64,000 nucleotides of DNA, taken from Synechococcus sp. SynAce01. GTDB lineage: Bacteria; Cyanobacteriota; Cyanobacteriia; PCC-6307; Cyanobiaceae. The notes under the pieces are model-generated. The model had not been told where the DNA came from and did not search any database. It saw only the letters and a list, made by a program, of their open reading frames with translations. The stretch lies in NCBI RefSeq assembly GCF_001885215.1, contig NZ_CP018091.1, forward strand, positions 930,001 through 994,000, read 5' to 3'. This document shows positions 1 to 64,000 of the stretch, in pieces (positions within the stretch are counted from its first letter, which is position 1; each line of letters starts with the position of its first letter). Made by a program: the position numbers and the translations under genes.

Positions 1-1101
1 GCCTTCCGCATCGAGAGATTGGCCCACCAGCCGGCCGGGGATCTGGCGCTGGTGCTGGGTCGTGGTGGCGAAAAAGGCGGCATGGGGCCCGCCGCAGCCG
101 AGCGGCACGCCGAAGCGTTGGCTGCTGCCGACGGCAATGTCGGCTCCGAGCTGGCCAACGGGCTCCAGCAGCACCTGGGCCAGGGGATCGATCGCCACGG
201 TGACCAGGGCGCCGGCGCTGTGAGCCGCGGCGATGACGGCGCGGGGATCCCAGAGCCGGCCGCTGCTGCCGGGCAACTGCAGCAGAACGCCAAAGATGTC
301 GCCTGCCTTCTCGCCTGGACCATCGCCAAGACCAGCAGGGAGGAGTCCGGCAGGGTCAAAGGACTCGATCACCAGGCCCAGCGGCTCGGCTCGGGTCTGA
401 AGCACAGCCAGGGTCTGGGGGAACAGCCCCTGATCAACCAGGAAGCGGCGGGCCTCGGGCCGCTTGCAGGCGCCGTAGCTGAGTGCCATGGCTTCGGCCG
501 CGGCGGTGGCCTCATCGAGCAAAGAGGCGTTGGCGATCGGCAGGCCGGTGAGCTCGCTGATCAGGGTCTGAAAGTTGAGCAGGGCCTCCAACCGCCCCTG
601 GGCGATCTCCGCCTGGTACGGGGTGTAAGCGGTGTACCACGAGGGGTTCTCCAGTACCTGGCGCTGGATCACCGCCGGGGTGGCGGTGCCGTAATACCCC
701 AGCCCGATCAGGCTGCGCCGCACTTTGTTGGTGGCAGCGATCTGGCGCAGCTCGGCCAGGGCCTGGGCCTCCCCCACACCAACTGGCAAGCCCACGGCTG
801 CCTCGGCGGAGCTGAGCAGGATGTCGGCGGGAACCACCTCGGCGAGAAAACTGTCGAGATCAGCGCAACCAACGGCGGCCAGCATCTGAGCCTGATCGGC
901 CGGCGACGGTCCGATGTGCCGGGCTACGAACGCAGAGAGAACAGCCGCTTCGGCGTTGCTGGGCGGCGGCGGACCGTAATTGGCTCCGGCAGCGGCAGAC
1001 TTGGCAGCTGCCGGGGCCGCTACAGCCGTGGAGGTTGGTGCATCGAAAGAAGCTCGAGCTTCGATCGCTTCGCTCGCCAGTCCTGAAGAGGCTGCAGTCA
1101 C
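1..1101 (-). CDS. gcvP: Glycine dehydrogenase (decarboxylating), P-protein, 5' part
   Basis: Only the N-terminal ~367 codons lie in the window; the gene runs off the left edge. The P-protein is the PLP-dependent subunit of the glycine cleavage system, which decarboxylates glycine and passes the aminomethyl group to lipoyl-GcvH, as needed in cyanobacterial photorespiration. Reading the minus strand gives typical P-protein segments: FVARHIGPS near residue 60, [31 protein letters not shown] and [12 protein letters not shown] chose the GTG at 1101 because the frame stays open upstream without a better start. There is no clear Shine-Dalgarno sequence, and the first ~50 residues are an Ala/Pro-rich extension before homology begins. 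It lies 73 bp downstream of gcvH on the same strand, probably in one operon. The family is certain; the start is not. Confidence 0.93.
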
Positions 1102-1174
1102 GGCCTGGCGCCCACGGGGAAGTGTGGGCAAGTGTAGGGATATTGGCCAGGCAGGCAGGCTCGCCCGAGCGCCC

Positions 1175-1564
1175 TCAGCCCCCTTCGACCTTGGCGCGGT
1201 ACCGGGCGGCATCCATCAGATCGTTGAGCTCGGCCGCCGCACTGGGACGCACCAACAGCAACCAGCCCTCGCCGAAGGGGTCGTTCTGGATCTCCTCCGG
1301 GCTGGCCAACACCGCCTCGTTGCGCACCTCAACGGTGCCGCTGATCGGGGCATAGACGTCTTCGACCGCCTTGACCGACTCCACCGAGCCAAAACTTGTG
1401 CCCCGCTCGAGGCTGGCGCCCACGTCGGGCAATTCGACAAAGACAATGTCGCCTAGTTGCTGCACGGCAAAGGCGCTGACACCCACCCGAACCAACTCTC
1501 CTTCGGCTCGGGCGTATTCGTGGCTCTCGGCGTAACGGCAGTCGTCGGGATAGGGGAGCGCCAT
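1175..1564 (-). CDS. gcvH: Glycine cleavage system H protein
   Basis: Lipoylated shuttle protein of the glycine cleavage system, carrying the aminomethyl intermediate between the P, T and L proteins. The 129-residue product has the usual family length. The lipoyl-lysine motif [17 protein letters not shown] is intact, as are the GDIVFVELP and NEAVLASPE segments. The frame opens further upstream to 1591, but the ATG at 1564 (MALPYPDDC) gives the standard N-terminus, so I use it. It precedes gcvP on the same strand, so the H and P genes are probably co-transcribed. The gcvT and lpd genes are not in the window. Confidence 0.95.
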
Positions 1565-1632
1565 CGCTGCCGGAATTTCATGGCTCCCCACTCTGGCGGA
1601 ACGGCGCCGGCCAGGGCAACAAGCCGGATGGC

Positions 1633-2961
1633 CTAGGGCAATCGGCTTGCGGAGGGCACCTGTCCTGCCGCCTCAAGGGCGGTGAGGGCCCGCTCCAGGG
1701 CCAGTTCGGCGTGGCAGTGATGGCTGCCGCCCTGGCTGAACAGCACGTAGGGCTCCCGCAGGGGCGCATCGGCGGAGAACTCGCTGGTGCTGCCGTCGAT
1801 GAAGCTGCCCCCGGCCATCACCAGCTCACTGGCGTAGCCGGGCATCGGCGCGGGCAGCGGATCGAGGTAGGAGCCCACCGGCGAGCAGGCCTGGAAGGCC
1901 CGGCAGACGGTTTGAAGCGGCCCCGCCGCGCCGAAGCGCACCGCCTGGATCACATCGCTGCGCTCTCCTCCCACCAAGGGTTGGATGGCGTAGCCAAGCG
2001 AGGCGAACACCGCCCCCACCAGTTCGGCGCTGATCAACGCCTCGGCCACCATCTGCGGCGCCAGGAAGAGGCCCTGGAACAGCAGGCGGTAGAGATCAAA
2101 ACCGGTGCCGCCCTCCCGGCCGATGCCCGGGGCGGTGAGGCGACAGCAGGCCTGCTCCACCAGCTCGCTGCGGCCGGCCACGTAGCCGCCGGTGGGGGCC
2201 AGGGTTCCGCCGGGATTCTTGATCAAGGAGCCGGCGATCAGATCGGCCCCCACCGCCGGCGGCTCACAGGCCTCAACAAATTCCCCATAACAGTTGTCGA
2301 CAAAACAGAGGCAGCCAGGCTGGAGCGCCTTGACCCGCTCGATCAGCGCCCCGATCGCGGCGATAGCCAGCGACGGACGCCAGCTGTAGCCACAACTGCG
2401 TTGGATCAGCACCATCCGGGTGGGAACCGCCAGGGCGTCGGCCAGCCCAGCAGCGTCCACCCGGCCGTCGGCGTCGAGCTCAAGTTCGTCGTAGTGGATG
2501 CCGAACTCGGCCAGGGAACCCTGGCCGCTGCCGCGCAGGCCGATCACTTCTTCAAGGGTGTCGTAGGGGCGGCCGGTGAGGGCCAGCAGCCGGTCCCCAG
2601 GCCTGAGCACGCCGTAGAGGGCTGAGGCGATGGCGTGGGTGCCGCTCACGAACTGCAGGCGCACGGCCGCCGACTCGGCACCCAGCACCCGGGCGAAAAC
2701 CCGATCGAGGACCTCCCGGCCCAGATCACCGTGGCCGTAGCCGCTCACCGAGGCGAAGTGATGGGGCCCCAGCCGCTCGGCCGCGAAGGCCTCCAGCACC
2801 CTCGCCAGGCCTGGCTTAACGGCGGCGGTGCGGCGGGCCGCCAGGGGAGTGATGGCGGCGACGGCGGCGGCGACCCGATCGCTGGCCCAGGGGGAGATCG
2901 GCGCTGGAACGCTTCGCTGCAGCTGCCCGTCCATGACCCAAGGCCTCAGGAGTGGGGCCAT
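1633..2961 (-). CDS. Methionine gamma-lyase family PLP protein (aluminium-resistance family)
   Basis: About 442 residues, a fold-type I PLP enzyme of the family annotated as methionine gamma-lyase family or aluminium resistance protein. Seen in the sequence: FASVSGYGHGDLGRE near the N-terminus, QFVSGTHAIASALYG (the cofactor-phosphate region), FVDNCYGEFVE, which probably carries the cofactor-contacting Asp, and SLIKNPGGTLAPTGGY with the putative Schiff-base Lys. The substrate of cyanobacterial members is not established, so a sulfur amino acid lyase role is only an inference. I prefer the ATG at 2961, which has AGGAGG about 13 bases upstream; GTG 2985 and ATG 2934 are alternatives. It lies upstream of gcvH on the same strand, with about 70 bp between them. 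Confidence 0.85.
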   Translation of the reverse strand: MAPLLRPWVMDGQLQRSVPAPISPWASDRVAAAVAAITPLAARRTAAVKPGLARVLEAFAAERLGPHHFASVSGYGHGDLGREVLDRVFARVLGAESAAVRLQFVSGTHAIASALYGVLRPGDRLLALTGRPYDTLEEVIGLRGSGQGSLAEFGIHYDELELDADGRVDAAGLADALAVPTRMVLIQRSCGYSWRPSLAIAAIGALIERVKALQPGCLCFVDNCYGEFVEACEPPAVGADLIAGSLIKNPGGTLAPTGGYVAGRSELVEQACCRLTAPGIGREGGTGFDLYRLLFQGLFLAPQMVAEALISAELVGAVFASLGYAIQPLVGGERSDVIQAVRFGAAGPLQTVCRAFQACSPVGSYLDPLPAPMPGYASELVMAGGSFIDGSTSEFSADAPLREPYVLFSQGGSHHCHAELALERALTALEAAGQVPSASRLP

Positions 2962-3048
2962 CGTGCCTGTTCTTCCTCCTCTCACCGCTAGATTCCGTGG
3001 CGATTGAGCGGTGCCAAGCGCCGTTTTCCCAGGTTCAGGTGATCAGCT

Positions 3049-4131
3049 TTGCCCCTCTGGGGCTCCTTGCAGCGGGCCAGGCCCGTGGATGGCGAGGCGG
3101 CGGACACCACCCTGCCCACATCCGCGAGAGTTCATTTGGTTGCCGCTCCAGACACCAGCCCGGCCCCTTCCCAGCCGGGGCGATCCTCCCTTCAGACCCT
3201 GCGCAGCCCGGGTGTCCACGCCTCCGACAACCTGGAGGCGGCCATCCGCAGCGCCGTGAGTTCCCGGCGTGCGCCGTTGCCGCCCAAACAGCGGGTCTAC
3301 AAGCTCGGCACCACCGGCTTCATGTTGGCGATGCACGTGGGTGCCGTGGCGGCCCTGCTCCCCCGCTTCTGGAGCTGGCAGGCCGTGGCGGTGATGGCGG
3401 TTCTTTATTGGACCACCGTGCTCGGGGTCACCCTGGGGTTGCACCGCCTGCTGGCCCACCGCAGCTTCGTGGCACCCAAGTGGCTGGAGCGCACCCTGGT
3501 GCTGATGGGCAGCCTGGCCTGCCAGAGCGGACCGATCGAATGGGTGGGGCTGCACCGCCACCACCACAAATTCTCTGACCAGCCCAACGATCACCACGAC
3601 GCCGGCCGCGGTCTGTGGTGGAGCCACAGCGACTGGATGCTGCACGACATCCCAGCCGTTCGCGAGGTCGAGCGCTTCACCGGCGACCTGCAGCGCGACC
3701 CCTTCTACCGCTGGCTGGACCGCTGGTTCCTGATGCTGCAGCTGCCCCTCGGTGCAGCCCTCTGGTGGTATGGCGAGCGGGCCGGTGTTCCAGGTGGCGG
3801 CCTCGGCCTGGTGCTCTGGGCGATTCCATTACGCCTGGTTGTCGTCTATCACGTCACCTGGCTGGTGAACAGCGCCACCCACGCCTTCGGCTACCGCAAC
3901 TTCGACAGCCCCGATCTGTCACGCAACTGCTGGTGGGTAGCCATCCTCTCTTTCGGTGAGGGCTGGCACAACAACCACCACGCCCATCCCTCCAGCGCCC
4001 GTCACGGCCTGCGCTGGTTCGAATTCGATCTCACCTGGCAGCACATCCGCCTGCTCCAATGGCTGGGGCTGGCCCGGCGCGTGCGGGTGGCCCGCTACGG
4101 GGCTGAAAGCTCAGCTGCGGCAAGTTCCTGA
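3049..4131 (+). CDS. Acyl-lipid delta-9-type desaturase (DesC-like), copy 1
   Basis: Membrane di-iron fatty acid desaturase, likely introducing the first double bond into membrane acyl chains. The three histidine boxes are present in order: HRLLAHRS, HRHHHK and HNNHHA (inside [10 protein letters not shown]). Hydrophobic segments lie before the first box and between the second and third, as in the family. The start is unclear: TTG 3049, GTG 3085 and TTG 3136 are all in frame, and the first ~85 residues are not conserved-looking. It is closely similar to the second desaturase at 4923-5906, so the two look like paralogues. A strong hairpin follows the stop at 4158-4181. The 3' end overlaps the opposing gene 4095-4868 by 37 bp. 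Confidence 0.88.
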   Translation: MPLWGSLQRARPVDGEAADTTLPTSARVHLVAAPDTSPAPSQPGRSSLQTLRSPGVHASDNLEAAIRSAVSSRRAPLPPKQRVYKLGTTGFMLAMHVGAVAALLPRFWSWQAVAVMAVLYWTTVLGVTLGLHRLLAHRSFVAPKWLERTLVLMGSLACQSGPIEWVGLHRHHHKFSDQPNDHHDAGRGLWWSHSDWMLHDIPAVREVERFTGDLQRDPFYRWLDRWFLMLQLPLGAALWWYGERAGVPGGGLGLVLWAIPLRLVVVYHVTWLVNSATHAFGYRNFDSPDLSRNCWWVAILSFGEGWHNNHHAHPSSARHGLRWFEFDLTWQHIRLLQWLGLARRVRVARYGAESSAAASS

Positions 4132-4868
4132 CGGATCACCTCGGCCAGTTCCCTGCTGCCCGCCTGTTTCTGCAGGCGGGCTTTGTGTCGCAACACCTCG
4201 AGGAACTGATCGACGCTGAGCTCCGGAGCGCCAGCCCCTCCCAGCCCGAGGAGGGTGCGATGCAGATCAAGCAGTTCGCTGTCGAGTTCGCCCGAGCTGT
4301 AATCGCGCTGGCCGGCCATCACAGCGGCAAATCGTTCGCGGCGCTGGGATTTCTCGGCGGGATAGGCCGCCAGGATCTGATCGCGGCTGGAGCGCCAGGG
4401 CCGACCGCCGCTGAGCAGTTCAGCCAGGGCGGCACTGAGCGGAACCGCTTCGTCGTCGGCGATGCGCAAGTCGAAGGCCGTGGGGGGCTGGCGGATCCCG
4501 ACGAAAATCTCCAGCAGCTGGCCGCAGCCCAGCGCCAGGCCGTCGTTGTCGCGCAGGGGCAGACAGCCACTGGCGAGGGCCTCGATCAGCTCCGGCTGAG
4601 CGGCGAGCGCCTCGGAGCGGCTGGCCCCAGCGCCGGTGCCGGCCAGCCACTGGTTGATCCGACCCAAGGCGAGGAACACCTCCGGGCCTGGGGCCGCCAG
4701 CTTGCGGTTGCGCAGCATCGAGACCTGGGAGTTGTGAATGCGCCCGAAGCCGAGGGTTTCAGCCAGGCCAGGCAGAACTCGGTGGGACCAGCCGTTGCGC
4801 TCATGCCAGGCCCTGATCAGATGGGCAAAGGCTTCACGGCCTGATTCGATTTCCTCTCGATATCCCAC
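4095..4868 (-). CDS. Conserved-looking hypothetical protein with possible N-terminal HTH
   Basis: A 257-residue open frame lying between two desaturase genes and divergent from the second. I do not recognise the family. Residues ~15-70 (for example FAHLIRAWHERNGW and IHNSQVSMLRNRKL) resemble a helix-turn-helix region followed by helices; the rest is Leu/Ala-rich and mostly helical, with no membrane segment or signal peptide. Codon use and length argue for a real gene. The start is GTG at 4868. Only ~50 bp separate it from the divergent desaturase start, so the promoters must overlap. A role as local regulator of the desaturases is possible from position alone, with no direct evidence. Confidence 0.65.
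   Translation of the reverse strand: MGYREEIESGREAFAHLIRAWHERNGWSHRVLPGLAETLGFGRIHNSQVSMLRNRKLAAPGPEVFLALGRINQWLAGTGAGASRSEALAAQPELIEALASGCLPLRDNDGLALGCGQLLEIFVGIRQPPTAFDLRIADDEAVPLSAALAELLSGGRPWRSSRDQILAAYPAEKSQRRERFAAVMAGQRDYSSGELDSELLDLHRTLLGLGGAGAPELSVDQFLEVLRHKARLQKQAGSRELAEVIRQELAAAELSAP
4158..4181 (+). terminator. Terminator-like hairpin after desaturase copy 1
   Basis: A perfect 9-bp stem (GCCCGCCTG / CAGGCGGGC) with a 6-base loop and followed by TTTGTG starts 27 bases after the desaturase stop. It could end the desaturase transcript. It lies inside the 3' coding part of the convergent gene, so the same bases also encode protein on the other strand. Confidence 0.5.
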
Positions 4869-4922
4869 TCGATCTGGATTCGTATTGCTACCATTCTAAG
4901 GATTGATCCGGAGATGTCCCGT

Positions 4923-5906
4923 ATGGCCCTGGCCCCCCAGCGTTCTCGCCCCCCAGGGCCCGACCCCAAGCCTGGTTCCAAGCCCGATTCCAAGCCGGTG
5001 GGCCTGGCCCGGCCCGTTGCTGGCGTTCGCGTTTTGCCAGCGTCCCGCGCCCTGCACCGGCCGCGCCACGGCAAGTCCGGTGTTGCGGTTGCCGCCGGCA
5101 CCAGCTGGGTCACGATCGGCTTCATGGCCGTGATCCACGTGCTGGCCCTGGTGGCGCTGCTGCCCCGGTTCTGGAGCGTGCCGGCGGTTGTCAGCCTGCT
5201 GGTGCTCTATTGGATCACGGCCTGCCTGGGGGTCACGGTGGGCTACCACCGGCTGCTCAGCCACCGCTCCTTCCGGGTGCCCCACTGGCTGGAGCGCTTC
5301 TTCGCCACCTGCGGCGCCCTGAGCTGCCAGCACGGTCCGATCGACTGGAGCGGCCTGCACCGCCATCACCACAAGTTCTCCGATACGGATGTGGATCACC
5401 ACAACAGCCATCGCGGCTTCTGGTGGAGCCACATGGGCTGGATGTTCCAAACCATCCCCGCCACCGCCGCCGTGCCCCGGCTCACCGGCGATCTGCAGCG
5501 CGACCCCTACTACCGCTGGCTGAACAATTACTTCCTGCTGCTGCAGATCCCCCTGGGCCTGCTGCTGTTCTGGATCGGCACGGTCAGCGGCGCCGGCGGC
5601 TGGGCCCTGGTGCTCTGGGGCATCCCCTTGCGCCTGGTGATCGTCTACCACTTCACCTGGCTGGTGAACAGCGCCACCCACCGCTGGGGGCAGGCCCGCT
5701 ACCCCAGCGGCGACCAGTCGCGCAACAACCCCTGGGTGGCTGCCCTGACCTTCGGTGAGGGCTGGCACAACAACCACCACGCCTTCCCCCATTCGGCCCG
5801 CCATGGCTTCGGCCCCGCCCAGATCGACCTCACCTGGCAGCACATCCGCCTGCTGCGTGCCCTCGGTCTGGCCACCCATGTGCGCCTTCCCCGCAGGACT
5901 GGCTAA
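4923..5906 (+). CDS. Acyl-lipid delta-9-type desaturase (DesC-like), copy 2
   Basis: Second membrane fatty acid desaturase, 327 residues. The histidine boxes are [14 protein letters not shown] and HNNHHA, with hydrophobic stretches arranged as in copy 1. The two proteins share long identical stretches around the boxes (for example [10 protein letters not shown] against [10 protein letters not shown]), so they are paralogues. I chose ATG 4923 rather than ATG 4914 because GGAG at 4910-4913 is 9 bases from 4923 but touches 4914. The N-terminal ~50 residues are Pro/Lys-rich and variable. The promoter lies in the short divergent gap with the gene at 4095-4868. rplI follows 86 bp downstream on the same strand. 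Confidence 0.92.
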
Positions 5907-5992
5907 GGGCATCAAGCGTTGGCCTAGGCTCAATGATCGCCTTTGCGGCCGCTCGCCCGAGTCGGTCCTTTGTTCACCTTCCTGCAACTCCC

Positions 5993-6451
5993 ATGGCCAA
6001 ACGCGTATCCGTCGTCCTCAGCGAAGACGTCGCCAGCCTCGGCAAGGACGGTGAACTGGTGGATGTGGCCCCCGGCTACGCCCGGAATTTCCTGCTTCCC
6101 CAGGGCAAGGCCGTGGCGGTGACCGCCGCAGTGCTGCGCCAGGTGGAGCACCGCCGGGCCAAGGAAGCCGAACGCCAGGCCGCCCTGAAGGCGGAGGCCG
6201 AAGCCTTCCGCACGGCCCTGGTCACGATCGGGCGCTTCACCGTTAAGAAGCAGACCGGCGGCGATGACGTGTTGTTCGGCACCGTCACCAACGGCGATGT
6301 GGCTGAAGCGATCGAAGCGGCCACCAAGAAGGAACTGGATCGCCGCGACATCCTGGTGCCCGAAATCCACCGCACCGGCGCCTACAAGGTGCAGGTCAAG
6401 CTCCACCACGACGTGATCGCCGAGATCAACCTCGAAGTGGTCAGCCACTGA
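5993..6451 (+). CDS. rplI: 50S ribosomal protein L9
   Basis: Ribosomal protein L9, binding 23S rRNA near the L1 stalk. The 152-residue product has the family's usual length. The N-terminal RNA-binding domain begins [17 protein letters not shown] and includes [18 protein letters not shown]; a long charged helix follows, then the C-terminal domain with [19 protein letters not shown]. The frame is open 20 codons further upstream, but ATG 5993 gives the conserved N-terminus. dnaB follows 56 bp downstream, the common rplI-dnaB order in bacteria. Confidence 0.97.
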
Positions 6452-6507
6452 GCTTGAACCGAGCCGAAGCGGCGGCTGACCCCCTCGCAGCGGCCTAGCC
6501 TCGGCCC

Positions 6508-7956
6508 ATGGTCAGCGCTCCCCTCTCAGCTCCCGATGGTGGCGGCCCCGAGCCCGGGGGCACCGTCACCCCAGCCAACGTCACCCCAGCTTTCAGGCGC
6601 CGCGGCCGCGAGCAGGACGAAGCCCGCTTCGAGGCCCTGCCCGATCAGGTGCCGCCCCAGAACCTGGAGGCGGAAGAGTCGGTGCTGGGCGGCATCCTGC
6701 TCGACCCCGATGCCCTCGGGCGCATCGCCGACGTGCTGCGTCCGGAGGCCTTCTACCTCAACGCCCACCGCGAGATTTACCGCACCGCCCTGATGCTGCA
6801 CGGCCAGGGCAAGCCCACCGACCTCACGGCCATGGCCGCCTGGCTGGCGGACACCGGCCAGCTCGAGAAGGTGGGCGGCAGCAACCGGCTGGTGGAGCTG
6901 GTGGAGCGCACGCTCAGCACCGCCTCGATCGACCAGGTGGCCCGCCTGGTGATGGACAAATACCTCAGGCGGCAGCTGATCCGCTCGGGCAATGAGGTGA
7001 TCCGGCTCGGCTTTGATCAGACCAAGCCGATGGACCAGGTGCTCGATGAAGCCGAGCAGCAGATCTTCGCGATCAGCCAGGAAAAACCATCGATAGGGCT
7101 CACCCCCACCGCCGAGATTCTCACCAGCACCTTCAACGAGATCGAAAGCCGTTCGCTCGGCACCTCGGTTGCGGGCATTCCGGTGAACTTCTACGACCTC
7201 GACGCGATCACCCAGGGACTGCAGCGCAGTGACCTGATCATCGTGGCCGGACGCCCGGCGATGGGCAAAACCTCGATCGTGCTCAACATCGCCAAGAACG
7301 TGGCCCAGCTCCACCAGCTGCCGGTCTGCGTGTTCAGCCTGGAGATGAGCAAAGCCCAGCTCACCTACCGCCTGCTTTCGATGGAGGTGGGCATCGAGAG
7401 CGGGCGGCTGCGCACCGGCCGGCTGCAGCAGGAGGAATGGCCCCGGCTCGGCCAAGGCATCAACACCCTCGGCCAGCTGCCGCTGTTCATCGACGACAAG
7501 CCCAATGCCGGTGTGCTCGAGATGCGCTCCCTCTGCCGGCGGCTGATGGCCGAGCAGGGCAAGGAGCTGGGCCTGATCGTGATTGATTACCTGCAGCTGA
7601 TGGAGGGCACCACCCCCGACAACCGGGTGCAGGAACTCTCCCGCATCACCCGGGGCCTCAAGGGGATGGCGCGCGAGCTGAACGTGCCGGTGATCGCCCT
7701 CTCCCAGCTCAGCCGCGGCGTCGAATCGCGCACCAACAAGCGGCCGATGCTCAGCGATCTGCGTGAATCAGGCTCGATCGAACAGGACGCCGACCTGGTG
7801 CTGATGATCTACCGCGACGAGTACTACAACCCGGAAACGGCCGATCGCGGCATCACCGAAGTGATCGTCACCAAGCACCGCAACGGGCCTGTAGGCACCG
7901 TGAAATTGCTGTTCGAGCCCCAGTTCACCCGCTTCCGCAACCTGGCGGCGCCTTAA
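6508..7956 (+). CDS. dnaB: Replicative DNA helicase DnaB
   Basis: Hexameric 5'-3' helicase of the replication fork, 482 residues. The N-terminal domain starts near residue 50 (PPQNLEAEESVLGGILLD). The RecA-like motor has Walker A GRPAMGKTS (Lys near residue 254), the SLEMSKAQL segment, Walker B LIVIDYLQLM, the ALSQLSRGVE motif and the C-terminal LSDLRESGSIEQDAD box. The coding sequence is continuous across these motifs, so there is no intein, although DnaB inteins are known in cyanobacteria. It follows rplI on the same strand. Confidence 0.97.
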   Translation: MVSAPLSAPDGGGPEPGGTVTPANVTPAFRRRGREQDEARFEALPDQVPPQNLEAEESVLGGILLDPDALGRIADVLRPEAFYLNAHREIYRTALMLHGQGKPTDLTAMAAWLADTGQLEKVGGSNRLVELVERTLSTASIDQVARLVMDKYLRRQLIRSGNEVIRLGFDQTKPMDQVLDEAEQQIFAISQEKPSIGLTPTAEILTSTFNEIESRSLGTSVAGIPVNFYDLDAITQGLQRSDLIIVAGRPAMGKTSIVLNIAKNVAQLHQLPVCVFSLEMSKAQLTYRLLSMEVGIESGRLRTGRLQQEEWPRLGQGINTLGQLPLFIDDKPNAGVLEMRSLCRRLMAEQGKELGLIVIDYLQLMEGTTPDNRVQELSRITRGLKGMARELNVPVIALSQLSRGVESRTNKRPMLSDLRESGSIEQDADLVLMIYRDEYYNPETADRGITEVIVTKHRNGPVGTVKLLFEPQFTRFRNLAAP

Positions 7957-8080
7957 ACCAGGCGGCACGCCTGCTCGAACGATCAGCTGGATCCTTTTGC
8001 ATCTCCATGATTTCGGCTGTTTCAGGGCGGCGCGGTGTCTCTAAGCTTTGTGGCGACGCCGCCTTTGGGATAACCAGTCC

Positions 8081-8911
8081 ATGCCGATCGCACAGATCGA
8101 CACTGAAAAGATCGACACCGAAACAGTGATCCGTTCGCTCGGCGATCACTCCTTCGTGTTCTACGGACTTGTTTTCTTCGGTATTATTTTAGCCCGTTAT
8201 TTTCTGTTGGCCGGTGGATCCTGGTGGTGGCTCTATGCCCGCAGCCCGGAAACAATTCCCGCACCCACTCCCCAGCAGAGACATCGCAGCGCCGAGGGCA
8301 TCCGCGCTGACATCCGCCTCTCGGTGCTCTCGGCGGTCGTGTTCGCCCTGGCCACCGCCGCGGTGCTCACGCTCCAGAGCCATGGGCTTACGCGCCTCTA
8401 TGCCAAGCCCGACACTTACGGCTGGTGGTACCTGGCCTTGAGCTACGGCGCCATGCTGATCCTTCAAGACGCTCTGTACTACGCCAGCCATCGCCTCTTC
8501 CACCACCGCTGGTTTTACGGCTGGTGTCACCAAGGGCACCACCGCACGCGCCAACCCACCCCCTGGACCTCCTTCGCCTTCGATCCCCCCGAAGCCGTGG
8601 TTCAAGCCCTGGTGCTGGTGCTGCTGGTGATGCTGGTGCCACTGCACCTGATCACCCTGATGGCGGTGCTGAGCACCATGACGGTCTGGGCGATCGTCAA
8701 TCACCTCGGCCTCGATCACCTGCCCCGCCGTTTTCCCCACCACTGGCTGGGCCGCTGGGTGATTGGACCCGCCCACCATTCGCTGCACCATCGACACCCA
8801 GGCGTGCATTTCGGGCTCTACTTCACCTTCTGGGACCGGATCGGCGGCACTGAAGATCCCGACTACGCCGCCGCCCTGGAGCCCCCAAGCGATCTGGGCG
8901 CCATACATTGA
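8081..8911 (+). CDS. Sterol desaturase / fatty acid hydroxylase family protein
   Basis: Integral membrane di-iron oxygenase, 276 residues. It has the histidine clusters of the sterol desaturase family: [19 protein letters not shown] and [14 protein letters not shown]. At least four hydrophobic segments are visible (around residues 25-45, 75-95, 115-135 and 185-215). The substrate cannot be told from sequence; carotenoid, sterol-like lipid or acyl chains are all handled by relatives. ATG 8081 is preferred to the upstream TTG. The stop is only 4 bases before mnmG, so the two are likely co-transcribed. Confidence 0.85.
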
Positions 8912-8915
8912 GGCG

Positions 8916-10859
8916 ATGGCCTTCAGCGTCGAGCCCACCGAAACCTTTGAGCTGATCGTGGTCGGCGGCGGCCATGCCGGCTGTGAGGCAGCGATCACCG
9001 CGGCGCGGCTGGGGATCTCCACGGCCCTGTTCAGCCTCAACATCGATCGGATCGCCTGGCAGCCCTGCAACCCAGCGGTGGGCGGACCGGCCAAGAGCCA
9101 ACTCGTGCATGAGGTGGATGCCCTCGGGGGTGTGATCGGCCGTCTCGCCGATGCCACGGCCCTACAGAAGCGCGTGCTCAACGCCAGCCGCGGCCCGGCG
9201 GTGTGGGCCCTGCGCGCCCAGACCGACAAGCGCCAGTACGCCCGTCAGATGCTGCAGCTGCTGCAGCACACCCCCAACCTGCAGCTGCGCGAGGCGATGG
9301 TGACGGGCCTGGAGGTGGAGCTGGAGGGCAACGACCCCAACCACAACCAGGACGGCAGCGGAACTGTGGGCCGGATCACCGGCGTGCGCACTTTTTTTGG
9401 CAGCGTCTATGCCGCGCCGGCCGTGATCCTCACCACCGGCACCTTCCTCGGGGGGCAGATCTGGGTGGGCCAGCAGTCGATGAGCGCCGGCCGCGCCGGC
9501 GAGCAGGCCGCCGAAGGCCTCACCGAAGCGCTGCAGGCCCTCGGGTTCCGCACCGGTCGCCTCAAAACCGGCACCCCCGCCCGGGTGGACCGCCGCAGTG
9601 TGGCCTTGGATCAGCTCGAAGAGCAGCCCAGCGACGCCGAAGGCCGCTACTTCTCCTTTGACCCCAGTGCCTGGGTGAGAAGTGAGCCGATGAGTTGTCA
9701 CCTCACCCGCACCACCGCCGCCACCCACCAGCTGATCCGCGACAACCTCCATCTCACGCCCGTCTACGGCGGCTCGATCGACAGCAAAGGCCCCCGCTAT
9801 TGCCCATCGATCGAAGACAAGATCGTGCGCTTCGCCGATAAGGAAAGCCACCAGATCTTTCTGGAACCGGAAGGCCGCGACACCCCCGAGCTCTATGTTC
9901 AGGGGTTCTCCACCGGCCTGCCGGAGCGGCTGCAGCTGGAGCTGCTGCGTACCCTGCCGGGGCTGGAGCGCTGCATCATGCTGCGGGCCGCCTATGCCGT
10001 CGACTACGACTACCTACCCGCCACCCAGTGCCTGCCCTCACTGCAGACCAAACGGGTGGCCGGGCTGTTCACGGCCGGGCAACTCAATGGCACCACCGGC
10101 TACGAGGAGGCCGCCGCCCAGGGATTGGTGGCCGGCCTCAACGCCGCCCGGCTGATTCGCCACCAGCCGCCGGTGCATTTCCCCCGTGAGGGCAGCTACA
10201 TCGGCACCTTGATCGACGATCTGGTCACGAAAGATCTACGCGAGCCCTATCGGGTGCTCACCAGCCGTAGCGAATACCGCCTGGTGCTGCGCGGCGATAA
10301 CGCCGACCGGCGGCTGACGCCCCTGGGCCGCGAGCTGGGCCTGATCGATGATCGCCGCTGGCAGATCTTCGATCGCAAGCAGGCCCAGGTCGTGGCCGAG
10401 CAGCAGCGCCTGGCCACGGTGCGGCTGAAGGTGAGTGATCCGGTGGCTCCTGCAGTGGAAGCCGAAACGGGGGCGCCGATCAAGGGATCGATCACCCTGG
10501 CCGACCTGCTGCGCCGCTCCGGCTTCCACAGCGCCGATCTGGTCCGCCATGGCCTTGCCGATCCAGCCGTACCGCTCGATGTGCGCGAAGCCGCCGAGAT
10601 CGACACCAAATACAGCGGCTACCTGGCCCGCCAGCAACAACAGATCGACCAGGTCAGCAAGCAGCAGCAGCGCCCCATCCCCGCTGGCACCGATTTCCAC
10701 GCCATCACCACCCTCTCCCGCGAGGCGCGCGAAAAACTCACGGCCGTGGGGCCCTTCAGCCTCGGCCAGGCCGCCCGCATCCCCGGAGTCAGCCCGGCGG
10801 ACGTCAATGCCCTGCTGCTCTGGCTCGAGCTGCAGCGACGCAAGGCCCTGGTTACCTGA
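8916..10859 (+). CDS. mnmG: tRNA uridine-5-carboxymethylaminomethyl modification enzyme MnmG
   Basis: FAD-dependent subunit of the MnmEG complex, which modifies the wobble uridine of tRNAs. 647 residues. The N-terminal FAD-binding signature is [13 protein letters not shown], followed by [32 protein letters not shown], and the C-terminal domain with [20 protein letters not shown] and [13 protein letters not shown]. The frame is open well upstream inside the previous gene, but ATG 8916 gives the standard N-terminus. It follows the hydroxylase gene by 4 bases. Confidence 0.97.
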
Positions 10860-10899
10860 GCCAACGAAATTCCATAGGCTGAAGCTCCCGCAAGCTGCC

Positions 10900-11505
10900 A
10901 TGACGGGAACCGTTTCCCACAGCCCGGCTGAGCTCGGCTTGCCGTTTCTCTCGCCGCAGCCCCTCTGGCAATGCTCCGTCGCGGCCCTGGCTGTGACCAC
11001 CACCACGGCCGAACTCAGCGGTCCCTGGCGCTTGCTGCTGCTCGGTGATGGCAGCCCCACCCGGCACCTGGAGCTGCTCACCGGCGCCCCGGTGGAGGTG
11101 GAGCTGATCGCGATGGCGCCGGATTCAGCCGGGGATGGCCGGGTGCCGGCAGAAGTCGGAGAACTGAGCCCTCCCTTGTTGCGTCGACAGGTCTGGCTGC
11201 GCTGCGGCGGCCAGGCCCTGGCCTGGGCCGAGAGCTGGTGGAACCAGACGGAAGCCGAACAAAGTCTTCGCGACCGGCAGCTACCGATCTGGCGCAGCCT
11301 CAGCGCCGATCGGGCTGAACTGTTCCGCGAAGTGGATGGGCTGGCACGGGTGCAAGCGAGCTGGCTGCAGCAGGGGTTCGCCGAGGAAGGCCCCTACTGG
11401 AGCCGCCACTACCGCTTCTTCCGTGGCGGCAGGGAACTCACCGTGATCCGGGAGGTGTTCTCCCCGGCTCTCGAGCACTGGCTTGGCCCCAGCAGCAGCT
11501 CCTAG
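10900..11505 (+). CDS. Chorismate lyase-like protein (DUF98 type)
   Basis: 201 residues, resembling the cyanobacterial DUF98/chorismate pyruvate-lyase family that makes 4-hydroxybenzoate, the head-group precursor of plastoquinone. Supporting segments are LLLGDGSPTRHLELLTG near the N-terminus, the RRQVWLRCGGQALAWAESWW core, and YWSRHYRFFRGGRELTVIREVF near the end, matching the family's ligand-pocket and C-terminal pattern. ATG 10900 is 40 bp after the mnmG stop. The last 4 bases overlap the convergent gene at 11502-12029. The assignment rests on remembered family features. Confidence 0.78.
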   Translation: MTGTVSHSPAELGLPFLSPQPLWQCSVAALAVTTTTAELSGPWRLLLLGDGSPTRHLELLTGAPVEVELIAMAPDSAGDGRVPAEVGELSPPLLRRQVWLRCGGQALAWAESWWNQTEAEQSLRDRQLPIWRSLSADRAELFREVDGLARVQASWLQQGFAEEGPYWSRHYRFFRGGRELTVIREVFSPALEHWLGPSSSS

Positions 11506-12029
11506 GCCGAACCCAGGCGCAGGGCCTCGGCCTGTTGACGGCTCTTTTCGAGCAGCTCGCGCAGGCTGTCCTCGTCGGTGTGGCTGAGGCTGGTGCGCAG
11601 CAGCTTGGCGTGGGGAGCGAAGCGGCGCAGGCGCTCGATCACCCGATCGGGGGTGGCGTCACGTACCAGCAGGCAAAGGGCGGCATTGCCCTTCGGCAGG
11701 GTTTCGCCCACCTCACGCAGAAAGCCATCGTTGATGCCCAGATCGCTGAGCGCGCCAGAGGCGGCGCCCACGCCGGCACCGACAGCGGCCCCGAGCAGGG
11801 GGTTCAGGAAGAGAAGGCCAACCAGTGACCCCCAGAAGCCCCCACCAAGGGCTCCAGCGGCGGTGAGGTTCACGGCCTGACGCAGCTGCACATGGCCCTG
11901 CTCGTCATGCTCGACGACCACCGCATCTTCCAGGGAAATCAGATGTTCCTGCTGGATGTTGACCAATTCACGGCGAACCTTATCGGCCTCATCAACCGAG
12001 GGGAACCCCACCACAATCAGGTTGCTCAT
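11502..12029 (-). CDS. DUF1269 family membrane-associated protein
   Basis: 175 residues of a family annotated DUF1269. The N-terminal strand MSNLIVVGFPSVDEAD and the EDAVVVEHDEQG segment are followed by a Gly/Ala-rich hydrophobic hairpin (GALGGGFWGSLVGLLFLNP, then a glycine-zipper stretch) and a charged C-terminal helix ending RQQAEALRLGSA. The glycine-zipper region suggests membrane insertion. Function is unknown; relatives are often stress-linked. The gene is convergent with the chorismate lyase gene. Confidence 0.8.
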   Translation of the reverse strand: MSNLIVVGFPSVDEADKVRRELVNIQQEHLISLEDAVVVEHDEQGHVQLRQAVNLTAAGALGGGFWGSLVGLLFLNPLLGAAVGAGVGAASGALSDLGINDGFLREVGETLPKGNAALCLLVRDATPDRVIERLRRFAPHAKLLRTSLSHTDEDSLRELLEKSRQQAEALRLGSA

Positions 12030-12089
12030 CAGGCTTGTTCCCAGACATCACGACTGAAATCCAACCTAAGGGCAGCACCGGCCCGGCGA

Positions 12090-12614
12090 TCAGGGGCGGC
12101 GGCGGCTGGAGCGGGGCAGTGGCCTGGGCGAAGCCGACGCCGGCGGCAGCAGGGGAGCCGCCCGGCGGGAGATGGCATCAAGCAAACGGCGCTGCTGAGG
12201 GGCGGCTAGGGGCGTGGTAACTGGGGGGGGAGCGGCCGCTTGATCGGTCTCGATTCGATCGTTGAACGGAGCTGGGGGCGACCACTGGTCCCGGCCTGGT
12301 GGCGACCGGCGTTCTTCCGGGATCGGTCGCTGCCATGACTCCGGGGAGCGTTCGGACCAGTCGTCTTCACCCTCCATGAACGCGTCGAGCTGGTTTTCCA
12401 TCCAGCGCCCCACCCCTTTAAAACTGGGTAGGTCACTGGGTCGCTCAGCGGATCGCTCACTGCCGCGCTCGCCACCGCGGGCCTGGCTCCGGGAGCCCGG
12501 CCGTGCTCCGGCCACCCCATCCACCAGCTGCCGCCCGGCAGTCATCCATTGATCAAGGGTGGATCCCGCTGATCGGCGCTTACCCCGACGGGCAGGATCA
12601 CCAGAACCGTTCAT
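12090..12614 (-). CDS. Cyanobacterial hypothetical protein, low-complexity
   Basis: 174 residues, basic and Pro/Arg/Ser-rich, likely largely disordered. Recognisable parts are an N-terminal segment TLDQWMTAGRQLVDGVAGARP and a middle acidic segment RWMENQLDAFMEGEDDW; this pairing looks like a small family seen in marine picocyanobacteria, as far as I can recall. There is no signal peptide or membrane segment. The frame is long for a GC-rich region where spurious frames are common, so the middle and C-terminal parts are the least certain. It reads in the same direction as the DUF1269 gene, 60 bp upstream of it. Confidence 0.55.
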   Translation of the reverse strand: MNGSGDPARRGKRRSAGSTLDQWMTAGRQLVDGVAGARPGSRSQARGGERGSERSAERPSDLPSFKGVGRWMENQLDAFMEGEDDWSERSPESWQRPIPEERRSPPGRDQWSPPAPFNDRIETDQAAAPPPVTTPLAAPQQRRLLDAISRRAAPLLPPASASPRPLPRSSRRRP

Positions 12615-12656
12615 CGCGCTGCCCTGACCTGCTCGAACGAAGCTGATGGGTCAACG

Positions 12657-12767
12657 TTAGCGGCTGTGGCGCAACGCCCTGCGCTGCTTCAGCCAACGCT
12701 CCCGGCCGAGCCCGAGCAGGGCAATCGACACACCGCCGACTTGCAGCACCCAAAGGAAAAGGTCCAA
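12657..12767 (-). CDS. Possible 36-residue single-span membrane protein
   Basis: A short frame from TTG 12767 encodes MDLFLWVLQVGGVSIALLG followed by a basic tail (RERWLKQRRALRHSR). The hydrophobic-then-positive layout is that of a small single-span membrane protein with a cytoplasmic tail. It directly follows, in the same frame, the stop of the SprT-like gene. No ATG or clear ribosome site is present, so it is a candidate only. Confidence 0.35.
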   Translation of the reverse strand: MDLFLWVLQVGGVSIALLGLGRERWLKQRRALRHSR

Positions 12768-12809
12768 ACGGGCGGAGAGCAGAAGGGCGAACCTTAAGGG
12801 GCGGTGTTC

Positions 12810-13349
12810 TCAGACACCGGCTTCGAAGATCAGCTGGCAGCTGGCGTTCCAGCGACCGCCGTGCAGGCGGTCACAGCAGAGGCGGCAGGCCACGCCCCGC
12901 ACGCGGCGCTGGTAGGGAGCCGTGACACCGCAGCACGGACAGCGCGCCAGCCAGCGCACAGCCTGGAGTGGCAGGGGGTAGTGGTGACGCAGGCTCACCT
13001 CGAAGTCGCTCTGCGCCTGGTTGATCTCCGCCATGCGGGCCCGGAAGCAGGGACCATGCACCTCGCGCACCCCCAGGACCCGGTCGATCCAGGCATGGAT
13101 CATCTCGTGGCAGAGCGTGCCGAGCATGGCCGTCTGCGGCAGGGGCTCCAGCAGGGGCCGCGAAAGCACGATCTCGCAGAGATCGCTGCCATCGGCGCGG
13201 CGACCGCGGCGGTAGAGGCCGGCGGTGCGGCGCATGCGGCCGTCACTCCAGCGCAGGTCCACCAAACGGCCTCCTGCCGGGGCCAGGGCACCGCCGAAGT
13301 GTTCCCGATCAAGGCGATGAAAAAGGGGAAGCAGGGGTGCAAGGGGCAT
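12810..13349 (-). CDS. SprT-like zinc metalloprotease domain protein
   Basis: 179 residues. The metalloprotease motif HEMIHAWID (HExxH) is near residue 100, with upstream LSRPLLEPLPQTAMLGTL and downstream HGPCFRARMAEIN supplying the usual third-ligand region. The C-terminal zinc ribbon is visible as CPCCG and CRLCC. These are the features of SprT/SPRTN-like proteins; the bacterial role is not well established. The frame opens to 13433, but ATG 13349 (MPLAPLLPLFHRLDREHFGG) fits the family start. It is divergent from the gene at 13435, with only ~85 bp between the starts. Confidence 0.85.
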   Translation of the reverse strand: MPLAPLLPLFHRLDREHFGGALAPAGGRLVDLRWSDGRMRRTAGLYRRGRRADGSDLCEIVLSRPLLEPLPQTAMLGTLCHEMIHAWIDRVLGVREVHGPCFRARMAEINQAQSDFEVSLRHHYPLPLQAVRWLARCPCCGVTAPYQRRVRGVACRLCCDRLHGGRWNASCQLIFEAGV

Positions 13350-13434
13350 GCCGCTTCGGCTTCGGGCCTTGGTGGCCCCCAGTCTGGCGGGGTCGTCGGT
13401 CAGACTCTGGGGCCAGAACGCAGCGGCACACACG

Positions 13435-13857
13435 ATGGATTGGGGTCTGGCTCAGACGATCGGCACGAAGCTGCTGTTGGGTGGCGCCAGCGCCCTGCTC
13501 ATCTACTGGACGTTCACGGCGGTGAAGCTGGTGCTCAGCGCCCGCGGCATCAACCCGCTGCTCAAGCAGTTCTTCACCCAGGTGGCCTCCGGTCAGATCG
13601 ATGGCGCCTATCTACTCACCACCAAGAACTACCGCTCCCACGTGAACCGGCAGCAGTTCATCCGCTTCCTGGCCGGGCTGCAACTCAACAAGTACCGCAA
13701 CCTCAAATCCGGCCGGCCCCGGCTGCAGGACAGTCAGATCATCCTCACGGTCAAGCTGAAGTCGGAAGCCAAAGAAGAGCTGCCCCTGGATTTCACCTTT
13801 GTGAAGGTGGAGAAAGCCTGGCGGGTGGAGCGAATCAGCCGGCTGGCAGCGGCCTGA
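13435..13857 (+). CDS. Cyanobacterial hypothetical protein with N-terminal membrane anchor
   Basis: 140 residues. Residues ~8-33 form a hydrophobic segment ([20 protein letters not shown]), followed by a soluble domain with [19 protein letters not shown] and a C-terminal strand-rich part ([20 protein letters not shown]). The layout resembles membrane-anchored domains of NTF2-like or DUF4864-like type, but this is an impression, not a firm assignment. ATG 13435 is chosen because the upstream extension overlaps the divergent SprT gene. ligA begins 31 bp downstream on the same strand. Confidence 0.7.
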
Positions 13858-13888
13858 GCCGAAGACGTCCGACGTCCTGCCACGGCCG

Positions 13889-15967
13889 ATGCCCGATCCA
13901 TCCCCCCAGCACAGGGCCGAGGAACTGCACCGGCTGCTGCAACGCGCCGCCCACGCGTACTACGTGCTCGATGCTCCGGAACTTGAAGACGCGGTTTACG
14001 ACCGGCTGTATCGGGAGCTGCAGGAGATTGAGGCGCTAAGCCCCGAGCTGGTGCGTGCCGACAGCCCCACCCAGCGGGTGGGCGGCCCGCCGGCCGACGG
14101 CTTCTTGGCCGTGCGTCACCGCATCAGCCTGCTCAGCCTGGAGAACGCCTTCTCAAGCGAAGAGCTGCAGGCCTGGTACGGGCGGCTGCTGAAGGTGCTC
14201 GATCGGCCCGCTCCCCTCGGGGAAGCCGCCGCAGCGCTGCCGATGGTGTGCGAACTTAAGATCGACGGCAACGCCCTGGCCCTGAGCTACGAGCGTGGCG
14301 TGCTGGTGCGGGCCGCCAGCCGCGGCGACGGCGAATCCGGCGAGGAGATCACCGCCAATGTGCGCACAATCCAGAGCGTGCCCCTGCGCCTGCTGCTGGA
14401 CGATCCGCCGGAGTGGCTGGAGGTGCGCGGCGAAGCCCTGATCCCCGATAGCACCTTCGCGGCCATCAACGCCGAGCGCGCCAGCCGCGAGGAGCCGCTG
14501 TTTGCCAACCCGCGCAATGCCTGCGCCGGCACCCTGCGTCAGCTCGATCCGGCCGTGGTGGCGGCACGGCGACTGGAGTTCTTTGCCTACACCCTGCACC
14601 TGCCGGGCGACTGGCAGCCTGCGGCCGGCGAGCCCTCCCGGCCCCGCAGCCAGTGGGAGTGCCTGAGCTGGCTGGCGGCCGCCGGCTTCCGGGTCAACCC
14701 CAACGCCGCGCTCTGCCCCGATCTGGCGTCGGTGGAGGCCTTCTTCGCGGCATGGGAACAGCAGCGGCATCAGCTCGCCTACGCCACCGATGGCGTGGTG
14801 GTGAAGCTCGATGACCTGCGCCTGCAGGCCGATGCCGGCTTCACCCAGAAGGCGCCGCGCTGGGCGATCGCCCTGAAGTACCCCGCCGAGGAGGCCCCCA
14901 GCCAGCTGCTTCATCTGGTGGCCCAGGTGGGCCGCACCGGCGTGATCACGCCGGTGGCTGAATTCGAGCCGGTGACTCTGGCCGGCACCAGCGTGAGCCG
15001 GGCCACATTGCACAACGCCGATCGCCTGGTCGAACTGGATCTCCATGACGGCGACACGGTGGTGGTGCGCAAGGCCGGCGAGATCATCCCCGAGGTGGTG
15101 CGCGTGCTGAGCGAGCTGCGCGCGCCAGGCGCCAGGCGCCTGCAGCTGCCCTCCACCTGCCCGGAGTGCGGCTCGACCCTGGTGCGCGAGGAGGGCGAGG
15201 CCGCCACCCGCTGCGTGAACAGCAGCTGCCCGGCGATCCTGCGCGGCGCCCTGCGCCACTGGGTGAGCAAGGCGGCCCTGGATGTGGATGGCCTCGGCGG
15301 CAAGCTGATCGAGCAGCTGGTGGACCAGGGTCTGGTGACCTCGATCGCCGCTCTCTACCGCCTCGATGCCGCCCTGCTCGCCAGCCTGGAGCGGATGGGC
15401 GAGACCTCAGCCTTGAAGCTGGCGGCGGCCCTTGAAGCCTCCAAGCAACAGCCTTGGCACCGTCAGCTTTATGGCCTTGGCATCCACCACGTGGGAGCGG
15501 TGAACGCCAAAGCTCTGGCGCGGCAGTTTGCCTCCGCCGAGGCCTTGGGCACCGCCGCGGCTGAGCAACCAGAAGCGATCACCGCCGTCTTCGGCATCGG
15601 CGCTGAAATCGCCGAATCCCTGCGCCAATGGTTCGCCACCGCCGCCAACCTCGCCCTGCTGGCGGAGCTGGAGGCTGAGGGGATCCCCCTGGCGGCAGCC
15701 CTAGGCGATGGGGCTGCTGGGGAAGCCGCCAACCGCTTGAGCGGCCAGACCTTCGTGCTCACTGGCACCCTGCCCAGCCTCAGCCGCAGCCAGGCCCAGG
15801 AGTTGATCGAGGCGGCGGGGGGAAAGGTGAGCAGCTCGGTGAGTAAAAGAACGAGCTACGTGGTGGCTGGCGCCGAAGCCGGCAGCAAGCTCAGCAAGGC
15901 CGAAGCCCTGGGCGTGGCCGTGCTCGATGAGGCCGGCCTGCGGGAGCTGCTGGAGGAATTGAGCTGA
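13889..15967 (+). CDS. ligA: NAD-dependent DNA ligase LigA
   Basis: 692 residues, the bacterial NAD-dependent ligase that seals nicks in replication and repair. The adenylation motif is [12 protein letters not shown] with the catalytic Lys near residue 124. The NAD-binding Ia segment ([20 protein letters not shown]), the EVRGE motif, the four-Cys zinc finger (CPECGS ... CVNSSCPA), the helix-hairpin-helix region and a C-terminal BRCT domain ([20 protein letters not shown]) all follow in order. The length is standard and the gene is intact. Confidence 0.97.
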
Positions 15968-16002
15968 GACAGCCCAAGGCCGGATTGCGCCAGAGTGGCG
16001 AC

Positions 16003-16182
16003 ATGAACCCTGCACCCAGCCAACCCGCCGTCTACCGCTGGATCAAGACGGACTGCGGTCGGGCGCAGTACATGGAACTGGCCAGCCGTCGCGGGCTGCT
16101 TGCGAACGTCCGCCTGGTCTGGTTCGTGCTGATCGCAGCGATCCGCGACTGGCCGCTGAAGCCAGCTGAGCCCGGCGCCTGA
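16003..16182 (+). CDS. Small cyanobacterial hypothetical protein
   Basis: 59 residues from ATG 16003. It has a conserved-looking middle (YRWIKTDCGRAQYMELASRRG) and a short hydrophobic stretch VRLVWFVLIAAI. I do not recognise it beyond a likely cyanobacterial small protein. It follows ligA by 35 bp and is convergent with the TVP38 gene, which ends 10 bp away. Confidence 0.5.
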   Translation: MNPAPSQPAVYRWIKTDCGRAQYMELASRRGLLANVRLVWFVLIAAIRDWPLKPAEPGA

Positions 16183-16191
16183 AAGTTGCCT

Positions 16192-16806
16192 TCAGCTCGG
16201 ATCCAACCGCTCCAGGGCCCGCCGTGCCGCCCGGCTCGCCAGCAGGATCGAGCCCACCGTGGCGATCAACCCCAGGATGCGCAGCGCCCACGTGTTGGCA
16301 TCCGCCTCGCCGTGAAGCACCTCCCCGAAGCGCGCCACATCACCGGCGAGCTCGCCGAGGGCGCAGAACAACACCGTGCCCGGCAGGATCGCGATCAGGC
16401 CGATCACGTAGTCGCGCAGGCTCACCTCGCTGAGGCCATAGACGAGGTTGAGCAGGCTGAAGGGAAACGCGGGTGAGAGCCGGGTGAGCAGCACCAACTT
16501 GAAGCCCTCCTGGCTCACGGCCCGCTCAATCGCCAGCAGCTTCGGAAAGGCCTGCAGCCGCTGGCGGGTCCAGTCGCGCAACCAGTGCCTACCCAGCAGA
16601 AAAGCCGCGATCGCCCCCAACGAGGCACCCACGAACACGATCAGGCTCCCCCAGACGGTGCCGTAGAGCGCACCGGCCAGCATCGAGGCCCAGACCCCCG
16701 GCAGCAAAAGCGTGACCCAAATGGCATAAAGCGGCACAAAGGCCACCGCCCCGGCGGGTGAGCGCAGGGCCGGCAGCAGCTGCTCCAACCAGGGGGAGAG
16801 GTCCAC
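16192..16806 (-). CDS. TVP38/TMEM64 (DedA-like) membrane protein
   Basis: About 204 residues with multiple hydrophobic segments. Family features are LLLPGVWASMLAGALYGTVWG, GASLGAIAAFLLGRHWLRDW, and LLTRLSPAFPFSLLNLVYGL with the conserved R-x-SPxFPF motif. DedA/TVP38 proteins are probable lipid or small-molecule transporters in the inner or thylakoid membrane; the substrate is not known. The frame extends to 16923, but the extra ~39 residues look non-coding and would overlap the divergent DUF2817 gene, so I use GTG 16806. Confidence 0.85.
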   Translation of the reverse strand: MDLSPWLEQLLPALRSPAGAVAFVPLYAIWVTLLLPGVWASMLAGALYGTVWGSLIVFVGASLGAIAAFLLGRHWLRDWTRQRLQAFPKLLAIERAVSQEGFKLVLLTRLSPAFPFSLLNLVYGLSEVSLRDYVIGLIAILPGTVLFCALGELAGDVARFGEVLHGEADANTWALRILGLIATVGSILLASRAARRALERLDPS

Positions 16807-16915
16807 AACCCAGACGGCGCAACAACCCCAACACTGGCAGCCGCAACCAGGCCAGTGACGCCTCCCTACAGTCCGCTGCTGTGGAGCGGGTGCCTCCCCA
16901 CCCGTCCAACTGCCC

Positions 16916-18082
16916 ATGCCCACCAGCGATTTCTTTGCGCCCAGCTACGCCAGCGCCCGCAACAAATTTCTGGCAGCGGCCCAGGCGGCCGGGGCCCGGC
17001 TCAGCAGCTATCCCCTGCCGAACCAGCGGGGGCCAGGCCGTGAAACGTTGTCGATCGATGTAGCCCTGCTCGGGGCGGAGCAACCCGTGGACTCGGTGCT
17101 GCTGTTGATCTCCGGAACCCATGGGGTGGAAGGGCACTGCGGCTCGGGGATCCAGGTGGGCTATTTCCGCGACCAGCTGCATGACGCCCTGCCGGCGGGC
17201 ACCGCCACCTTGATGATTCATGCCCTCAACCCCTACGGGTTCGCCTGGCGGCGGCGTGTCAACGAAGACAACATCGACCTGAACCGCAACTTCCGCGATT
17301 TCAGCGCGCCGTTACCGGATGGCTCCGCCTATGAGGCGATTCACAACTGCCTGGTGCCGGAGGCCTGGGATGGTCCCCTTCGGCAGGAGGCCGACAGGGA
17401 ACTGCTGCGCCGCATTGAGGCCGCAGGGATTCCCTCTTACCAGGCGGTGTTGCAGCGCGGCCAGTACACCCGGCCAACCGGCCTCTTCTATGGCGGGAAG
17501 GGGCCCTGCTGGTCCAACACGATGCTGCGCCGTCTACTGCGCGAGCACATTCCCGCCGGTGCCACGCGCCTGGCGGTACTCGACATCCACACCGGCCTGG
17601 GACCCTGCGGTTATGGCGAGCCGATCTACGCCGATGATTCGCCCAAGGGCTTCAAGCGGGCCCGGCGCTGGTATGGGCCGGAGCTGACCCGGATCACGGG
17701 CTACACGGTGGAGAGCCCCACGGGCAAAGGTGTCAGGCCAGAAGGTGTCAGGCCTGAAAGCCGTCAGTCTGGGGGGGGCCTCTCCTCTTCCGCAGCCGTG
17801 TCCGGGGCTTTGGTGGCGGCCTTTGATGATCTGGATCCGTCCCTTGAGGTGACCTACCTGACCCTCGAATTCGGCACCCGGCCAATCCTGGAGGTACTTG
17901 GAGCCCTGCGGGCCGACAGCTGGCTGCACGCATGCCCCGATCGCGCCACCCCCTTCCGCGGCCCGATTCAGCAGCAGATGCAGGAGGCCTTCTACGTGGA
18001 CACACCGGGCTGGAAGGCCGCGGTGTACGGAAGGGCCGCCGATTTCGTTCTGAGAACCAGCCGCGGACTGGCGGCGGGTTAG
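16916..18082 (+). CDS. DUF2817 / M14-like metallopeptidase
   Basis: 388 residues. Zinc-carboxypeptidase-like features are SGTHGVEGHCGSG near the N-terminus (H and E ligands), the ALNPYGFAWRRRVNEDNIDLNRNF segment typical of M14-related DUF2817 proteins, LAVLDIHTGLGPCGYGE (a further His), and TLEFGTRP with the likely catalytic Glu near the C-terminus. There is no signal peptide, so it is probably cytosolic. The substrate is unknown. The ATG at 16916 lacks a clear ribosome site. A short direct repeat (GVRPEG, GVRPES) near residue 275 is visible in the coding DNA. Confidence 0.82.
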   Translation: MPTSDFFAPSYASARNKFLAAAQAAGARLSSYPLPNQRGPGRETLSIDVALLGAEQPVDSVLLLISGTHGVEGHCGSGIQVGYFRDQLHDALPAGTATLMIHALNPYGFAWRRRVNEDNIDLNRNFRDFSAPLPDGSAYEAIHNCLVPEAWDGPLRQEADRELLRRIEAAGIPSYQAVLQRGQYTRPTGLFYGGKGPCWSNTMLRRLLREHIPAGATRLAVLDIHTGLGPCGYGEPIYADDSPKGFKRARRWYGPELTRITGYTVESPTGKGVRPEGVRPESRQSGGGLSSSAAVSGALVAAFDDLDPSLEVTYLTLEFGTRPILEVLGALRADSWLHACPDRATPFRGPIQQQMQEAFYVDTPGWKAAVYGRAADFVLRTSRGLAAG

Positions 18083-18213
18083 GCGCTCAGCCCGGAACCG
18101 CCTGATCCCCGACCGCCTTGGGTCGATCCCAGGCTTTGCATTTTCACTGCCAGGATCCTGGGCCGAAACGCCTACGGTGGCTCCGACACACCAGACCATC
18201 AGAAACGATCGTC

Positions 18214-18699
18214 ATGGCGCGCCCTGCCAGGCCAGCCAGCGCGGAAGAGCAGCTGGTCGAGAAGCTGCGCCGAATCGAAGCCCTGTTCGCTCGGGCCGGC
18301 AGCGATGGCGAGAAGGTGGCGGCCCAGCGGGCGCGGCAACGCATCCAGGCCCGCCTCAAGGAAATCGCGGCCGAGGAGCCGCCGATCGAGTTCCGCTTCT
18401 CCCTCTCCGACCAGTGGTCGCGGCATCTGTTCGTGGCACTGATGCGGCGCTACGGCATCACGCCCTACCGCTACCGCGGCCAACGGCGCACCACCGTGAT
18501 GGCACGCCTTAGCCGCACGTTCGTGAACGACACCCTCTGGCCGGAGTTCCAGGAACTGCAGCAGAGCCTGGCCGCCTACTTCGACGCGCTCACCGATCGG
18601 GTGATCGAGCAGGCCCTGGACGTGAAGGCCAGCGAAGCGGAAGAGCGGGCACCGGTTCAGCAGTTGCCGCCGGTTGACCATCAGGGGTCGCTCCTGTAG
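18214..18699 (+). CDS. Hypothetical protein
   Basis: 161 residues from ATG 18214 (MARPARPASAEEQLVEKL). The N-terminal part EKLRRIEALFARAGSDGEK resembles the short helical start of DUF2786-like proteins. The rest contains FRFSLSDQWSRHLFVALMRRYG and YRYRGQRRTTVMARL, a basic segment that could bind nucleic acid. No catalytic motif is recognised. It is unlinked to its neighbours, with a decayed block downstream. Confidence 0.65.
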   Translation: MARPARPASAEEQLVEKLRRIEALFARAGSDGEKVAAQRARQRIQARLKEIAAEEPPIEFRFSLSDQWSRHLFVALMRRYGITPYRYRGQRRTTVMARLSRTFVNDTLWPEFQELQQSLAAYFDALTDRVIEQALDVKASEAEERAPVQQLPPVDHQGSLL

Positions 18700-18821
18700 G
18701 GCTCCATTGCATGGTCAGAGCTGGCGGGAAAGAGAGACAGCGCCAAACCACTCGGAAAGCAAATAAAAGCCATTAACTCGGATTCCGCGTCAATTGCATT
18801 GATTGGGACTACGAGTCAACG

Positions 18822-18985
18822 ATGGGCCTTGATGAGCAGGTGATCCACGCCCCATCGCAGCTAGGCCAGCTGCTGAAGGGCCTCAGGCGCCAGAGGGGCT
18901 TGAGGCAGCGTATTTCGCCCTCAGGGCCGGCGGCACCAGCCAGGCACGCCTCTCGCAGCTGGAGCTCCATCCCGGCCGTCTGACA
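18822..18985 (+). pseudogene. Frameshifted hipB-like antitoxin remnant
   Basis: From ATG 18822 the frame reads LGQLLKGLRRQRGL, the first part of a HipB-like XRE helix-turn-helix antitoxin, and then becomes nonsense. Homology resumes in another frame from about 18902 (EAAYFALRAGGTSQARLSQLE, then LHPGRLT). The tail of the gene is missing before the hipA start. It is a broken antitoxin gene, with at least one frameshift and a 3' deletion. Confidence 0.7.
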
Positions 18986-18992
18986 CGGCGGA

Positions 18993-19679
18993 GTGGTGAT
19001 GGGGTGCCCGAGGCACAGCCGCGAGCTGGCGGTCTGGATGAACGGGGAGCGGGTTGGCACCTGGGCGCTGCCCAGCAGGGGAGGCCAGGAGTTTCGCTAC
19101 GCAGAGAGCTGGATGGGCTCAAGCCAGTTCCGCCCTCTGTCGTTGTCGTTGCCAGCGGGCCTGGGTACGAACGCCCTGCAGGGCGCAGCGGTGGAAAGCT
19201 GGTTCGAGAATCTGCTGCCTGATAGCAGCGCGATTCGCCAGCGCGTTCAGCGACGCTTTCAGGCCGCCAGCTCCAGCGCCTTCGATCTGCTCACCGCAGT
19301 GGGCCGCGATTGCGCCGGGGCGGTGCAAGTGCTGCCACTCGATGAAGAACCCAGCGGGCTTGATCGCATCGAGGCGACCCCGCTGTCCGAGCAGGAGATC
19401 GGGCAGGTGCTGCGAGGTGTCGTAGCCCCACCGCTGCCTGGATCCAGCGGCCCAGCAGCAGAGGAGCTGCGGCTCTCCGTGGCTGGGGCTCAAGAGAAGA
19501 CGGCCCTGCTCCACCACCCACCTGTTCAAGCTGCCGATGGGAACGGTGGGCAACGGAAGATTTCTGCCAGGTCACCGGAACCCCGCCAGAAGCGAAATAC
19601 GAAAACCAAGGTGGACCTGGCCTGGTGGCGATCAGTGCCTGTCTGGCCCAATCCTCAGCTGCAGAAGATCTGCGCACGT
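18993..19679 (+). pseudogene. Decayed hipA-like Ser/Thr kinase toxin
   Basis: HipA-family remnant. The N-terminal subdomain is readable (RELAVWMNGERVGTW, ESWFENLLPDSSAIRQRVQ) up to RLSVAGAQEKTALL, the HipA ATP-site entry. A frameshift near 19515 moves the next motif (THLFKLPMGTVGN) to another frame. A second join near 19556 deletes the following part and returns with EDFCQVTGTPPEAKYENQGG, a clear HipA motif. The catalytic core with the kinase Asp residues is absent. The last piece continues in frame into an AraC-type sequence, so the gene is both internally deleted and fused. Confidence 0.72.
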
Positions 19680-20317
19680 TTTTTGGCCAGTGCGACATGG
19701 CCCTGCTGCTGATCCATCGGCAGGAGTTCCTCCATCGGGCCGACCGGCTCGGCTGCTCCGTGCTGGAGCAGGTGCTGCCCCGCAACTGGCTCACCCTGGA
19801 TTCAGGCCGGTTTGCGCGGTTGCGGCGCTACCTGCGCCAGCTCTTCGCGACTGTCGAGGCCGATCCCACCCTGCAGCAGGTGGCGGGTTTCGAGGAGCTG
19901 CTGAGCAACGATCTGATCCCTCTGGTGCTGGAAGCCCTGATCCATGGCGGACATGCCAGGGATGGCCTACCCCGGGCCCCTTCGCGGATCGGGCTGGTGA
20001 AGGCGGCCCAGCGGTGGATGGAAGCCCATCCCAGACAGCCCATTCACCTGGAGGCCCTCTGCCGCGAGGTGCACACCAGCCGGCGGAGCCTGATTCAGGG
20101 ATTCCGGGAGCACCTGGGGATGGGTCCGATGACCTACCTGCGGCTTCATCGCCTGCACGGCATCCGGCAGGAACTACTGCGGGCCGATCCAAGCCAGACG
20201 AAGATCCGTGCCTTCGCCGCGGAATGGGGCTTCCTCAACCCTGGCCACTTCTCCCGGCAGTAAGCCGAGCTCTTCGGTGAGCGGCCTTCCGACACCGTTC
20301 ACCGGCCCCGATGTTGA
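19680..20317 (+). pseudogene. AraC-family regulator fragment fused to the hipA remnant
   Basis: The frame carrying the last hipA piece continues into CDMALLLIHRQEFLHRADRLG, a mid-protein segment of an AraC-type regulator, then the C-terminal double helix-turn-helix (IHLEALCREVHTSRRSLIQG, FRAEWGFLNP-like FAAEWGFLNPGHFSR). The N-terminal sensor part is missing. The frame ends at TAA 20261-20263, where the family usually has Tyr, and the codons beyond the stop still read AELFGERPSDT, the normal end. So the DNA-binding domain survives almost complete, with a nonsense change 17 codons early. It precedes the sulfatase gene and may once have regulated it. Confidence 0.68.
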
Positions 20318-20651
20318 CCTGAGGTGCGTCGCGATCTCCCGCACCTCGCGAGTGCCCACGTCCTTGGCCCTGATCAGCAGATGCTCAAATACACCAAGGC
20401 AGGGGGAGACGCCAACTTAGCGATGATCGTGCGGCACGATGATGCCAAGCGCGAGTATGCTTATGGCTCCGCATCAGCATGTAGAACGACCGGAAACAGA
20501 TCTTCTCGTTCGAGCGTTAGGGCCAGAGCCCTGGCAAGCAGGATCAAGAGAAAAAATAGCCAACCCGCAAGACAACCGCAAAGACGTGATCAGAGTTATC
20601 ATTGGGTTGGATTCCTGATAATCCATCACCATTCTTTGGAGGTCCTAGCCA
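20318..20651 (+). other. Intergenic region before the sulfatase gene
   Basis: 334 bp with no convincing gene and visibly lower GC than the flanks. The last part (GGAGGTCCTAGCCAATG at 20638-20654) supplies a good ribosome site, GGAGG, 9 bases before the sulfatase ATG. I see no repeat or box that I can name. Confidence 0.5.
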
Positions 20652-22220
20652 ATGCCGAACAAGAAGCCAAACATCATTCTGCTTGTGACAGATGACACAG
20701 GCTATGGCGATCTTGGCCCTTACGGCGGCGGCGAGGGGCGCGGCATGCCAACCCCACATTTTGATCGGCTGGCAGCTGAAGGGATGACCTTCTTCTCCTT
20801 TTATGCCCAACCGAGTTGCACGCCAGGACGGGCGGCCATGGTCACGGGTCGAATCCCCAACCGCAGCGGCATGACCACTGTGGCGTTCCAGGGTCAGGGC
20901 GGCGGTTTGCCGGCAGCGGAGTGGACCCTGGCCTCTGTGCTGAAACAGGCCGACTACCGCACCTTTTTCACGGGTAAATGGCATCTGGGTGAAGCCGATT
21001 ATGCGCTGCCCAATGCCCAGGGCTATGACGAGATGAAGTATGTCGGCCTTTATCACCTGAATGCCTATACCTATGCCGACCCCACCTGGTTCCCGGATAT
21101 GGATCCAGAACTGCGTAGCACGTTCCAAAAGGTGACCAAAGGGTCACTTTCGGGAAAGGCCGGTGAAGAAGCCAAGGAAGACTTCAAAATCAATGGTCAG
21201 TATGTTGATACACCTGAGCAAGGCGTTGTCGGGATTCCCTTTTTCGATGGCTATGTTGAAAAAGCGGCGACTGAGTTCCTTGATGAAGCGGCCAAGGACG
21301 ACCAGCCCTTCTTCCTCAGCGTCAACTTCATGAAGGTGCACCAGCCCAACTTGCCCCATCCTGACTTCATCCATCAATCCCCCTCCAAGAGCAAGTACGC
21401 CGACTCAATCGTCGAGCTCGATGCCAGGGTTGGGGCGATTATGGACAAGGTGCGGGAGCTTGGCCTGGAAGAAGATACGTTGATCTTCTGGACGACGGAC
21501 AACGGGGCCTGGCAGGATGTTTATCCCGACGCCGGCTACACCCCGTTCCGAGGCACGAAGGGGACGGTGCGTGAGGGAGGCAATCGGGTCCCCGCCATTG
21601 CTTGGTGGCCCGGGAAGATCGGTGCCGGCGTCAAGAACCACGATATTCTGGGCGGCCTTGATCTGATGGCCACCTTTGCCTCCTTTGCAGGGGTGTCGCT
21701 TCCTACCGTCGACCGCGAGGGAGAACCGACCACCTTCGACAGCTATGACATGTCTCCGGTGTTGCTGGGCAGCGGCAAGTGTGAGCGCAAGTCATGGTTT
21801 TACTTCACCGAGAACGAACTCACTCCAGGTGCGGTCCGGGTCAACAATTACAAGGCCGTCTTCAACCTGCGGGGTGACGATGGCGCCACGACTGGAGGCC
21901 TGGCTGTGGACTCCAACCTCGGCTGGAAGGGGGCCGAGAGTTATGTCGCGGTGGTGCCCCAGCTGTTTGACCTATGGCAAGACCCACAGGAGCGCTATGA
22001 CATCTTCATGAATAACTACACCGAACGCACCTGGATGTTGGTCACCGTCGGTGAAGCGGTTAAAGAGTTGATGAAAACCTATGTCCAATATCCACCGCGC
22101 AAGATGCAGAGCGAGGGATATTCCGGCCCCATTACCCTCACCCAATATGAACGTTTCCAGCATGTCCGCGACATGCTGGCGAAGGAAGGGATAAAAATCC
22201 CATTGCCCACCGGAAACTAG
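20652..22220 (+). CDS. Arylsulfatase-type sulfatase (Cys class)
   Basis: 522 residues of the alkaline-phosphatase superfamily. N-terminal metal-site segment NIILLVTDDTGYGDLG, then the sulfatase signature SCTPGRAAMVTGR (C-x-P-x-R), in which the Cys is converted to formylglycine in active enzymes, then GKWHLG and the second metal segment FWTTDNGAW. There is no obvious signal peptide, so the protein may be cytosolic unless exported otherwise. It would release sulfate from a sulfate ester of unknown identity. No formylglycine-generating enzyme gene is in the window. Base composition is lower in GC than the neighbouring housekeeping genes, and it sits beside decayed genes, which suggests acquisition by transfer. 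Confidence 0.9.
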   Translation: MPNKKPNIILLVTDDTGYGDLGPYGGGEGRGMPTPHFDRLAAEGMTFFSFYAQPSCTPGRAAMVTGRIPNRSGMTTVAFQGQGGGLPAAEWTLASVLKQADYRTFFTGKWHLGEADYALPNAQGYDEMKYVGLYHLNAYTYADPTWFPDMDPELRSTFQKVTKGSLSGKAGEEAKEDFKINGQYVDTPEQGVVGIPFFDGYVEKAATEFLDEAAKDDQPFFLSVNFMKVHQPNLPHPDFIHQSPSKSKYADSIVELDARVGAIMDKVRELGLEEDTLIFWTTDNGAWQDVYPDAGYTPFRGTKGTVREGGNRVPAIAWWPGKIGAGVKNHDILGGLDLMATFASFAGVSLPTVDREGEPTTFDSYDMSPVLLGSGKCERKSWFYFTENELTPGAVRVNNYKAVFNLRGDDGATTGGLAVDSNLGWKGAESYVAVVPQLFDLWQDPQERYDIFMNNYTERTWMLVTVGEAVKELMKTYVQYPPRKMQSEGYSGPITLTQYERFQHVRDMLAKEGIKIPLPTGN

Positions 22221-22386
22221 GTCAGAACTGCTGACGATTCAGCGCTCGAGGTAACGAGCAACGCCCCGCTGGAGCACCACACCATGCTTGTGAGCCTGAT
22301 GGACTGGCACGCAGGGTGGTAACCGAGGGCGATTGGGATCGCGTCCGACGCTGTCTCCATCCCTCGGCCGGCGGCGGGAACAACGC

Positions 22387-25221
22387 TTAGGCCAAACCCT
22401 CAAGCCTTCCCCGCGCCAGCGCCGCCTGGGCTTCGGCCTCGGCCAGGTTGGCGCGGCACTCGGCCACCACCTCGGGGGGGGCCTTGCCGGCGAAATTGGG
22501 GTTGGCGAGGCGGCCGGCCAGCCCCTTGATCTCCTTCTCGGCCTTGGCGATGTCTTTCTCCAGGCGCCCGCGCAGGGCACCCAGATCCACCAGGCCCTCG
22601 ATCGGCAGCAGCACCTGAAGTTCGCCGCTCACGGCCGCCAGGCAGCGTTCGCCCGCCGCCGCGTCGCCCGAGCCAGCCGGCTCGCGCACCTCCACCGACG
22701 CCGCCCGAGTGAGGGCGGTGATGTCGCCGCTGGCCTGGCGCAGCACTGCCGCCAGCTCTGGACGGCCGGTGATGAACACCACCGGCGCCGGCTGTGAGGG
22801 CTTGAGGCCAGCCACAGCGCGCAGGTTGCGCACCACCCGGATCGCCTCGATCAACTCCGCAAACGACGCCTCCAAGGAGGCATCGAGGGAGGCCTGATCC
22901 ACGGCTGGCCAGGGCTGCAGGGCCAAAAAGGTGCCCTCAGGCTCACCGGTGAGGCCATGCCAGAGCTCCTCACTCAGGTGCGGCATCAGCGGGTGCAGCA
23001 GCACCATTAGCTCGGCGAGCACCTTGGCCAGCACTTGCCGCGCTACGCGCTGATCGGCGAGGGCCTCAGGGCTGAGCGCGGCGCCTTCCGTGGCGGGACG
23101 GGGATTGAGGCGGCGCTTGAGCAGCTCGATCGTCCAGTCGCACACCTCATTCCAGGCGAACTCGTAGAGCCCCTTGGCCGCTTCGCCGAGGCCGTAGCTG
23201 GCATAGCGCTGGGCGGTGTCCTGGTTGACGCGGGCCAGGCGGGAGAGGATCCAGCGGTCGGCGAGGGTGAGCGCCGCAGGATCGGGGGCGCCGAGGGAGG
23301 CGGGCGTTTCGCCGCCCAGGTTCATCAGCGCGAAGCGGGTGGCGTTCCAGAGCTTGTTGGCGAAGTTGCGCGCGCCCTCCACCGTGGCGGAACTGCCGGT
23401 GCTGCGGTCGTAGTCGAGGCGGATGTCCTGGCCGGCGCCGGCCACCTCGCGCACCAGGGCGAAGCGCAGGGCATCGGCGCCGTAGCGCTCGATCAGCGGC
23501 AGCGGGTCGATGCCGTTGCCCGCCGATTTGCTCATCTTGCGGTTGTTCTCATCGCGCACCAGGCCGTGGATCATCACATCGGCGAAGGGCATCCACGCTT
23601 TCTCTTCCGGTTTCTCATCGCTGGCTGGTGGCGCCAGGGCCCCGGCCAGCATCGTCATCCGCGCCACCCAGAAAAAGATGATGTCGAAGCCGGTCACCAG
23701 CACGCTGGTGGGATACCAGGTGGCCAGATCGGCGGCGCCCTCATCGGGCCAGCCCAGGGTGGAGAAGGGCCAGAGGCCGCTGGAAAACCAGGTGTCGAGC
23801 ACGTCGGGGTCCTGCTCCAAGTGGAGCTGCCGCCCCGCCGCCGCGCTGGCCGCACCGAACTGCGCCTCGGCCTTGGCGCGGGCTTCGGCCGCGTCGCGGG
23901 CCACCACATAAGGAGTGGCGTCGCTGATCACACCGCCGGTTTCACTCACCACGAACCAGGCGGGGATGCGGTGGCCCCACCAGAGCTGGCGGCTGATGCA
24001 CCAGTCGCGGATGTCAGTGAGCCAGTCGCGGTAGACCTTCTGCCAACGCTGCGGCACGAAGCGGGGCGCTCCGCCATCGAGGGCCTCGCGGCAGCGGGCC
24101 GCCAGCGGCTCAGCCTTGGCGAACCATTGGGTGGAGAGCAGCGGCTCCACCGGCACCTTGCCGCGATCCGAAAACGGCACGCTGTGGCGATGGGGCTCCA
24201 CCTTCACCAGGAAGCCTTCGGCTTCCATCGCCGCTACCACAGCCGTGCGCGCCTCGAAGCGATCCAGCCCGGCGAAGCGGCCCGCGGCGGCGTTCATGGT
24301 GCCGTCCTTGGCCATCACCGTGATGGACGGCAGGCCGTGGCGGGCGCCGATGGCGAAGTCGTTGGGGTCGTGGGCGGGGGTGACCTTGACGCAGCCGGTG
24401 CCGAAGGCTGGATCCACGTGCTCATCGGCCACGATCGGGATCTCGCGGCCCACCAGCGGCAGGGTGATCGTCTTGCCGACTAAGGCCGCATAGCGCGGGT
24501 CAGTGGGGTGCACGGCCACGCCGGTGTCGCCCAGCAGGGTTTCAGGGCGGGTGGTGGCCACCACCAGGTGATCGAGGCCATCACGGGCGGCCCCGTTGCT
24601 GAGCGGGTAGCGGAAGTGCCAGAGGTGGCCGTCGAGCTCCTTCATTTCCACCTCGAGATCGCTCACCGCCGATCCCGAAGCCGGACACCAATTCACCAGG
24701 TATTCGCCCCGATAGATCAGGCCCTGCTCGTGCAGGCGCACGAAGGCCTCCACCACCGCTTTGTTCAGGCCCGGATCGAGGGTGAAGCGCTCACGCTTCC
24801 AGTCCACCGAGTAGCCCAGCCGGCGCAGCTGACCCACGATCGTGCCGCCGCTGCCTGCCTTCCAGGCCCAGGCGCGCTCCAGGAAGGCATCGCGGCCGAG
24901 GTCGTCCTTGCTGCCGCCTTCCGCCTTGATCTGCTTCTCCAGGATCGACTGCACCGCAATCGAGGCGTGGTCAGTGCCGGGCAGGCAAAGCACGTTCTTC
25001 CCCTGCAAACGCTGGAAGCGCACGATCGTGTCGATCAGGGCCGTCTCGAAGCCGTGGCCCATGTGCAGGCTGCCGGTCACATTCGGCGGCGGGATCACCA
25101 CGCTGAACGGCTCGCCGGGCGCGTTGGGATCGGGGTGGAAGGCGCCGGCGGCTTCCCAGGCCGCCTGCCAGCGGGCTTCGGTGCCGGCCGGGTCGTAGGT
25201 CTTGGGCAGGGCCTCGGTCAC
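22387..25221 (-). CDS. valS: Valyl-tRNA synthetase
   Basis: 944 residues, class Ia synthetase charging tRNA-Val. The HIGH motif appears as [15 protein letters not shown] and the KMSKS motif as [14 protein letters not shown]. The editing domain ([17 protein letters not shown]), the anticodon-binding region ([18 protein letters not shown]) and the C-terminal coiled coil ([20 protein letters not shown]) are all present. The start [18 protein letters not shown] is standard. The gene is intact and of usual length. About 165 bp of non-coding DNA separates its 3' end from the sulfatase stop; I see nothing definite there. Confidence 0.97.
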
Positions 25222-25342
25222 GGCAGGGGTTGGGGAGATCAGCCCATGCTCTCAAAGGGGGGCTCAGTAGCGTTGAAGCGGAAACCTGCCTCAAGCCCTA
25301 GCACTGGATGCACTGCTGAACACACAAGCCTGGAATTGATTC

Positions 25343-25993
25343 TTGTTGGTACGCAGAATCGCTAGACAGCTCATCTCCATCGCCTCCCGCCTCACCGCAG
25401 CAGGGCTTGCCCTGCTACCGCTGGCGGCAGATGCAGCACCAAACGGCACGTGGCTATCCAAACCACAGATCTGGTTTTACACCTCAACCAATACCATCAC
25501 CCAGACCCTGGCCCGGATGCGCGCGGCTCGCTATCGCGTGGTGTTTCTGGATTACCGGAACGTCGCTGATCCCGTTCAACAGCACGTTGCCCAGGAGGCC
25601 CGTCAACAAGGGCTGATGCCCGTGGTCTGGGTGCAATCACCGCAATACCGGTCCATGAGTATTCCAGACCTGGTGAATGAAGCCCGCCATGGGGATGGCA
25701 TCCAGGTGGATGATCACTTTTTTGCCAATTACACCCGGGCCGACTTTTATCGACTTCGCCAGCTCTACACCAAGCCAATTTTTTGCAGCATCCAGCCCTT
25801 CCAGGTTGCGCTTTTGCCTCCCGGCGGCTGCAACCAGCTTGACGTGCAGTGCTACACAGCCCAGACATTTCAACAATGCGTCAAAACGGCTGATCGGCTC
25901 GGGGCCGTGGTGAGCTTGTCAACTAAAAACACCCTCGGATATCAAAACAGCCTGGGTACACGGCGCTTCAATACGTTCCTTTGGCCCGGCTGA
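25343..25993 (+). CDS. Secreted hypothetical protein
   Basis: 216 residues with a signal peptide (RRIARQLISIASR, then LTAAGLALLPLAADAAP). The mature part contains WLSKPQIWFYTSTNTITQT, VVFLDYRNVADPVQQHV and GIQVDDHFFANYTRADFY, a pattern reminiscent of TIM-barrel glycoside-hydrolase-like secreted proteins, though I cannot name the family. Cysteines cluster near the C-terminus. The start is TTG 25343 or the adjacent TTG 25346. It lies upstream of the bufferin genes in the same direction, separated by a 230-bp leader, so a link is possible but not shown. Confidence 0.65.
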   Translation: MLVRRIARQLISIASRLTAAGLALLPLAADAAPNGTWLSKPQIWFYTSTNTITQTLARMRAARYRVVFLDYRNVADPVQQHVAQEARQQGLMPVVWVQSPQYRSMSIPDLVNEARHGDGIQVDDHFFANYTRADFYRLRQLYTKPIFCSIQPFQVALLPPGGCNQLDVQCYTAQTFQQCVKTADRLGAVVSLSTKNTLGYQNSLGTRRFNTFLWPG

Positions 25994-26036
25994 GGGCCAC
26001 CAGAGGCTGCCCTGCAGGTGGCAACCTTCTGAGGCC

Positions 26037-26071
26037 AAAATCTCAAGGTGAAATCTCGAAACAAAATCTCA
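26037..26071 (+). promoter_or_regulatory. Three AAATCTC direct repeats, 13-bp period, upstream of bufA
   Basis: The heptamer AAATCTC occurs at 26038-26044, 26051-26057 and 26064-26070, each 13 bases after the last, about 155-185 bp before the bufA start. Evenly spaced direct repeats of this kind are typical operators of response regulators. The regulator is unknown. Confidence 0.45.
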
Positions 26072-26199
26072 GAATAAAAACGCCGTCAGGGTTTCCACGC
26101 AATATTGCAACGGCGCCAATCCGTTCGCCGCCGTCATCGGTATGTCCAACGGTCGGCCATCATCCCGATGCTTGCGCCGCCCAGAACTGACACTTCGCC

Positions 26200-26215
26200 A
26201 CCTCCCGCTGGAGGT
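26200..26215 (+). promoter_or_regulatory. Ribosome site of bufA inside a small hairpin
   Basis: ACCTCC-CGCT-GGAGGT forms a perfect 6-bp stem with a 4-base loop. The right arm contains GGAGG, the Shine-Dalgarno sequence 9 bases before ATG 26224. The site decides the bufA start and could limit translation unless the hairpin is opened. Confidence 0.5.
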
Positions 26216-26223
26216 CTTCGAGC

Positions 26224-26499
26224 ATGACATCTGCAACAGCCAAAACAGCCATGAACGCCGCCCTCTCAGGCGTTCTGGCCCTCGGCCTGGTGGGCGCCAC
26301 CGCCGGTGAGGCCCTCGCGGGCAAAGCCGGCATGGAGAAATGCGCCGGCATCGCCAAAGCGGGCATGAATGACTGCGGCACCAGCAAGCACAGCTGCGCA
26401 GGAGAAGCGAAGGTTTCGGGTGATCCCGAAGAGTGGGTGTACGTGCCCAAGGGCACTTGCAAGAAGATTGTTGGAGGAACGATCAAGAAAGCCAGCTGA
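26224..26499 (+). CDS. bufA: Bufferin-type precursor peptide (DUF2282)
   Basis: 91-residue precursor of the bufferin class of exported, copper-binding RiPPs. The first ~32 residues form a signal peptide ([21 protein letters not shown]). The core has the DUF2282 pattern of four cysteines, in [27 protein letters not shown] and [12 protein letters not shown]. In characterised bufferins some of these Cys are converted to metal-binding heterocycles by the BufB-BufC pair. Both partner genes follow directly on the same strand, which supports the call. Start and ribosome site are clear. A stable hairpin follows the stop before bufB. Confidence 0.87.
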
Positions 26500-26514
26500 A
26501 CCCAGGTGCCAGTG

Positions 26515-26546
26515 CCTATCGGGTTGAGGCCAACCATCCCGATAGG
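26515..26546 (+). promoter_or_regulatory. Intercistronic hairpin between bufA and bufB
   Basis: CCTATCGGG at 26515-26523 pairs perfectly with CCCGATAGG at 26538-26546, and the loop contains a further TTG/CAA pairing. There is no T-run, so it looks less like a full terminator than an mRNA-stabilising or partial-attenuation element that would favour precursor over enzyme synthesis. Confidence 0.55.
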
Positions 26547-26571
26547 TCCATCGGCCAAGACTGGCAACCCA

Positions 26572-27411
26572 ATGAACCAACCAAGCGCCATGACTCTGCA
26601 CGGAGTGGGCCTGGGCCTGCGCTCCCAGCACTATGCCCCCATCCTCAGCACAACCCCAGCCATCCCCTGGTTCGAGGCCCTCTCGGACAACTATCTCGGC
26701 GGCGGCCTGCCGTTGTGGCATCTCACCGCCATCCGGGAGCGCTATCCCCTCACCCTGCATGGGGTCGGCCTGTCGATTGGCTCCGCCGATGCGCTCAACT
26801 GGGCCTACCTGCATCGTTTGAAAGCCCTGGCCGATCGGATTGAGCCCGTCTACGTGTCCGACCACCTGGCCTGGGTGTCAAGCGGCGGCCACTACTTCAA
26901 CGATCTCGCCCCGCTGCCCTACACCGATTCCGTTCTCACTTATGTTGCCGATCGAATCCAGCAGGTGCAGGAATTTCTGGGCCGGCGCATCCTGATCGAA
27001 AACCTGTCGCCCTATCTGCAGTTTGCTGGCAACGACCTCAGCGAATGGCAATTTCTCGCCGCATTGGCCGAAAAGGCTGACTGTGATCTGCTGCTCGATG
27101 TCAACAATATCTATGTCAATGCCATGAATCACGGCTTTGATCCCATGGAGTATCTGGCGGCGATCTCGATTGATCGCGTCAAAGAGATACACCTGGCCGG
27201 CTATGAGCAGCAGGGATCCTTTCTCTTCGATACCCATGGAAAGCCGGTGCAGCCTGGTGTGTGGGCGTTATACGAGCGGGCCCTGGAACGCTTTGGCCCG
27301 GTGCCCACCCTGATCGAATGGGACACCGACATCCCCAGCTTTGACGTGCTCCAGGCCGAAGCCCACAAAGCCGAGCAATGCCGATGCCAACGCCAGCTCC
27401 CAACGACCTGA
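26572..27411 (+). CDS. bufB: DUF692 multinuclear-iron RiPP enzyme (MbnB/BufB-like)
   Basis: 279 residues from ATG 26572 (ATG 26590 is also possible). TIM-barrel enzyme of the DUF692 family, which includes MbnB of methanobactin synthesis and uses iron to oxidise Cys residues of precursor peptides. Likely metal ligands sit in LTLHGVGLS, YVSDHLAW, RILIENLSPYL, LLLDVNNIYVN, KEIHLAGYE and LIEWDTDIP, the expected His/Asp/Glu/Asn set. It lies 72 bp after bufA and overlaps bufC by 34 bp. Neighbouring precursor and partner genes make a bufferin-modifying role likely. Confidence 0.87.
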   Translation: MNQPSAMTLHGVGLGLRSQHYAPILSTTPAIPWFEALSDNYLGGGLPLWHLTAIRERYPLTLHGVGLSIGSADALNWAYLHRLKALADRIEPVYVSDHLAWVSSGGHYFNDLAPLPYTDSVLTYVADRIQQVQEFLGRRILIENLSPYLQFAGNDLSEWQFLAALAEKADCDLLLDVNNIYVNAMNHGFDPMEYLAAISIDRVKEIHLAGYEQQGSFLFDTHGKPVQPGVWALYERALERFGPVPTLIEWDTDIPSFDVLQAEAHKAEQCRCQRQLPTT

Positions 27412-28220
27412 TCCGCCTGCAACGGCTGTTCCATGGGGCGATCAGCCCTGGCGGTGATCCGGCCTGCCTGGAAGCCCTGGAGCCGCAGCTGCATTGCTCC
27501 GGCAGCCTCAGCGTGCGGCAGGGGATTGCGGCCTACAAGGGCAGCGTGAAAGGCAAGCTCATCCGTTGCCTGGAGGAGATCTATCCCGTCTGTCACCGTT
27601 TGGTGGGCGCGGCCTTCTTCGGCGGCCTGGCCGAGACGTACGTAATGCAGAACGCGTCAACCTCGCCCGATCTGGGGGACTATGGCGGTGATCTGCCGGT
27701 CTTCCTTCAGACCTTTCCGCCTGCAAACCCATTGCCCTATCTCGCCGATGTGGCGCAACTGGAGTGGCACTGGCACCGGGCCTTCAACGCTGCAGATGAG
27801 GGCGGCATCGACCTGACGGCCCTAGCCCAGGTGGCGCCTGGGCAATGGGAGCGGTTGGTGTTCCAACTGCCTCAATCCAGTGTGCTGATGCAATCCGACT
27901 TCCCTGTGCATCGGATCTGGCAGGCCAATCAGGCCGACGCCACGGATTCAGAGACCATTGACCTCGATGAGGGGAGTGTGAATCTCTTCATCTGGAGAGA
28001 TGGGGTTGAAACCCGGATTGACCTGCCGAACCCTGACGAATGGCGGCTGCTGGAGGGCTTTGCCGCCAGAACGGCCTTTGGCCAGCTCTGCAGCGAGCTC
28101 GATCAGGGGGCGATCCCTGTGGAGCCCGCCGTGTTGCTGCCGGTCTTTGTGCAGCGCGGCTGGGTGCGCTCGTTTGTGCTGGGCAACGCCATGCCTCAGG
28201 CCGCCAGCCGTTTGACGTAG
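27378..28220 (+). CDS. bufC: DUF2063-type partner protein (BufC-like)
   Basis: 280 residues. The N-terminal DNA-binding-like DUF2063 domain is visible as LQRLFHGAISPG, RQGIAAYKGSVKGKLIRCLEEIYPV and the conserved LVGAAFF. The C-terminal part (LAQLEWHWHRAF-like region VAQLEWHWHRAFNAADEGG) completes the fold. In methanobactin and bufferin systems this partner binds the precursor and forms the working complex with the DUF692 enzyme. The gene overlaps bufB, so the two are translationally linked. No DoxX-type bufD follows; the next gene is convergent. Confidence 0.84.
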   Translation: MPMPTPAPNDLIRLQRLFHGAISPGGDPACLEALEPQLHCSGSLSVRQGIAAYKGSVKGKLIRCLEEIYPVCHRLVGAAFFGGLAETYVMQNASTSPDLGDYGGDLPVFLQTFPPANPLPYLADVAQLEWHWHRAFNAADEGGIDLTALAQVAPGQWERLVFQLPQSSVLMQSDFPVHRIWQANQADATDSETIDLDEGSVNLFIWRDGVETRIDLPNPDEWRLLEGFAARTAFGQLCSELDQGAIPVEPAVLLPVFVQRGWVRSFVLGNAMPQAASRLT

Positions 28221-28837
28221 TCCTCCAGCCGGCCGGCATTGATCCAGCCGGTGGCGATGGTTTTGCTGTGTTCCTCGCTTACCCGACCCCGGTGGATGTG
28301 CGACACCCCGGCAGGGAAAATCGCCAGCTTGCCCCGCTCCGCTTCCTCGTGGTGTCCCTGCCAATGGAACTCGGTGCCCCCCTCGGGCAGGGAGTTGCAG
28401 TAGAGAATCCAGGCCAGGACGCGGGCGTGGGGTTCGGTGGCTTCATCGCTGAGGGTCCAGTCGCAGTGCCACTGGCGAAAGCCTTCCCTAGGGGCATAGC
28501 GCTGCAGGTTGAAGATCGGGTTCACGAACAGGCTCTGCTCGGGGCAGCACTGGCGCAGCAGCGGCCTCTCCTTGAGGTATTGGCTGAGGCCGGCGTTCAC
28601 GCCGCGCAGGATCACCTCGGCTAAGGCGAAGGCCTCTGGATCGCTGCGGTCGATCTCCACCAGGCTGATGTCAGTGGACACCTTCGCGGGAAGGCTGGCT
28701 GACTCAGCTTCGGGACCAACCTCAGGGCCGAAGGCCACACCTGGGCGCTGCAGGTCGCTGCGGTGATCAAAAAAGGCCATCACCCCATCGGCCAGGGCCG
28801 TGAAGCCGTTGTTTTGATACGTGGCAATCAGGTTCAT
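28196..28837 (-). CDS. 2OG-Fe(II) oxygenase (prolyl-4-hydroxylase-like)
   Basis: 213 residues. The iron-binding triad of the family is visible as FRQWHCDWTLSD (H-x-D) and SHIHRGRVSEEHSKTIATGW (distal His, and the Arg/Lys region that holds 2-oxoglutarate). It may hydroxylate a protein or small molecule; the substrate is unknown. The 3' end overlaps bufC by 25 bp on the opposite strand. Its ATG overlaps the stop of the next gene upstream (28834), so these two minus-strand genes form an operon. A tie to the bufferin genes is possible only by position. Confidence 0.82.
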   Translation of the reverse strand: MNLIATYQNNGFTALADGVMAFFDHRSDLQRPGVAFGPEVGPEAESASLPAKVSTDISLVEIDRSDPEAFALAEVILRGVNAGLSQYLKERPLLRQCCPEQSLFVNPIFNLQRYAPREGFRQWHCDWTLSDEATEPHARVLAWILYCNSLPEGGTEFHWQGHHEEAERGKLAIFPAGVSHIHRGRVSEEHSKTIATGWINAGRLEDYVKRLAA

Positions 28838-29304
28838 GGATCGTCTCGCCAGGGCACAGCCACCAGGGCCTCCAGCTTCTGCCAGCGGCCGCGTTCACTC
28901 ACCCGGCCCTCCAGACCGGCGGCGGCCAGGGCTGCCGCCACCCGCTCGAGATCAAGGGGCTGGCCGTCGCCCGCTTCGGACGCCAGTGGCAGCACCAGCA
29001 CCTGGGGGTCGGCAGGGTCGGCCAGCAGCTTCAGGCCGAGGCCGTCGAGCTCACGCTCAAAGAACAGCCGCCGCATCCGACCCGCCAACGCAGGCCCCAG
29101 GGCGGCGGCGAAGCTTTCGAGGCCGCTGCGATCGCCGCTGCCGCCGCTGTTGAGGGCCAGCCAGATCATCAGCTTGGCCCAGCTCTCGGTGGTCCACAGG
29201 GGAGCGAAGCTGCCCCGGTGCTGGCGCACCAGCTCGGCAATGGCGAATTCGAACAGACCGGCCTGGAGGCTGGCGGCGGCGGGAACCGGCGGTGCAGGGG
29301 ACAT
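28834..29304 (-). CDS. Cyanobacterial hypothetical protein
   Basis: 156 residues from ATG 29304 (MSPAPPVPAAASLQAGLFEF). It contains FAIAELVRQHRGSFAPLWTTESWAK, ALNSGGSGDRSGLESFAAALG and RMRRLFFERELDGLG, suggesting a helical domain. No motif of known function is seen. It is translationally coupled to the downstream 2OG-Fe(II) oxygenase by an ATGA overlap, which hints at a joint role. Confidence 0.65.
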   Translation of the reverse strand: MSPAPPVPAAASLQAGLFEFAIAELVRQHRGSFAPLWTTESWAKLMIWLALNSGGSGDRSGLESFAAALGPALAGRMRRLFFERELDGLGLKLLADPADPQVLVLPLASEAGDGQPLDLERVAAALAAAGLEGRVSERGRWQKLEALVAVPWRDDP

Positions 29305-29387
29305 CAGCTCAACCAAGCATTTCGGATGAAGCGAGACTGACCCACCCATCGGGGGCCAAACTGTGAGGGCTTGAACCTGACAGACCC

Positions 29388-29645
29388 ATGGGCCTCGACC
29401 TCAACGATCCCGAACTGGAGTTCGCAGACCTGGTCTACGCCTACCAGAGCTGGGTCATGGCAGTGATCAATGACGAGAAGCTTGGCGGGGAGGAGAAACT
29501 GCTCACCGACGACATCGCCGAGGACGCCCTCAACGCCATGCGCTTCCTGCCCGGCGAAGTCACTTCCGCGATCGAAACCAGCCTCGCCCGGGTCTACGAC
29601 GTCGATGCCGACGAACTCGCCGACCTGCTGTTCCCTGAAGAATGA
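29388..29645 (+). CDS. Small acidic cyanobacterial protein
   Basis: 85 residues, strongly acidic: MGLDLNDPELEFADLVYAYQ, EEKLLTDDIAEDALNAMRF, VYDVDADELADLLFPEE. It looks like a conserved cyanobacterial protein of unknown function. The methyltransferase gene starts 41 bp downstream on the same strand. Confidence 0.72.
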   Translation: MGLDLNDPELEFADLVYAYQSWVMAVINDEKLGGEEKLLTDDIAEDALNAMRFLPGEVTSAIETSLARVYDVDADELADLLFPEE

Positions 29646-29685
29646 GCCGCAAGGGCTGAACGCCGAGCACGACCCATCCACGCCG

Positions 29686-30528
29686 ATGGCCGCTTCCCAG
29701 CCTGATTCGCAGGCCACCGGCACCTATGTGCTCGGCACCGACGCCGCCGAACAGCAGCGCCTGAGCCAGCAGCACGCGCTCTGGCTTTCCTCCGCCCAGG
29801 AAGCCTGGGGCAGGGCCGGTCTGGCGGCAGGTGAACGGGTGCTTGATCTGGGGGCAGGTCCGGGATTCGTCAGCCTGGAGCTCGCCCGCCAGGTGGGAGC
29901 CGGCGGCCGGGTTCTGGCCCTGGAGCTCAGCCCCTCCTACGGGGAGGCCGCCCGACGGGCGGCGGCCGAAGCGGGCCTGGCCCAGCTGGAAGTCCGCCGC
30001 CATGACCTCTGCTCTGATCCACTGCCGCAGGAGGGCTTCGACCTTGTCTGGTGCCGCTGGGTGGCGATGTTTCTGCCGTCGCTTGAGCCCCTGCTCGACC
30101 AGCTCGCCGCCACCTTGAAACCGGGGGCACGGGTGTTGTTTCACGAATACGTGCACTGGAGCACCTTCGGGCTCCACCCCGATGGCGACGCGGTCCGCCG
30201 TTTCGGTGCCGCCGCCCTGGCCAGTTTTCGTGCCGCCGGCGGCGATCCCGATGTGAACCGCCGGCTGCCGTCGCTGCTGGCGGCGCGGGGGTTCCGCATT
30301 GATGCCCTGCGGCCATTGCCGCTCCTGGGGAGCCCTGGGGATGCTGGGGATGCCGTGGCGAACTGGCTGGAGAGCTTCGTGGATGTCTATGGCCAGCAGC
30401 TGATCCGCCAGGGGTTCTGGACGCCAACCGCCGCCGCTGCCGCCAGCGCCGAGATCGCCGCGGCCAGCCAGGATCCCGGGGCTTACTGGATGGGGCCCAC
30501 GGTGATGGAACTTCAGGCGACACGATGA
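29686..30528 (+). CDS. SAM-dependent methyltransferase
   Basis: 280 residues, class I methyltransferase. The SAM-binding motif I is VLDLGAGPGFVSLELAR, followed by LALELSPSYGEAARR and the motif FDLVWCRWVAMFLPSL. The C-terminal part does not show a substrate signature I can name. ATG 29686 is used because the longer frame overlaps the preceding gene. It is followed by an SDR gene 31 bp away, so they may share a transcript. Confidence 0.85.
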   Translation: MAASQPDSQATGTYVLGTDAAEQQRLSQQHALWLSSAQEAWGRAGLAAGERVLDLGAGPGFVSLELARQVGAGGRVLALELSPSYGEAARRAAAEAGLAQLEVRRHDLCSDPLPQEGFDLVWCRWVAMFLPSLEPLLDQLAATLKPGARVLFHEYVHWSTFGLHPDGDAVRRFGAAALASFRAAGGDPDVNRRLPSLLAARGFRIDALRPLPLLGSPGDAGDAVANWLESFVDVYGQQLIRQGFWTPTAAAAASAEIAAASQDPGAYWMGPTVMELQATR

Positions 30529-30559
30529 AGGCCCTGACCTGTTAGCGCGCCACAAGCCG

Positions 30560-31468
30560 ATGCCCTGGACCACCGCCGACATCCCCGATCAGACCGGCCG
30601 GATCGCCCTGATCACTGGAGCCAACAGCGGGCTCGGGTTTGAATCGGCCCGGGCCCTGGCCGGCCATGGCGCCACCGTGGTGCTGGCCTGCCGCTCCCGC
30701 CGCAAGGGGGAGGCGGCCCGTGATGAGCTGCTGCCAGCCGCCACCGGCGGGCTGGAGGTGTTGATGCTCGATTTAGCCGACTTGGCCAGCGTGCGTGCCG
30801 GGGCCCGTTGGCTGGCCGAGCAATACGGTCGCCTCGACCTGCTGATCAACAACGCTGGTGTGATGGGCACGCCGCGGCAGCTCACCCACGATGGCTTCGA
30901 GCTGCAATTCGGCACCAACCACCTGGGCCACTTCGCCCTCACCACGGCCCTGTTGCCGCTGCTGGCCGAGCGGCCCGGAGCCCGGGTGGTCACGGTCACC
31001 TCAGGCGCCCAGTTCTTCGGTCGCCTCCCCTTCGATGACCTGATGGGCGAAAGCCACTACGACCGTTGGGCGGCCTACAGCCAGAGCAAGCTGGCCAACG
31101 TGATGTTCGCCCTCGAACTGCAGGAGCGGCTGCAGGCAGCCGGCAGCCCGGCGATCTCCCTGGCCGCCCACCCCGGCCTGGCCCGCACCAACCTGCAGCC
31201 GGCGTCAGTGGCCGCCAACGGCTCGAAGCTGGAGGGCCTGGCCTACCGGCTGATGGATCCCCTCTTCCAGAGCGCGGCGATGGGCGCCCTGCCCCAGCTC
31301 CATGCCGCCACAGCAGCGGAGGCCAAGGGCGGCGAGCACTTCGGCCCCGACCAACTGGGGGGAATGCGCGGCTGGCCGCGGGCCTGCCGGGTGGCACCAA
31401 AGGCCCTGAACGCAGAGACCCGCCGCCAGCTCTGGGAGGTCAGCGAAGCGCTCACGGCTGTTGGTTGA
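30560..31468 (+). CDS. Short-chain dehydrogenase/reductase
   Basis: 302 residues, NAD(P)-dependent SDR. The Rossmann motif is LITGANSGLGFESARAL, with NNAGVMGTP, the catalytic Ser in VTVTSGAQFFG and the YxxxK pair in YSQSKLANVMFALEL. It resembles the retinol-dehydrogenase/protochlorophyllide-reductase-like subgroup common in cyanobacteria; the substrate is unknown. Its gene follows the methyltransferase directly. Confidence 0.88.
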   Translation: MPWTTADIPDQTGRIALITGANSGLGFESARALAGHGATVVLACRSRRKGEAARDELLPAATGGLEVLMLDLADLASVRAGARWLAEQYGRLDLLINNAGVMGTPRQLTHDGFELQFGTNHLGHFALTTALLPLLAERPGARVVTVTSGAQFFGRLPFDDLMGESHYDRWAAYSQSKLANVMFALELQERLQAAGSPAISLAAHPGLARTNLQPASVAANGSKLEGLAYRLMDPLFQSAAMGALPQLHAATAAEAKGGEHFGPDQLGGMRGWPRACRVAPKALNAETRRQLWEVSEALTAVG

Positions 31469-31520
31469 GCAAGGGAGATGAACATGCCGAGGATCACCTT
31501 TGCAGAAAGCAAGCGGGCTG

Positions 31521-31544
31521 AGCCCTGTTGATCCATCAAGGGCT
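31521..31544 (+). terminator. Possible hairpin terminator after the SDR gene
   Basis: AGCCC and GGGCT flank an inner TTGAT/ATCAA pairing, giving a stem of about nine pairs with a 2-base bulge, 50 bases after the SDR stop. No T-run follows, so it is weak. Confidence 0.3.
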
Positions 31545-31973
31545 AACGCCTTGGCTGGCAATGGCTCACTGGAGAAGGGTTGGTTATCGGTTCAGGATTC
31601 GGATTGATAGCCATGCTTGGCCGTGGGCTGGGGTGCTGATCTCCAGCCGCTGATGCTTGCGCTCCCAGCGCATCGGGCGGAACCGCGGACCATGACAGCC
31701 AGCGCTCAGCCACCCTTCCGACGGGATCAGGGGAACAGGTCGTGATGGCCGGCTCCTGTCTTTTGGAGTCAGACATCGATGGACTGGCCACACGGTTCCG
31801 GATTGCTGTCGCGCTCCTCAGACCTGCCCAGAGAAGAGAGCAGAAGCAGGCTTGCCACAGCGGCGGCTCCGCTAGCGGCCCCTGCATTCAACCAAGCCTG
31901 TGAAGGGGTGGTCGCTTGGCGCCGTGTCGCCATCGGATACCGCCATACAAAATTCAGCCCGATAGATGTAGTA
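31545..31973 (+). other. Non-coding stretch before the zinc operon
   Basis: About 430 bp. The frames present on either strand are short and Arg/Pro/Ser-rich without domain-like character. The only structured signal is the Zur-type dyad at its right end. Confidence 0.5.
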
Positions 31974-31988
31974 TGAGAATCGTTCTCA
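31974..31988. promoter_or_regulatory. Zur box, perfect dyad, upstream of COG0523 operon
   Basis: TGAGAATCGTTCTCA: 6-bp arms around TCG, 19 bases before the ATG of the COG0523 gene. The same sequence recurs at 41550 and, with one change, at 40180, in front of other zinc genes, which supports Zur as the regulator. Confidence 0.85.
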
Positions 31989-32007
31989 GGCCGATGATCG
32001 CGATCTC

Positions 32008-33045
32008 ATGGTCCCTGTGCCCGTCACCGTGCTCACCGGCTTTCTCGGTGCCGGCAAGACCACGCTCCTCAACCACATTCTCAGCAACCAGAAGGGTGTG
32101 CGCAGTGCTGTATTAGTCAATGAATTCGGCGAGGTTGGCATCGACAACGAACTGGTGGTGACCACCAGCGACAACATGGTGGAGCTCAGTAACGGCTGCA
32201 TTTGTTGTTCAATCAACGGTGAGCTGCAAGAGGCGGTTCAGCGCGTTCTGGAGCGCCCTGATCCGCCGGATTTCATCGTGGTGGAGACCACCGGATTGGC
32301 CGATCCGCTACCGGTGGCCCTCACCTTCATGGCTGGTGAGTTTCGCGATTTGCTCCGTTTGGATTCGATCATCACCTTGATCGATGCCGAGCATTTTGAT
32401 GGCGCTTTTGTTGAGAAGAGCCCGATTGCCAGGGCTCAAGTTGTGTACGGCGACATCCTTGTACTCAACAAATGTGACCTTGTCGATGCCGAACGGCTAG
32501 TGGCCGTGGAGGCTCGCCTGAGGGAGATCAAGCCCGATGCCCGCATCCTGCATGCCAGCCATGGCGATGTGCCCCTGTCAATGCTGCTGAGTGTGGGCCT
32601 GTTCGAAACGGATCTATTGGTGGCGCTCCAAGACCAGGAAGCGCTCAGAAAGGATCACGACCACCACGTCCATCACGGCCAAGATCACCAACACAACCAC
32701 CATCAATCGCACGACCATGTGCACAACCACGCAGACGCCCACACGCCTGAGCTGGAGGGATTCCGTTCAGTGTCTCTAGCGGCAGATGCTCCCTTTGATC
32801 TACGCCGCTTTCAACACTTTCTCGACAAGCAGCTGCCGGCCAACGTGTTTCGAGCCAAGGGGGTGCTCTGGTTTCGCGAGAGCAACCGCCGCCACCTGTT
32901 TCACCTCTGCGGCAAACGCTTCACGATTGATGATTCCGACTGGCCGCAAGGCAGCCCTCGGCACACCAAGGTGGTAGCGATCGGCAAAGACATTGATCAG
33001 GCCGGCCTAAAGGCGCAGCTCGAGGCCTGTTTGGCAGAACGATGA
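32008..33045 (+). CDS. COG0523 (CobW/ZNG-type) GTPase, likely zinc metallochaperone, copy 1
   Basis: 345 residues. G1/Walker A GFLGAGKTT, the metal-binding CxCC motif in NGCICCSINGE, the ETTGLADP segment, NKCD for guanine specificity and a CobW C-terminal domain (FRAKGVLWFRESN). A His-rich loop (DHDHHVHHGQDHQHNHHQ) lies near residue 216. Zur-regulated members of this family are thought to hand zinc to client enzymes during starvation. A perfect Zur box lies just upstream. It overlaps the next gene by 4 bases and starts a five-gene operon. Confidence 0.92.
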   Translation: MVPVPVTVLTGFLGAGKTTLLNHILSNQKGVRSAVLVNEFGEVGIDNELVVTTSDNMVELSNGCICCSINGELQEAVQRVLERPDPPDFIVVETTGLADPLPVALTFMAGEFRDLLRLDSIITLIDAEHFDGAFVEKSPIARAQVVYGDILVLNKCDLVDAERLVAVEARLREIKPDARILHASHGDVPLSMLLSVGLFETDLLVALQDQEALRKDHDHHVHHGQDHQHNHHQSHDHVHNHADAHTPELEGFRSVSLAADAPFDLRRFQHFLDKQLPANVFRAKGVLWFRESNRRHLFHLCGKRFTIDDSDWPQGSPRHTKVVAIGKDIDQAGLKAQLEACLAER

Positions 33046-33827
33046 GCCAGATCCTGCTGATCTCCGGACCTCCAGGCTGTGGCAAGACGGCCTGGATCCT
33101 GAAACATTTTCAGGCCCACCTTGGGCCTTGCGGCTACCTCCGCCTTCCCGGATTTGCGGATGAAGGCCTGCAACACGCTGAGGATGGCGGCCTCGACCAG
33201 GCCTTTCTGTGCGATCAATGCCCGGAACTGATGGATCTCGCTGACCAAGACGTCAGCCTGGCTTCACACGCCACCAATCTGCTGGCCTGCCTTGAGATAC
33301 CACAGTTTCACCACCCAGCGGAGAGCGGATTGGCCGGGATCGATCGACGCCTGATCCCCCAGCTGGCGGCCCTGCAGCTGATGCCTCAGTGTCATCTGCA
33401 TTTTGGCCGTGATAACGAATTGCCCCAGCAGGACACCCTCGAATTCAGCGCTCTTGAGCACCACAGCCTGCCGCTCAATGGTGCGGTGTGGGATCCAGAC
33501 AGTCTGAGCAGCTTCTGGTTTGAGCTGGTGAATGGAGCCTACGGCGATATTTTCCGCGCCAAGGCCCATGTCAACCTGCCTGACGGCCGCGGCTTCCTGT
33601 TCAACTGGATCGTGAGCCAGGAGGGGTCCCAATTTCTACCCTTGCTGGAGCTGGAATCACCACATGGACGTCCAACGCGGTTGTCGCGATTGGTCGTGCA
33701 AGGGAAGCAACTTCAGCTGAACCAGATACAAAACACGATCAACGACTGCCTGCTCAGCGACGCGGCTCTGGAGCTGCAGCAGGGGCCCTTGCGCCAACAG
33801 CAACAACTGCCGACCCCATCGCCTTGA
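33042..33827 (+). CDS. P-loop protein, degenerate COG0523 relative
   Basis: 261 residues. A P-loop is intact (LLISGPPGCGKTAWI), and the end of the protein has a CobW_C-like stretch (DIFRAKAHVNLPDGRGFLF). In between, the CxCC motif and the NKxD guanine motif of COG0523 are absent; instead there is CDQCPELMD. The protein is therefore unlikely to be a normal GTP-dependent zinc chaperone. It overlaps both neighbours by 3-4 bases, so translation is coupled to the COG0523 protein, and partnering with it is a reasonable guess. Confidence 0.75.
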   Translation: MSQILLISGPPGCGKTAWILKHFQAHLGPCGYLRLPGFADEGLQHAEDGGLDQAFLCDQCPELMDLADQDVSLASHATNLLACLEIPQFHHPAESGLAGIDRRLIPQLAALQLMPQCHLHFGRDNELPQQDTLEFSALEHHSLPLNGAVWDPDSLSSFWFELVNGAYGDIFRAKAHVNLPDGRGFLFNWIVSQEGSQFLPLLELESPHGRPTRLSRLVVQGKQLQLNQIQNTINDCLLSDAALELQQGPLRQQQQLPTPSP

Positions 33828-33832
33828 CACCC

Positions 33833-34669
33833 ATGGCTATCGCCGTTCTCTCCTGCTTGCACGCCAACCTGGCCGCCGTGGAGGCGGTGTTGGCCGACAT
33901 TGATCAGTTGGGTCTTGACACCATCATCTGCCTGGGTGATCTGGTTGGCTATGGCCCCCAACCCAATGAGGTGGTGGAGCTGGTACGTGAGCGGGGCATT
34001 CCCAGCTGCCAGGGCTGCTGGGATGAGGACATCATCGAGGGGCTCGATGCCTGCGATTGCAGCTATCCCTCCCAACTGGCCGAACGACGTGGGCAGCTGG
34101 CACACCATTGGACAGCGTCCCAGCTCAAGGCTGAAAACCGAGACTTTCTGGCAGGCCTTCCTTTTTCGCTACGCCGTGGGCGCCTGTTGTTTGTGCATGG
34201 CAGCCCCAACAGTCAGCACGAATATCTCCTGCCTGACATGAATGCTTTCACGGCCCTGGAGCGAGTCGATTCTGCGGAGGCCGACACCTTGCTCTGTGGC
34301 CACACCCATCGCCCCTATGTGCGCAGGTTGAACCATGGCTCCATCCGGGTGCGGGTTCAGAAACCTGCTGGCGCCGCAACCTCAAGTTCCAATCTCGCGA
34401 GCAGCGAGCATCAGCTCGATCTACCGCTTCGCCGCCTCATCAATGCGGGGTCGGTAGGCGAACCACGGCACGGCAGCACCAAGGCCACGTACATCACTGT
34501 CGACGAAGACCATGACGCGGTAGAGATCCGTGAAGTGAGCTACGACGTGGAGCGCACCTGCCAGGCCATCCTGAATGCGGGACTTCCGCCCATCTTCTCT
34601 TGGCGGCTTCGCCATGGATTCGAGTACGCCGAGCGGGCCGACGACGCTGCTCACGTTTGTGAGCGTTGA
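33833..34669 (+). CDS. Metallophosphoesterase family protein with altered metal site
   Basis: 278 residues from ATG 33833 (TTG 33824 overlaps the previous stop). The calcineurin-like fold is evident: LSCLHANLAAVEAVL, CLGDLVGYGP, LLFVHGSPN and LCGHTHRPYV. Two metal ligands deviate from the family: the first Asp of D-x-H is Cys (S-C-L-H), and the GNHD motif reads GCWDED. GD, the third-site His and GHTH are intact. Activity could be altered or use different metals. It is third in the Zur-controlled operon. Confidence 0.82.
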   Translation: MAIAVLSCLHANLAAVEAVLADIDQLGLDTIICLGDLVGYGPQPNEVVELVRERGIPSCQGCWDEDIIEGLDACDCSYPSQLAERRGQLAHHWTASQLKAENRDFLAGLPFSLRRGRLLFVHGSPNSQHEYLLPDMNAFTALERVDSAEADTLLCGHTHRPYVRRLNHGSIRVRVQKPAGAATSSSNLASSEHQLDLPLRRLINAGSVGEPRHGSTKATYITVDEDHDAVEIREVSYDVERTCQAILNAGLPPIFSWRLRHGFEYAERADDAAHVCER

Positions 34670-35382
34670 TGGCGATGTGGGCACTTTTGAGTGGACTGCG
34701 CGGAAACCTGAAGGCCTATGAGGCCGTGCTCAGGGATCTTCGGCGTGAGCGAGTGAGCACTCTGTTCATTCTGGGCGATCTGGTGGGCCCTGACCCAAGC
34801 TGTCATGCCCTGCTGGAACGACTCCGGAACCCACGACGGGGGGAGTTGCAACCCCAGTGTGTCGTCGGCTGGTGGGATGAACAGCTCCTGGCGGAGTGGG
34901 GATACCGCGGGCGCAGCCGCGCCGATGGGTTGCGGGCGGCGCAAGGGGAGGCTGCCGTGGAATCACTGCTGAACGCGGTGGATCAAGCCGATATGGCCTG
35001 GCTGGCCAACCTGCCATTCGGCTTTAGGGAGCTTGACTGCGCCCTCCTGCACGGAAGCTCCGCCGATGTGAGCGACAGCCTCTCCAGCGACAGCTCACCA
35101 CTGTTACTGCTCGATCGCCTCACACGGATGGATGTCAATCGACTGTTCACCGGCCGAAGCGGGGAGCAATTCTGTGTGGAGCTCAGCGGCGGCCTCGATT
35201 CCAACCTCCAGCACCTCGCTGGCGTGGAGGAGCATCACCAATCCGTACCGGCCCGCAAGGTGATCGGCGTGGGCTGCGTGAACCCGGGCCCAACGGCAGG
35301 GCCCAGCACTTACTGCCTCTACAATCCCGGATCCGATCAGGTCTTTTTCCAGCAGGTCGTCGCTCAGCGAGGTTTTGCATGA
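34669..35382 (+). CDS. Metallophosphoesterase-fold pseudoenzyme
   Basis: 237 residues; ATG 34669 overlaps the previous stop. It aligns by eye with the preceding protein but has lost most ligands: LSGLRGNLKAYEAVL (D and H gone), LGDLVGPDP (kept), VVGWWDEQL in place of GNHD, CALLHGSSA (His kept) and LFTGRSGEQF in place of GHTH. It is very likely not a phosphoesterase. The C-terminal part is strand-rich with VNPGPTAGPSTY. Its tandem position suggests duplication followed by loss of metal sites, and a role as partner or regulator of its neighbour is possible. Confidence 0.72.
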   Translation: MAMWALLSGLRGNLKAYEAVLRDLRRERVSTLFILGDLVGPDPSCHALLERLRNPRRGELQPQCVVGWWDEQLLAEWGYRGRSRADGLRAAQGEAAVESLLNAVDQADMAWLANLPFGFRELDCALLHGSSADVSDSLSSDSSPLLLLDRLTRMDVNRLFTGRSGEQFCVELSGGLDSNLQHLAGVEEHHQSVPARKVIGVGCVNPGPTAGPSTYCLYNPGSDQVFFQQVVAQRGFA

Positions 35383-36130
35383 GCAGAGCCTTTGCTGGAG
35401 AGGTTGAACGGCTACGTCTCAATCTGGCGGGGCACCAGCTCACCGTCGTGCTGGAGCGCCGCGGACCAGCAGCCGCACCCCTTTGGCTGCTCCTACCTGC
35501 CCTGAGCACGGTTTCGAGCCGAAGCGAATGGCTGGCGTTTGTAGAGGCGGTCGGGGATCAACGCCAGCTGGTGAGCTTTGACTGGCTCGGTTTCGGTGAG
35601 AGTGATCGGCCGCCGATGGACTACGACGCATCGCTGCAGCGCTTCGTGCTCCAAGGCGTGTTGGACCATCTCGCTAGCCACCACTCCCAACCGGTCACGG
35701 TGGTTGCTGCCGGACACAGTGCCAGCCTGGCCCTCTCCCTGGCGGCGGAGTGCTCGAATCAGTGGCAAGGACTCATAGCGGTTGCACCGACCTGGCGCGG
35801 CCCCCTGCCCACCATGACTGGCTGGTCACCCCAGAGCTTTGGCTGGTTGCGACAGCTGCTGGCAGCGCCCTTGATCGGACCAGCGCTCTACTGGCTCAAT
35901 ACCAGCCGACCCGTGCTGCAGGTGATGCTGCGACGCCACGTGTGGATGAATCCTGCGCTGCTGACGCAGGCGCGAATATTTGAGCAGCAGAGCATCGCCC
36001 GTCAACCCGGTGCGCGCTACGCGAGTGCTGCGTTTGTCAGCGGTGGACTGGATGCCGCCACACATGGCAGGTGGTGGCGGCAACAGGCGACGTTGCTGAA
36101 GTGCCCTCTTCATGTCGTGCTGAGGTGGTC
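35379..36130 (+). pseudogene. Alpha/beta hydrolase, 5' part, cut by an IS element
   Basis: The frame encodes an alpha/beta hydrolase (LLLPALSTVSSRSEW, SFDWLGFGESDRPP, nucleophile elbow VVAAGHSASLAL). Its natural sequence ends at CPLHVVLRW, where the IS begins; the ORF then runs 18 codons into IS DNA and stops at 36185. The 3' part lies on the other side of the IS (37376-37545). The acid and His of the triad are therefore missing from this piece. It overlaps the previous gene by 4 bases and is the fifth gene of the Zur-controlled operon. Confidence 0.8.
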
Positions 36131-36201
36131 TGGCTTTTCTGGACAGGCCCCATCGTTAACCTCTGAGGCGGGGCACTGCCCTTGAAAAGGGGCTCCCAGC
36201 C

Positions 36202-36489
36202 ATGAGCAAACGCCGTACCCACAGCCCAGAGTTCAAGGCCAGAGTCGCCATGGAGGCGATCAGTGGCCGCAAGACGCTCCAGGAGATTGCCGCTGATCAC
36301 GCGATCCACCCGATCCAGGTGAGCCAGTGGAAGAAGCAGATGCTGGAGGGCGCCAGCGATCTGTTCACCCGAGGCAAGAAGAGCAACGCCAACGAGGAAG
36401 TACAGGCCAAGGAGGCGGAGCTGTTCCAGCAGATCGGTCGGCTCCAGATGGAACTGGAGTGGCTTAAAAAAAAGTCTCAGCTGCTGTGA
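36202..36489 (+). CDS. IS3-family OrfA
   Basis: 95 residues: helix-turn-helix transposase subunit with KRRTHSPEFKARVAMEAISG, LQEIAADHAIHPIQVSQWKK and a C-terminal leucine-zipper region (LFQQIGRLQMELEWLKKKSQ). It ends just after an A8 run at 36466-36473, the usual place for programmed frameshifting into orfB. Confidence 0.88.
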   Translation: MSKRRTHSPEFKARVAMEAISGRKTLQEIAADHAIHPIQVSQWKKQMLEGASDLFTRGKKSNANEEVQAKEAELFQQIGRLQMELEWLKKKSQLL

Positions 36490-37369
36490 TGCCCGTGAAC
36501 TGCGCAAGCTGGTCGACCACGATCACCCTGAGATCAGCATCACCCGGCAGTGTGAGCTGCTGGGGCTGCCACGATCCACGCTCTACTACCGGCCCACACC
36601 GGTGCGTGAATCGACGCTGCGGATCATGGCCAGGATCGATGCGCTGTATTTGGAGGATCCCTGCAGCGGCAGCCGCCGGATGGTGGACTACCTGGCCAGA
36701 GAAGGGATCCCGATCAGCCGTGACCGTGTCCGAAACCTCATGCGCCGCATGGGTTTACGGGCCATCTACCAGAAGCCACGCACCACAGTGCCAGGTGAGC
36801 CATCGGAGCGCTTTCCATGCCTGGTGGACCTCAAGGAGGTCACGGAAGTGGATCAGGTTTGGGCAACGGATATCACCTATATCCCATTGCGGAAGGGCTT
36901 CTCTACCTGGTGGCCGTTGTGGATCTGTTCTCCGGCACGTGCTCAGCTGGAAACTTTCCAACAGCCTTGACATGGAATTCTGCCTGGAGGCCTTGGAATT
37001 GCTCTTACCGTTGGGCGAAAGCCACAGATCTTCCACTCCGATCAGGGGTGTCAGTTCACCTCCGGTGACTTCGTGGCAAGGCTCAAGACAGAGGAGATCA
37101 AGATCAGCTGGTCTGGTAGAGGGCGCTGCTACGACAACATCCTGGTGGAGAGACTATGGAGGACAGTCAAATATGAGGAGGTGTACCTGCGCGCCTACAG
37201 CGATGGCTGGGAAGCTGAAATCAGCTTGTCCCGATTCCTATGGAGGTACTGCCATGTAAGACCCCATAGCTCATTGGGTAGCAAAACTCCCAATGAGGTC
37301 TACAATCAAATTGAACCCTGTCCCTCCCGCCCGAGGTTAACGATGTCAGGGGCCAGATCTGTCCAATAA
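36490..37369 (+). pseudogene. IS3-family OrfB transposase, frameshifted
   Basis: DDE integrase-core protein spread over several frames: DARELRKLVDHDHPEIS and SGSRRMVDYLAREGIP in one, VDQVWATDITYIPL (first catalytic Asp), then LYLVAVVDLFS and HVLSWKLSNSLD in others, KPQIFHSDQGCQFTSGDF (second Asp) and NILVERLWRTVKYEEVYL (catalytic Glu) at the end. At least three frameshifts between 36890 and 37030 make it inactive. Confidence 0.85.
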
Positions 37370-37375
37370 AAGCCA

Positions 37376-37545
37376 TCCACCTCATGCTGGCTGACGAAGC
37401 ACCTCCCCGCTCACGACTCCAGATGCAGGCCTTGGCACAAGACGCCGATCAAGTCACGGTCATCGCCGGGCGCTTGGGCTTGCATCAGGAGTTCGGCGGT
37501 CTGCTGGCCCAACAACTGCTGGAGACCACGGGCGGAACTGGCTGA
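37376..37545 (+). pseudogene. Alpha/beta hydrolase, 3' remnant
   Basis: After the IS the plus strand reads HLMLADEAPPRSRLQMQA and VIAGRLGLHQEFGGLLAQQL before TGA 37543-37545. This is the expected end of the hydrolase, with the catalytic-His region (LGLHQEF). It overlaps the 3' end of the convergent znuB by 86 bp. Confidence 0.65.
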
Positions 37546-38347
37546 TCAAAAGCGCCAGCAGGAAGCCGGCGAACTGCACGATCACCACACAGGGGCCAGA
37601 GGGCAGGTTGGTGATCCCCGAGCTGAGCAGGCCGATGACGGCGCAGCCTCCACCCAGCACAGCCGATGTGGTCACATAGATCGAAAATCTACGGCTCAAC
37701 AACCGGCCGGCACACGCGGGAATCACCACGAAGGCACTGATCAGCAGCACACCCACCGCCTTAATTGACACGGCCACCACGACCGCCAACAGCACGATGA
37801 AGGAGAGGCGGTGGACAAGGCCTTGGACGCCGAAGGCTCCTGCCAGATCGCCATTGAGGGTCAGCAACACCTGAGCTCGCAGGCTCAGGGCCAAATACAC
37901 CAGAGCACCAAGTAACAACGCCCCGATCACCCCCAGATCCAACCAGCTGATGCCGAGGATGTCACCGAAAAGAAGCTGCTGGATTCCACCCCGGTAGGAC
38001 TTCACCAGGCTCAGCGCCACCACCGCAAAGGCCAAGGAAGTGGAATAGACGATGTTGAGCAAGGCATCGGTGGGCAGGCGGCTGCGCTCCACCAGCAGGT
38101 TCACCAGCAGGGCAAATCCCACCGCAAAGGGGATCAGCACCAAGGTGGGGTTGAGGCCCAGGAGGATCCCCAAACTGATGCCCAGGAGGGCCGAGTGGCC
38201 AAGCGCATCACTGAAAAAAGACAGCTGACGCAACACGGCAAAGCTGCCTAATAAGCCTCCGAGTGCGCCTGTGAGCAGACCGCCGATCAGGGCCCGCTGC
38301 ATGAACGGCTGCGCCAGAACAGTACCCAGGGCTCCCACCTCAATCAT
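37460..38347 (-). CDS. znuB: Zinc ABC transporter permease
   Basis: 295 residues, ABC-3 family membrane permease with about eight hydrophobic segments. Family features: RALIGGLLTGALGGLLGSF, FFSDALGHSALLGISLG (the EAA-like loop for the ATPase), VLLISAFVVIPACAGRLL and the C-terminal tail. It forms the channel of the zinc uptake system and overlaps znuC by 8 bases. A natural overlap with the broken hydrolase gene exists at its 3' end. Confidence 0.93.
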   Translation of the reverse strand: MIEVGALGTVLAQPFMQRALIGGLLTGALGGLLGSFAVLRQLSFFSDALGHSALLGISLGILLGLNPTLVLIPFAVGFALLVNLLVERSRLPTDALLNIVYSTSLAFAVVALSLVKSYRGGIQQLLFGDILGISWLDLGVIGALLLGALVYLALSLRAQVLLTLNGDLAGAFGVQGLVHRLSFIVLLAVVVAVSIKAVGVLLISAFVVIPACAGRLLSRRFSIYVTTSAVLGGGCAVIGLLSSGITNLPSGPCVVIVQFAGFLLALLISQFRPWSPAVVGPADRRTPDASPSARR

Positions 38348-39131
38348 GAAGGCTGCCGCTGCGCTCGTGATGATGCCGGTAGGGCACCATGTTGGGTCCG
38401 TAAAGCTCGCTCAGACGCGACGGACTGAGGGCATGGTCTGGCGACCCACTGCAACACAGCCGTCGGTTCAGACACAGAACCTGATTGCAGCTGCGTCGCA
38501 CCATGTCCAGATCGTGGGACACATGCAAGACAGTCCAGCCCTCCTGACGACGAAGCTCCAGCAACAGCAGCTGGAACTGTGCCGCGGAGGGTGCATCCAA
38601 GCCGGCCTCAGCCTCATCGAGCACCAGCAACCGACGAGGCCGCACCACACAGAAGGACAGCAGCACCCGCTTGAGTTGCCCTCCGGACAGCTCGCTGAGC
38701 AACCGATCTCCCAGATCGCCGCAGCCAGTACGCACCAGGGAGCGGCGCACCGCCTGGCGCCGACGTTCGCCACCACGCCAAGGCAGCGTTGGACCCGGCG
38801 GATCAAACCCAAAACCCACGAACTCCGCCACCGAGAGCGGAAACTGCCCTTGCAAGCTGAGGGCCTGGGGCACGTAGGCGATCTGAGCGCGCACGGAACG
38901 GGGCAGCTGGCCCAGCGGGCCAAGCCGCTGGCCGAGGATCTGCACCGTGCCTCCCTGGTGGGGCAGCAGACCGAGCAGGGCTGCCACCAAAGTGCTCTTA
39001 CCAGCGCCGTTGGGCCCCACCAGTGCGGTATCGCTTTCGCTGGGCAACTCAAAGGACACCCCATCAACGGCCAGCATCCCGTCGCGCCTCACGGTGAGGC
39101 CTTCAACCCGTAGCACCGGCTCAGCCTTCAA
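38340..39131 (-). CDS. znuC: Zinc ABC transporter ATPase
   Basis: 263 residues. Walker A LVGPNGAGKSTL, the Q-loop region IAYVPQALSLQGQFP, the signature LSELSGGQLKRVLL, Walker B LLVLDEAEAGLD (a D-E pair as usual) and the switch His in VLHVSHDLDMV. It energises zinc import with ZnuA and ZnuB. The start is TTG 39131, 3 bases after the znuA stop. Confidence 0.95.
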   Translation of the reverse strand: MKAEPVLRVEGLTVRRDGMLAVDGVSFELPSESDTALVGPNGAGKSTLVAALLGLLPHQGGTVQILGQRLGPLGQLPRSVRAQIAYVPQALSLQGQFPLSVAEFVGFGFDPPGPTLPWRGGERRRQAVRRSLVRTGCGDLGDRLLSELSGGQLKRVLLSFCVVRPRRLLVLDEAEAGLDAPSAAQFQLLLLELRRQEGWTVLHVSHDLDMVRRSCNQVLCLNRRLCCSGSPDHALSPSRLSELYGPNMVPYRHHHERSGSLHD

Positions 39132-39134
39132 GGT

Positions 39135-40097
39135 TCAGCCACCGAAAGCCGAGAGCAAATCGGCCCCATTGCGGCGCATCACGGTGAAGTAGGTACCCGG
39201 GTCCCGCGATGCTTCCTCACTGCCGGTTTCCAGGGGGTCAAACACGCTGATCTTCACTCCAAGATCCCTGGCCAGCGCGTTGAAGGAGCGGTTCCCCTCC
39301 TGGGGTTCAGTGAGCAGGGCCCGCAACTGGGTGCGCTCCACGATCTCGCTCACCCGCTGCAGATCGGCGGGGGTGGGATTCATCTCGGGCACGTCCACCA
39401 AGTACTCCGCCTTAAGGCCGAAGCGCTCGGCGAAGTAGGGGGCGAAATCGTGGAAGGCCACGAAGGTCTTGCCCTGGAAGGGCTTGAGCTGGCCTGCTAA
39501 CTCAGTGTTGAGACTTCTGAGCTGGGTGGTGTAGGCCTCCGCATTGCGGCGATAGCCCTCAGAACAGCTCGGATCGGCCTTCGTCAGCCCGTCCCGAATG
39601 TTTTCCACCTGCTGCACCGCCCGCAGCGGATCAAGCCAGATGTGGGGATTCACCTCGCCGTGGGCATGGCCGTGGGCTTGATCGTTCTCCTGGCTGTGGC
39701 CCTGCTCCTGCGGCGAATCAATTGTGGCCACCCCGCGGCTGGAGTCGATCACCACCAGCTGGCTGTTACCGACTGAGCTCACAAGCTTGTCGAGGAAGGC
39801 CTCCATATCCAGACCGTTCTTCACAAGCACGCGAGCCTCGCGTAGCGCTGCCAGATCACCCGGCTTGGCCTGGAAGTCGTGGGGGCCCGTGTTAGGCGGA
39901 ATCAGGGCAGTGACTTCAGCGCAATCACCAGCCACCGCCTTCGTGAACAGGGTGATCGGCAGGAAGGTGGTCATCACCTTGAAGCCCTTGCCACCGGAAC
40001 TGGCGTCATTGGCCTGTTGCGGGGCTCCGCAGGACACCAGGACAAGAGCCAGTCCCAACAGCCCCGTACGTCGCAGAGAGGAAAAGAGAACGCTCAT
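39135..40097 (-). CDS. znuA: Zinc-binding lipoprotein of the zinc ABC transporter
   Basis: 320 residues. A lipoprotein signal peptide ends with the lipobox LVSCG. Zinc ligands are expected in NTGPHDFQAKP, the His-rich acidic loop (GHSQENDQAHGHAHGEVNPH), FVAFHDFAPYFAERFG and SVFDPLETG. It captures periplasmic zinc for ZnuBC. ATG 40097 is used. A Zur-type box lies about 85 bp upstream, and znuC and znuB follow at once on the same strand. Confidence 0.95.
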   Translation of the reverse strand: MSVLFSSLRRTGLLGLALVLVSCGAPQQANDASSGGKGFKVMTTFLPITLFTKAVAGDCAEVTALIPPNTGPHDFQAKPGDLAALREARVLVKNGLDMEAFLDKLVSSVGNSQLVVIDSSRGVATIDSPQEQGHSQENDQAHGHAHGEVNPHIWLDPLRAVQQVENIRDGLTKADPSCSEGYRRNAEAYTTQLRSLNTELAGQLKPFQGKTFVAFHDFAPYFAERFGLKAEYLVDVPEMNPTPADLQRVSEIVERTQLRALLTEPQEGNRSFNALARDLGVKISVFDPLETGSEEASRDPGTYFTVMRRNGADLLSAFGG

Positions 40098-40179
40098 CAA
40101 GATTCAGGGAGAAAAAAGGAAAACCCAGCAACAGGAGGCATCGCAACGAACGCCGCAACAACCAGAACCAAAACCAGAA

Positions 40180-40194
40180 TGAGAATCGTTCCCA
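40180..40194 (-). promoter_or_regulatory. Zur box upstream of znuACB
   Basis: TGAGAATCGTTCCCA on the plus strand: one base differs from the perfect dyad at 31974 and 41550. It sits about 85 bp before the znuA ATG on the minus strand, where a repressor would block transcription. Confidence 0.8.
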
Positions 40195-40237
40195 TAGTAG
40201 CGGAGTCCACCTTCCCCGCATGAGCGGGTCCCGCTAT

Positions 40238-41335
40238 TCAGGCGTCAGGCACCTCACTGGAGGTGAGCGGCCACATCACCCAAGCTCCCTCGTCTCCGCC
40301 AGCGGCGAGGGCCTGACCGTCAGAGCGCCAGACCACACGGCTTAGCCCCTGACCATCCAGGTCGAGCACTTGGAGCAGCGATCCGGCTTCCGTCCACAGC
40401 GCTGCTGTGCCATCGCGCGAAGCCGTCACGATCGGCACCTGAGCTGTGCCAAAAGCCAGTGCCGTGATCCGATCCTGATGCCAGGGGAGCAGCACGGCGT
40501 TCCAGGACTCGAGGTCGTCTTCTGGGCCGGACCACAGGACCGCGGCCTCCGCCGCAGCGACCAGTAGTCCCTGCTGCCCGCTGGGTAACCGCGCCAAATC
40601 AATGGCATGAATCTTTCCCAGTAAGTCACCGACGCCGAGCAAGGGTCGCTGCAGATCCCGCCAAAGCACCACGCGCCGGTCTATCAAGCCCGCCACTAGC
40701 CAAGGTGGATCGACGCCCCACACCAGTTGCAACACCGCCGAGCCCGTTTCCAGCTGTAGGGGCCCTGCAACTTGCGCTGAGGCCAGCGGCAGGGCCCAGA
40801 TACACACCCCCTGCCCCGTGCCCGCAGCCAGCTGATCACCCAATGGACTCCAGCTCAGGGCCATGACGGCAGAGCCTGGACTGCGCAGCGGCGGCAGCCA
40901 GGCCTGATCGTCGCGGTTCCAGATCCAGATCTCTGCGCCCCGCGCCACTGCCAGCAGCGCACCACCCGGCTGCCAGGCCAGTTGATCGATCCAGCCCCCC
41001 ACCGGAGGCACCGACATCCGTTGGGGCAGATCACCATCCAGGCGCCAGAGCGAAACAACCCCGCCCTCTCCGGCAGCCGCCAGCCAGTTGCCACAGCTGG
41101 AGAATCCCATGGCGTCAAAGCCCCGACTGTCTGCATCGTTGGCGTCGCGAAGGGGCCAATCCACGCCGGCCTGAAAGTCCACCAGGATCAGCTCTCCTTC
41201 GGCGCTGGCAATCCCGAGCTGGGCTGCATGGGGCGCCCAGGCCAATCCGGTGATGCAGCCCTGAACCCTGCCGCGCAGTCGCTGCGTCACTGGACCTTGG
41301 GCCATCGGCGAGCCAGTAGGTGAGCGTTCAACCAT
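40238..41335 (-). CDS. WD40-repeat protein, copy 1
   Basis: 365 residues from ATG 41335 (ATG 41305 is also possible). It is built of WD40-type blades: AWAPHAAQLGIASAEGELILV, GFSSCGNWLAAAGEGGVVSLW, AWQPGGALLAVARGAEIWIW, SWSPLGDQLAAGTGQGVCIW, AFGTAQVPIVTASRDGTAALW and VWRSDGQALAAGGDEGAWVMW. There is no signal peptide, so it is likely cytosolic. It is clearly paralogous to the protein at 41678-42781. A perfect Zur box lies ~215 bp upstream, so it is probably zinc-regulated, but its function is unknown. Confidence 0.85.
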   Translation of the reverse strand: MVERSPTGSPMAQGPVTQRLRGRVQGCITGLAWAPHAAQLGIASAEGELILVDFQAGVDWPLRDANDADSRGFDAMGFSSCGNWLAAAGEGGVVSLWRLDGDLPQRMSVPPVGGWIDQLAWQPGGALLAVARGAEIWIWNRDDQAWLPPLRSPGSAVMALSWSPLGDQLAAGTGQGVCIWALPLASAQVAGPLQLETGSAVLQLVWGVDPPWLVAGLIDRRVVLWRDLQRPLLGVGDLLGKIHAIDLARLPSGQQGLLVAAAEAAVLWSGPEDDLESWNAVLLPWHQDRITALAFGTAQVPIVTASRDGTAALWTEAGSLLQVLDLDGQGLSRVVWRSDGQALAAGGDEGAWVMWPLTSSEVPDA

Positions 41336-41677
41336 CACCGGTGGACCACTCCAGAAGCAACCCCACTGAGAGCAGCCAGGCCTGGTGGCGCAGCAGCCCA
41401 CCCTGCATCTGCTCGAAGCATGCTTGCTCCTCCGCTGGGGGCTCGTGCTCTCAGGGGTGCTGCCCGGAAGATTCCTGCGCGCCCGAGGTCATCGGCAGAC
41501 GCCAGAGCCTTGGGGCAAAGGGCAGCAGCATGGGCTCCACATGAATAAATGAGAATCGTTCTCACAGAATCGATTGCATGTCTGGTTCGGTCTGGCGGCG
41601 GGCATAGCGGCGCGTTCCTGCCAGAGGGAGGGCCCCACGGCCATCGTGTGAGGCGGAGTTCAGCCGCCATCAGGTTG
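41336..41677 (-). other. Leader region of WD40 copy 1, with short frames
   Basis: Between the Zur box and the WD40 start are short minus-strand frames. ATG 41542 encodes a 17-residue Cys-rich peptide (MWSPCCCPLPQGSGVCR). ATG 41531, 19 bases after the box, starts a 26-codon frame ending in TGA 41451-41453, beyond which the same frame stays open to 41328 and overlaps the WD40 start. Upstream of the box I see nothing further. Confidence 0.4.
41550..41564 (-). promoter_or_regulatory. Zur box, perfect dyad, upstream of WD40 copy 1
   Basis: TGAGAATCGTTCTCA, identical to the dyad at 31974. It is placed to control leftward transcription of the WD40 gene at 40238-41335. Confidence 0.8.
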
Positions 41678-42781
41678 TCAGCGAAAACCCTTTCCACTGG
41701 TTGGCGCTCTGCCTGCGCTGCCTTGGGGAATGTTCATCGGCCAAAGCCACCAGCGGCCCTGATCCCCGCCGGCGGCCAAGTGCCGCCCGTCGGGCCGCCA
41801 GGCAAGGGCATTGAACCCCTGGCCCTCGCCCTCCAGGGGCTGGCGCAGGCGCCCGCGGCCATCCCAGAGCCCCACCGTGCCATCGGCCGAGGCACTGGCC
41901 AGCAGGGGGCGGCCCGGTGCGAAGGCCAGGGCGGTGACACGTTTCTGATGCCAGATCAGGGGTTCGGGCTTCCAACCCTGTGAGCTTTTGTCCTGTTGTC
42001 TCCAGAGAACGACGCTGTCTCCAGAGGCGACGGCCAGCGGTGGTGCGAATCGGCTGGACTGATCACTCCAGGCCAGGGCCCGCACCTTGGCCGGAAAGCC
42101 ACTGAACTGCCAGGGGCGAACATGGCCGACCGCAGGCCATAACAGCAGCGAACGATCCATTTGGCCGCTGGCCAGCAATCCGCCCATGGGCGAGAAGGCC
42201 AAGGCGAGGCCAGCGGAGCCTGTGGGTGCTCGCCAGGGCTCATCAGCCAGCGGCGTTGTTGGACGCCAGATGGCGACTTCCTTATGACAACTAGCAGCCA
42301 GCTGCAGCCCGTCAGGGCTCCAACTCAGGGCCTGCACGCTGCCGGGAAGACTGAGCGTGTCAGGGCGCCATTGACGCTTGGCTCCATCCCAGAGGCGCAC
42401 CTGACGACCAGCGGCGACCGCCAGGAGCAGTCCATCGGGTTGCCACAGCGCCGCATCGAGCCAACCGGCTCCCAAGGGCAATGGCTCAAGGGCCATCGGC
42501 CGGATACCACTGCCACCCAGTTCCCAGAGCAGCAGCTCACCGGCCTGACCCACCGCCATCAGGAACTGTCCATCGGCACTGAAGCCAATGGAATCGAGGC
42601 TGACATCGCGATCTCCTTGGAGCAGCTCCTCAAAGCCGGCCCTGAAATCCAAGAACAGCAACTCGCCGCCGGCACTGGCGATGGCCAGGAATTCGCCATC
42701 CCTCGACCAGCTCAGCGTTGTGATCGCCTGTTGGAGCTCACCGCAGAGCCGCTCGCTCACCAAGGTCGCTGGTGCTGGCAT
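41678..42781 (-). CDS. WD40-repeat protein, copy 2
   Basis: 367 residues, WD40 blades throughout: SWSRDGEFLAIASAGGELLFL, GFSADGQFLMAVGQAGELLLW, LWQPDGLLLAVAAGRQVRLW, SWSPDGLQLAASCHKEVAIW, AFSPMGGLLASGQMDRSLLLW, AFAPGRPLLASASADGTVGLW and AWRPDGRHLAAGGDQGRWWLW. The blade order and end motif match copy 1, so they arose by duplication. It starts 6 bases after the stop of the second COG0523 gene and must be co-transcribed with it. Confidence 0.87.
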   Translation of the reverse strand: MPAPATLVSERLCGELQQAITTLSWSRDGEFLAIASAGGELLFLDFRAGFEELLQGDRDVSLDSIGFSADGQFLMAVGQAGELLLWELGGSGIRPMALEPLPLGAGWLDAALWQPDGLLLAVAAGRQVRLWDGAKRQWRPDTLSLPGSVQALSWSPDGLQLAASCHKEVAIWRPTTPLADEPWRAPTGSAGLALAFSPMGGLLASGQMDRSLLLWPAVGHVRPWQFSGFPAKVRALAWSDQSSRFAPPLAVASGDSVVLWRQQDKSSQGWKPEPLIWHQKRVTALAFAPGRPLLASASADGTVGLWDGRGRLRQPLEGEGQGFNALAWRPDGRHLAAGGDQGRWWLWPMNIPQGSAGRAPTSGKGFR

Positions 42782-42787
42782 CCGTCC

Positions 42788-43771
42788 TCAGGCGACGCAG
42801 GCGAGAAATCCGGACCGCAACGCTTCCGTATCGAGATCGCGGCCGATAATGACGAATTCAGTGCGGCGGCGTTCACCGGTTTTCCAGGAACGGTCGAAAT
42901 CACCATCAATCAACATGTGCACCGATTGCAAGACATAGCGCTGATCTTTGCCGGCTAGCTGGATCAGGCCCTTCATACGGAACAGGTCGGGTCCGCGCTC
43001 GGCAACCAAGTCGGAGAGCCACTTGCTCAGTCGTTCCAGATCCATCGGGCGCTCCTCAACGAAGGCCACTGAACTCACCGCGTCGTCGTGTTCATGGGCG
43101 TGTTCGTCCACCAGAAAACCTGGATCCAGACTCAAGGCACGCTCCAGCTCAAAGGCCCCCACACCAAGGATCTGATCGATCGGCACATCGGCGTTGCTGC
43201 TGGTGAGCAGCCGGGCCATCGGGTTGATCGCCCGCACCCGCTGCTCAATCGCCTGGCGGCTGCTGGGATCAACCAGATCAGTTTTGTTGAGCACCAGGAC
43301 ATCGGCAAAAGCCAACTGCTCCTGCACTTCCTCAGCCTCCCAGTGTTGCTCGACATGGTGCAGATCCACCAAAGTGACTACCGCATCAAGCCTGAGCTCA
43401 TCGCGCAGGTCTTCATCGACGAAGAAGGTCTGAATCACTGGGGCAGGATCGGCAAGACCCGTGGTCTCGATGATCAGATGATCAAAACGATCCCGGCGCT
43501 TCATCAAGTTGCCAATGATTCGGATCAGATCACCACGAACGGTGCAGCAGATGCAGCCGTTATTCATCTCAAAGATCTCTTCATCGGCATCGATCACCAG
43601 CTGGTTGTCGATTCCCACCTCGCCGAACTCGTTGACGATCACCGCCACCTTGAGGCCATGCTCGTGGGTGAGGATCCGGTTGAGCAGCGTGGTTTTACCG
43701 GCGCCGAGGTAACCCGTCAAAACGGTGACAGGCAGACGCTCGGAGGCTGGGACGGCACTGGAGAAAGTCAC
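42788..43771 (-). CDS. COG0523 (CobW/ZNG-type) GTPase, copy 2
   Basis: 327 residues from GTG 43771. Walker A GYLGAGKTT, the CxCC motif in NGCICCTVRGD, ETTGLADP, NKTD, and the C-terminal domain with FRMKGLIQLAGKDQRYV. It has only a short His segment (EHAHEHDD). The frame is open to 43894, but that extension would cover the imperfect Zur box at 43801-43820, so the later GTG is preferred. It leads an operon with WD40 copy 2 and is divergent from zur. Likely a zinc chaperone for a different client than copy 1. Confidence 0.92.
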   Translation of the reverse strand: MTFSSAVPASERLPVTVLTGYLGAGKTTLLNRILTHEHGLKVAVIVNEFGEVGIDNQLVIDADEEIFEMNNGCICCTVRGDLIRIIGNLMKRRDRFDHLIIETTGLADPAPVIQTFFVDEDLRDELRLDAVVTLVDLHHVEQHWEAEEVQEQLAFADVLVLNKTDLVDPSSRQAIEQRVRAINPMARLLTSSNADVPIDQILGVGAFELERALSLDPGFLVDEHAHEHDDAVSSVAFVEERPMDLERLSKWLSDLVAERGPDLFRMKGLIQLAGKDQRYVLQSVHMLIDGDFDRSWKTGERRRTEFVIIGRDLDTEALRSGFLACVA

Positions 43772-43800
43772 AAGAGCGCAAAGGACGACGCGTCCATGGG

Positions 43801-43820
43801 TGAGAATGGTTTTCGTTCTA
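43801..43820. promoter_or_regulatory. Imperfect Zur-like box between COG0523 copy 2 and zur
   Basis: TGAGAATGGTTTTCGTTCTA keeps the left arm of the dyad but has a longer, imperfect right arm. It lies 30 bases before the COG0523 GTG on one side and ~65 bases before the zur ATG on the other, so it could serve both. Confidence 0.55.
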
Positions 43821-43885
43821 GCAAGAACAGAGCCTCCTGCTTGTGTTCTGTTCTTCCCCGTTGACGGCCTTTGTCTCCGGCCTCC

Positions 43886-44338
43886 ATGCCTCACCCAGAC
43901 ATCGCTCTCCCTTCGGACCTCTTGGAGGCGGCTTCAGTCCGGCCGGGCCCTCGTCAGCAGCAGTTGCTGCAGCTGCTGTGCGAGGCCGAGCGGGAATTGA
44001 GCGGGCAGGAGCTACATCAACGGCTCAAGGGCGGCCAGGAGCGCCAAGGCCTAGCCACCGTCTACCGCGGGCTCAAACAACTGCAACGTTGTGGGCTGGT
44101 GCGTTGTCGCAAGCTGAGCAGCGGTGAAAGCGTGTATGCCCCGTTGGAGCGGGATGAGCATCACCTCATCTGCATCCAATGCGGCCATAGCGAGCGGCTG
44201 CCGATCTGTCCGCTGGGTACCAGCGGACTGGGGCTGACCACGGTGCTGCTGCAGGGTTTCCGGCCGCTCTTTCACACGTTTGAGATCCACGGCCTCTGCT
44301 CCAGCTGCCAATACACCGGGGTGGCCTGCCATGGCTGA
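43886..44338 (+). CDS. zur: Fur-family zinc uptake regulator
   Basis: 150 residues. The N-terminal winged helix is seen in GPRQQQLLQLLCEAERELSG and ERQGLATVYRGLKQLQ (recognition helix). The dimerisation domain has HHLICIQCGHSERLPIC and HTFEIHGLCSSCQ, giving the two CxxC pairs of the structural zinc site. Neighbouring zinc genes with Zur boxes mark it as Zur rather than Fur or PerR. ATG 43886 is chosen over the earlier start at 43871. The stop overlaps the next gene by 8 bases. Confidence 0.88.
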   Translation: MPHPDIALPSDLLEAASVRPGPRQQQLLQLLCEAERELSGQELHQRLKGGQERQGLATVYRGLKQLQRCGLVRCRKLSSGESVYAPLERDEHHLICIQCGHSERLPICPLGTSGLGLTTVLLQGFRPLFHTFEIHGLCSSCQYTGVACHG

Positions 44339-45518
44339 GCTGGTGATCGCCGGGGCCGGCCCCCAGGCCCTCACCCTCTGCTGCCAGCTGCTGCAGAAAA
44401 GGCCCCAGTGGCGCCGGCAGCTGCGGGTGCTCGACCCCACGGGAACCTGGCTGTCGTGCTGGCACAGCCAGATGCGGCGTTACGAGATCCCCTGGCTGCG
44501 CTCCCCCTCATCCCACCATCCGCACCCCACCCCCCATGCCCTGCGCCGCTATGCCCAAGAAAGGCAGCGCAGCCTGGACTTGGAAGGTCCCTATGGCCTC
44601 CCCCACACAAGCCTCTTTGCTGACTTCTGCCGCAGCGTCGTGGCCGACTTCCAGCTCGGTTCACACGTGCAGGCGGCCTCGGTGCAGCAGATCCGCCTGG
44701 ACCAGGCAGGGCCCGCATCGCTGGAGGTGACCCTGAGTGACGGTGCAGTTGTGGCGGCCCATCGGCTGGTGATCGCCACTGGTGCGGGCGTGCCTGTGCT
44801 GCCGAGCTGGGCTCGGACCATCGCGGCTCCCCATCCGGCAGAGGCCATGCAACACAGCCAATCGATCGATCTGGCCGCCTGCCAGGGGTTGCGCGGGCAG
44901 CACATCTTGATCGTGGGTGGCGGTCTGACCAGCGGCCATCTGGCCCTGGGTGCCATCAAGCGGGGGGCCAGGGTCACCCTGCTGTGCCGGCGGGACCTGC
45001 GGAGCAAACACTTCGACGCAGATCCGGGCTGGCTGGGCCCGAACTACCTCAAGACTTTTCGTGCTGAACCGTGCTGGCACCGGCGCCGCCAGCAGGTGCT
45101 GGAAGCTCGCGATGGCGGTTCGATCACGCCCCAGCTCGTTGCCAAGCTGCATCAGGCGCGCCAGCAGGGCAGCCTGCAACTCCATGAGCACTGTGAGGTG
45201 GAGGAAGCTTGCTGGTGTGCAGGCCAGTGGCAGATTCTTTGCCGCGATGGAAGTCGGCAGCTGGCCGATCGCATCTGGCTGGCCACCGGCCTCCACCAGG
45301 GAGTCAGCCACCACCCGCTGCTGCGCCAGTTACTGGAGCAACGTCCCATCGAGCTGATCGATGATCAGCCCGCACTTACAAGCGATTTGCGCTGGCCAGG
45401 CACCAACGTGCACCTCATGGGAGGCCTGTCAGCGCTACGGCTTGGTCCTGCTGCGCGCAACCTTTTCGGAGGACGAGAAGCTTCTCAGCGCATTTGCCGC
45501 GCCGCCATGAAGGCCTGA
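44331..45518 (+). CDS. FAD/NAD(P)-binding oxidoreductase coupled to zur
   Basis: 395 residues. Two dinucleotide-binding motifs are visible: LVIAGAGPQALTL at the N-terminus and ILIVGGGLTSGHLALGAI near residue 195. RYEIPWLRSPSSHHPHPTPH resembles the flavin-dependent N-monooxygenase/FAD-NAD(P) family. The C-terminal part ends ALRLGPAARNLFGG, typical of these enzymes. The substrate is unknown. Its ATG lies within the end of zur, so it is made together with the regulator, which suggests a zinc-linked job. Confidence 0.8.
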   Translation: MAELVIAGAGPQALTLCCQLLQKRPQWRRQLRVLDPTGTWLSCWHSQMRRYEIPWLRSPSSHHPHPTPHALRRYAQERQRSLDLEGPYGLPHTSLFADFCRSVVADFQLGSHVQAASVQQIRLDQAGPASLEVTLSDGAVVAAHRLVIATGAGVPVLPSWARTIAAPHPAEAMQHSQSIDLAACQGLRGQHILIVGGGLTSGHLALGAIKRGARVTLLCRRDLRSKHFDADPGWLGPNYLKTFRAEPCWHRRRQQVLEARDGGSITPQLVAKLHQARQQGSLQLHEHCEVEEACWCAGQWQILCRDGSRQLADRIWLATGLHQGVSHHPLLRQLLEQRPIELIDDQPALTSDLRWPGTNVHLMGGLSALRLGPAARNLFGGREASQRICRAAMKA

Positions 45519-45622
45519 TGGACGTCCTTCCAGCGGTCGCAACAGACCATCTGGCTCAGCAACAGCCTGGCCACCATCCATGACAGCAGCATCAGGGCCG
45601 GCACCCTGCGGCAATCACAACT

Positions 45623-46648
45623 GTGAGCATCGTTGCCGCGCTCCCGCGCCCTGGCCTTTTGAATGAAGACTTCCCAGCTCTGTTACCAACGGTGGGCTCC
45701 CCAGTTCAAGGCGTTGCCGAGCCCGCGATCACCACGCCCCCCAGCGAGCTGATTCCCGTCGACGCCCTGCGCCAGCTGAATCGGCGAGCAGATGCGGCTG
45801 GCTGGCGACAGGTGGCGGGCCATGGGGGCCTGATCCTCGTGTGCGGGCTGATCTGGGGGGATGCTCGTTTGCCCTGGGCGCTGCGGATTCCGGCCCTGCT
45901 GCTGCTGGGCTGGGGTCTGGCCTTCTGCTTCTGCGCCATGCACGAATGCGGCCATCGCACCGCCTTCGCCAGCCGTTCGCTCAATGACGCGGTGGCCTGG
46001 TGGGCGGGGGTGCTGAGCTTCTACAACGCCGATTTCTACCGCCGCTACCACCAGTGGCATCACCGCTACACCCACCAGCCCGGGCTGGATCCTGAGCTCG
46101 AAGGGGGCACCCCCAGCTCTCGGCTGGCCTATGGCGTTGAGCTCAGCGGGCTGCCCTGGTGGATGGGCAAACTGCGCTCCCACTGGCGCGGGCTGGTGGG
46201 CGCCTACGACGACTGCCCCTACATCCCGGCAGACGCGGTGGCGGCTGTGCGCGCCTCCCACTGGAAGCAGGCGGCGGTCTACGCCGCGGCCCTGCTGCTC
46301 TCGCTGCTGGCCGGCAACGGCCTGCTGCTCTGGCTCTGGCTGCTGCCGCTGGCCCTGGGGCAACCCTTGCTGCGCTTCGTGTTGCTCGCTGAGCACGGTG
46401 GCTGCAGCACCAGCACCGATGGGCTGCGCAACACCCGCACCACCCACACCCTGGCGCCGTTGCGCTGGCTGATGTGGAACATGCCCTTCCACAGCGAACA
46501 CCATCTGTTCGCCTCGATCCCCTTCCATGCCCTGCCCGCGGCACACCCCTGGATCGCCGCCGATCTGGAGCACAACGATCCGGGCTACCTGGCGGTGCAC
46601 CGAACGTTCCTGGCCGATCCGTCAACACTGGCGCTGCCAACGGCATGA
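45623..46648 (+). CDS. Membrane fatty acid desaturase family protein
   Basis: 341 residues. Histidine boxes: HECGHRT, HQWHHRYTH and HSEHHLF. Hydrophobic segments surround them, as in membrane di-iron desaturases and hydroxylases. It differs clearly from the two DesC-like proteins. The substrate could be an acyl lipid or a carotenoid ring; sequence alone does not decide. GTG 45623 is the start used. The stop overlaps the next ATG (ATGA), so the following hydrolase is co-translated. Confidence 0.85.
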   Translation: MSIVAALPRPGLLNEDFPALLPTVGSPVQGVAEPAITTPPSELIPVDALRQLNRRADAAGWRQVAGHGGLILVCGLIWGDARLPWALRIPALLLLGWGLAFCFCAMHECGHRTAFASRSLNDAVAWWAGVLSFYNADFYRRYHQWHHRYTHQPGLDPELEGGTPSSRLAYGVELSGLPWWMGKLRSHWRGLVGAYDDCPYIPADAVAAVRASHWKQAAVYAAALLLSLLAGNGLLLWLWLLPLALGQPLLRFVLLAEHGGCSTSTDGLRNTRTTHTLAPLRWLMWNMPFHSEHHLFASIPFHALPAAHPWIAADLEHNDPGYLAVHRTFLADPSTLALPTA

Positions 46649-47709
46649 GCGTGGCACCAGCGGTTCAAGGCAGAGATGCGCTGTTTGAACTGGGGCCCAT
46701 GGCGCTCAGCTGCGGCCGGGAACTGCCCGACGCTCGCCTCGCCTACCGGGTCTTCGGGGAGCTCAACGCCGATCGCTCCAACCTGGTGCTCTACCCCAGC
46801 TCCTACGGCGCCTGGCCTGAAGACATCGACTGGGTGGTGGGGCCGATCCTCGATCCAACGCGGTTCTGCGTGCTGCTCGTGAGTCAGTTCGGCAATGGGC
46901 GCTCCAGCAGCCCCAGCACCAGCGCCCTGGGCCTGGCCGAGCAGGGCTGGGTGATCAGCCATGCCGACAACGTGGCCGCCCAGCAACGCCTGATTCAGGA
47001 GGTGTTCGAGGTGGAGCGCCTCGCCCTGATCTACGGCTGGTCGATGGGGGCGCAGCAGGCCTACCACTGGGCGGCCCTGGCCCCAGAGCGGGTGGAGCGG
47101 ATCTGCTGCCTCTGCGGCACGGCCCGCACCACGCCCCACAACCGCCTGTTCCTGCTCAGCCTGCGCCAGGCCCTCACCGCCGATCCCGCCTGGGATGGAA
47201 CGCGCTTCAGGGCCAGCCCGGAGCAGGGGCTGCGCACCTTCGCCCTGATCTATGCCAGCTGGGCCGCCAGCCAGGCCTTCTACAGGCAGGGCCGGCACGA
47301 AGCCCTGGGCTACGGCAGCGTTGAGGCGTACGTGGAGCGCAGCTGGCTGCCCGCCTACCGCCGCCACGATCCCCACGATCTGCTGGCGATGCTCGACACC
47401 TGGCTGGCCAATGATCTGGCGGCTGCTGTGGCAGAGCAGGACAGCAAAACCAGCGCCGGCATTGAAGCCGAGCCGATCAATTTGGCGGCGGCCCTGGGGC
47501 GGATCACGGCCCGCACCACCGTGATCGCCGGCTCCCACGACCTGTATTTCCCGCCCGACGACTGCGCCGCAGAAGCCGCCCTGATTGCCGGCGCCCGCTT
47601 CGAGCGGCTGGAGTCGGTGCTGGGGCATCGGGCCGGCAATCCGCGCGAGGCGCCGGCCGAGCAGGCCGTGATCCGCGCCGCTGTTGAGAACCTGTTGAGA
47701 ACCTTTTAA
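46645..47709 (+). CDS. Alpha/beta hydrolase, MetX (homoserine O-acetyltransferase)-like
   Basis: 354 residues. LAYRVFGELNADRSN and the ISHADNVAAQQRLIQEVF segment are typical of the MetX-like branch of alpha/beta hydrolases. The nucleophile elbow is IYGWSMGAQQA, the acid lies in GSHDLYFPPDD and the His in LGHRAGNP. True MetX acylates homoserine, but many MetX-like proteins are hydrolases or acyltransferases of other substrates. It is coupled to the desaturase upstream and to a glutamine-synthetase-like gene 15 bp downstream. Confidence 0.8.
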   Translation: MSVAPAVQGRDALFELGPMALSCGRELPDARLAYRVFGELNADRSNLVLYPSSYGAWPEDIDWVVGPILDPTRFCVLLVSQFGNGRSSSPSTSALGLAEQGWVISHADNVAAQQRLIQEVFEVERLALIYGWSMGAQQAYHWAALAPERVERICCLCGTARTTPHNRLFLLSLRQALTADPAWDGTRFRASPEQGLRTFALIYASWAASQAFYRQGRHEALGYGSVEAYVERSWLPAYRRHDPHDLLAMLDTWLANDLAAAVAEQDSKTSAGIEAEPINLAAALGRITARTTVIAGSHDLYFPPDDCAAEAALIAGARFERLESVLGHRAGNPREAPAEQAVIRAAVENLLRTF

Positions 47710-47724
47710 GCACCTGTTGAACCC

Positions 47725-48972
47725 ATGACCGACCTGGCCCGCTACGCCGCCGACCACGGCCTCCGCCATTTCCTCTTCTCCTTCTCGGATCTGTTCGGGG
47801 TGCAGCGCGCCAAGCTCGTGCCAGCCAGCGCCGCTAACAAGCTGGCCCGTGATGGCGCCGGTTTCGCCGGCTTTGCCGCCTGGCTGGACATGACCCCGGC
47901 CGACCCGGACGTGCTCGCCCTGCCCGATCCCTCCAGCCTGGCGGTGCTGCCCTGGCAGCGCAACGTGGCCTGGGTGGCCACCGATCTGCAGGTGGAGGGC
48001 CAGCCGCTGGAGCAGTCGCCGCGCTGGGTGCTGCGCCGTCAGCTGGAGCGGGTGGCGCAGTTGGGCTACAGCTTCCGCACCGGGGTGGAGGCGGAGTTCT
48101 TCCTGCTGCAGCCCGGCGGTGAGGCGATCGCCGATGGCCGCGACAGCCAGCGCAAACCCTGCTACGACCAACTGGCGCTGATGCGTCAGTTCGAGCTGAT
48201 CGGCGGCCTGCTCGAAGCGATGGAGGAGCTGGGCTGGGGGCCGTACCAGGCCGATCACGAGGATGCCAACGGCCAGTTCGAGATCAACTGGACCTTCGCC
48301 GATGCCCTGGTCACCGCCGACCGCCACGCCCTCTTCCGGGTGATGGCGCAGGCGATGGCCGAGCCCCTGGGCTGGCAGGTGAGCTTCGCGCCCAAGCCCT
48401 TCCCCCAGCTCACCGGCAGCGGCGCCCACCTGCACCACTCGCTCTGGGACACCGAAGGCCGCAACCTCTTTCACGACCCCCGCGGTGAGCTCGGCCTCTC
48501 GCCACTGGCGTACCACTTCCTGGCCGGCGTGCTGGAGCATGCGCCGGCCCTGTGCGCCATCACCAATCCCACAGCCGAGAGCTATGCGCGGCTCGGGGGC
48601 CAGACCACCAAGTCCGGCGCCACCTGGTCGCCGGGCTGGATCAGTTATGGCGGCAACAACCGCAGCCACATGGTGCGCATCCCCGATGACCAGCGCCTGG
48701 AACTGCGCCTGGCCGATAGCGCCGCCAACCCCTACCTGCTGCCGGCGGCGGTGCTGGCCGCCGGCCTCGACGGCCTGGAGCGGCAGCTCGATCCTGGCCC
48801 CCGCAACGACGCCAACCTCTACACCGACCCGCCTGCGCCGGGTACGACTCCGCCCCTGCCTGCCAATCCCGAAGAAGCCCTGGCCGCCTTCGCCGCAGAC
48901 ACGGTGCTGCGCCAGGCCCTTGGCGAACCCTTCTGCCAGGCCTACGAAAGCCTGAGGCGCCAGCACGGCTGA
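47725..48972 (+). CDS. Glutamine synthetase-family ligase (GlnT-like)
   Basis: 415 residues, shorter than housekeeping GlnA. Family motifs: FSFSDLFGVQRAKLVP near the N-terminus, EAEFFLL, ADHEDANGQFEINW (metal and substrate site), GSGAHLHHSLWD (the His motif), NPTAESYARLG and the RLADSAANPYL ending. It probably joins glutamate or a related acid to an amine (gamma-glutamyl ligase) rather than making glutamine for central metabolism. The third gene of a desaturase/MetX-like/ligase operon. Confidence 0.87.
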   Translation: MTDLARYAADHGLRHFLFSFSDLFGVQRAKLVPASAANKLARDGAGFAGFAAWLDMTPADPDVLALPDPSSLAVLPWQRNVAWVATDLQVEGQPLEQSPRWVLRRQLERVAQLGYSFRTGVEAEFFLLQPGGEAIADGRDSQRKPCYDQLALMRQFELIGGLLEAMEELGWGPYQADHEDANGQFEINWTFADALVTADRHALFRVMAQAMAEPLGWQVSFAPKPFPQLTGSGAHLHHSLWDTEGRNLFHDPRGELGLSPLAYHFLAGVLEHAPALCAITNPTAESYARLGGQTTKSGATWSPGWISYGGNNRSHMVRIPDDQRLELRLADSAANPYLLPAAVLAAGLDGLERQLDPGPRNDANLYTDPPAPGTTPPLPANPEEALAAFAADTVLRQALGEPFCQAYESLRRQHG

Positions 48973-49059
48973 AGGCCGGCAGCAACGAACGGCTTGAAGG
49001 AGCGGCAAGAAAGATGGCTAGAAGGAGTGGCCAGAAGCAAGCTCCTGTAACAGCCGAAC

Positions 49060-50802
49060 GTGAGATCCGGGAGTGAAGATGACGGTGCCTACCTGTCCAT
49101 CCCCACGGTGTCCCTCCCTGCCTGCTCCCCGATCTCCGCGGCCCGGCCGCCGTTGTGGCGGGCCGCTCGGAGGCTGGCCGGCCCCGGGGCGGCCGCAGCC
49201 GTGATCGGGAGCCTGGCCCTGACGGCTCCGGCCGTGGCGGCGGCAGAAGATCCAGCGGCAGCGATAGCGGTGCCGGCGGCCGTGATGCGGCGCCTGGAGG
49301 CGGTCACCGGCAAGCCGATGTACCGCCACAGCACCTGGGGCTGGCAGGTGGTGGATGAAGGTAGCGGCGCGGTGCTGCTGGAGCGCAACAGCGCCCAGAT
49401 GTTCGTGCCTGGCTCGATCATGAAAACCTTCAGCACTGCCGCGGTGCTGAACGAGTACGGGCCGGAGCACCGCTTCCGCACCCCGATCCACCAGTTCGGC
49501 AGCTTGCGCGATGGGGTGCTCGATGGCCACCTGGTGCTGGTGGCCTCGGGGGATTTCAGCTTCGGGCTGCGCGAGCGCGCCGACGGCAGCCTTGGCTTCA
49601 ACAGCCTGCCCCAGATCGATCACAACTACGCCAGCACCGGATTCCCCGGCGTCGCCCTGCTGGACGACAGCGACCCGCTCCGGGCCCTGAACCAGCTGGC
49701 GGCCCAGGTGCGCGCCGCCGGCATCCAGCGGGTGCGCGGCGATGTGGTCATCGACGACCGCCTGTTCAACACCTACGCCGGCTGGCCCGATGGCCTGATC
49801 GCGCCGATCTGGGTGAACGAGAACATGCTCAACATCATCACCCGTCCAGGCCGCCCCGGTGAACTGGCCGTGGTGGACTGGCGGCCGCGCACCGCTGCGC
49901 TGAGCGTGGTGTCCCAGGTGACGACGGTCGCGGCGGGCACGGCCACCGAGCCGTTGCAGGTGGAGCCGCTCGATGGGGGGCTGGTGCGGATCAGCGGCCA
50001 GATCGCCGCCGATGCCCCGGAGCGGATCAGCAGCGCTGAGATCCTCCAGCCCGCTGCCTTTGCTCGCACCGCCTTGATCGAAGCCCTGGAGCGGGCCGGC
50101 GTGGTGGTGGAGGCTACGGCCACGGGGAAGAACCCGGTGGCGATCCTGCCGATCCTGCCGGCGACCGCCCGGACTGAGGCCATGACCAGCGCCTATGCCG
50201 GCGCCCCGAAGCTGGCGGAGCACGTCTCGCCGCCGCTCTCGGAATTCGTCAAGGTGGTCCTGAAGATCAGTTACAACCGCGGTGCCGCCCTGATGGTCTG
50301 CCTGGTGGCGGTCAAGGCGGGCAGCCTTGACTGCCCCGACGGCCTGGCGCGGGAGCTGGAGGTCATCACCGCCCTGGGCGTATCTCCCGCCAGCACCTTG
50401 GTGGAGGACGGGGCCGGCTCCATCGACAGCAGCCGCACCTCCCCGATCGATCAGACCACCCTGCTGCGCCGCCTGCTGAAGGAACCCTGGGGCCAGGCCC
50501 TGCGGCAGGGGCTGCCGGTGATGGGGGTGGACGGCACCCAGGCGCAGAACCAGGCGGGCCACCCGGCCGCCGGCCGGATCCGGCTCAAGGATGGCTCCAG
50601 GGTGATGGGCAGCGCCAGCGGCCAGGTCTCGATTCCCGCCAAGACCCAGGTGGGCTACATCGAGGCCGCCAGCGGCCGGCGGCTGGTGTATGCCCTCTAT
50701 CTCAACAACGTGCCCACCAGCCCCGACACCCTGCTGAGCAGCTTCGAAACCGCAGACCGTGATCTCGCCGCGATCGCGGCGGCCTTTCAGGAGGCCTTCT
50801 GA
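49060..50802 (+). CDS. PBP4-type D-alanyl-D-alanine carboxypeptidase, copy 1, motif 3 altered
   Basis: About 580 residues if started at GTG 49060; GTG 49108 or TTG 49153 are likely alternatives that leave a signal peptide (AAAAVIGSLALTAPAVAAAE). The S13 family layout is clear. The SxxK motif is PGSIMKTFST and the SxN motif is KISYNRGA. Where KTG is expected, the sequence reads RVMGSASGQVS, so the conserved Lys is lost. It may bind but not turn over peptidoglycan, or have reduced activity. Its stop overlaps the start of copy 2 (TGATG). Confidence 0.83.
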   Translation: MRSGSEDDGAYLSIPTVSLPACSPISAARPPLWRAARRLAGPGAAAAVIGSLALTAPAVAAAEDPAAAIAVPAAVMRRLEAVTGKPMYRHSTWGWQVVDEGSGAVLLERNSAQMFVPGSIMKTFSTAAVLNEYGPEHRFRTPIHQFGSLRDGVLDGHLVLVASGDFSFGLRERADGSLGFNSLPQIDHNYASTGFPGVALLDDSDPLRALNQLAAQVRAAGIQRVRGDVVIDDRLFNTYAGWPDGLIAPIWVNENMLNIITRPGRPGELAVVDWRPRTAALSVVSQVTTVAAGTATEPLQVEPLDGGLVRISGQIAADAPERISSAEILQPAAFARTALIEALERAGVVVEATATGKNPVAILPILPATARTEAMTSAYAGAPKLAEHVSPPLSEFVKVVLKISYNRGAALMVCLVAVKAGSLDCPDGLARELEVITALGVSPASTLVEDGAGSIDSSRTSPIDQTTLLRRLLKEPWGQALRQGLPVMGVDGTQAQNQAGHPAAGRIRLKDGSRVMGSASGQVSIPAKTQVGYIEAASGRRLVYALYLNNVPTSPDTLLSSFETADRDLAAIAAAFQEAF

Positions 50803-52454
50803 TGGGGGCCCTGCTGGTGAGGGCTGCACTGTTCGCCCTGGCGCTCGTGCCCGGCCTGGCGGAAAAGGCCCTGGCAGAGAAGGTCTTGGCAACGGCGTCC
50901 TTGCGGGAGGCGGCCCCATCCGCGGCAGTGGCGGCGGTGATGAACAAGCCGCGCTACTCGGGTGCGAGCTGGAGCCTGCTGGTGAGCGATCTTTCCAGCG
51001 GCCGCACGCTGATGGCTCTCAACCCCGATCAACTGGCCTTCACCGGGTCGGTTCGCAAGCTGTTCTCGGTGGGCCGCGCCCTGCAGACCCTGGGGCCGGA
51101 GCACCGGGTCGAGACCACGGTGCTCCGGCGGGGCTCCCTGGGCGCAGGGCGGCTGGCGGGTGATCTGGTGCTCGTGGCAGGTGGTGATCTCACCTTCGGG
51201 GGCAGGCGTCTGCCGGATGGCGGCGTGGCCTTCACGGCCTTCGATCACAACGATGCCAACAACCTCGGCACGGCCCTGCTGACGCCGCAGGATCCGCTGC
51301 AGGCTCTCGATGCCCTGGCGTTCCAGGTGCGGCAGGCGGGGATCCGCCAGGTGGAGGGCGATGTGGTGGTGGACGATCGGCTGTTTCCGGCTTACCGGGT
51401 CCCCAACGGCAATCTGCTGATCCCCCCGATCCTGGTGAACGAGAACATGGTCGATGTGTCGGTGACACCGACGGCCATGGGGGAACCGGCCCGGGTCGAC
51501 TGGCGGCCCCGCAGTGCCGCCTTCCAGGTGCGCTCCAGCGTTCGCACCGTGGCAGCGGGAGGGCCAGCCGTGCTCGATCTCTCCGATCTGGGACAGATGG
51601 ACTGCCAATGGCGGGAACCCTGCACGGGCACCATCAGCGGCACAATCCCCCTCGACTACCGGGCACCCCTCTCCGGCAGCCCGGTGGCGGTGCGCACCTT
51701 CCGGATCGAGGATCCCGCCTCCTATGCCCGCATCGCCTTCCATGAAGCCCTCGCCCGTGCCGGCGTGGTGGTGCGGGCCCCCCTGCTGGCCCCGAATGAT
51801 CCGAGCCGGCTCCAGCCCGCCGGCTCCGGGGACGCCGAGCAGACGAACAAGCAGGCTGCGCAGCTGACGGAAGAGCAGACCGTGGCCTCCTGGCGCTCCA
51901 CGCCCTATGGCGCCCTGGCCCGGCTGATCCTCAAGGTGAGTCTCAACCTGGGGGCCAACCTCAGCCTCACCCAGGTGGGACTGGTGGAAGGCGAACGGCA
52001 GGTGGACGGGGCCCTGGCCGCCGAACGGCGCGACCTGAACAGGCAGGGCCTGAGCCCCCAGAGCTTCCGGTTTCCCAGCAACGGCAGCGGTAGCCCCGAC
52101 AGCCAGGCCACGCCTCGGGCGGTGGTGCAGTGGCTGGAGATCATGCACGGCAGCCCCCAGGCTGCCGTGTTCCGCTCGGCGCTGCCGGTACTGGGCGTGG
52201 ATGGATCCCTGGCGGAAACCGGACGGGACCTGACCGCCCGCGGCGAGGTGATGGCCAAGACGGGCACCACGATCGATTCCACGGGCCTCAAGGCCCAGGT
52301 GCTGGCGGGCTACCTGCGCAGCGTCAGCGGGCGGGATCTGGCCTTCGCGTTGTTCGTGAACGACGCCGGTCCGGTGAGCTCGATCACCGATGTGGCCGAA
52401 GTGTTCGAGGATCAAGCGGTGATTACCGATCTGATCCGAAGCTGGAGCCCCTGA
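50802..52454 (+). CDS. PBP4-type D-alanyl-D-alanine carboxypeptidase, copy 2
   Basis: 550 residues with a signal peptide (LLVRAALFALALVPGLAEKA). All three active-site motifs are present: SxxK in TGSVRKLFS, SxN in KVSLNLGAN and KTG in EVMAKTGTTID. It would trim or cleave peptidoglycan stem peptides in the periplasm. The start overlaps the stop of copy 1 by one base, so the pair is translated together, and their domain order is alike, indicating duplication. Confidence 0.9.
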   Translation: MGALLVRAALFALALVPGLAEKALAEKVLATASLREAAPSAAVAAVMNKPRYSGASWSLLVSDLSSGRTLMALNPDQLAFTGSVRKLFSVGRALQTLGPEHRVETTVLRRGSLGAGRLAGDLVLVAGGDLTFGGRRLPDGGVAFTAFDHNDANNLGTALLTPQDPLQALDALAFQVRQAGIRQVEGDVVVDDRLFPAYRVPNGNLLIPPILVNENMVDVSVTPTAMGEPARVDWRPRSAAFQVRSSVRTVAAGGPAVLDLSDLGQMDCQWREPCTGTISGTIPLDYRAPLSGSPVAVRTFRIEDPASYARIAFHEALARAGVVVRAPLLAPNDPSRLQPAGSGDAEQTNKQAAQLTEEQTVASWRSTPYGALARLILKVSLNLGANLSLTQVGLVEGERQVDGALAAERRDLNRQGLSPQSFRFPSNGSGSPDSQATPRAVVQWLEIMHGSPQAAVFRSALPVLGVDGSLAETGRDLTARGEVMAKTGTTIDSTGLKAQVLAGYLRSVSGRDLAFALFVNDAGPVSSITDVAEVFEDQAVITDLIRSWSP

Positions 52455-52491
52455 CCCAGCCAAGGGCCAGCCCGGTCTCAGTTGGGCATTC

Positions 52492-53856
52492 TCAATTGGG
52501 CATCGTCACGAACTCTTCGGCGACGGAGGGGTGCAGCGCCATGGTGCGGTCGAAATCGGCCTTGGTGGCGCCCATGCCGATGGCGATCGCCGTCATCTGG
52601 ATGATCTCTGCGGCGTGTTCACCCACCATGTGAGCGCCCAATACCTTTCCTGTGGCGGTTGCCACAACCAGCTTGAGCAGCACCCGGGGACCCCGGGCCG
52701 GCAAGGCCTGGTTCATCGGCCGGAAGCGGGCCCGGTGCACCTTGACGCCATCGGCGCCATGGCGCTCAATCGCCTGCTCCTCACTCAGGCCAACCGACGA
52801 GAGCTCAGGTTGGGAGAAGACCGCCGAGGCCACCAGGTCATGATCCACCTGGCGAGGCTTGTTGCCGTAAACCGTGTCGGCGAAGGCCCTGCCCTCATCA
52901 ACGGCCACGGGCGTGAGGTTGATGCGATCGGTCACGTCACCCACCGCATAGATCGTCGGCACGCTGGTGCGTTGATCGGCGTCCACCGGGATCCGGTGGC
53001 CCTCCACCGCCACCCCGGCGGCCTCCAGGTTGATGCCCTGCAGGAATGGCCGCCGGCCTGTGGCCAGCAAGACGCCACCGCAGCTGAAACGTTCACCGCC
53101 CTCGCTGGTCAGCGTCAGCTCACCCGAGGGGCCCTCCTTGCTGATGGCGGCGGGCGAATGGGCAAATCGCAGGGTGATGCCTTCGGCCTCCATCCCCTCT
53201 TGCACGGCCGAGCTGGCTTCCCGATCGAAGCCGCGCAGCAGGTGATCGCCGCGGATCAGCTGGGTCACCTGCACGCCAAGGCCATGGAGGATGCAGGCGA
53301 ATTCGCAGGCGATGAAACCGCCACCCACCACCACCACGTGGGCTGGGAGCGATTCGAGCAGGAACATGTCATCGCTCACCCAACCCAGCTCGGCGCCGGG
53401 GATGGCCGGGCGATGGGGGCGACCGCCCACGGCCACCAGAATCCGCTCGCCCCGCAGCTGGCGGGATGATCCATCCGCTGCCGTCACCGCAATGGTCTGG
53501 GCGTCGTCGAAGCGACCCCAGCCGCGCACCAGTTCCACACCGGCCTTGGCCAGCAGACCGATGTGGAGCTCATTGAGCCGATCCACCTCGGCGCGGACGT
53601 TGGCCAGCAAGCGCCCGGCATCCAGATTCAGATACCCCACGTCCCAGCCGTAGCTGGGGGCATCGGCAAGCAGATGGCGGTAGGCCGAGCCATAGACCAA
53701 CAACTTCTTGGGAACGCAGCCCCGGATCACGCAGGTGCCACCCACCCGATCGCCCTCAACGATCGCCACCCGCGCCCCGTAGGAGGCGGCCCGCTTGGCT
53801 GCGGCCAGCCCCCCCGATCCGGCGCCAAGAACAATCAGATCGAAGGGGTCGCTCAT
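52492..53856 (-). CDS. gor: Glutathione-disulfide reductase
   Basis: 454 residues, FAD-dependent NADPH oxidoreductase keeping glutathione reduced. N-terminal FAD motif LIVLGAGSGGLAAAKRAA, redox-active disulfide in GGTCVIRGCVPKK, NAD(P) motif VVVGGGFIACEFA, GDVTDRINLTPVA and the C-terminal interface with MALHPSVAEEFVT, in which the catalytic His is seen. The ATG at 53856 (MSDPFDLIVLG) is preferred to the upstream start. The peroxiredoxin gene lies just upstream on the same strand, fitting shared oxidative-stress duty. Confidence 0.92.
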   Translation of the reverse strand: MSDPFDLIVLGAGSGGLAAAKRAASYGARVAIVEGDRVGGTCVIRGCVPKKLLVYGSAYRHLLADAPSYGWDVGYLNLDAGRLLANVRAEVDRLNELHIGLLAKAGVELVRGWGRFDDAQTIAVTAADGSSRQLRGERILVAVGGRPHRPAIPGAELGWVSDDMFLLESLPAHVVVVGGGFIACEFACILHGLGVQVTQLIRGDHLLRGFDREASSAVQEGMEAEGITLRFAHSPAAISKEGPSGELTLTSEGGERFSCGGVLLATGRRPFLQGINLEAAGVAVEGHRIPVDADQRTSVPTIYAVGDVTDRINLTPVAVDEGRAFADTVYGNKPRQVDHDLVASAVFSQPELSSVGLSEEQAIERHGADGVKVHRARFRPMNQALPARGPRVLLKLVVATATGKVLGAHMVGEHAAEIIQMTAIAIGMGATKADFDRTMALHPSVAEEFVTMPN

Positions 53857-53905
53857 GGGCAGGTGACGGGGAGCCAACGGATGGGTGGACAGGTCTGTAT
53901 TCGCC

Positions 53906-54478
53906 TCAGCCGGCAAATTCGAGCCGGGGCTCGCAGACGCCCGTGGGTGCCACGCCCTTCAGGTAGGCCAGCATCGTGTCGGCGTCGGAGACTTCGAAGG
54001 GATCGGTGGGGCAGTTGTTCTCGGCGCCAGCTTCAGCGAAGACTTTCTCGATCGTGCCGTCATTAACCACCATCGAATAGCGCCAGGAACGCAGACCAAA
54101 GCCCAGGTTCGACTTCTCCACCAACATCCCCATCTCGCGGGTGAAGTCGCCGTTGCCATCGGGGAGCAGGAAGACATTCTTGGCGCCCACGCTCTGACCC
54201 CACTTGAACATCACGAAGGCATCGTTGACCGACACACAGACGATCTGATCGACGCCAAGCGCGCGGAACTCCTCATAAAGCTCTTCGTAGCGGGGCAGGT
54301 GGTTGGAGGAGCAGGTAGGGGTGAAGGCACCGGGCAGCGAAAACACCACAACTTTTTTGCCAGCAAAGATTTCACTGCTGCTGAGGTCTTGCCAGCGGAA
54401 AGGATTGCCCCCCTCCACGGATTCATCGCGGACGCGGGTCTTGAAGACGACGGTGGGGACGCTGGATGGGTAGGACAT
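53906..54478 (-). CDS. Peroxiredoxin, Prx5 type
   Basis: 190 residues. The peroxidatic Cys is in [14 protein letters not shown] (T-x-x-C), followed by [15 protein letters not shown] and [15 protein letters not shown], as in atypical 2-Cys Prx5 proteins. Further Cys are NNCPTDP and VCEPRL near the end. It reduces peroxides, probably using glutathione or a thioredoxin-like donor. ATG 54478 ([17 protein letters not shown]) is used. It is upstream of gor on the same strand with a ~50 bp gap, an arrangement that fits glutathione-linked reduction. Confidence 0.92.
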
Positions 54479-54600
54479 GGGAGGGGAAAACGGAGGGGTG
54501 AACTGGAGGCTGAAGGCCAAACGCTAGCCGGGCCAGCACAACAGCCAGCAGCTTATGCGAACTCATACTGGCTTCGACTTGGCCTGGCTGTCAAGGTGGT

Positions 54601-55668
54601 TTGACGTCTGTCTTCGCTTGGTCCACGCCTTTGCCTGAGTTGCGCCGCATCCTGCTCACCGGGGGTAACTCCGGTATCGGTTTCGAAGCCGCCGTCCTGC
54701 TCTGCAGGGCCGGCCATCCCCTCACCTTGCTCTGCCGGGATGGCACCAGCGCAGAGGAGGCCAGCCACCGGGTGGCAGAAAAGGCCGGCTCCACCACCCT
54801 GCCCCAGTCAGCCATTTGCGACCTGGGCGATCTGGAGAGCGTGAGGGCCTGCGCGGCCGCGCTGCTGGCGGCAGGAACGGTCAGCGACACGCTCGTTCTC
54901 AATGCCGGGCTGCAGTACGCGGGCGCCAAGGAACCGCGGCGCACCCCCCAGGGCTTCGAGCTCAGCGTCGGCGTCAACCATCTCGGCCATCTGCTGCTCG
55001 CCCAGCTGCTCACCCCCACGCTGGAGGCCGGACGCTCGCCTCGCCTGGTGGTCACCGCTTCGGAAGTGCATGACCCCACCAGCGCCGGCGGCAAGGTGGG
55101 CCGGCCAGCCGGGCTGGGTGATCTCAGCGGCTTGAAGGCTGGCGAGGACGCCGCCATGGTGGATGGATCCACCCCCTTCAATGCCGAGAAGGCCTACAAA
55201 GACAGCAAGCTCTGCAACGTGCTCTTCGCCCGCGAATACCAGCGCCGGATGGAAGCGCGGGGGCAGGACCTGCCGGTGATCGCCTGGAGCCCCGGGCTGG
55301 TGATCCCGCCGATCAGCAGCGGCGGCTTCTGGCGTTACAGCCGCCAGTCCAACGAGCTCGGCCAGCGCTTGTTTGCCCTGGCGGCCCGCTCGATCCTGCG
55401 GATCAGCGAGCGGGTGGAAACCGCCGGATCCCTGCTCGCCGCCCTGGCCACCGACGACGCCTACGCCACCCCTGGCTTCAGCTACTACAGCAACCGCCTG
55501 CTGGCCCCAGGTCGCCATCGCTTCGAGGCCACCGCGATCAGCGCCGAAGCCCAAAACGACGCCCTGGCCCTGCAGCTGTGGGAGCGGAGCACGGCGCTGG
55601 TGGGTACTGAGATCGGTACGGAGATCACCCTGCCCGACCAAGACGCCCACAGCGGCCAGATCGCTTAG
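54601..55668 (+). CDS. SDR protein, protochlorophyllide-reductase-like
   Basis: 355 residues. NADP-binding motif LLTGGNSGIGFEAAVLLC, NAGLQYAG, NHLGHLLLAQL, a catalytic Ser in VVTASEVHDP and the YxxxK pair in AYKDSKLCNVLFAREY. Segment order and C-terminal length resemble the light-dependent protochlorophyllide reductase/retinol dehydrogenase-like SDRs of cyanobacteria, but the Cys pattern of true Por is not apparent. The start is TTG 54601. Divergent from the peroxiredoxin gene with a 120 bp gap. Confidence 0.85.
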   Translation: MTSVFAWSTPLPELRRILLTGGNSGIGFEAAVLLCRAGHPLTLLCRDGTSAEEASHRVAEKAGSTTLPQSAICDLGDLESVRACAAALLAAGTVSDTLVLNAGLQYAGAKEPRRTPQGFELSVGVNHLGHLLLAQLLTPTLEAGRSPRLVVTASEVHDPTSAGGKVGRPAGLGDLSGLKAGEDAAMVDGSTPFNAEKAYKDSKLCNVLFAREYQRRMEARGQDLPVIAWSPGLVIPPISSGGFWRYSRQSNELGQRLFALAARSILRISERVETAGSLLAALATDDAYATPGFSYYSNRLLAPGRHRFEATAISAEAQNDALALQLWERSTALVGTEIGTEITLPDQDAHSGQIA

Positions 55669-55778
55669 TATCGACTTATACATTTCAGCTTGGCGGAGCC
55701 ACTGGTATCCCTGCCCGGTCCTGGAGATCGGCAGACCATTCGGTCGTCTCCCCTGAGTCATCAAAACTGAATAAACAC

Positions 55779-56948
55779 GTGGCATCCCCTTTTGGAGCCC
55801 TGGATTTGCCGATGGTGCAGTACGCGCCGTTGGCCCCCAAGGCTCCCGTTTCACCGCCCGCACCAGCCGGCATTCCTGCGGTGATCTACTGCGAGGGCCA
55901 GTTCATGAGCCCCGATGGCAAGACGGCCCATGGGTTGGTGCGCCACAGCGAGCGCTTCCGAATCGCGGCTGTGATCGACAGCCTCTGCGCCGGCGCCGAT
56001 GCCGGCCTGCTCTTGGATGGTGTGGCCAATGGCATCCCGGTCGTGGCCGACCTGGAGGCGGCCTTTGCCCTCGGCGGAGCGCCACTGCGGACCTTGATCT
56101 ACGGCATGGCCCCCGCCGATGGTCTGTTCAGCCCAACCGACCGTGCCGTGCTCCTCGGCGCCGTTCGCGCCGGCCTCGGCCTGGTGAATGGCCTGCGTGA
56201 GTTCCTCGGCGATGACGCCGAATTCACCGCCGCCGCCGCGCTCCATCAGGTCACGATTGAGGATGTCCGGCGTCCACCGGCCCTGAAGGACCTGCGCCTG
56301 TTCAGCGGCGCGATCGCCAGGGCCCACTGCCGGCGCATCGCCGTTCTCGGCACCGATGGCGCCATCGGCAAGCGCACCACCGCCACGCTGCTGGTGCAGG
56401 CCCTCAACGACCATGGCATCCGCGCCGTGCTGGTCTCCACCGGCCAGACCGGGATGATCCAGGGCGGGCGCTACGGGCTGCCGCTCGATGCCATCCCGTC
56501 CCAGTTCTGCTCCGGCGAAGTGGAAGCCGCCGTGGTGCTGGCCTACGAAACCGAGCAGCCCCAGGTGATCGTGATCGAGGGCCAGGGCGCCCTCAGCCAT
56601 CCGGCCTACCTCTCCTCCACCTTCATCCTGCGCGGCAGCCAGCCCCAGGCCGTGGTGTTGCAACATGCGCCGAAACGCCGCTATCGCTGTGATTTTCCGC
56701 AGGTGGCGATGCCCACCCCCCAGAGCGAGATCACGCTGATCGAGGCCTTCGCCCCCACCCGGGTGATCGGCATGACCCTCAACCATGAGGGCATGGAGGT
56801 CGCTGAAATCCCCGCCGCCATTGCCCTTTACGAGGCCGAACTGCACATTCCAGTCACCGATGCCTTGGCCTGCCCGCCCGAGCGGCTCGTCCAGATGGTG
56901 ATGCGGGCCTTCCCAGAACTGGCAGGGGAACTGGCGGCGGTGACGTGA
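55779..56948 (+). CDS. DUF1611 (DgcN-like) protein
   Basis: 389 residues. An N-terminal Rossmann-like domain (FRIAAVIDSLCAGADAG) and a C-terminal P-loop domain with IAVLGTDGAIGKRTTATLL, VSTGQTGMIQGGRYG, VIVIEGQGALSHPAYLS and IGMTLNHEGM are the marks of DUF1611. Related DgcN proteins act in D-glutamate metabolism. The start is GTG 55779 (ATG 55812 also possible). It overlaps the racemase gene by 4 bases, which supports a D-amino-acid pathway. Confidence 0.83.
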   Translation: MASPFGALDLPMVQYAPLAPKAPVSPPAPAGIPAVIYCEGQFMSPDGKTAHGLVRHSERFRIAAVIDSLCAGADAGLLLDGVANGIPVVADLEAAFALGGAPLRTLIYGMAPADGLFSPTDRAVLLGAVRAGLGLVNGLREFLGDDAEFTAAAALHQVTIEDVRRPPALKDLRLFSGAIARAHCRRIAVLGTDGAIGKRTTATLLVQALNDHGIRAVLVSTGQTGMIQGGRYGLPLDAIPSQFCSGEVEAAVVLAYETEQPQVIVIEGQGALSHPAYLSSTFILRGSQPQAVVLQHAPKRRYRCDFPQVAMPTPQSEITLIEAFAPTRVIGMTLNHEGMEVAEIPAAIALYEAELHIPVTDALACPPERLVQMVMRAFPELAGELAAVT

Positions 56949-58138
56949 GCGCCCCGCGGCTCGAGATCGATCTCGGCCGCCTCCAGCACAACGCCATCAC
57001 CCTGGTGAGGCGCCTGGCACGCCAGGGCATTTCGGTTTCGGGCGTGAGCAAGGCCGTTCTCGGACTGCCGGAGATCGTGCACCTCTGGCTGGCCGCCGGG
57101 GTGAGCTCGATCGGGGATTCACGCCTCGAAACGATTGAAGCCATGGCGCATGCGGGCATCACAGCTCCACTGCTGTTGATCCGCACGCCCATGCTCAGCC
57201 AGGTGGAACGGGTCGTGGCCCATGCCGCCACCAGCTGCAACAGCGAACCCGTGGTAATCAAAGCCCTGGCAGCGGCGGCCTTGCGCCAAAGGCGGCGCCA
57301 TGGCGTGTTGCTGATGGTGGAACTCGGTGATCTGCGCGAGGGGATCCTGCCGCCTGATCTGACGGCAATCGCCGAACTCACCCTGGGCCTGCCGTCGCTG
57401 CGGCTGGTGGGGATCGGCAGCAACCTGGGCTGCCAGCACGGGGTGGCGGCCGATGCCGACAACATGGGCGAACTCTCGGCCCTGGCCAACGCCCTGGAAG
57501 CCCGCTTCGGCATCAGCCTGGAGCTGATTTCAGGCGGGAATTCCGCCAATCTCCCCTGGCTGGAGCAAGGCGGAGCACCCGGCCGGATCAACCATCTGCG
57601 CCTGGGCGAGGCCCTGCTGCTGGGCCGCGAACCCCTGGGCCGCACCGCTATCCCCGGCCTCCACACCGACGCCTTCAAGCTGGTGGGTGAACTGATCGAA
57701 GTGAAAACCAAGCCAACCCGGCCCTGGGGCAGGCAAGGCCTCACCAGCTTCAGCGACGAAAGCCCCCGCCAACCTTCCTTACGCGAAGACCGGGGCCTGC
57801 GGCAGCGTGGCTTGTTAGCCCTTGGCCTTCAGGACGTTGATCCTGCCGGTCTGGAGCCGCCGCCGGGCGTTTCAATCGTGGGAGCCAGCAGCGATCACCT
57901 GGTGGTGGAGGCTGATCATCCCCTGAGCGTGGGCGAGGAACTGAGCTTCTCACCGAACTACAGCGCCCTGTTGCGTGCCATGACAAGCCTGTTTGTGGAG
58001 CGCCTGTGCATCGACGGAGAAGCCAAGGCTCCCAGAGGAGCGGCAGCCTCTACGGCTCAAGCACCAAGGCCGGGGAGTCAACCAGGGACGACTCTGGAGG
58101 GAGATTCGGAACGAGCGCTAGTCGCGACTACAAGCTGA
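56945..58138 (+). CDS. Alanine/ornithine racemase-family PLP enzyme
   Basis: 397 residues. The PLP barrel start is RLEIDLGRLQHNAITL with the cofactor Lys in GVSKAVLG; SSIGDSRLETIEAM, LLMVELGDLREGI, GIGSNLGCQHG and ISGGNSANLPWL follow. It belongs to the alanine racemase N-terminal fold as in ornithine racemase, not to housekeeping Alr. The last ~50 residues are low-complexity and variable. The GTG start overlaps the DUF1611 stop, so the two enzymes probably work in sequence on a D-amino acid. Confidence 0.82.
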   Translation: MSAPRLEIDLGRLQHNAITLVRRLARQGISVSGVSKAVLGLPEIVHLWLAAGVSSIGDSRLETIEAMAHAGITAPLLLIRTPMLSQVERVVAHAATSCNSEPVVIKALAAAALRQRRRHGVLLMVELGDLREGILPPDLTAIAELTLGLPSLRLVGIGSNLGCQHGVAADADNMGELSALANALEARFGISLELISGGNSANLPWLEQGGAPGRINHLRLGEALLLGREPLGRTAIPGLHTDAFKLVGELIEVKTKPTRPWGRQGLTSFSDESPRQPSLREDRGLRQRGLLALGLQDVDPAGLEPPPGVSIVGASSDHLVVEADHPLSVGEELSFSPNYSALLRAMTSLFVERLCIDGEAKAPRGAAASTAQAPRPGSQPGTTLEGDSERALVATTS

Positions 58139-58837
58139 ACGGCACCGAACAAGCAGAAGTCAAATAAACAAATCACGGCTTTGTCTGATAATCAGCAAGG
58201 AAAGAGTGCAGGATCCACATGTAATCGTCACTTGACGATAACCAGCGGAGATCGACGCCAGCACTGGGATTGTCAAGCTGGACATTGAATTTTGCCGCCA
58301 GCCCCACCCCCGAACGGACCGAACTGACAGGACGGCCCTTGCTCCCGTGGCCAGTGGCCGAGGGAGACGAACGGCAAGAATCCGCCATACGGAGCAGGTC
58401 AGACTTGAGGAAATACCGCAAATCCATCGGCAAGCAAGCTAGAGCCAAGCCAGAACGACAGCTAAAACTTGACAGAACCACTGAACAATGGTAGGTATTG
58501 TCAAGTGACGAAGACATTCAATTAATGTTCAGGCCTTAGGCGCGCTCGCTCAAGGCACATACAGTTAAAAGAATTCACGCAAAAAATGTAGCCTTAAGTT
58601 CAACTGCAACTCCAGCAACTGGCAGCTCAGTTTCCTCTAGAATCCACACTACTTCACTTTTGAGCGAATGAAACTTGATCAGCACGTTTCCAATGGCTCA
58701 ACTTCACAAAATACCAAATCTTGCATGTTTACTTGATTGGCCGTCCCACAAAGTCCTCAGCGACAGAATCCTGTAAACCACGGATTCTGCCCAAGAGCAG
58801 CAAGTGTTGAGGAAGATTGTAAGCGATAAGCACATCA
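58139..58837 (+). other. AT-richer regulatory region before the sucrose genes
   Basis: About 700 bp without a convincing gene. The 58480-58830 part is clearly richer in A/T than the flanks. It holds a strong dyad at 58224-58239 and a related copy at 58494-58511. It probably contains the promoter of the sucrose-phosphate synthase gene. Short frames on both strands lack domain-like features. Confidence 0.5.
58224..58239. promoter_or_regulatory. Dyad ATCGTCA-CT-TGACGAT, with partial copy at 58494
   Basis: Perfect 7-bp arms with a 2-base spacer. The segment TCGTCACTTGAC recurs inverted at 58500-58511, in a partial copy about 265 bp away. The pairing of sites suggests a dimeric regulator, possibly looping, upstream of the sucrose genes. 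Confidence 0.45.
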
Positions 58838-60994
58838 ATGCCAGCAGACCGCCCCCTCTTCATCCTGCTGATCAGCGTTCACGGCCTAATCCGTGGGGAG
58901 AATCTCGAACTCGGCCACGATGCCGATACTGGCGGTCAGACGAAATACGTTGTGGAGCTGGCCAGAGCCCTGGCCAGGCACGTTGACATTGAGCAGGTCG
59001 ATCTGATCACCAGGCGGGTGGTGGATGCCTCCGTGAGCGACGACTACGCCAAACCAATCGAAGAATTGGCAGACAAAGCCCGCATTGTGCGCCTCGAAGC
59101 AGGCCCTGCGGCCTACATCGCCAAGGAAAGCCTCTGGCCCCATCTCGATACGTTGGCGGACAACGTCTTCGAGTGGATGTACAACCAGCCGCGCCTGCCC
59201 GACATCATTCACACCCACTACGCCGATGCCGGCTATGTGGGGGTGCGGCTGTCGAAGGCCACCGGCATCCCCCTGATCCACACCGGCCACTCTCTCGGGC
59301 GTGATAAGTGGCGGCGGCTGATGGCGATGGGCACCACGATCGAGCAGATCGAAGAGCGTTATCACATGGCTGAGCGTTTTTCTGCCGAAGAAAATGTTCT
59401 CGCTAATGCCGAGCTGATCATCACCAGCACACGTAATGAAATGGAGGATCAATATGGCCTCTACGACTACTACACTCCGGAGAAGATGGCGGTGATTCCG
59501 CCTGGGACCGATCTCAAGCTGTTTCATCCCGCCAGCAAGAAAGACTCCCCCTGCCAGCTCGCCCCAACCCTGGATCGACTGCTCAAGGATCCAACCAAGC
59601 CGATGATTCTGGCGCTCTGCCGGCCTGATCCGCGCAAGAATCTGCTCACCTTGGTGGAAGCCTATGGCGAATCCCCCAGCCTGCAACAGCTGGCCAATCT
59701 GGTGATAGTGGCTGGCAACCGCGATGACATCCGCGACCTTGGCGACAATGCCCAGGGTGTGTTTGCCGAGCTGCTGTTGGCGATCGATCTGCACGAGCTC
59801 TATGGCCTGGCGGCACTTCCCAAGCATCACAACTCCGACGACGTTCCAGGCATTTATCGGCAGGTTGCCGACTCGGGGGGGGTATTCATCAATCCAGCCC
59901 TGACCGAACCCTTCGGTCTCACCCTGCTGGAGGCGGCCGCCTGCGGACTACCGCTGGTGGCCACCGAGAACGGTGGCCCCGTCGACATCATCGGCAACTG
60001 CCGAAACGGGCTTCTGGTTGATCCACTCGATAAGGGGGCGATCGCCAGTGCCCTGAAACAGTTGCTCACCGATCAGGCACTCTGGCAACGCTGCGCCAGC
60101 AACGGCCTTCGCCATGTCAAGACGCACTATTCCTGGGATGCCCATGCCAGCAGCTATCTGCAGCGGATCCGCCCGATCACCGATCGCCATCAGGCGCGCC
60201 GCGCCGTACCCGCTTCGTCCGGAAGGCAGATCGACCGCCGCCGCGCCCTGTTCACGGCCATCGACAACACACTGCTGGGTGATGTCGAAGCCCTGCGCGA
60301 ATTCATCGAAACCGTGCGCCGCCACCGCCGCCAGTTCGTCTTCGGCATCGCCACCGGCCGCCGGCTTGATTCGGTCCTGAAGCTGATCCGGGCCTATGGC
60401 ATCCCCAGCCCCGATGTGCTCATTACCAGCCTGGGAACAGAGATCCACTACTCAGCCCAGTTGTTCGGCGACATCGCCTGGAGCCACCACATCGACCACG
60501 TCTGGACGCCCAAGGTGTTGCGGCGCGTTCTGGAGGGCATTCCCGGCCTGAAGACCCAGGGCAAGGAAGAACAGAGTCGCTACAAACTCTCCTACTTCTA
60601 CGATGCTGCAGAGGCCCCACCGCTGGTAGAAATTCAATCCATCCTGCGCCAACGGGAACTCTCCGTGAATGCCATCTTGTCGTTCGGCCAGTATCTCGAT
60701 GTGATTCCGGCCCGGGCCTCGAAAGGACAGGCGTTGCGCTACGTGCTCAACCAGCGGCGGATCCCCCTGGAGCGCAGCCTGGTCACCGGGGGGTCCGGCG
60801 GCGATGAGGACATGCTGCGGGGCAACATGCTGGGCGTGGTTGTTTCCAATCGCCACTGGGAGGAACTCTCCAACCTTCGTGAGAATGAGCGTGTGTATTT
60901 TGCCCAGGGAGCCCACTGCAGGGGGATTCTTGAAGCCATTGAGCACTACAACTTCTTCTCCAGCAGGCCCCAGGATTTTGCCCCTTCGAGCTGA
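58838..60994 (+). CDS. spsA: Sucrose-phosphate synthase with SPP-like domain
   Basis: 718 residues. The N-terminal GT4 glycosyltransferase part makes sucrose-6-phosphate from an NDP-glucose and fructose-6-phosphate: GHDADTGGQTKYVVELA, HTHYADAGYVG, HTGHSLGRDKWRRL, ILALCRPDPRKNLLTL and NPALTEPFGLTLLEAA. The C-terminal HAD domain resembles sucrose-phosphate phosphatase, but motif I reads FTAIDNTLLGD: the nucleophile Asp is Ala (residue ~474) and only the second Asp remains. The phosphatase half is therefore probably inactive, so a separate phosphatase gene elsewhere is expected. ATG 58838 is used. Amylosucrase follows 197 bp downstream. Confidence 0.93.
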   Translation: MPADRPLFILLISVHGLIRGENLELGHDADTGGQTKYVVELARALARHVDIEQVDLITRRVVDASVSDDYAKPIEELADKARIVRLEAGPAAYIAKESLWPHLDTLADNVFEWMYNQPRLPDIIHTHYADAGYVGVRLSKATGIPLIHTGHSLGRDKWRRLMAMGTTIEQIEERYHMAERFSAEENVLANAELIITSTRNEMEDQYGLYDYYTPEKMAVIPPGTDLKLFHPASKKDSPCQLAPTLDRLLKDPTKPMILALCRPDPRKNLLTLVEAYGESPSLQQLANLVIVAGNRDDIRDLGDNAQGVFAELLLAIDLHELYGLAALPKHHNSDDVPGIYRQVADSGGVFINPALTEPFGLTLLEAAACGLPLVATENGGPVDIIGNCRNGLLVDPLDKGAIASALKQLLTDQALWQRCASNGLRHVKTHYSWDAHASSYLQRIRPITDRHQARRAVPASSGRQIDRRRALFTAIDNTLLGDVEALREFIETVRRHRRQFVFGIATGRRLDSVLKLIRAYGIPSPDVLITSLGTEIHYSAQLFGDIAWSHHIDHVWTPKVLRRVLEGIPGLKTQGKEEQSRYKLSYFYDAAEAPPLVEIQSILRQRELSVNAILSFGQYLDVIPARASKGQALRYVLNQRRIPLERSLVTGGSGGDEDMLRGNMLGVVVSNRHWEELSNLRENERVYFAQGAHCRGILEAIEHYNFFSSRPQDFAPSS

Positions 60995-61191
60995 TCAAGC
61001 CGAGCCCAAACCGGAATCCTTTCTAGCGTTCAGCCATCCGCTTTCGGTCATCCTCCTTCATCTATCAGATCCAGCGATCAGATCCAGCCATCCGCTCCAG
61101 CCCTGGCTTCGGGCGTCGGTTATAGAACGTCCGCCTAGTGCCGTTCGATTGAGCCAGCACCCCACCAGATCAGCTCTCCCCCTTGTCTTGA

Positions 61192-63147
61192 ATGTACGAA
61201 CAAGTTTCCCATTCCCTGCTGAATTCGATCCTCAACGATCTCAAGCCCGAAATTCGCCGCCAAGACCTACGCCATTTCTACACACGGCTGGGGGCAAATT
61301 TCTATGCCATCCACTCCCTGTTCAGCACGCTCTACGGCCACCGCGATGATTTCAACATCCAGATCCTAAATCTGGTTGAAACGATGGCGACGGGCTACAT
61401 CCAACGCAGCGCCGAGTTGGAGGAGCTCGACATGGAGCGGGAGCGTGACCACAACTGGTTTCTCTCCCAGAAGTGGGTGGGGATGGCTCTTTACACCAAT
61501 GGGTTCGCCGAAAACCTGGAAGACCTGCTCCACAACAGGATCGGCTACCTCCAGGAGCTGGGCATCAACATGGTGCACATCATGCCGATTCTGAAATGTC
61601 CAGTTGGCCAGAGTGATGGTGGTTATGCCGTAAGCGACTTCCGGCAGATCGATGAGCGCGTGGGAACACTCAACACATTTCGCCAAGTGGCTGATGAGTT
61701 TCGCAAGCGCGAGATCCTGCTGGTTCATGACATCATTTTGAATCACACCTCCGATGAACACGCGTGGGCCCAGAAGGCCAAGGCAGGGGAGACTCACTAC
61801 CAGGATTATTACTACACTTTCGAAGATCGGCGGATTCCCGATATCTACGAGCAAAGCATGCCGCAGGTGTTCCCTGGAACCGATCCCGGCAACTTCACCT
61901 GGAGTGGGGAGATGCAGCGCTGGGTGATGAGTGTGTTTCATCACTACCAGTGGGACCTGAATTACTCCAATCCAGAGGTGCTGATCCAGATCGTCGATAT
62001 CATTCTGTTCTGGGCCAATCAGGGTGTCGATGTGCTCCGCCTTGATGCGGTGGCCTTTCTCTGGAAGCGGCTTGGCAGCACCTGCCAGAACGAACGCAAG
62101 GCCCACCTGATCCTGCAGCTGCTCAAAGACTGCTGCCAGGTCACCGCGCCGAGCGTGCTGTTCATCGCCGAGGCGATCGTGGCGCCGGTGGAAGTCACCA
62201 AATACTTTGGCGAAGATGCGATCGTGGCCAAGGAATGCGAGGTGGCCTACAACGCCACCTTGATGGCGTTGCTCTGGGATGCCACCGCCACCAAGAACGC
62301 CAAACTTCTCTGCCAGGGCCTCAAGAGCCTGCCAGGCAAGCTGGACCGGGCCACCTGGCTGAACTACGTCCGCTGCCATGACGACATCGGCTTCGGCTTT
62401 GATGATCAGGACATCCGGGCCGTCGGCTATGAACCCCGCGCCCACCGTCGTTTCCTCACCGACTATTTCACCGGCAGCTTCGACGGCCAGGCCAGGGGGC
62501 TGGCCTTCAACCGCGACGATGCCACAGGCGATGCCCGAATCTGCGGTTCGTTGGCTTCACTGGCGGGCCTGGAAACCGCACTGGAAGCCGACGATCAGGC
62601 CCTGATCCAAGCGGCCATCGACCGGATCTTGCTGCTGCACGGCGTGATCCTGTCCTTCGGTGGCATCCCGCTGATCTACAACGGAGACGCCATCGGCACC
62701 CTCAACGATTACAGCTTCTCCGATGATCCCAGCAAGAGCCATGACAACCGCTGGGTGCACCGCAACAAGATCAATTGGAAACGGGCCGAGCGGCGCAACC
62801 AGGCGGGAACGGTGGAACACAGCCTGTTTGGGGCGATGCAAAAACTGATCGCCATCCGCAAGGAGATCCCCGCCTTCGCTGATTTCAACAACCGCGAACT
62901 GCTGCCCCTGGCGAATGATCATCTGCTCGGCATGGTGCGCTTCAACCCCCAGCGTCCCTCCGACCTGGTGGTGGTAATCGCCAATTTCGACAGCAGCGCC
63001 CATGGGATCGACCTGGAGACCCTCTCCCGCCATGGCCTGAACCCAAGGGGCCGGCTGGTGGATCTCGCCAGCGGCCGCTCCCCACTCCTGCAGGACGGAG
63101 TTCTGGCCGTTGGCGGCCAGCAGTTCCACTGGCTAACCGAAACCTGA
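61192..63147 (+). CDS. ams: Amylosucrase
   Basis: 651 residues, GH13 enzyme that uses sucrose to extend or cleave glucan chains, releasing fructose. Catalytic residues by position: nucleophile Asp in DVLRLDAVAF (~285), acid/base Glu in LFIAEAIVAP (~327) and the third Asp in RCHDDIGFGF (~397), close to the known numbering in the Neisseria enzyme. Other family marks: GGYAVSDFRQIDERVG, DIILNHTSDEH, and GIPLIYNGDAIG. It follows the sucrose-phosphate synthase gene on the same strand, linking sucrose synthesis to its use or to glycogen priming. Confidence 0.92.
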   Translation: MYEQVSHSLLNSILNDLKPEIRRQDLRHFYTRLGANFYAIHSLFSTLYGHRDDFNIQILNLVETMATGYIQRSAELEELDMERERDHNWFLSQKWVGMALYTNGFAENLEDLLHNRIGYLQELGINMVHIMPILKCPVGQSDGGYAVSDFRQIDERVGTLNTFRQVADEFRKREILLVHDIILNHTSDEHAWAQKAKAGETHYQDYYYTFEDRRIPDIYEQSMPQVFPGTDPGNFTWSGEMQRWVMSVFHHYQWDLNYSNPEVLIQIVDIILFWANQGVDVLRLDAVAFLWKRLGSTCQNERKAHLILQLLKDCCQVTAPSVLFIAEAIVAPVEVTKYFGEDAIVAKECEVAYNATLMALLWDATATKNAKLLCQGLKSLPGKLDRATWLNYVRCHDDIGFGFDDQDIRAVGYEPRAHRRFLTDYFTGSFDGQARGLAFNRDDATGDARICGSLASLAGLETALEADDQALIQAAIDRILLLHGVILSFGGIPLIYNGDAIGTLNDYSFSDDPSKSHDNRWVHRNKINWKRAERRNQAGTVEHSLFGAMQKLIAIRKEIPAFADFNNRELLPLANDHLLGMVRFNPQRPSDLVVVIANFDSSAHGIDLETLSRHGLNPRGRLVDLASGRSPLLQDGVLAVGGQQFHWLTET

Positions 63148-63166
63148 GCCCCGTCACGCCGGCCAA

Positions 63167-64000
63167 TCAGCCCAGCAACACCACCGGATCCCCAAGCTTG
63201 AGGGCACCCGGCCGCAGCACCGAGAGCCGGATGCCTGCTTCCACCTTGTTATGGCGAGCGGTCGCCCGCAGGATTTCGAGGTTCTGAGGCAAGGCGCCCT
63301 GGGCCAGGGTGGTGACCACACAGCGCGGGCAGGCGTCGTCAACCCGCAGCTCCAGTTGATCGCCCAGTCGCAGCGTGCGGCCGATCCAGCCCGCCTCCAC
63401 AAAGCCTTCGGCGCCTGCTTCCGGCTCGATCAGCAGGTTGGGGCGGAAGCGCTCTGCAGCGAAATCGAGCCCAGGCGCCAGGGCCCGCAAACGCTCCAGG
63501 CTGGCGGTGGTGATGGCGTGGATCGGGCAGGAATCGAAGAAGGTGCCATGGGGCAGCACCAGTTCGTTGACCACGTTCTGGAAATCACGCTCCGGCACTT
63601 CAGGCCAGTACTGATCTAGGCTGGCGTCCTGCGGGGCGCGATCGAGCAGGCTCACCTGGCGCCCAAGCAGGCCGGAGAGCCGCCTGGCCAGATCTGGGCC
63701 TGAGCTGAGCAGGTCGGGGCTTTCGGATTGTCCGTTGGCGAACCCCACCGGCGTGATCGCCACCGGCGGGGGGAGCGCCTCAGCCTCGGGTTCCGCCAGA
63801 TAGCGGGCCCGATAGCCGAGCAATTCACTCCAGAGGCGCGGGTTCTTGGCACTGGCCACCCGGGAGGTGGCGTGATCCCAGAGGGCCCAGCCGCGGTCAC
63901 CGCAGCCCCCCCGTCTGTCAACCGAGAGGCACTGCAGCGATTCCCCCAGCATCGATTTCACGGGGTAGCGCCAGAGCGCGGCCACCCGGCCCAGCAGCTG
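63167..64000 (-). CDS. MOSC-domain protein, partial at window edge
   Basis: At least 278 codons; the frame is open to the window end, where QLLGRVAALWRYPVKSMLGE reads on, so the start may lie beyond. N-terminal beta-barrel domain (RRGGCGDRGWALWD) and a MOSC domain with RFRPNLLIE, GWIGRTLRLGDQLELRV and the conserved Cys in DACPRCVVTT. MOSC proteins transfer sulfur or handle molybdopterin; the substrate is unknown. It is convergent with the amylosucrase gene, 19 bp apart. Confidence 0.88.
   Translation of the reverse strand, partial: QLLGRVAALWRYPVKSMLGESLQCLSVDRRGGCGDRGWALWDHATSRVASAKNPRLWSELLGYRARYLAEPEAEALPPPVAITPVGFANGQSESPDLLSSGPDLARRLSGLLGRQVSLLDRAPQDASLDQYWPEVPERDFQNVVNELVLPHGTFFDSCPIHAITTASLERLRALAPGLDFAAERFRPNLLIEPEAGAEGFVEAGWIGRTLRLGDQLELRVDDACPRCVVTTLAQGALPQNLEILRATARHNKVEAGIRLSVLRPGALKLGDPVVLLG

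What the first reader, a model, noticed from the sequence alone, without database searches (positions are those of the whole stretch)
26224..28220. Three-gene bufferin-type RiPP locus in a cyanobacterium
Seen: a DUF2282 precursor with signal peptide and four cysteines, followed by DUF692 and DUF2063 genes. Known: BufB-BufC-type pairs modify Cys residues of such precursors into copper-binding groups. Inference: the cell exports a modified Cys peptide to handle copper or another metal. The usual DoxX-type membrane gene is absent, and a secreted unknown and a 2OG-Fe(II) oxygenase flank the set.
Basis: partly seen in the sequence, partly recalled or inferred. Interest (0 to 1): 0.78.

Follow-up and report, generated by a model that had tools for sequence, protein, structure and literature searches.

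The report
Cyanobacterial bufferin operon, likely sigma-controlled
A small cyanobacterium carries two copies of a known gene set for making a metal-binding exported peptide, and the DNA in front of both looks like a switch controlled by a stress-response sigma factor that also fronts arsenic-processing genes.

Summary
Window 26224-28220 encodes a complete bufferin-1 (Buf1) set: a DUF2282 precursor with signal peptide and four Cys, an MNIO maturase above the NCBIfam BufB cut-off with its compared active-site residues conserved, and a DUF2063/RRE partner. A second full bufABC lies 69 kb away.

DoxX absence is not odd: 1 of 22 cyanobacterial loci has it, against 34 of 63 other loci. The secreted unknown and the 2OG oxygenase are bystanders. 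In a close relative other genes replace 25230-28217, so bufABC is an accessory cassette.

New here: a site upstream of bufA (26119-26142) lies before all six Cyanobiaceae bufA genes found. In those five genomes it has four other exact hits: three before an ECF sigma/anti-sigma pair, one before an exported thioredoxin gene. Found de novo in ECF promoters of 36 other loci, the same element ranks the bufA site first in the 64-kb window. In SynAce01 the sigma pair is followed by ArsS and an ArsM-like gene. I infer that this ECF drives bufABC in a metal(loid)/thiol-stress regulon. Peptide modification, copper binding and sigma control are untested.

The parts
26119..26142 (+). predicted ECF-sigma promoter (ATCCGTTCG-N10-CGGTA), 81 nt before the bufA start codon
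   Evidence: present before all 6 Cyanobiaceae bufA genes found; best of all positions in the 64-kb window for a matrix found de novo in ECF-gene upstream regions of non-carriers, 24.8 bits vs next 13.0; function inferred
26224..26499 (+). bufA, Buf1 (DUF2282) precursor, 91 aa, signal peptide read from the sequence, four Cys
   Evidence: PF10048 E 3.2e-24; alignment of 28 BufA proteins
26572..27411 (+). bufB, MNIO (DUF692) maturase, 279 aa
   Evidence: PF05114 E 3.8e-106, NCBIfam MNIO_BufB above cut-off; active-site residues conserved; nearest solved structure by sequence 3BWW
27378..28220 (+). bufC, DUF2063/RRE partner protein, 280 aa, overlaps bufB by 34 nt
   Evidence: PF09836 E 2.7e-15; family profile matches 3DEE, E 2.2e-4 for the whole chain; model (mean pLDDT 87.7) matches TglI 8hi7 and 3dee
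25230..28217 (.). variable segment: replaced by 3.2 kb of other sequence in the same-genus genome G387, flanks 87-91% identical
25343..25993 (+). secreted protein of unknown family; bystander inside the variable segment
   Evidence: no Pfam or NCBIfam match; unlinked to bufABC elsewhere
28196..28837 (-). 2OG-Fe(II) oxygenase, conserved genus gene flanking the segment; bystander
   Evidence: PF13640; present in 4 of 4 genus genomes

Best explanation
This is a bufferin-1 operon, one of two in this genome, carried as an accessory cassette. BufA is made in the cytoplasm. BufC presents it to the iron oxidase BufB, which converts the two central Cys (C51, C58) into sulfur-containing heterocycles (5-thiooxazoles by homology). 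The product is exported by Sec, where the outer Cys (C40, C79) form a disulfide and the modified pair binds a thiophilic metal, most likely copper. Transcription of both copies in this genome most likely starts at a promoter read by a trans-encoded ECF sigma factor held by an RskA-type anti-sigma factor. The same sigma would also drive its own operon (with ArsS and ArsM-like genes) and an exported thioredoxin/DsbD-type pair. Shown by calls: gene content, conserved residues, duplication, variable site, shared promoter-like site. Inferred: the chemistry, the metal, export of the modified form, sigma control, the signal.
For: Family models. In 85 BufB rows, H63, H98, E143, D176, N178/N179, H207, D220, H222, E249 and D251 are invariant wherever the row is not a gap; N178/N179, D220 and H222 correspond, through 3BWW, to HvfB N175, D242 and H244, whose replacement abolished activity in PMC13419390 (passages). 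S18 and T252, placed by the same route, are variable, as PMC12668002 reports for DUF2282-type MNIOs (passages). The four Cys are kept in 27 of 28 aligned BufA proteins. The BufC model matches TglI and NGO1945. Promoter: the motif read from six bufA upstream regions has 10 exact hits in 5 genomes and 0 with the reversed pattern; 6 are bufA, 3 lie before ECF/anti-sigma pairs, 1 before the thioredoxin gene. It lies before 34 of 44 ECF genes with at most 1 mismatch, reversed control 0 of 44. Without any bufA input, the most frequent gapped 4-mer pair in the upstream regions of 36 ECF loci of non-carriers is ATCC-N16-GGTA (32 of 36; best in five shuffled sets 9), and the matrix from those sites ranks the bufA site first in the window, in L003 and in L028-L031. 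All 5 buf-carrying Cyanobiaceae genomes found have the ECF, which 56 of 400 family genomes have at E < 1e-60.
Against: No expression, mass or metal data. G429 carries bufABC, but its own ECF gene has only a 3-mismatch site. Promoters of orthologous ECF genes are related, so the loci are not independent cases, and ECF carriage may follow genome size and kinship. The matrices also give 14-20 bits inside bufB coding sequence of two Acaryochloris loci, where no sigma link is claimed. None of the 15 other cyanobacterial bufABC loci with upstream sequence has the motif in the stretch searched, so such control would be a feature of Cyanobiaceae. NCBIfam has no match for BufA above a cut-off, and BufC is below the HvfC cut-off.
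Confidence: 0.72

Rival explanations
1. It is an ordinary bufferin-1 operon and the upstream site is a general promoter or a chance resemblance; bufABC is expressed constitutively or under a copper sensor not seen here.
For: The consensus scan finds no sigma-70-like promoter and terminators only at the chance level. None of the 15 other cyanobacterial bufABC loci with upstream sequence has the motif. The motif was first read from only six related sequences.
Against: Three of the four other exact hits lie directly before ECF/anti-sigma pairs, reversed control 0; the element is found de novo in ECF upstream regions of non-carriers and then points to the bufA site first in each of the six Cyanobiaceae buf loci; SynAce01 upstream regions and three of the four other Cyanobiaceae ones share no further similarity beyond one 9-nt match.
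Confidence: 0.22
2. The locus handles another thiophilic element, for instance arsenite, mercury or gold, or buffers exported thiols during oxidative stress, rather than copper.
For: The predicted sigma pair sits before ArsS (439.5 bits, cut-off 300), a MerA-like reductase and an ArsM-like methyltransferase, both below their cut-offs. PMC12452194 notes MerC fusions (section 14) and gold-linked operons (passage).
Against: The functional data on bufferins that I saw in abstracts and passages concern copper. ArsS and ArsM may be in the operon without the signal being arsenic.
Confidence: 0.25
3. The cassette is a recent passenger that is not functional in this host.
For: It lies in a replaceable segment, and the same-genus genome G386 keeps only a broken bufC remnant at that site. 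Cyanobium Cruz-8D1 lacks a stretch of BufA including Cys1.
Against: Both SynAce01 copies are intact with 81% BufB identity, all Cys and active-site residues, the bufB-bufC overlap and the upstream site kept.
Confidence: 0.08

Closest known systems
Bufferin-1 (Buf1, DUF2282) clusters, mostly described in Pseudomonadota (PMC12452194: passages and sections 13, 14, 20 read)
   Same: precursor with signal peptide and four Cys, MNIO, DUF2063/RRE partner, order bufABC
   Different: no DoxX gene; no sigma/NrsF gene among the neighbours examined; predicted control by a trans-encoded ECF/RskA pair; two copies in a picocyanobacterium
Captophorins/oxazolins: HvfABC and FonABC (PMC12668002 and PMC13419390, passages read)
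   Same: MNIO plus PME-type 1 partner, Cys to 5-thiooxazole, copper link; residues matching the HvfB site-3 ligands are conserved
   Different: precursor has no EGKCG repeats; BufB has S18 and T252 where, by alignment through 3BWW, the Lys-Cys type keeps Arg and Phe
BufA2 (Buf2) metallophores, NCBIfam NF050166
   Same: signal peptide, Cys-rich, MNIO-modified
   Different: window BufA scores 22.2 bits against a cut-off of 60 and has four Cys, not six
SigK/RskA type ECF systems (named in PMC7406223, passages read)
   Same: ECF sigma gene followed by an anti-sigma gene with the RskA C-terminal domain
   Different: cyanobacterial pair with ArsS and ArsM-like genes downstream; predicted to control bufferins

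Membership tests
Bufferin-1 (Buf1) | DUF2282 precursor with signal peptide and four conserved Cys | tested here: met
   PF10048 E 3.2e-24; Cys 40, 51, 58, 79 aligned; signal peptide judged from the sequence, no predictor available
Bufferin-1 (Buf1) | MNIO maturase of the BufB kind with conserved active-site residues | tested here: met
   NCBIfam MNIO_BufB 368.5 vs 310 bits; conserved columns in 85 rows
Bufferin-1 (Buf1) | PME-type 1 partner: DUF2063 domain plus RRE | tested here: met
   PF09836; model's best PDB hits are TglI and 3dee, at 14-15% identity; sequence profile alone gives a weak 3dee match
Bufferin-1 (Buf1) | gene order bufABC | tested here: met
Bufferin-1 (Buf1) | DoxX gene in the cluster (common, not universal) | tested here: not met
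   none adjacent; the genome's two DoxX proteins score 42 and 30 bits against 76.6 or more for cluster-linked ones; absent from 21 of 22 cyanobacterial loci, some cut by contig ends
Bufferin-1 (Buf1) | thiooxazoles on the central Cys and copper binding | not testable with these tools
   needs mass spectrometry and metal assays
Oxazolin/EGKCG captophorin | EGKCG repeats in the precursor | tested here: not met
   BufA sequence
BufA2 bufferin | score above NF050166 cut-off | tested here: not met
   22.2 vs 60 bits
regulon of the Cyanobiaceae ECF/RskA sigma factor | promoter element shared with the sigma gene's own upstream region | tested here: met
   G429's own ECF site is poor
regulon of the Cyanobiaceae ECF/RskA sigma factor | transcription depends on the sigma factor | not testable with these tools
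   needs a reporter or mutant

The most novel reading that the evidence does not exclude
Picocyanobacteria captured a gammaproteobacterial-type bufferin cassette, without DoxX or any local regulator, and placed it under an existing envelope-sensing ECF/RskA regulon that also makes arsenosugars and exported thiol-disulfide proteins; bufferins there serve a general metal(loid)/thiol stress response of the periplasm or thylakoid lumen.
Probability: 0.35. Interest if true: 0.7.

Novelty: new variant of a known kind. Interest (0 to 1): 0.52.

Why it matters
Bufferins are a recently described copper-buffering peptide family. This places a duplicated, DoxX-free form in a picocyanobacterium, puts its maturase in a clade shared with gammaproteobacteria, and gives a concrete promoter and sigma factor to test. 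If the ECF link holds, it names targets for a cyanobacterial ECF/RskA system on which my searches listed no study, and ties metallophore RiPPs to arsenosugar genes.

Tried and rejected
DoxX elsewhere as a missing bufD: rejected; both genome copies are distant paralogues. Secreted unknown and 2OG oxygenase as cluster members: rejected. Low G+C as proof of transfer: weak; the segment is 0.600 against 0.650 for the window, but 22 of 245 windows of that length are as low. One cyanobacterial origin of BufB: neither shown nor rejected (quick tree, three Thiotrichaceae rows lie inside; AU p 0.46). Sigma-70 promoter and terminator scan: 0 promoter-like sites, 2 terminator-like sites against 2.1 expected. 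BufA in the PDB: nothing useful. Paper search for 'bufferin' alone returned 'buffering' papers. A second MNIO type in other Cyanobiaceae was noted, not resolved.

A flaw found on checking: the matrix used ECF-gene sites that the bufA-derived pattern had picked, so it was partly circular.

Dropped rows: L039 and L040 duplicate L031 and L030 and were left out of the DoxX tallies and the tree. L030 shows no motif because its BufA deletion shifted the start codon my script chose; searches find the site. Three of the 44 ECF loci (G000, G494, G584) were already known.

Full report
WHAT IS THERE. Window 26224-28220 holds three same-strand genes: bufA (26224-26499, 91 aa), bufB (26572-27411, 279 aa) and bufC (27378-28220, 280 aa), the last two overlapping by 34 nt. 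Pfam gives DUF2282 (E 3.2e-24), MbnB_TglH_ChrH (3.8e-106) and DUF2063 (2.7e-15). NCBIfam places BufB above the MNIO_BufB cut-off (368.5 vs 310 bits), while BufC is below the HvfC cut-off (31.8 vs 142) and BufA below the BufA2 cut-off (22.2 vs 60). The Pfam matches are far beyond chance.

THE ORGANISM. The window lies in a one-contig genome of 2,750,634 bases. PMC6337551 gives exactly that size for Synechococcus sp. CS-601 (SynAce01), GenBank CP018091, from an Antarctic habitat (passages); I take them to be the same. A passage there notes one copy of a copper P-type ATPase gene. The G-handles G584 and G494 of the same family have contigs of the same lengths as Cyanobium sp. Aljojuca 7A6 and Cruz-8D1, so the family is that of Cyanobium.

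A SECOND COPY. The genome has two DUF2282 and two MNIO matches. The second set, 69 kb downstream (L003), is bufA 6193-6468, bufB 6514-7335, bufC 7308-8117. The two BufB proteins are 81% identical, and the two loci align at 76% over about 2.07 kb, starting about 105 nt before bufA. Copy 2 ends about 100 nt before a tRNA-Val gene.

FUNCTIONAL RESIDUES. All four BufA Cys are present in 27 of 28 aligned BufA proteins; the exception, Cyanobium Cruz-8D1, lacks a stretch including Cys1. PMC12452194 says that the central Cys are modified and the outer two form a disulfide (section 14). In 85 BufB rows, H63, H98, E143, N144, D176, N178, N179, H207, D220, H222, E249 and D251 are invariant wherever the row is not a gap (82-85 rows). 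N178/N179, D220 and H222 correspond, by my alignment through 3BWW, to HvfB N175, D242 and H244, needed for activity in PMC13419390 (passages). The profile of 20 BufC proteins matches 3DEE weakly (E 2.2e-4 for the chain, neither stretch significant alone); the predicted structure (mean pLDDT 87.7) has 8hi7 (TglI), 3dee and 8hci as its only hits with E below 0.001.

DISTRIBUTION AND DESCENT. DUF2282 is found in 2 of 386 genomes sampled over the phylum and in 1 of 4 genomes of the genus. MNIO matches occur in 20 of 400 family genomes, 19 over the cut-off; in five of them (G000, G429, G458, G494, G584) a DUF2282-type gene stands in front. In a quick tree of 85 BufB rows, the 22 cyanobacterial rows and three Thiotrichaceae rows form one supported group (SH-aLRT 98) next to gammaproteobacterial rows; the root is not inferred, so direction is a suggestion. 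The Cyanobiaceae rows form one group (94) beside Acaryochloris.

DOXX. With a DoxX profile of my own, seeded from six loci, DoxX lies near bufB in 1 of 22 cyanobacterial loci, 0 of 3 nested Thiotrichaceae loci and 34 of 60 others; counting only loci with bufC and at least 700 bp on both sides, 1 of 15, 0 of 1 and 29 of 42. The genome's two DoxX proteins score 42 and 30 bits with that profile, while the lowest cluster-linked one scores 76.6. The three-gene form is the norm among the cyanobacterial loci examined, not an oddity of this one.

VARIABLE SITE. Against G387 of the same genus, both flanks align (90.8% up to window 25229, 87.5% from 28218), but 25230-28217 is replaced by 3.2 kb without a bufABC match; by eye that segment holds MazEF-like and HicAB-like genes. 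G386 keeps a bufC remnant in two frames, about 5 kb from its 2OG oxygenase gene, without bufA or bufB nearby or DUF2282 and MNIO matches anywhere. Beside the tRNA-Val gene there is no bufABC match within about 730 nt in G386 and G388; in G387 the contig ends at that point.

THE UPSTREAM SITE. Aligning the six Cyanobiaceae upstream regions showed one shared element, written as ATCCRWTSG-N10-YGGTA, at 26119-26142 in the window and L003 6089-6112 for copy 2. Among 75 buf loci with upstream sequence, a looser form was found only in Cyanobiaceae (5 of 75, the sixth, L030, missed through a wrong start codon); none of the 15 other cyanobacterial loci has it. In the five buf-carrying Cyanobiaceae genomes the pattern has 10 exact hits and none when reversed. 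Six are the bufA sites. Three others (G494, G584, G000) lie directly before an ECF sigma gene; for G494 and G000 Pfam confirms the sigma regions and, in the next gene, RskA_C; in G584 the sigma gene is confirmed by similarity and the anti-sigma was recognised by eye. The tenth (G000 395917) lies before an exported thioredoxin-like gene with a DsbD_TM-type gene downstream.

TEST OF THE LINK. The ECF protein has relatives in 72 of 400 family genomes, 56 of them at E < 1e-60, including all five buf carriers found. I examined 44 ECF loci (30 best matches and 14 that I picked, 3 of these distant as controls). The bufA-derived motif lies in the 310 nt before the gene with 0 mismatches in 17, at most 1 in 34 and at most 2 in 38 of 44; the reversed control gives 0, 0 and 2; the three distant ECFs (43-47% identical) have none. 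Three of the 44 were already known. A first matrix from 31 of these sites was partly circular, because the bufA pattern had picked them. So I looked de novo in the 36 close ECF loci that do not belong to the five carriers: of all pairs of 4-mers with gaps of 6-21, ATCC-N16-GGTA is the most frequent, in 32 of 36 loci, against a best of 8-9 in each of five shuffled sets. A matrix from those 30 distinct sites scores the bufA site 24.8 bits, first in the 64-kb window on both strands (next 13.0), and is first in copy 2 (17.1, next 5.4) and in L028-L031 (20.8-31.0, next at most 10.3). SynAce01 upstream regions and three of the four other Cyanobiaceae ones share nothing else that BLAST aligns beyond one 9-nt match (L030 not compared). 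Against: in G429 the ECF's own site is poor (3 mismatches), related promoters are not independent cases, and the matrices give 14-20 bits inside bufB coding sequence of two Acaryochloris loci.

WHAT THE SIGMA MIGHT SENSE. In SynAce01 the pair is followed on the same strand by ArsS (439.5 bits, cut-off 300), a VTT/MerA-like reductase and an ArsM-like methyltransferase, the last two below their cut-offs; in G458 ArsS (445.3 bits) and an ArsM-like gene also follow the sigma gene. This suggests metal(loid) or thiol stress. It does not show the signal.

LITERATURE. The bufferin landscape paper PMC12452194 has no occurrence of 'cyanobacteri' in its main text; its figures and supplements could not be read, so its taxonomic charts may include cyanobacteria. 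It reports sigma and NrsF genes in Buf1 clusters (section 14). Two papers hold both 'bufferins' and 'cyanobacteria'; the passages read do not describe a cyanobacterial bufferin, though one describes other MNIO systems in cyanobacteria. Searches on DUF2282, ECF, RskA, copper and picocyanobacteria listed nothing on this link in the rows shown; passages of PMC7406223 and PMC10141476 do not mention it. The library lacks most subscription journals, so novelty is provisional.

VERDICT. A genuine bufferin-1 operon, ordinary in its enzymes, duplicated and at variable sites in a picocyanobacterium, with a well-supported but untested prediction that a trans-acting ECF sigma factor controls it.

Noticed in passing
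L013-L019 and L034, L035 (G583, G574, G571, G580, G437, G600, G324): A second, lower-scoring kind of MNIO gene in Cyanobiaceae; the three read (L013, L015, L017) have SAGLNLCHEN near the start. In L034 and L035 very large proteins (about 1400-1530 aa) lie within a few kb. Precursor not identified.
   Followed up: partly
L030/L040 (Cyanobium sp. Cruz-8D1): BufA lacks a stretch including Cys1, so the outer disulfide could not form; bufB and bufC matches are kept.
   Followed up: no
L042 (Candidatus Thiomargarita nelsonii): BufA with two tandem DUF2282-like units in one protein.
   Followed up: no
L053 (Prochloraceae PL24a_bin.78): Three BufA genes in a row and a DoxX gene upstream, the only one of 22 cyanobacterial loci with DoxX.
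   Followed up: no
L194 2804-3187 (G458): A DoxX gene directly before the ECF sigma gene, weakly like HvfX (20.5 bits, cut-off 80).
   Followed up: partly
window 32008-33045: CobW-family GTPase with a His-rich stretch, perhaps a metal chaperone, outside the variable segment.
   Followed up: no
L086, L091, L103: One open frame matches both BufB and BufC: apparent MNIO-partner fusions in Omnitrophota and Archangium.
   Followed up: no
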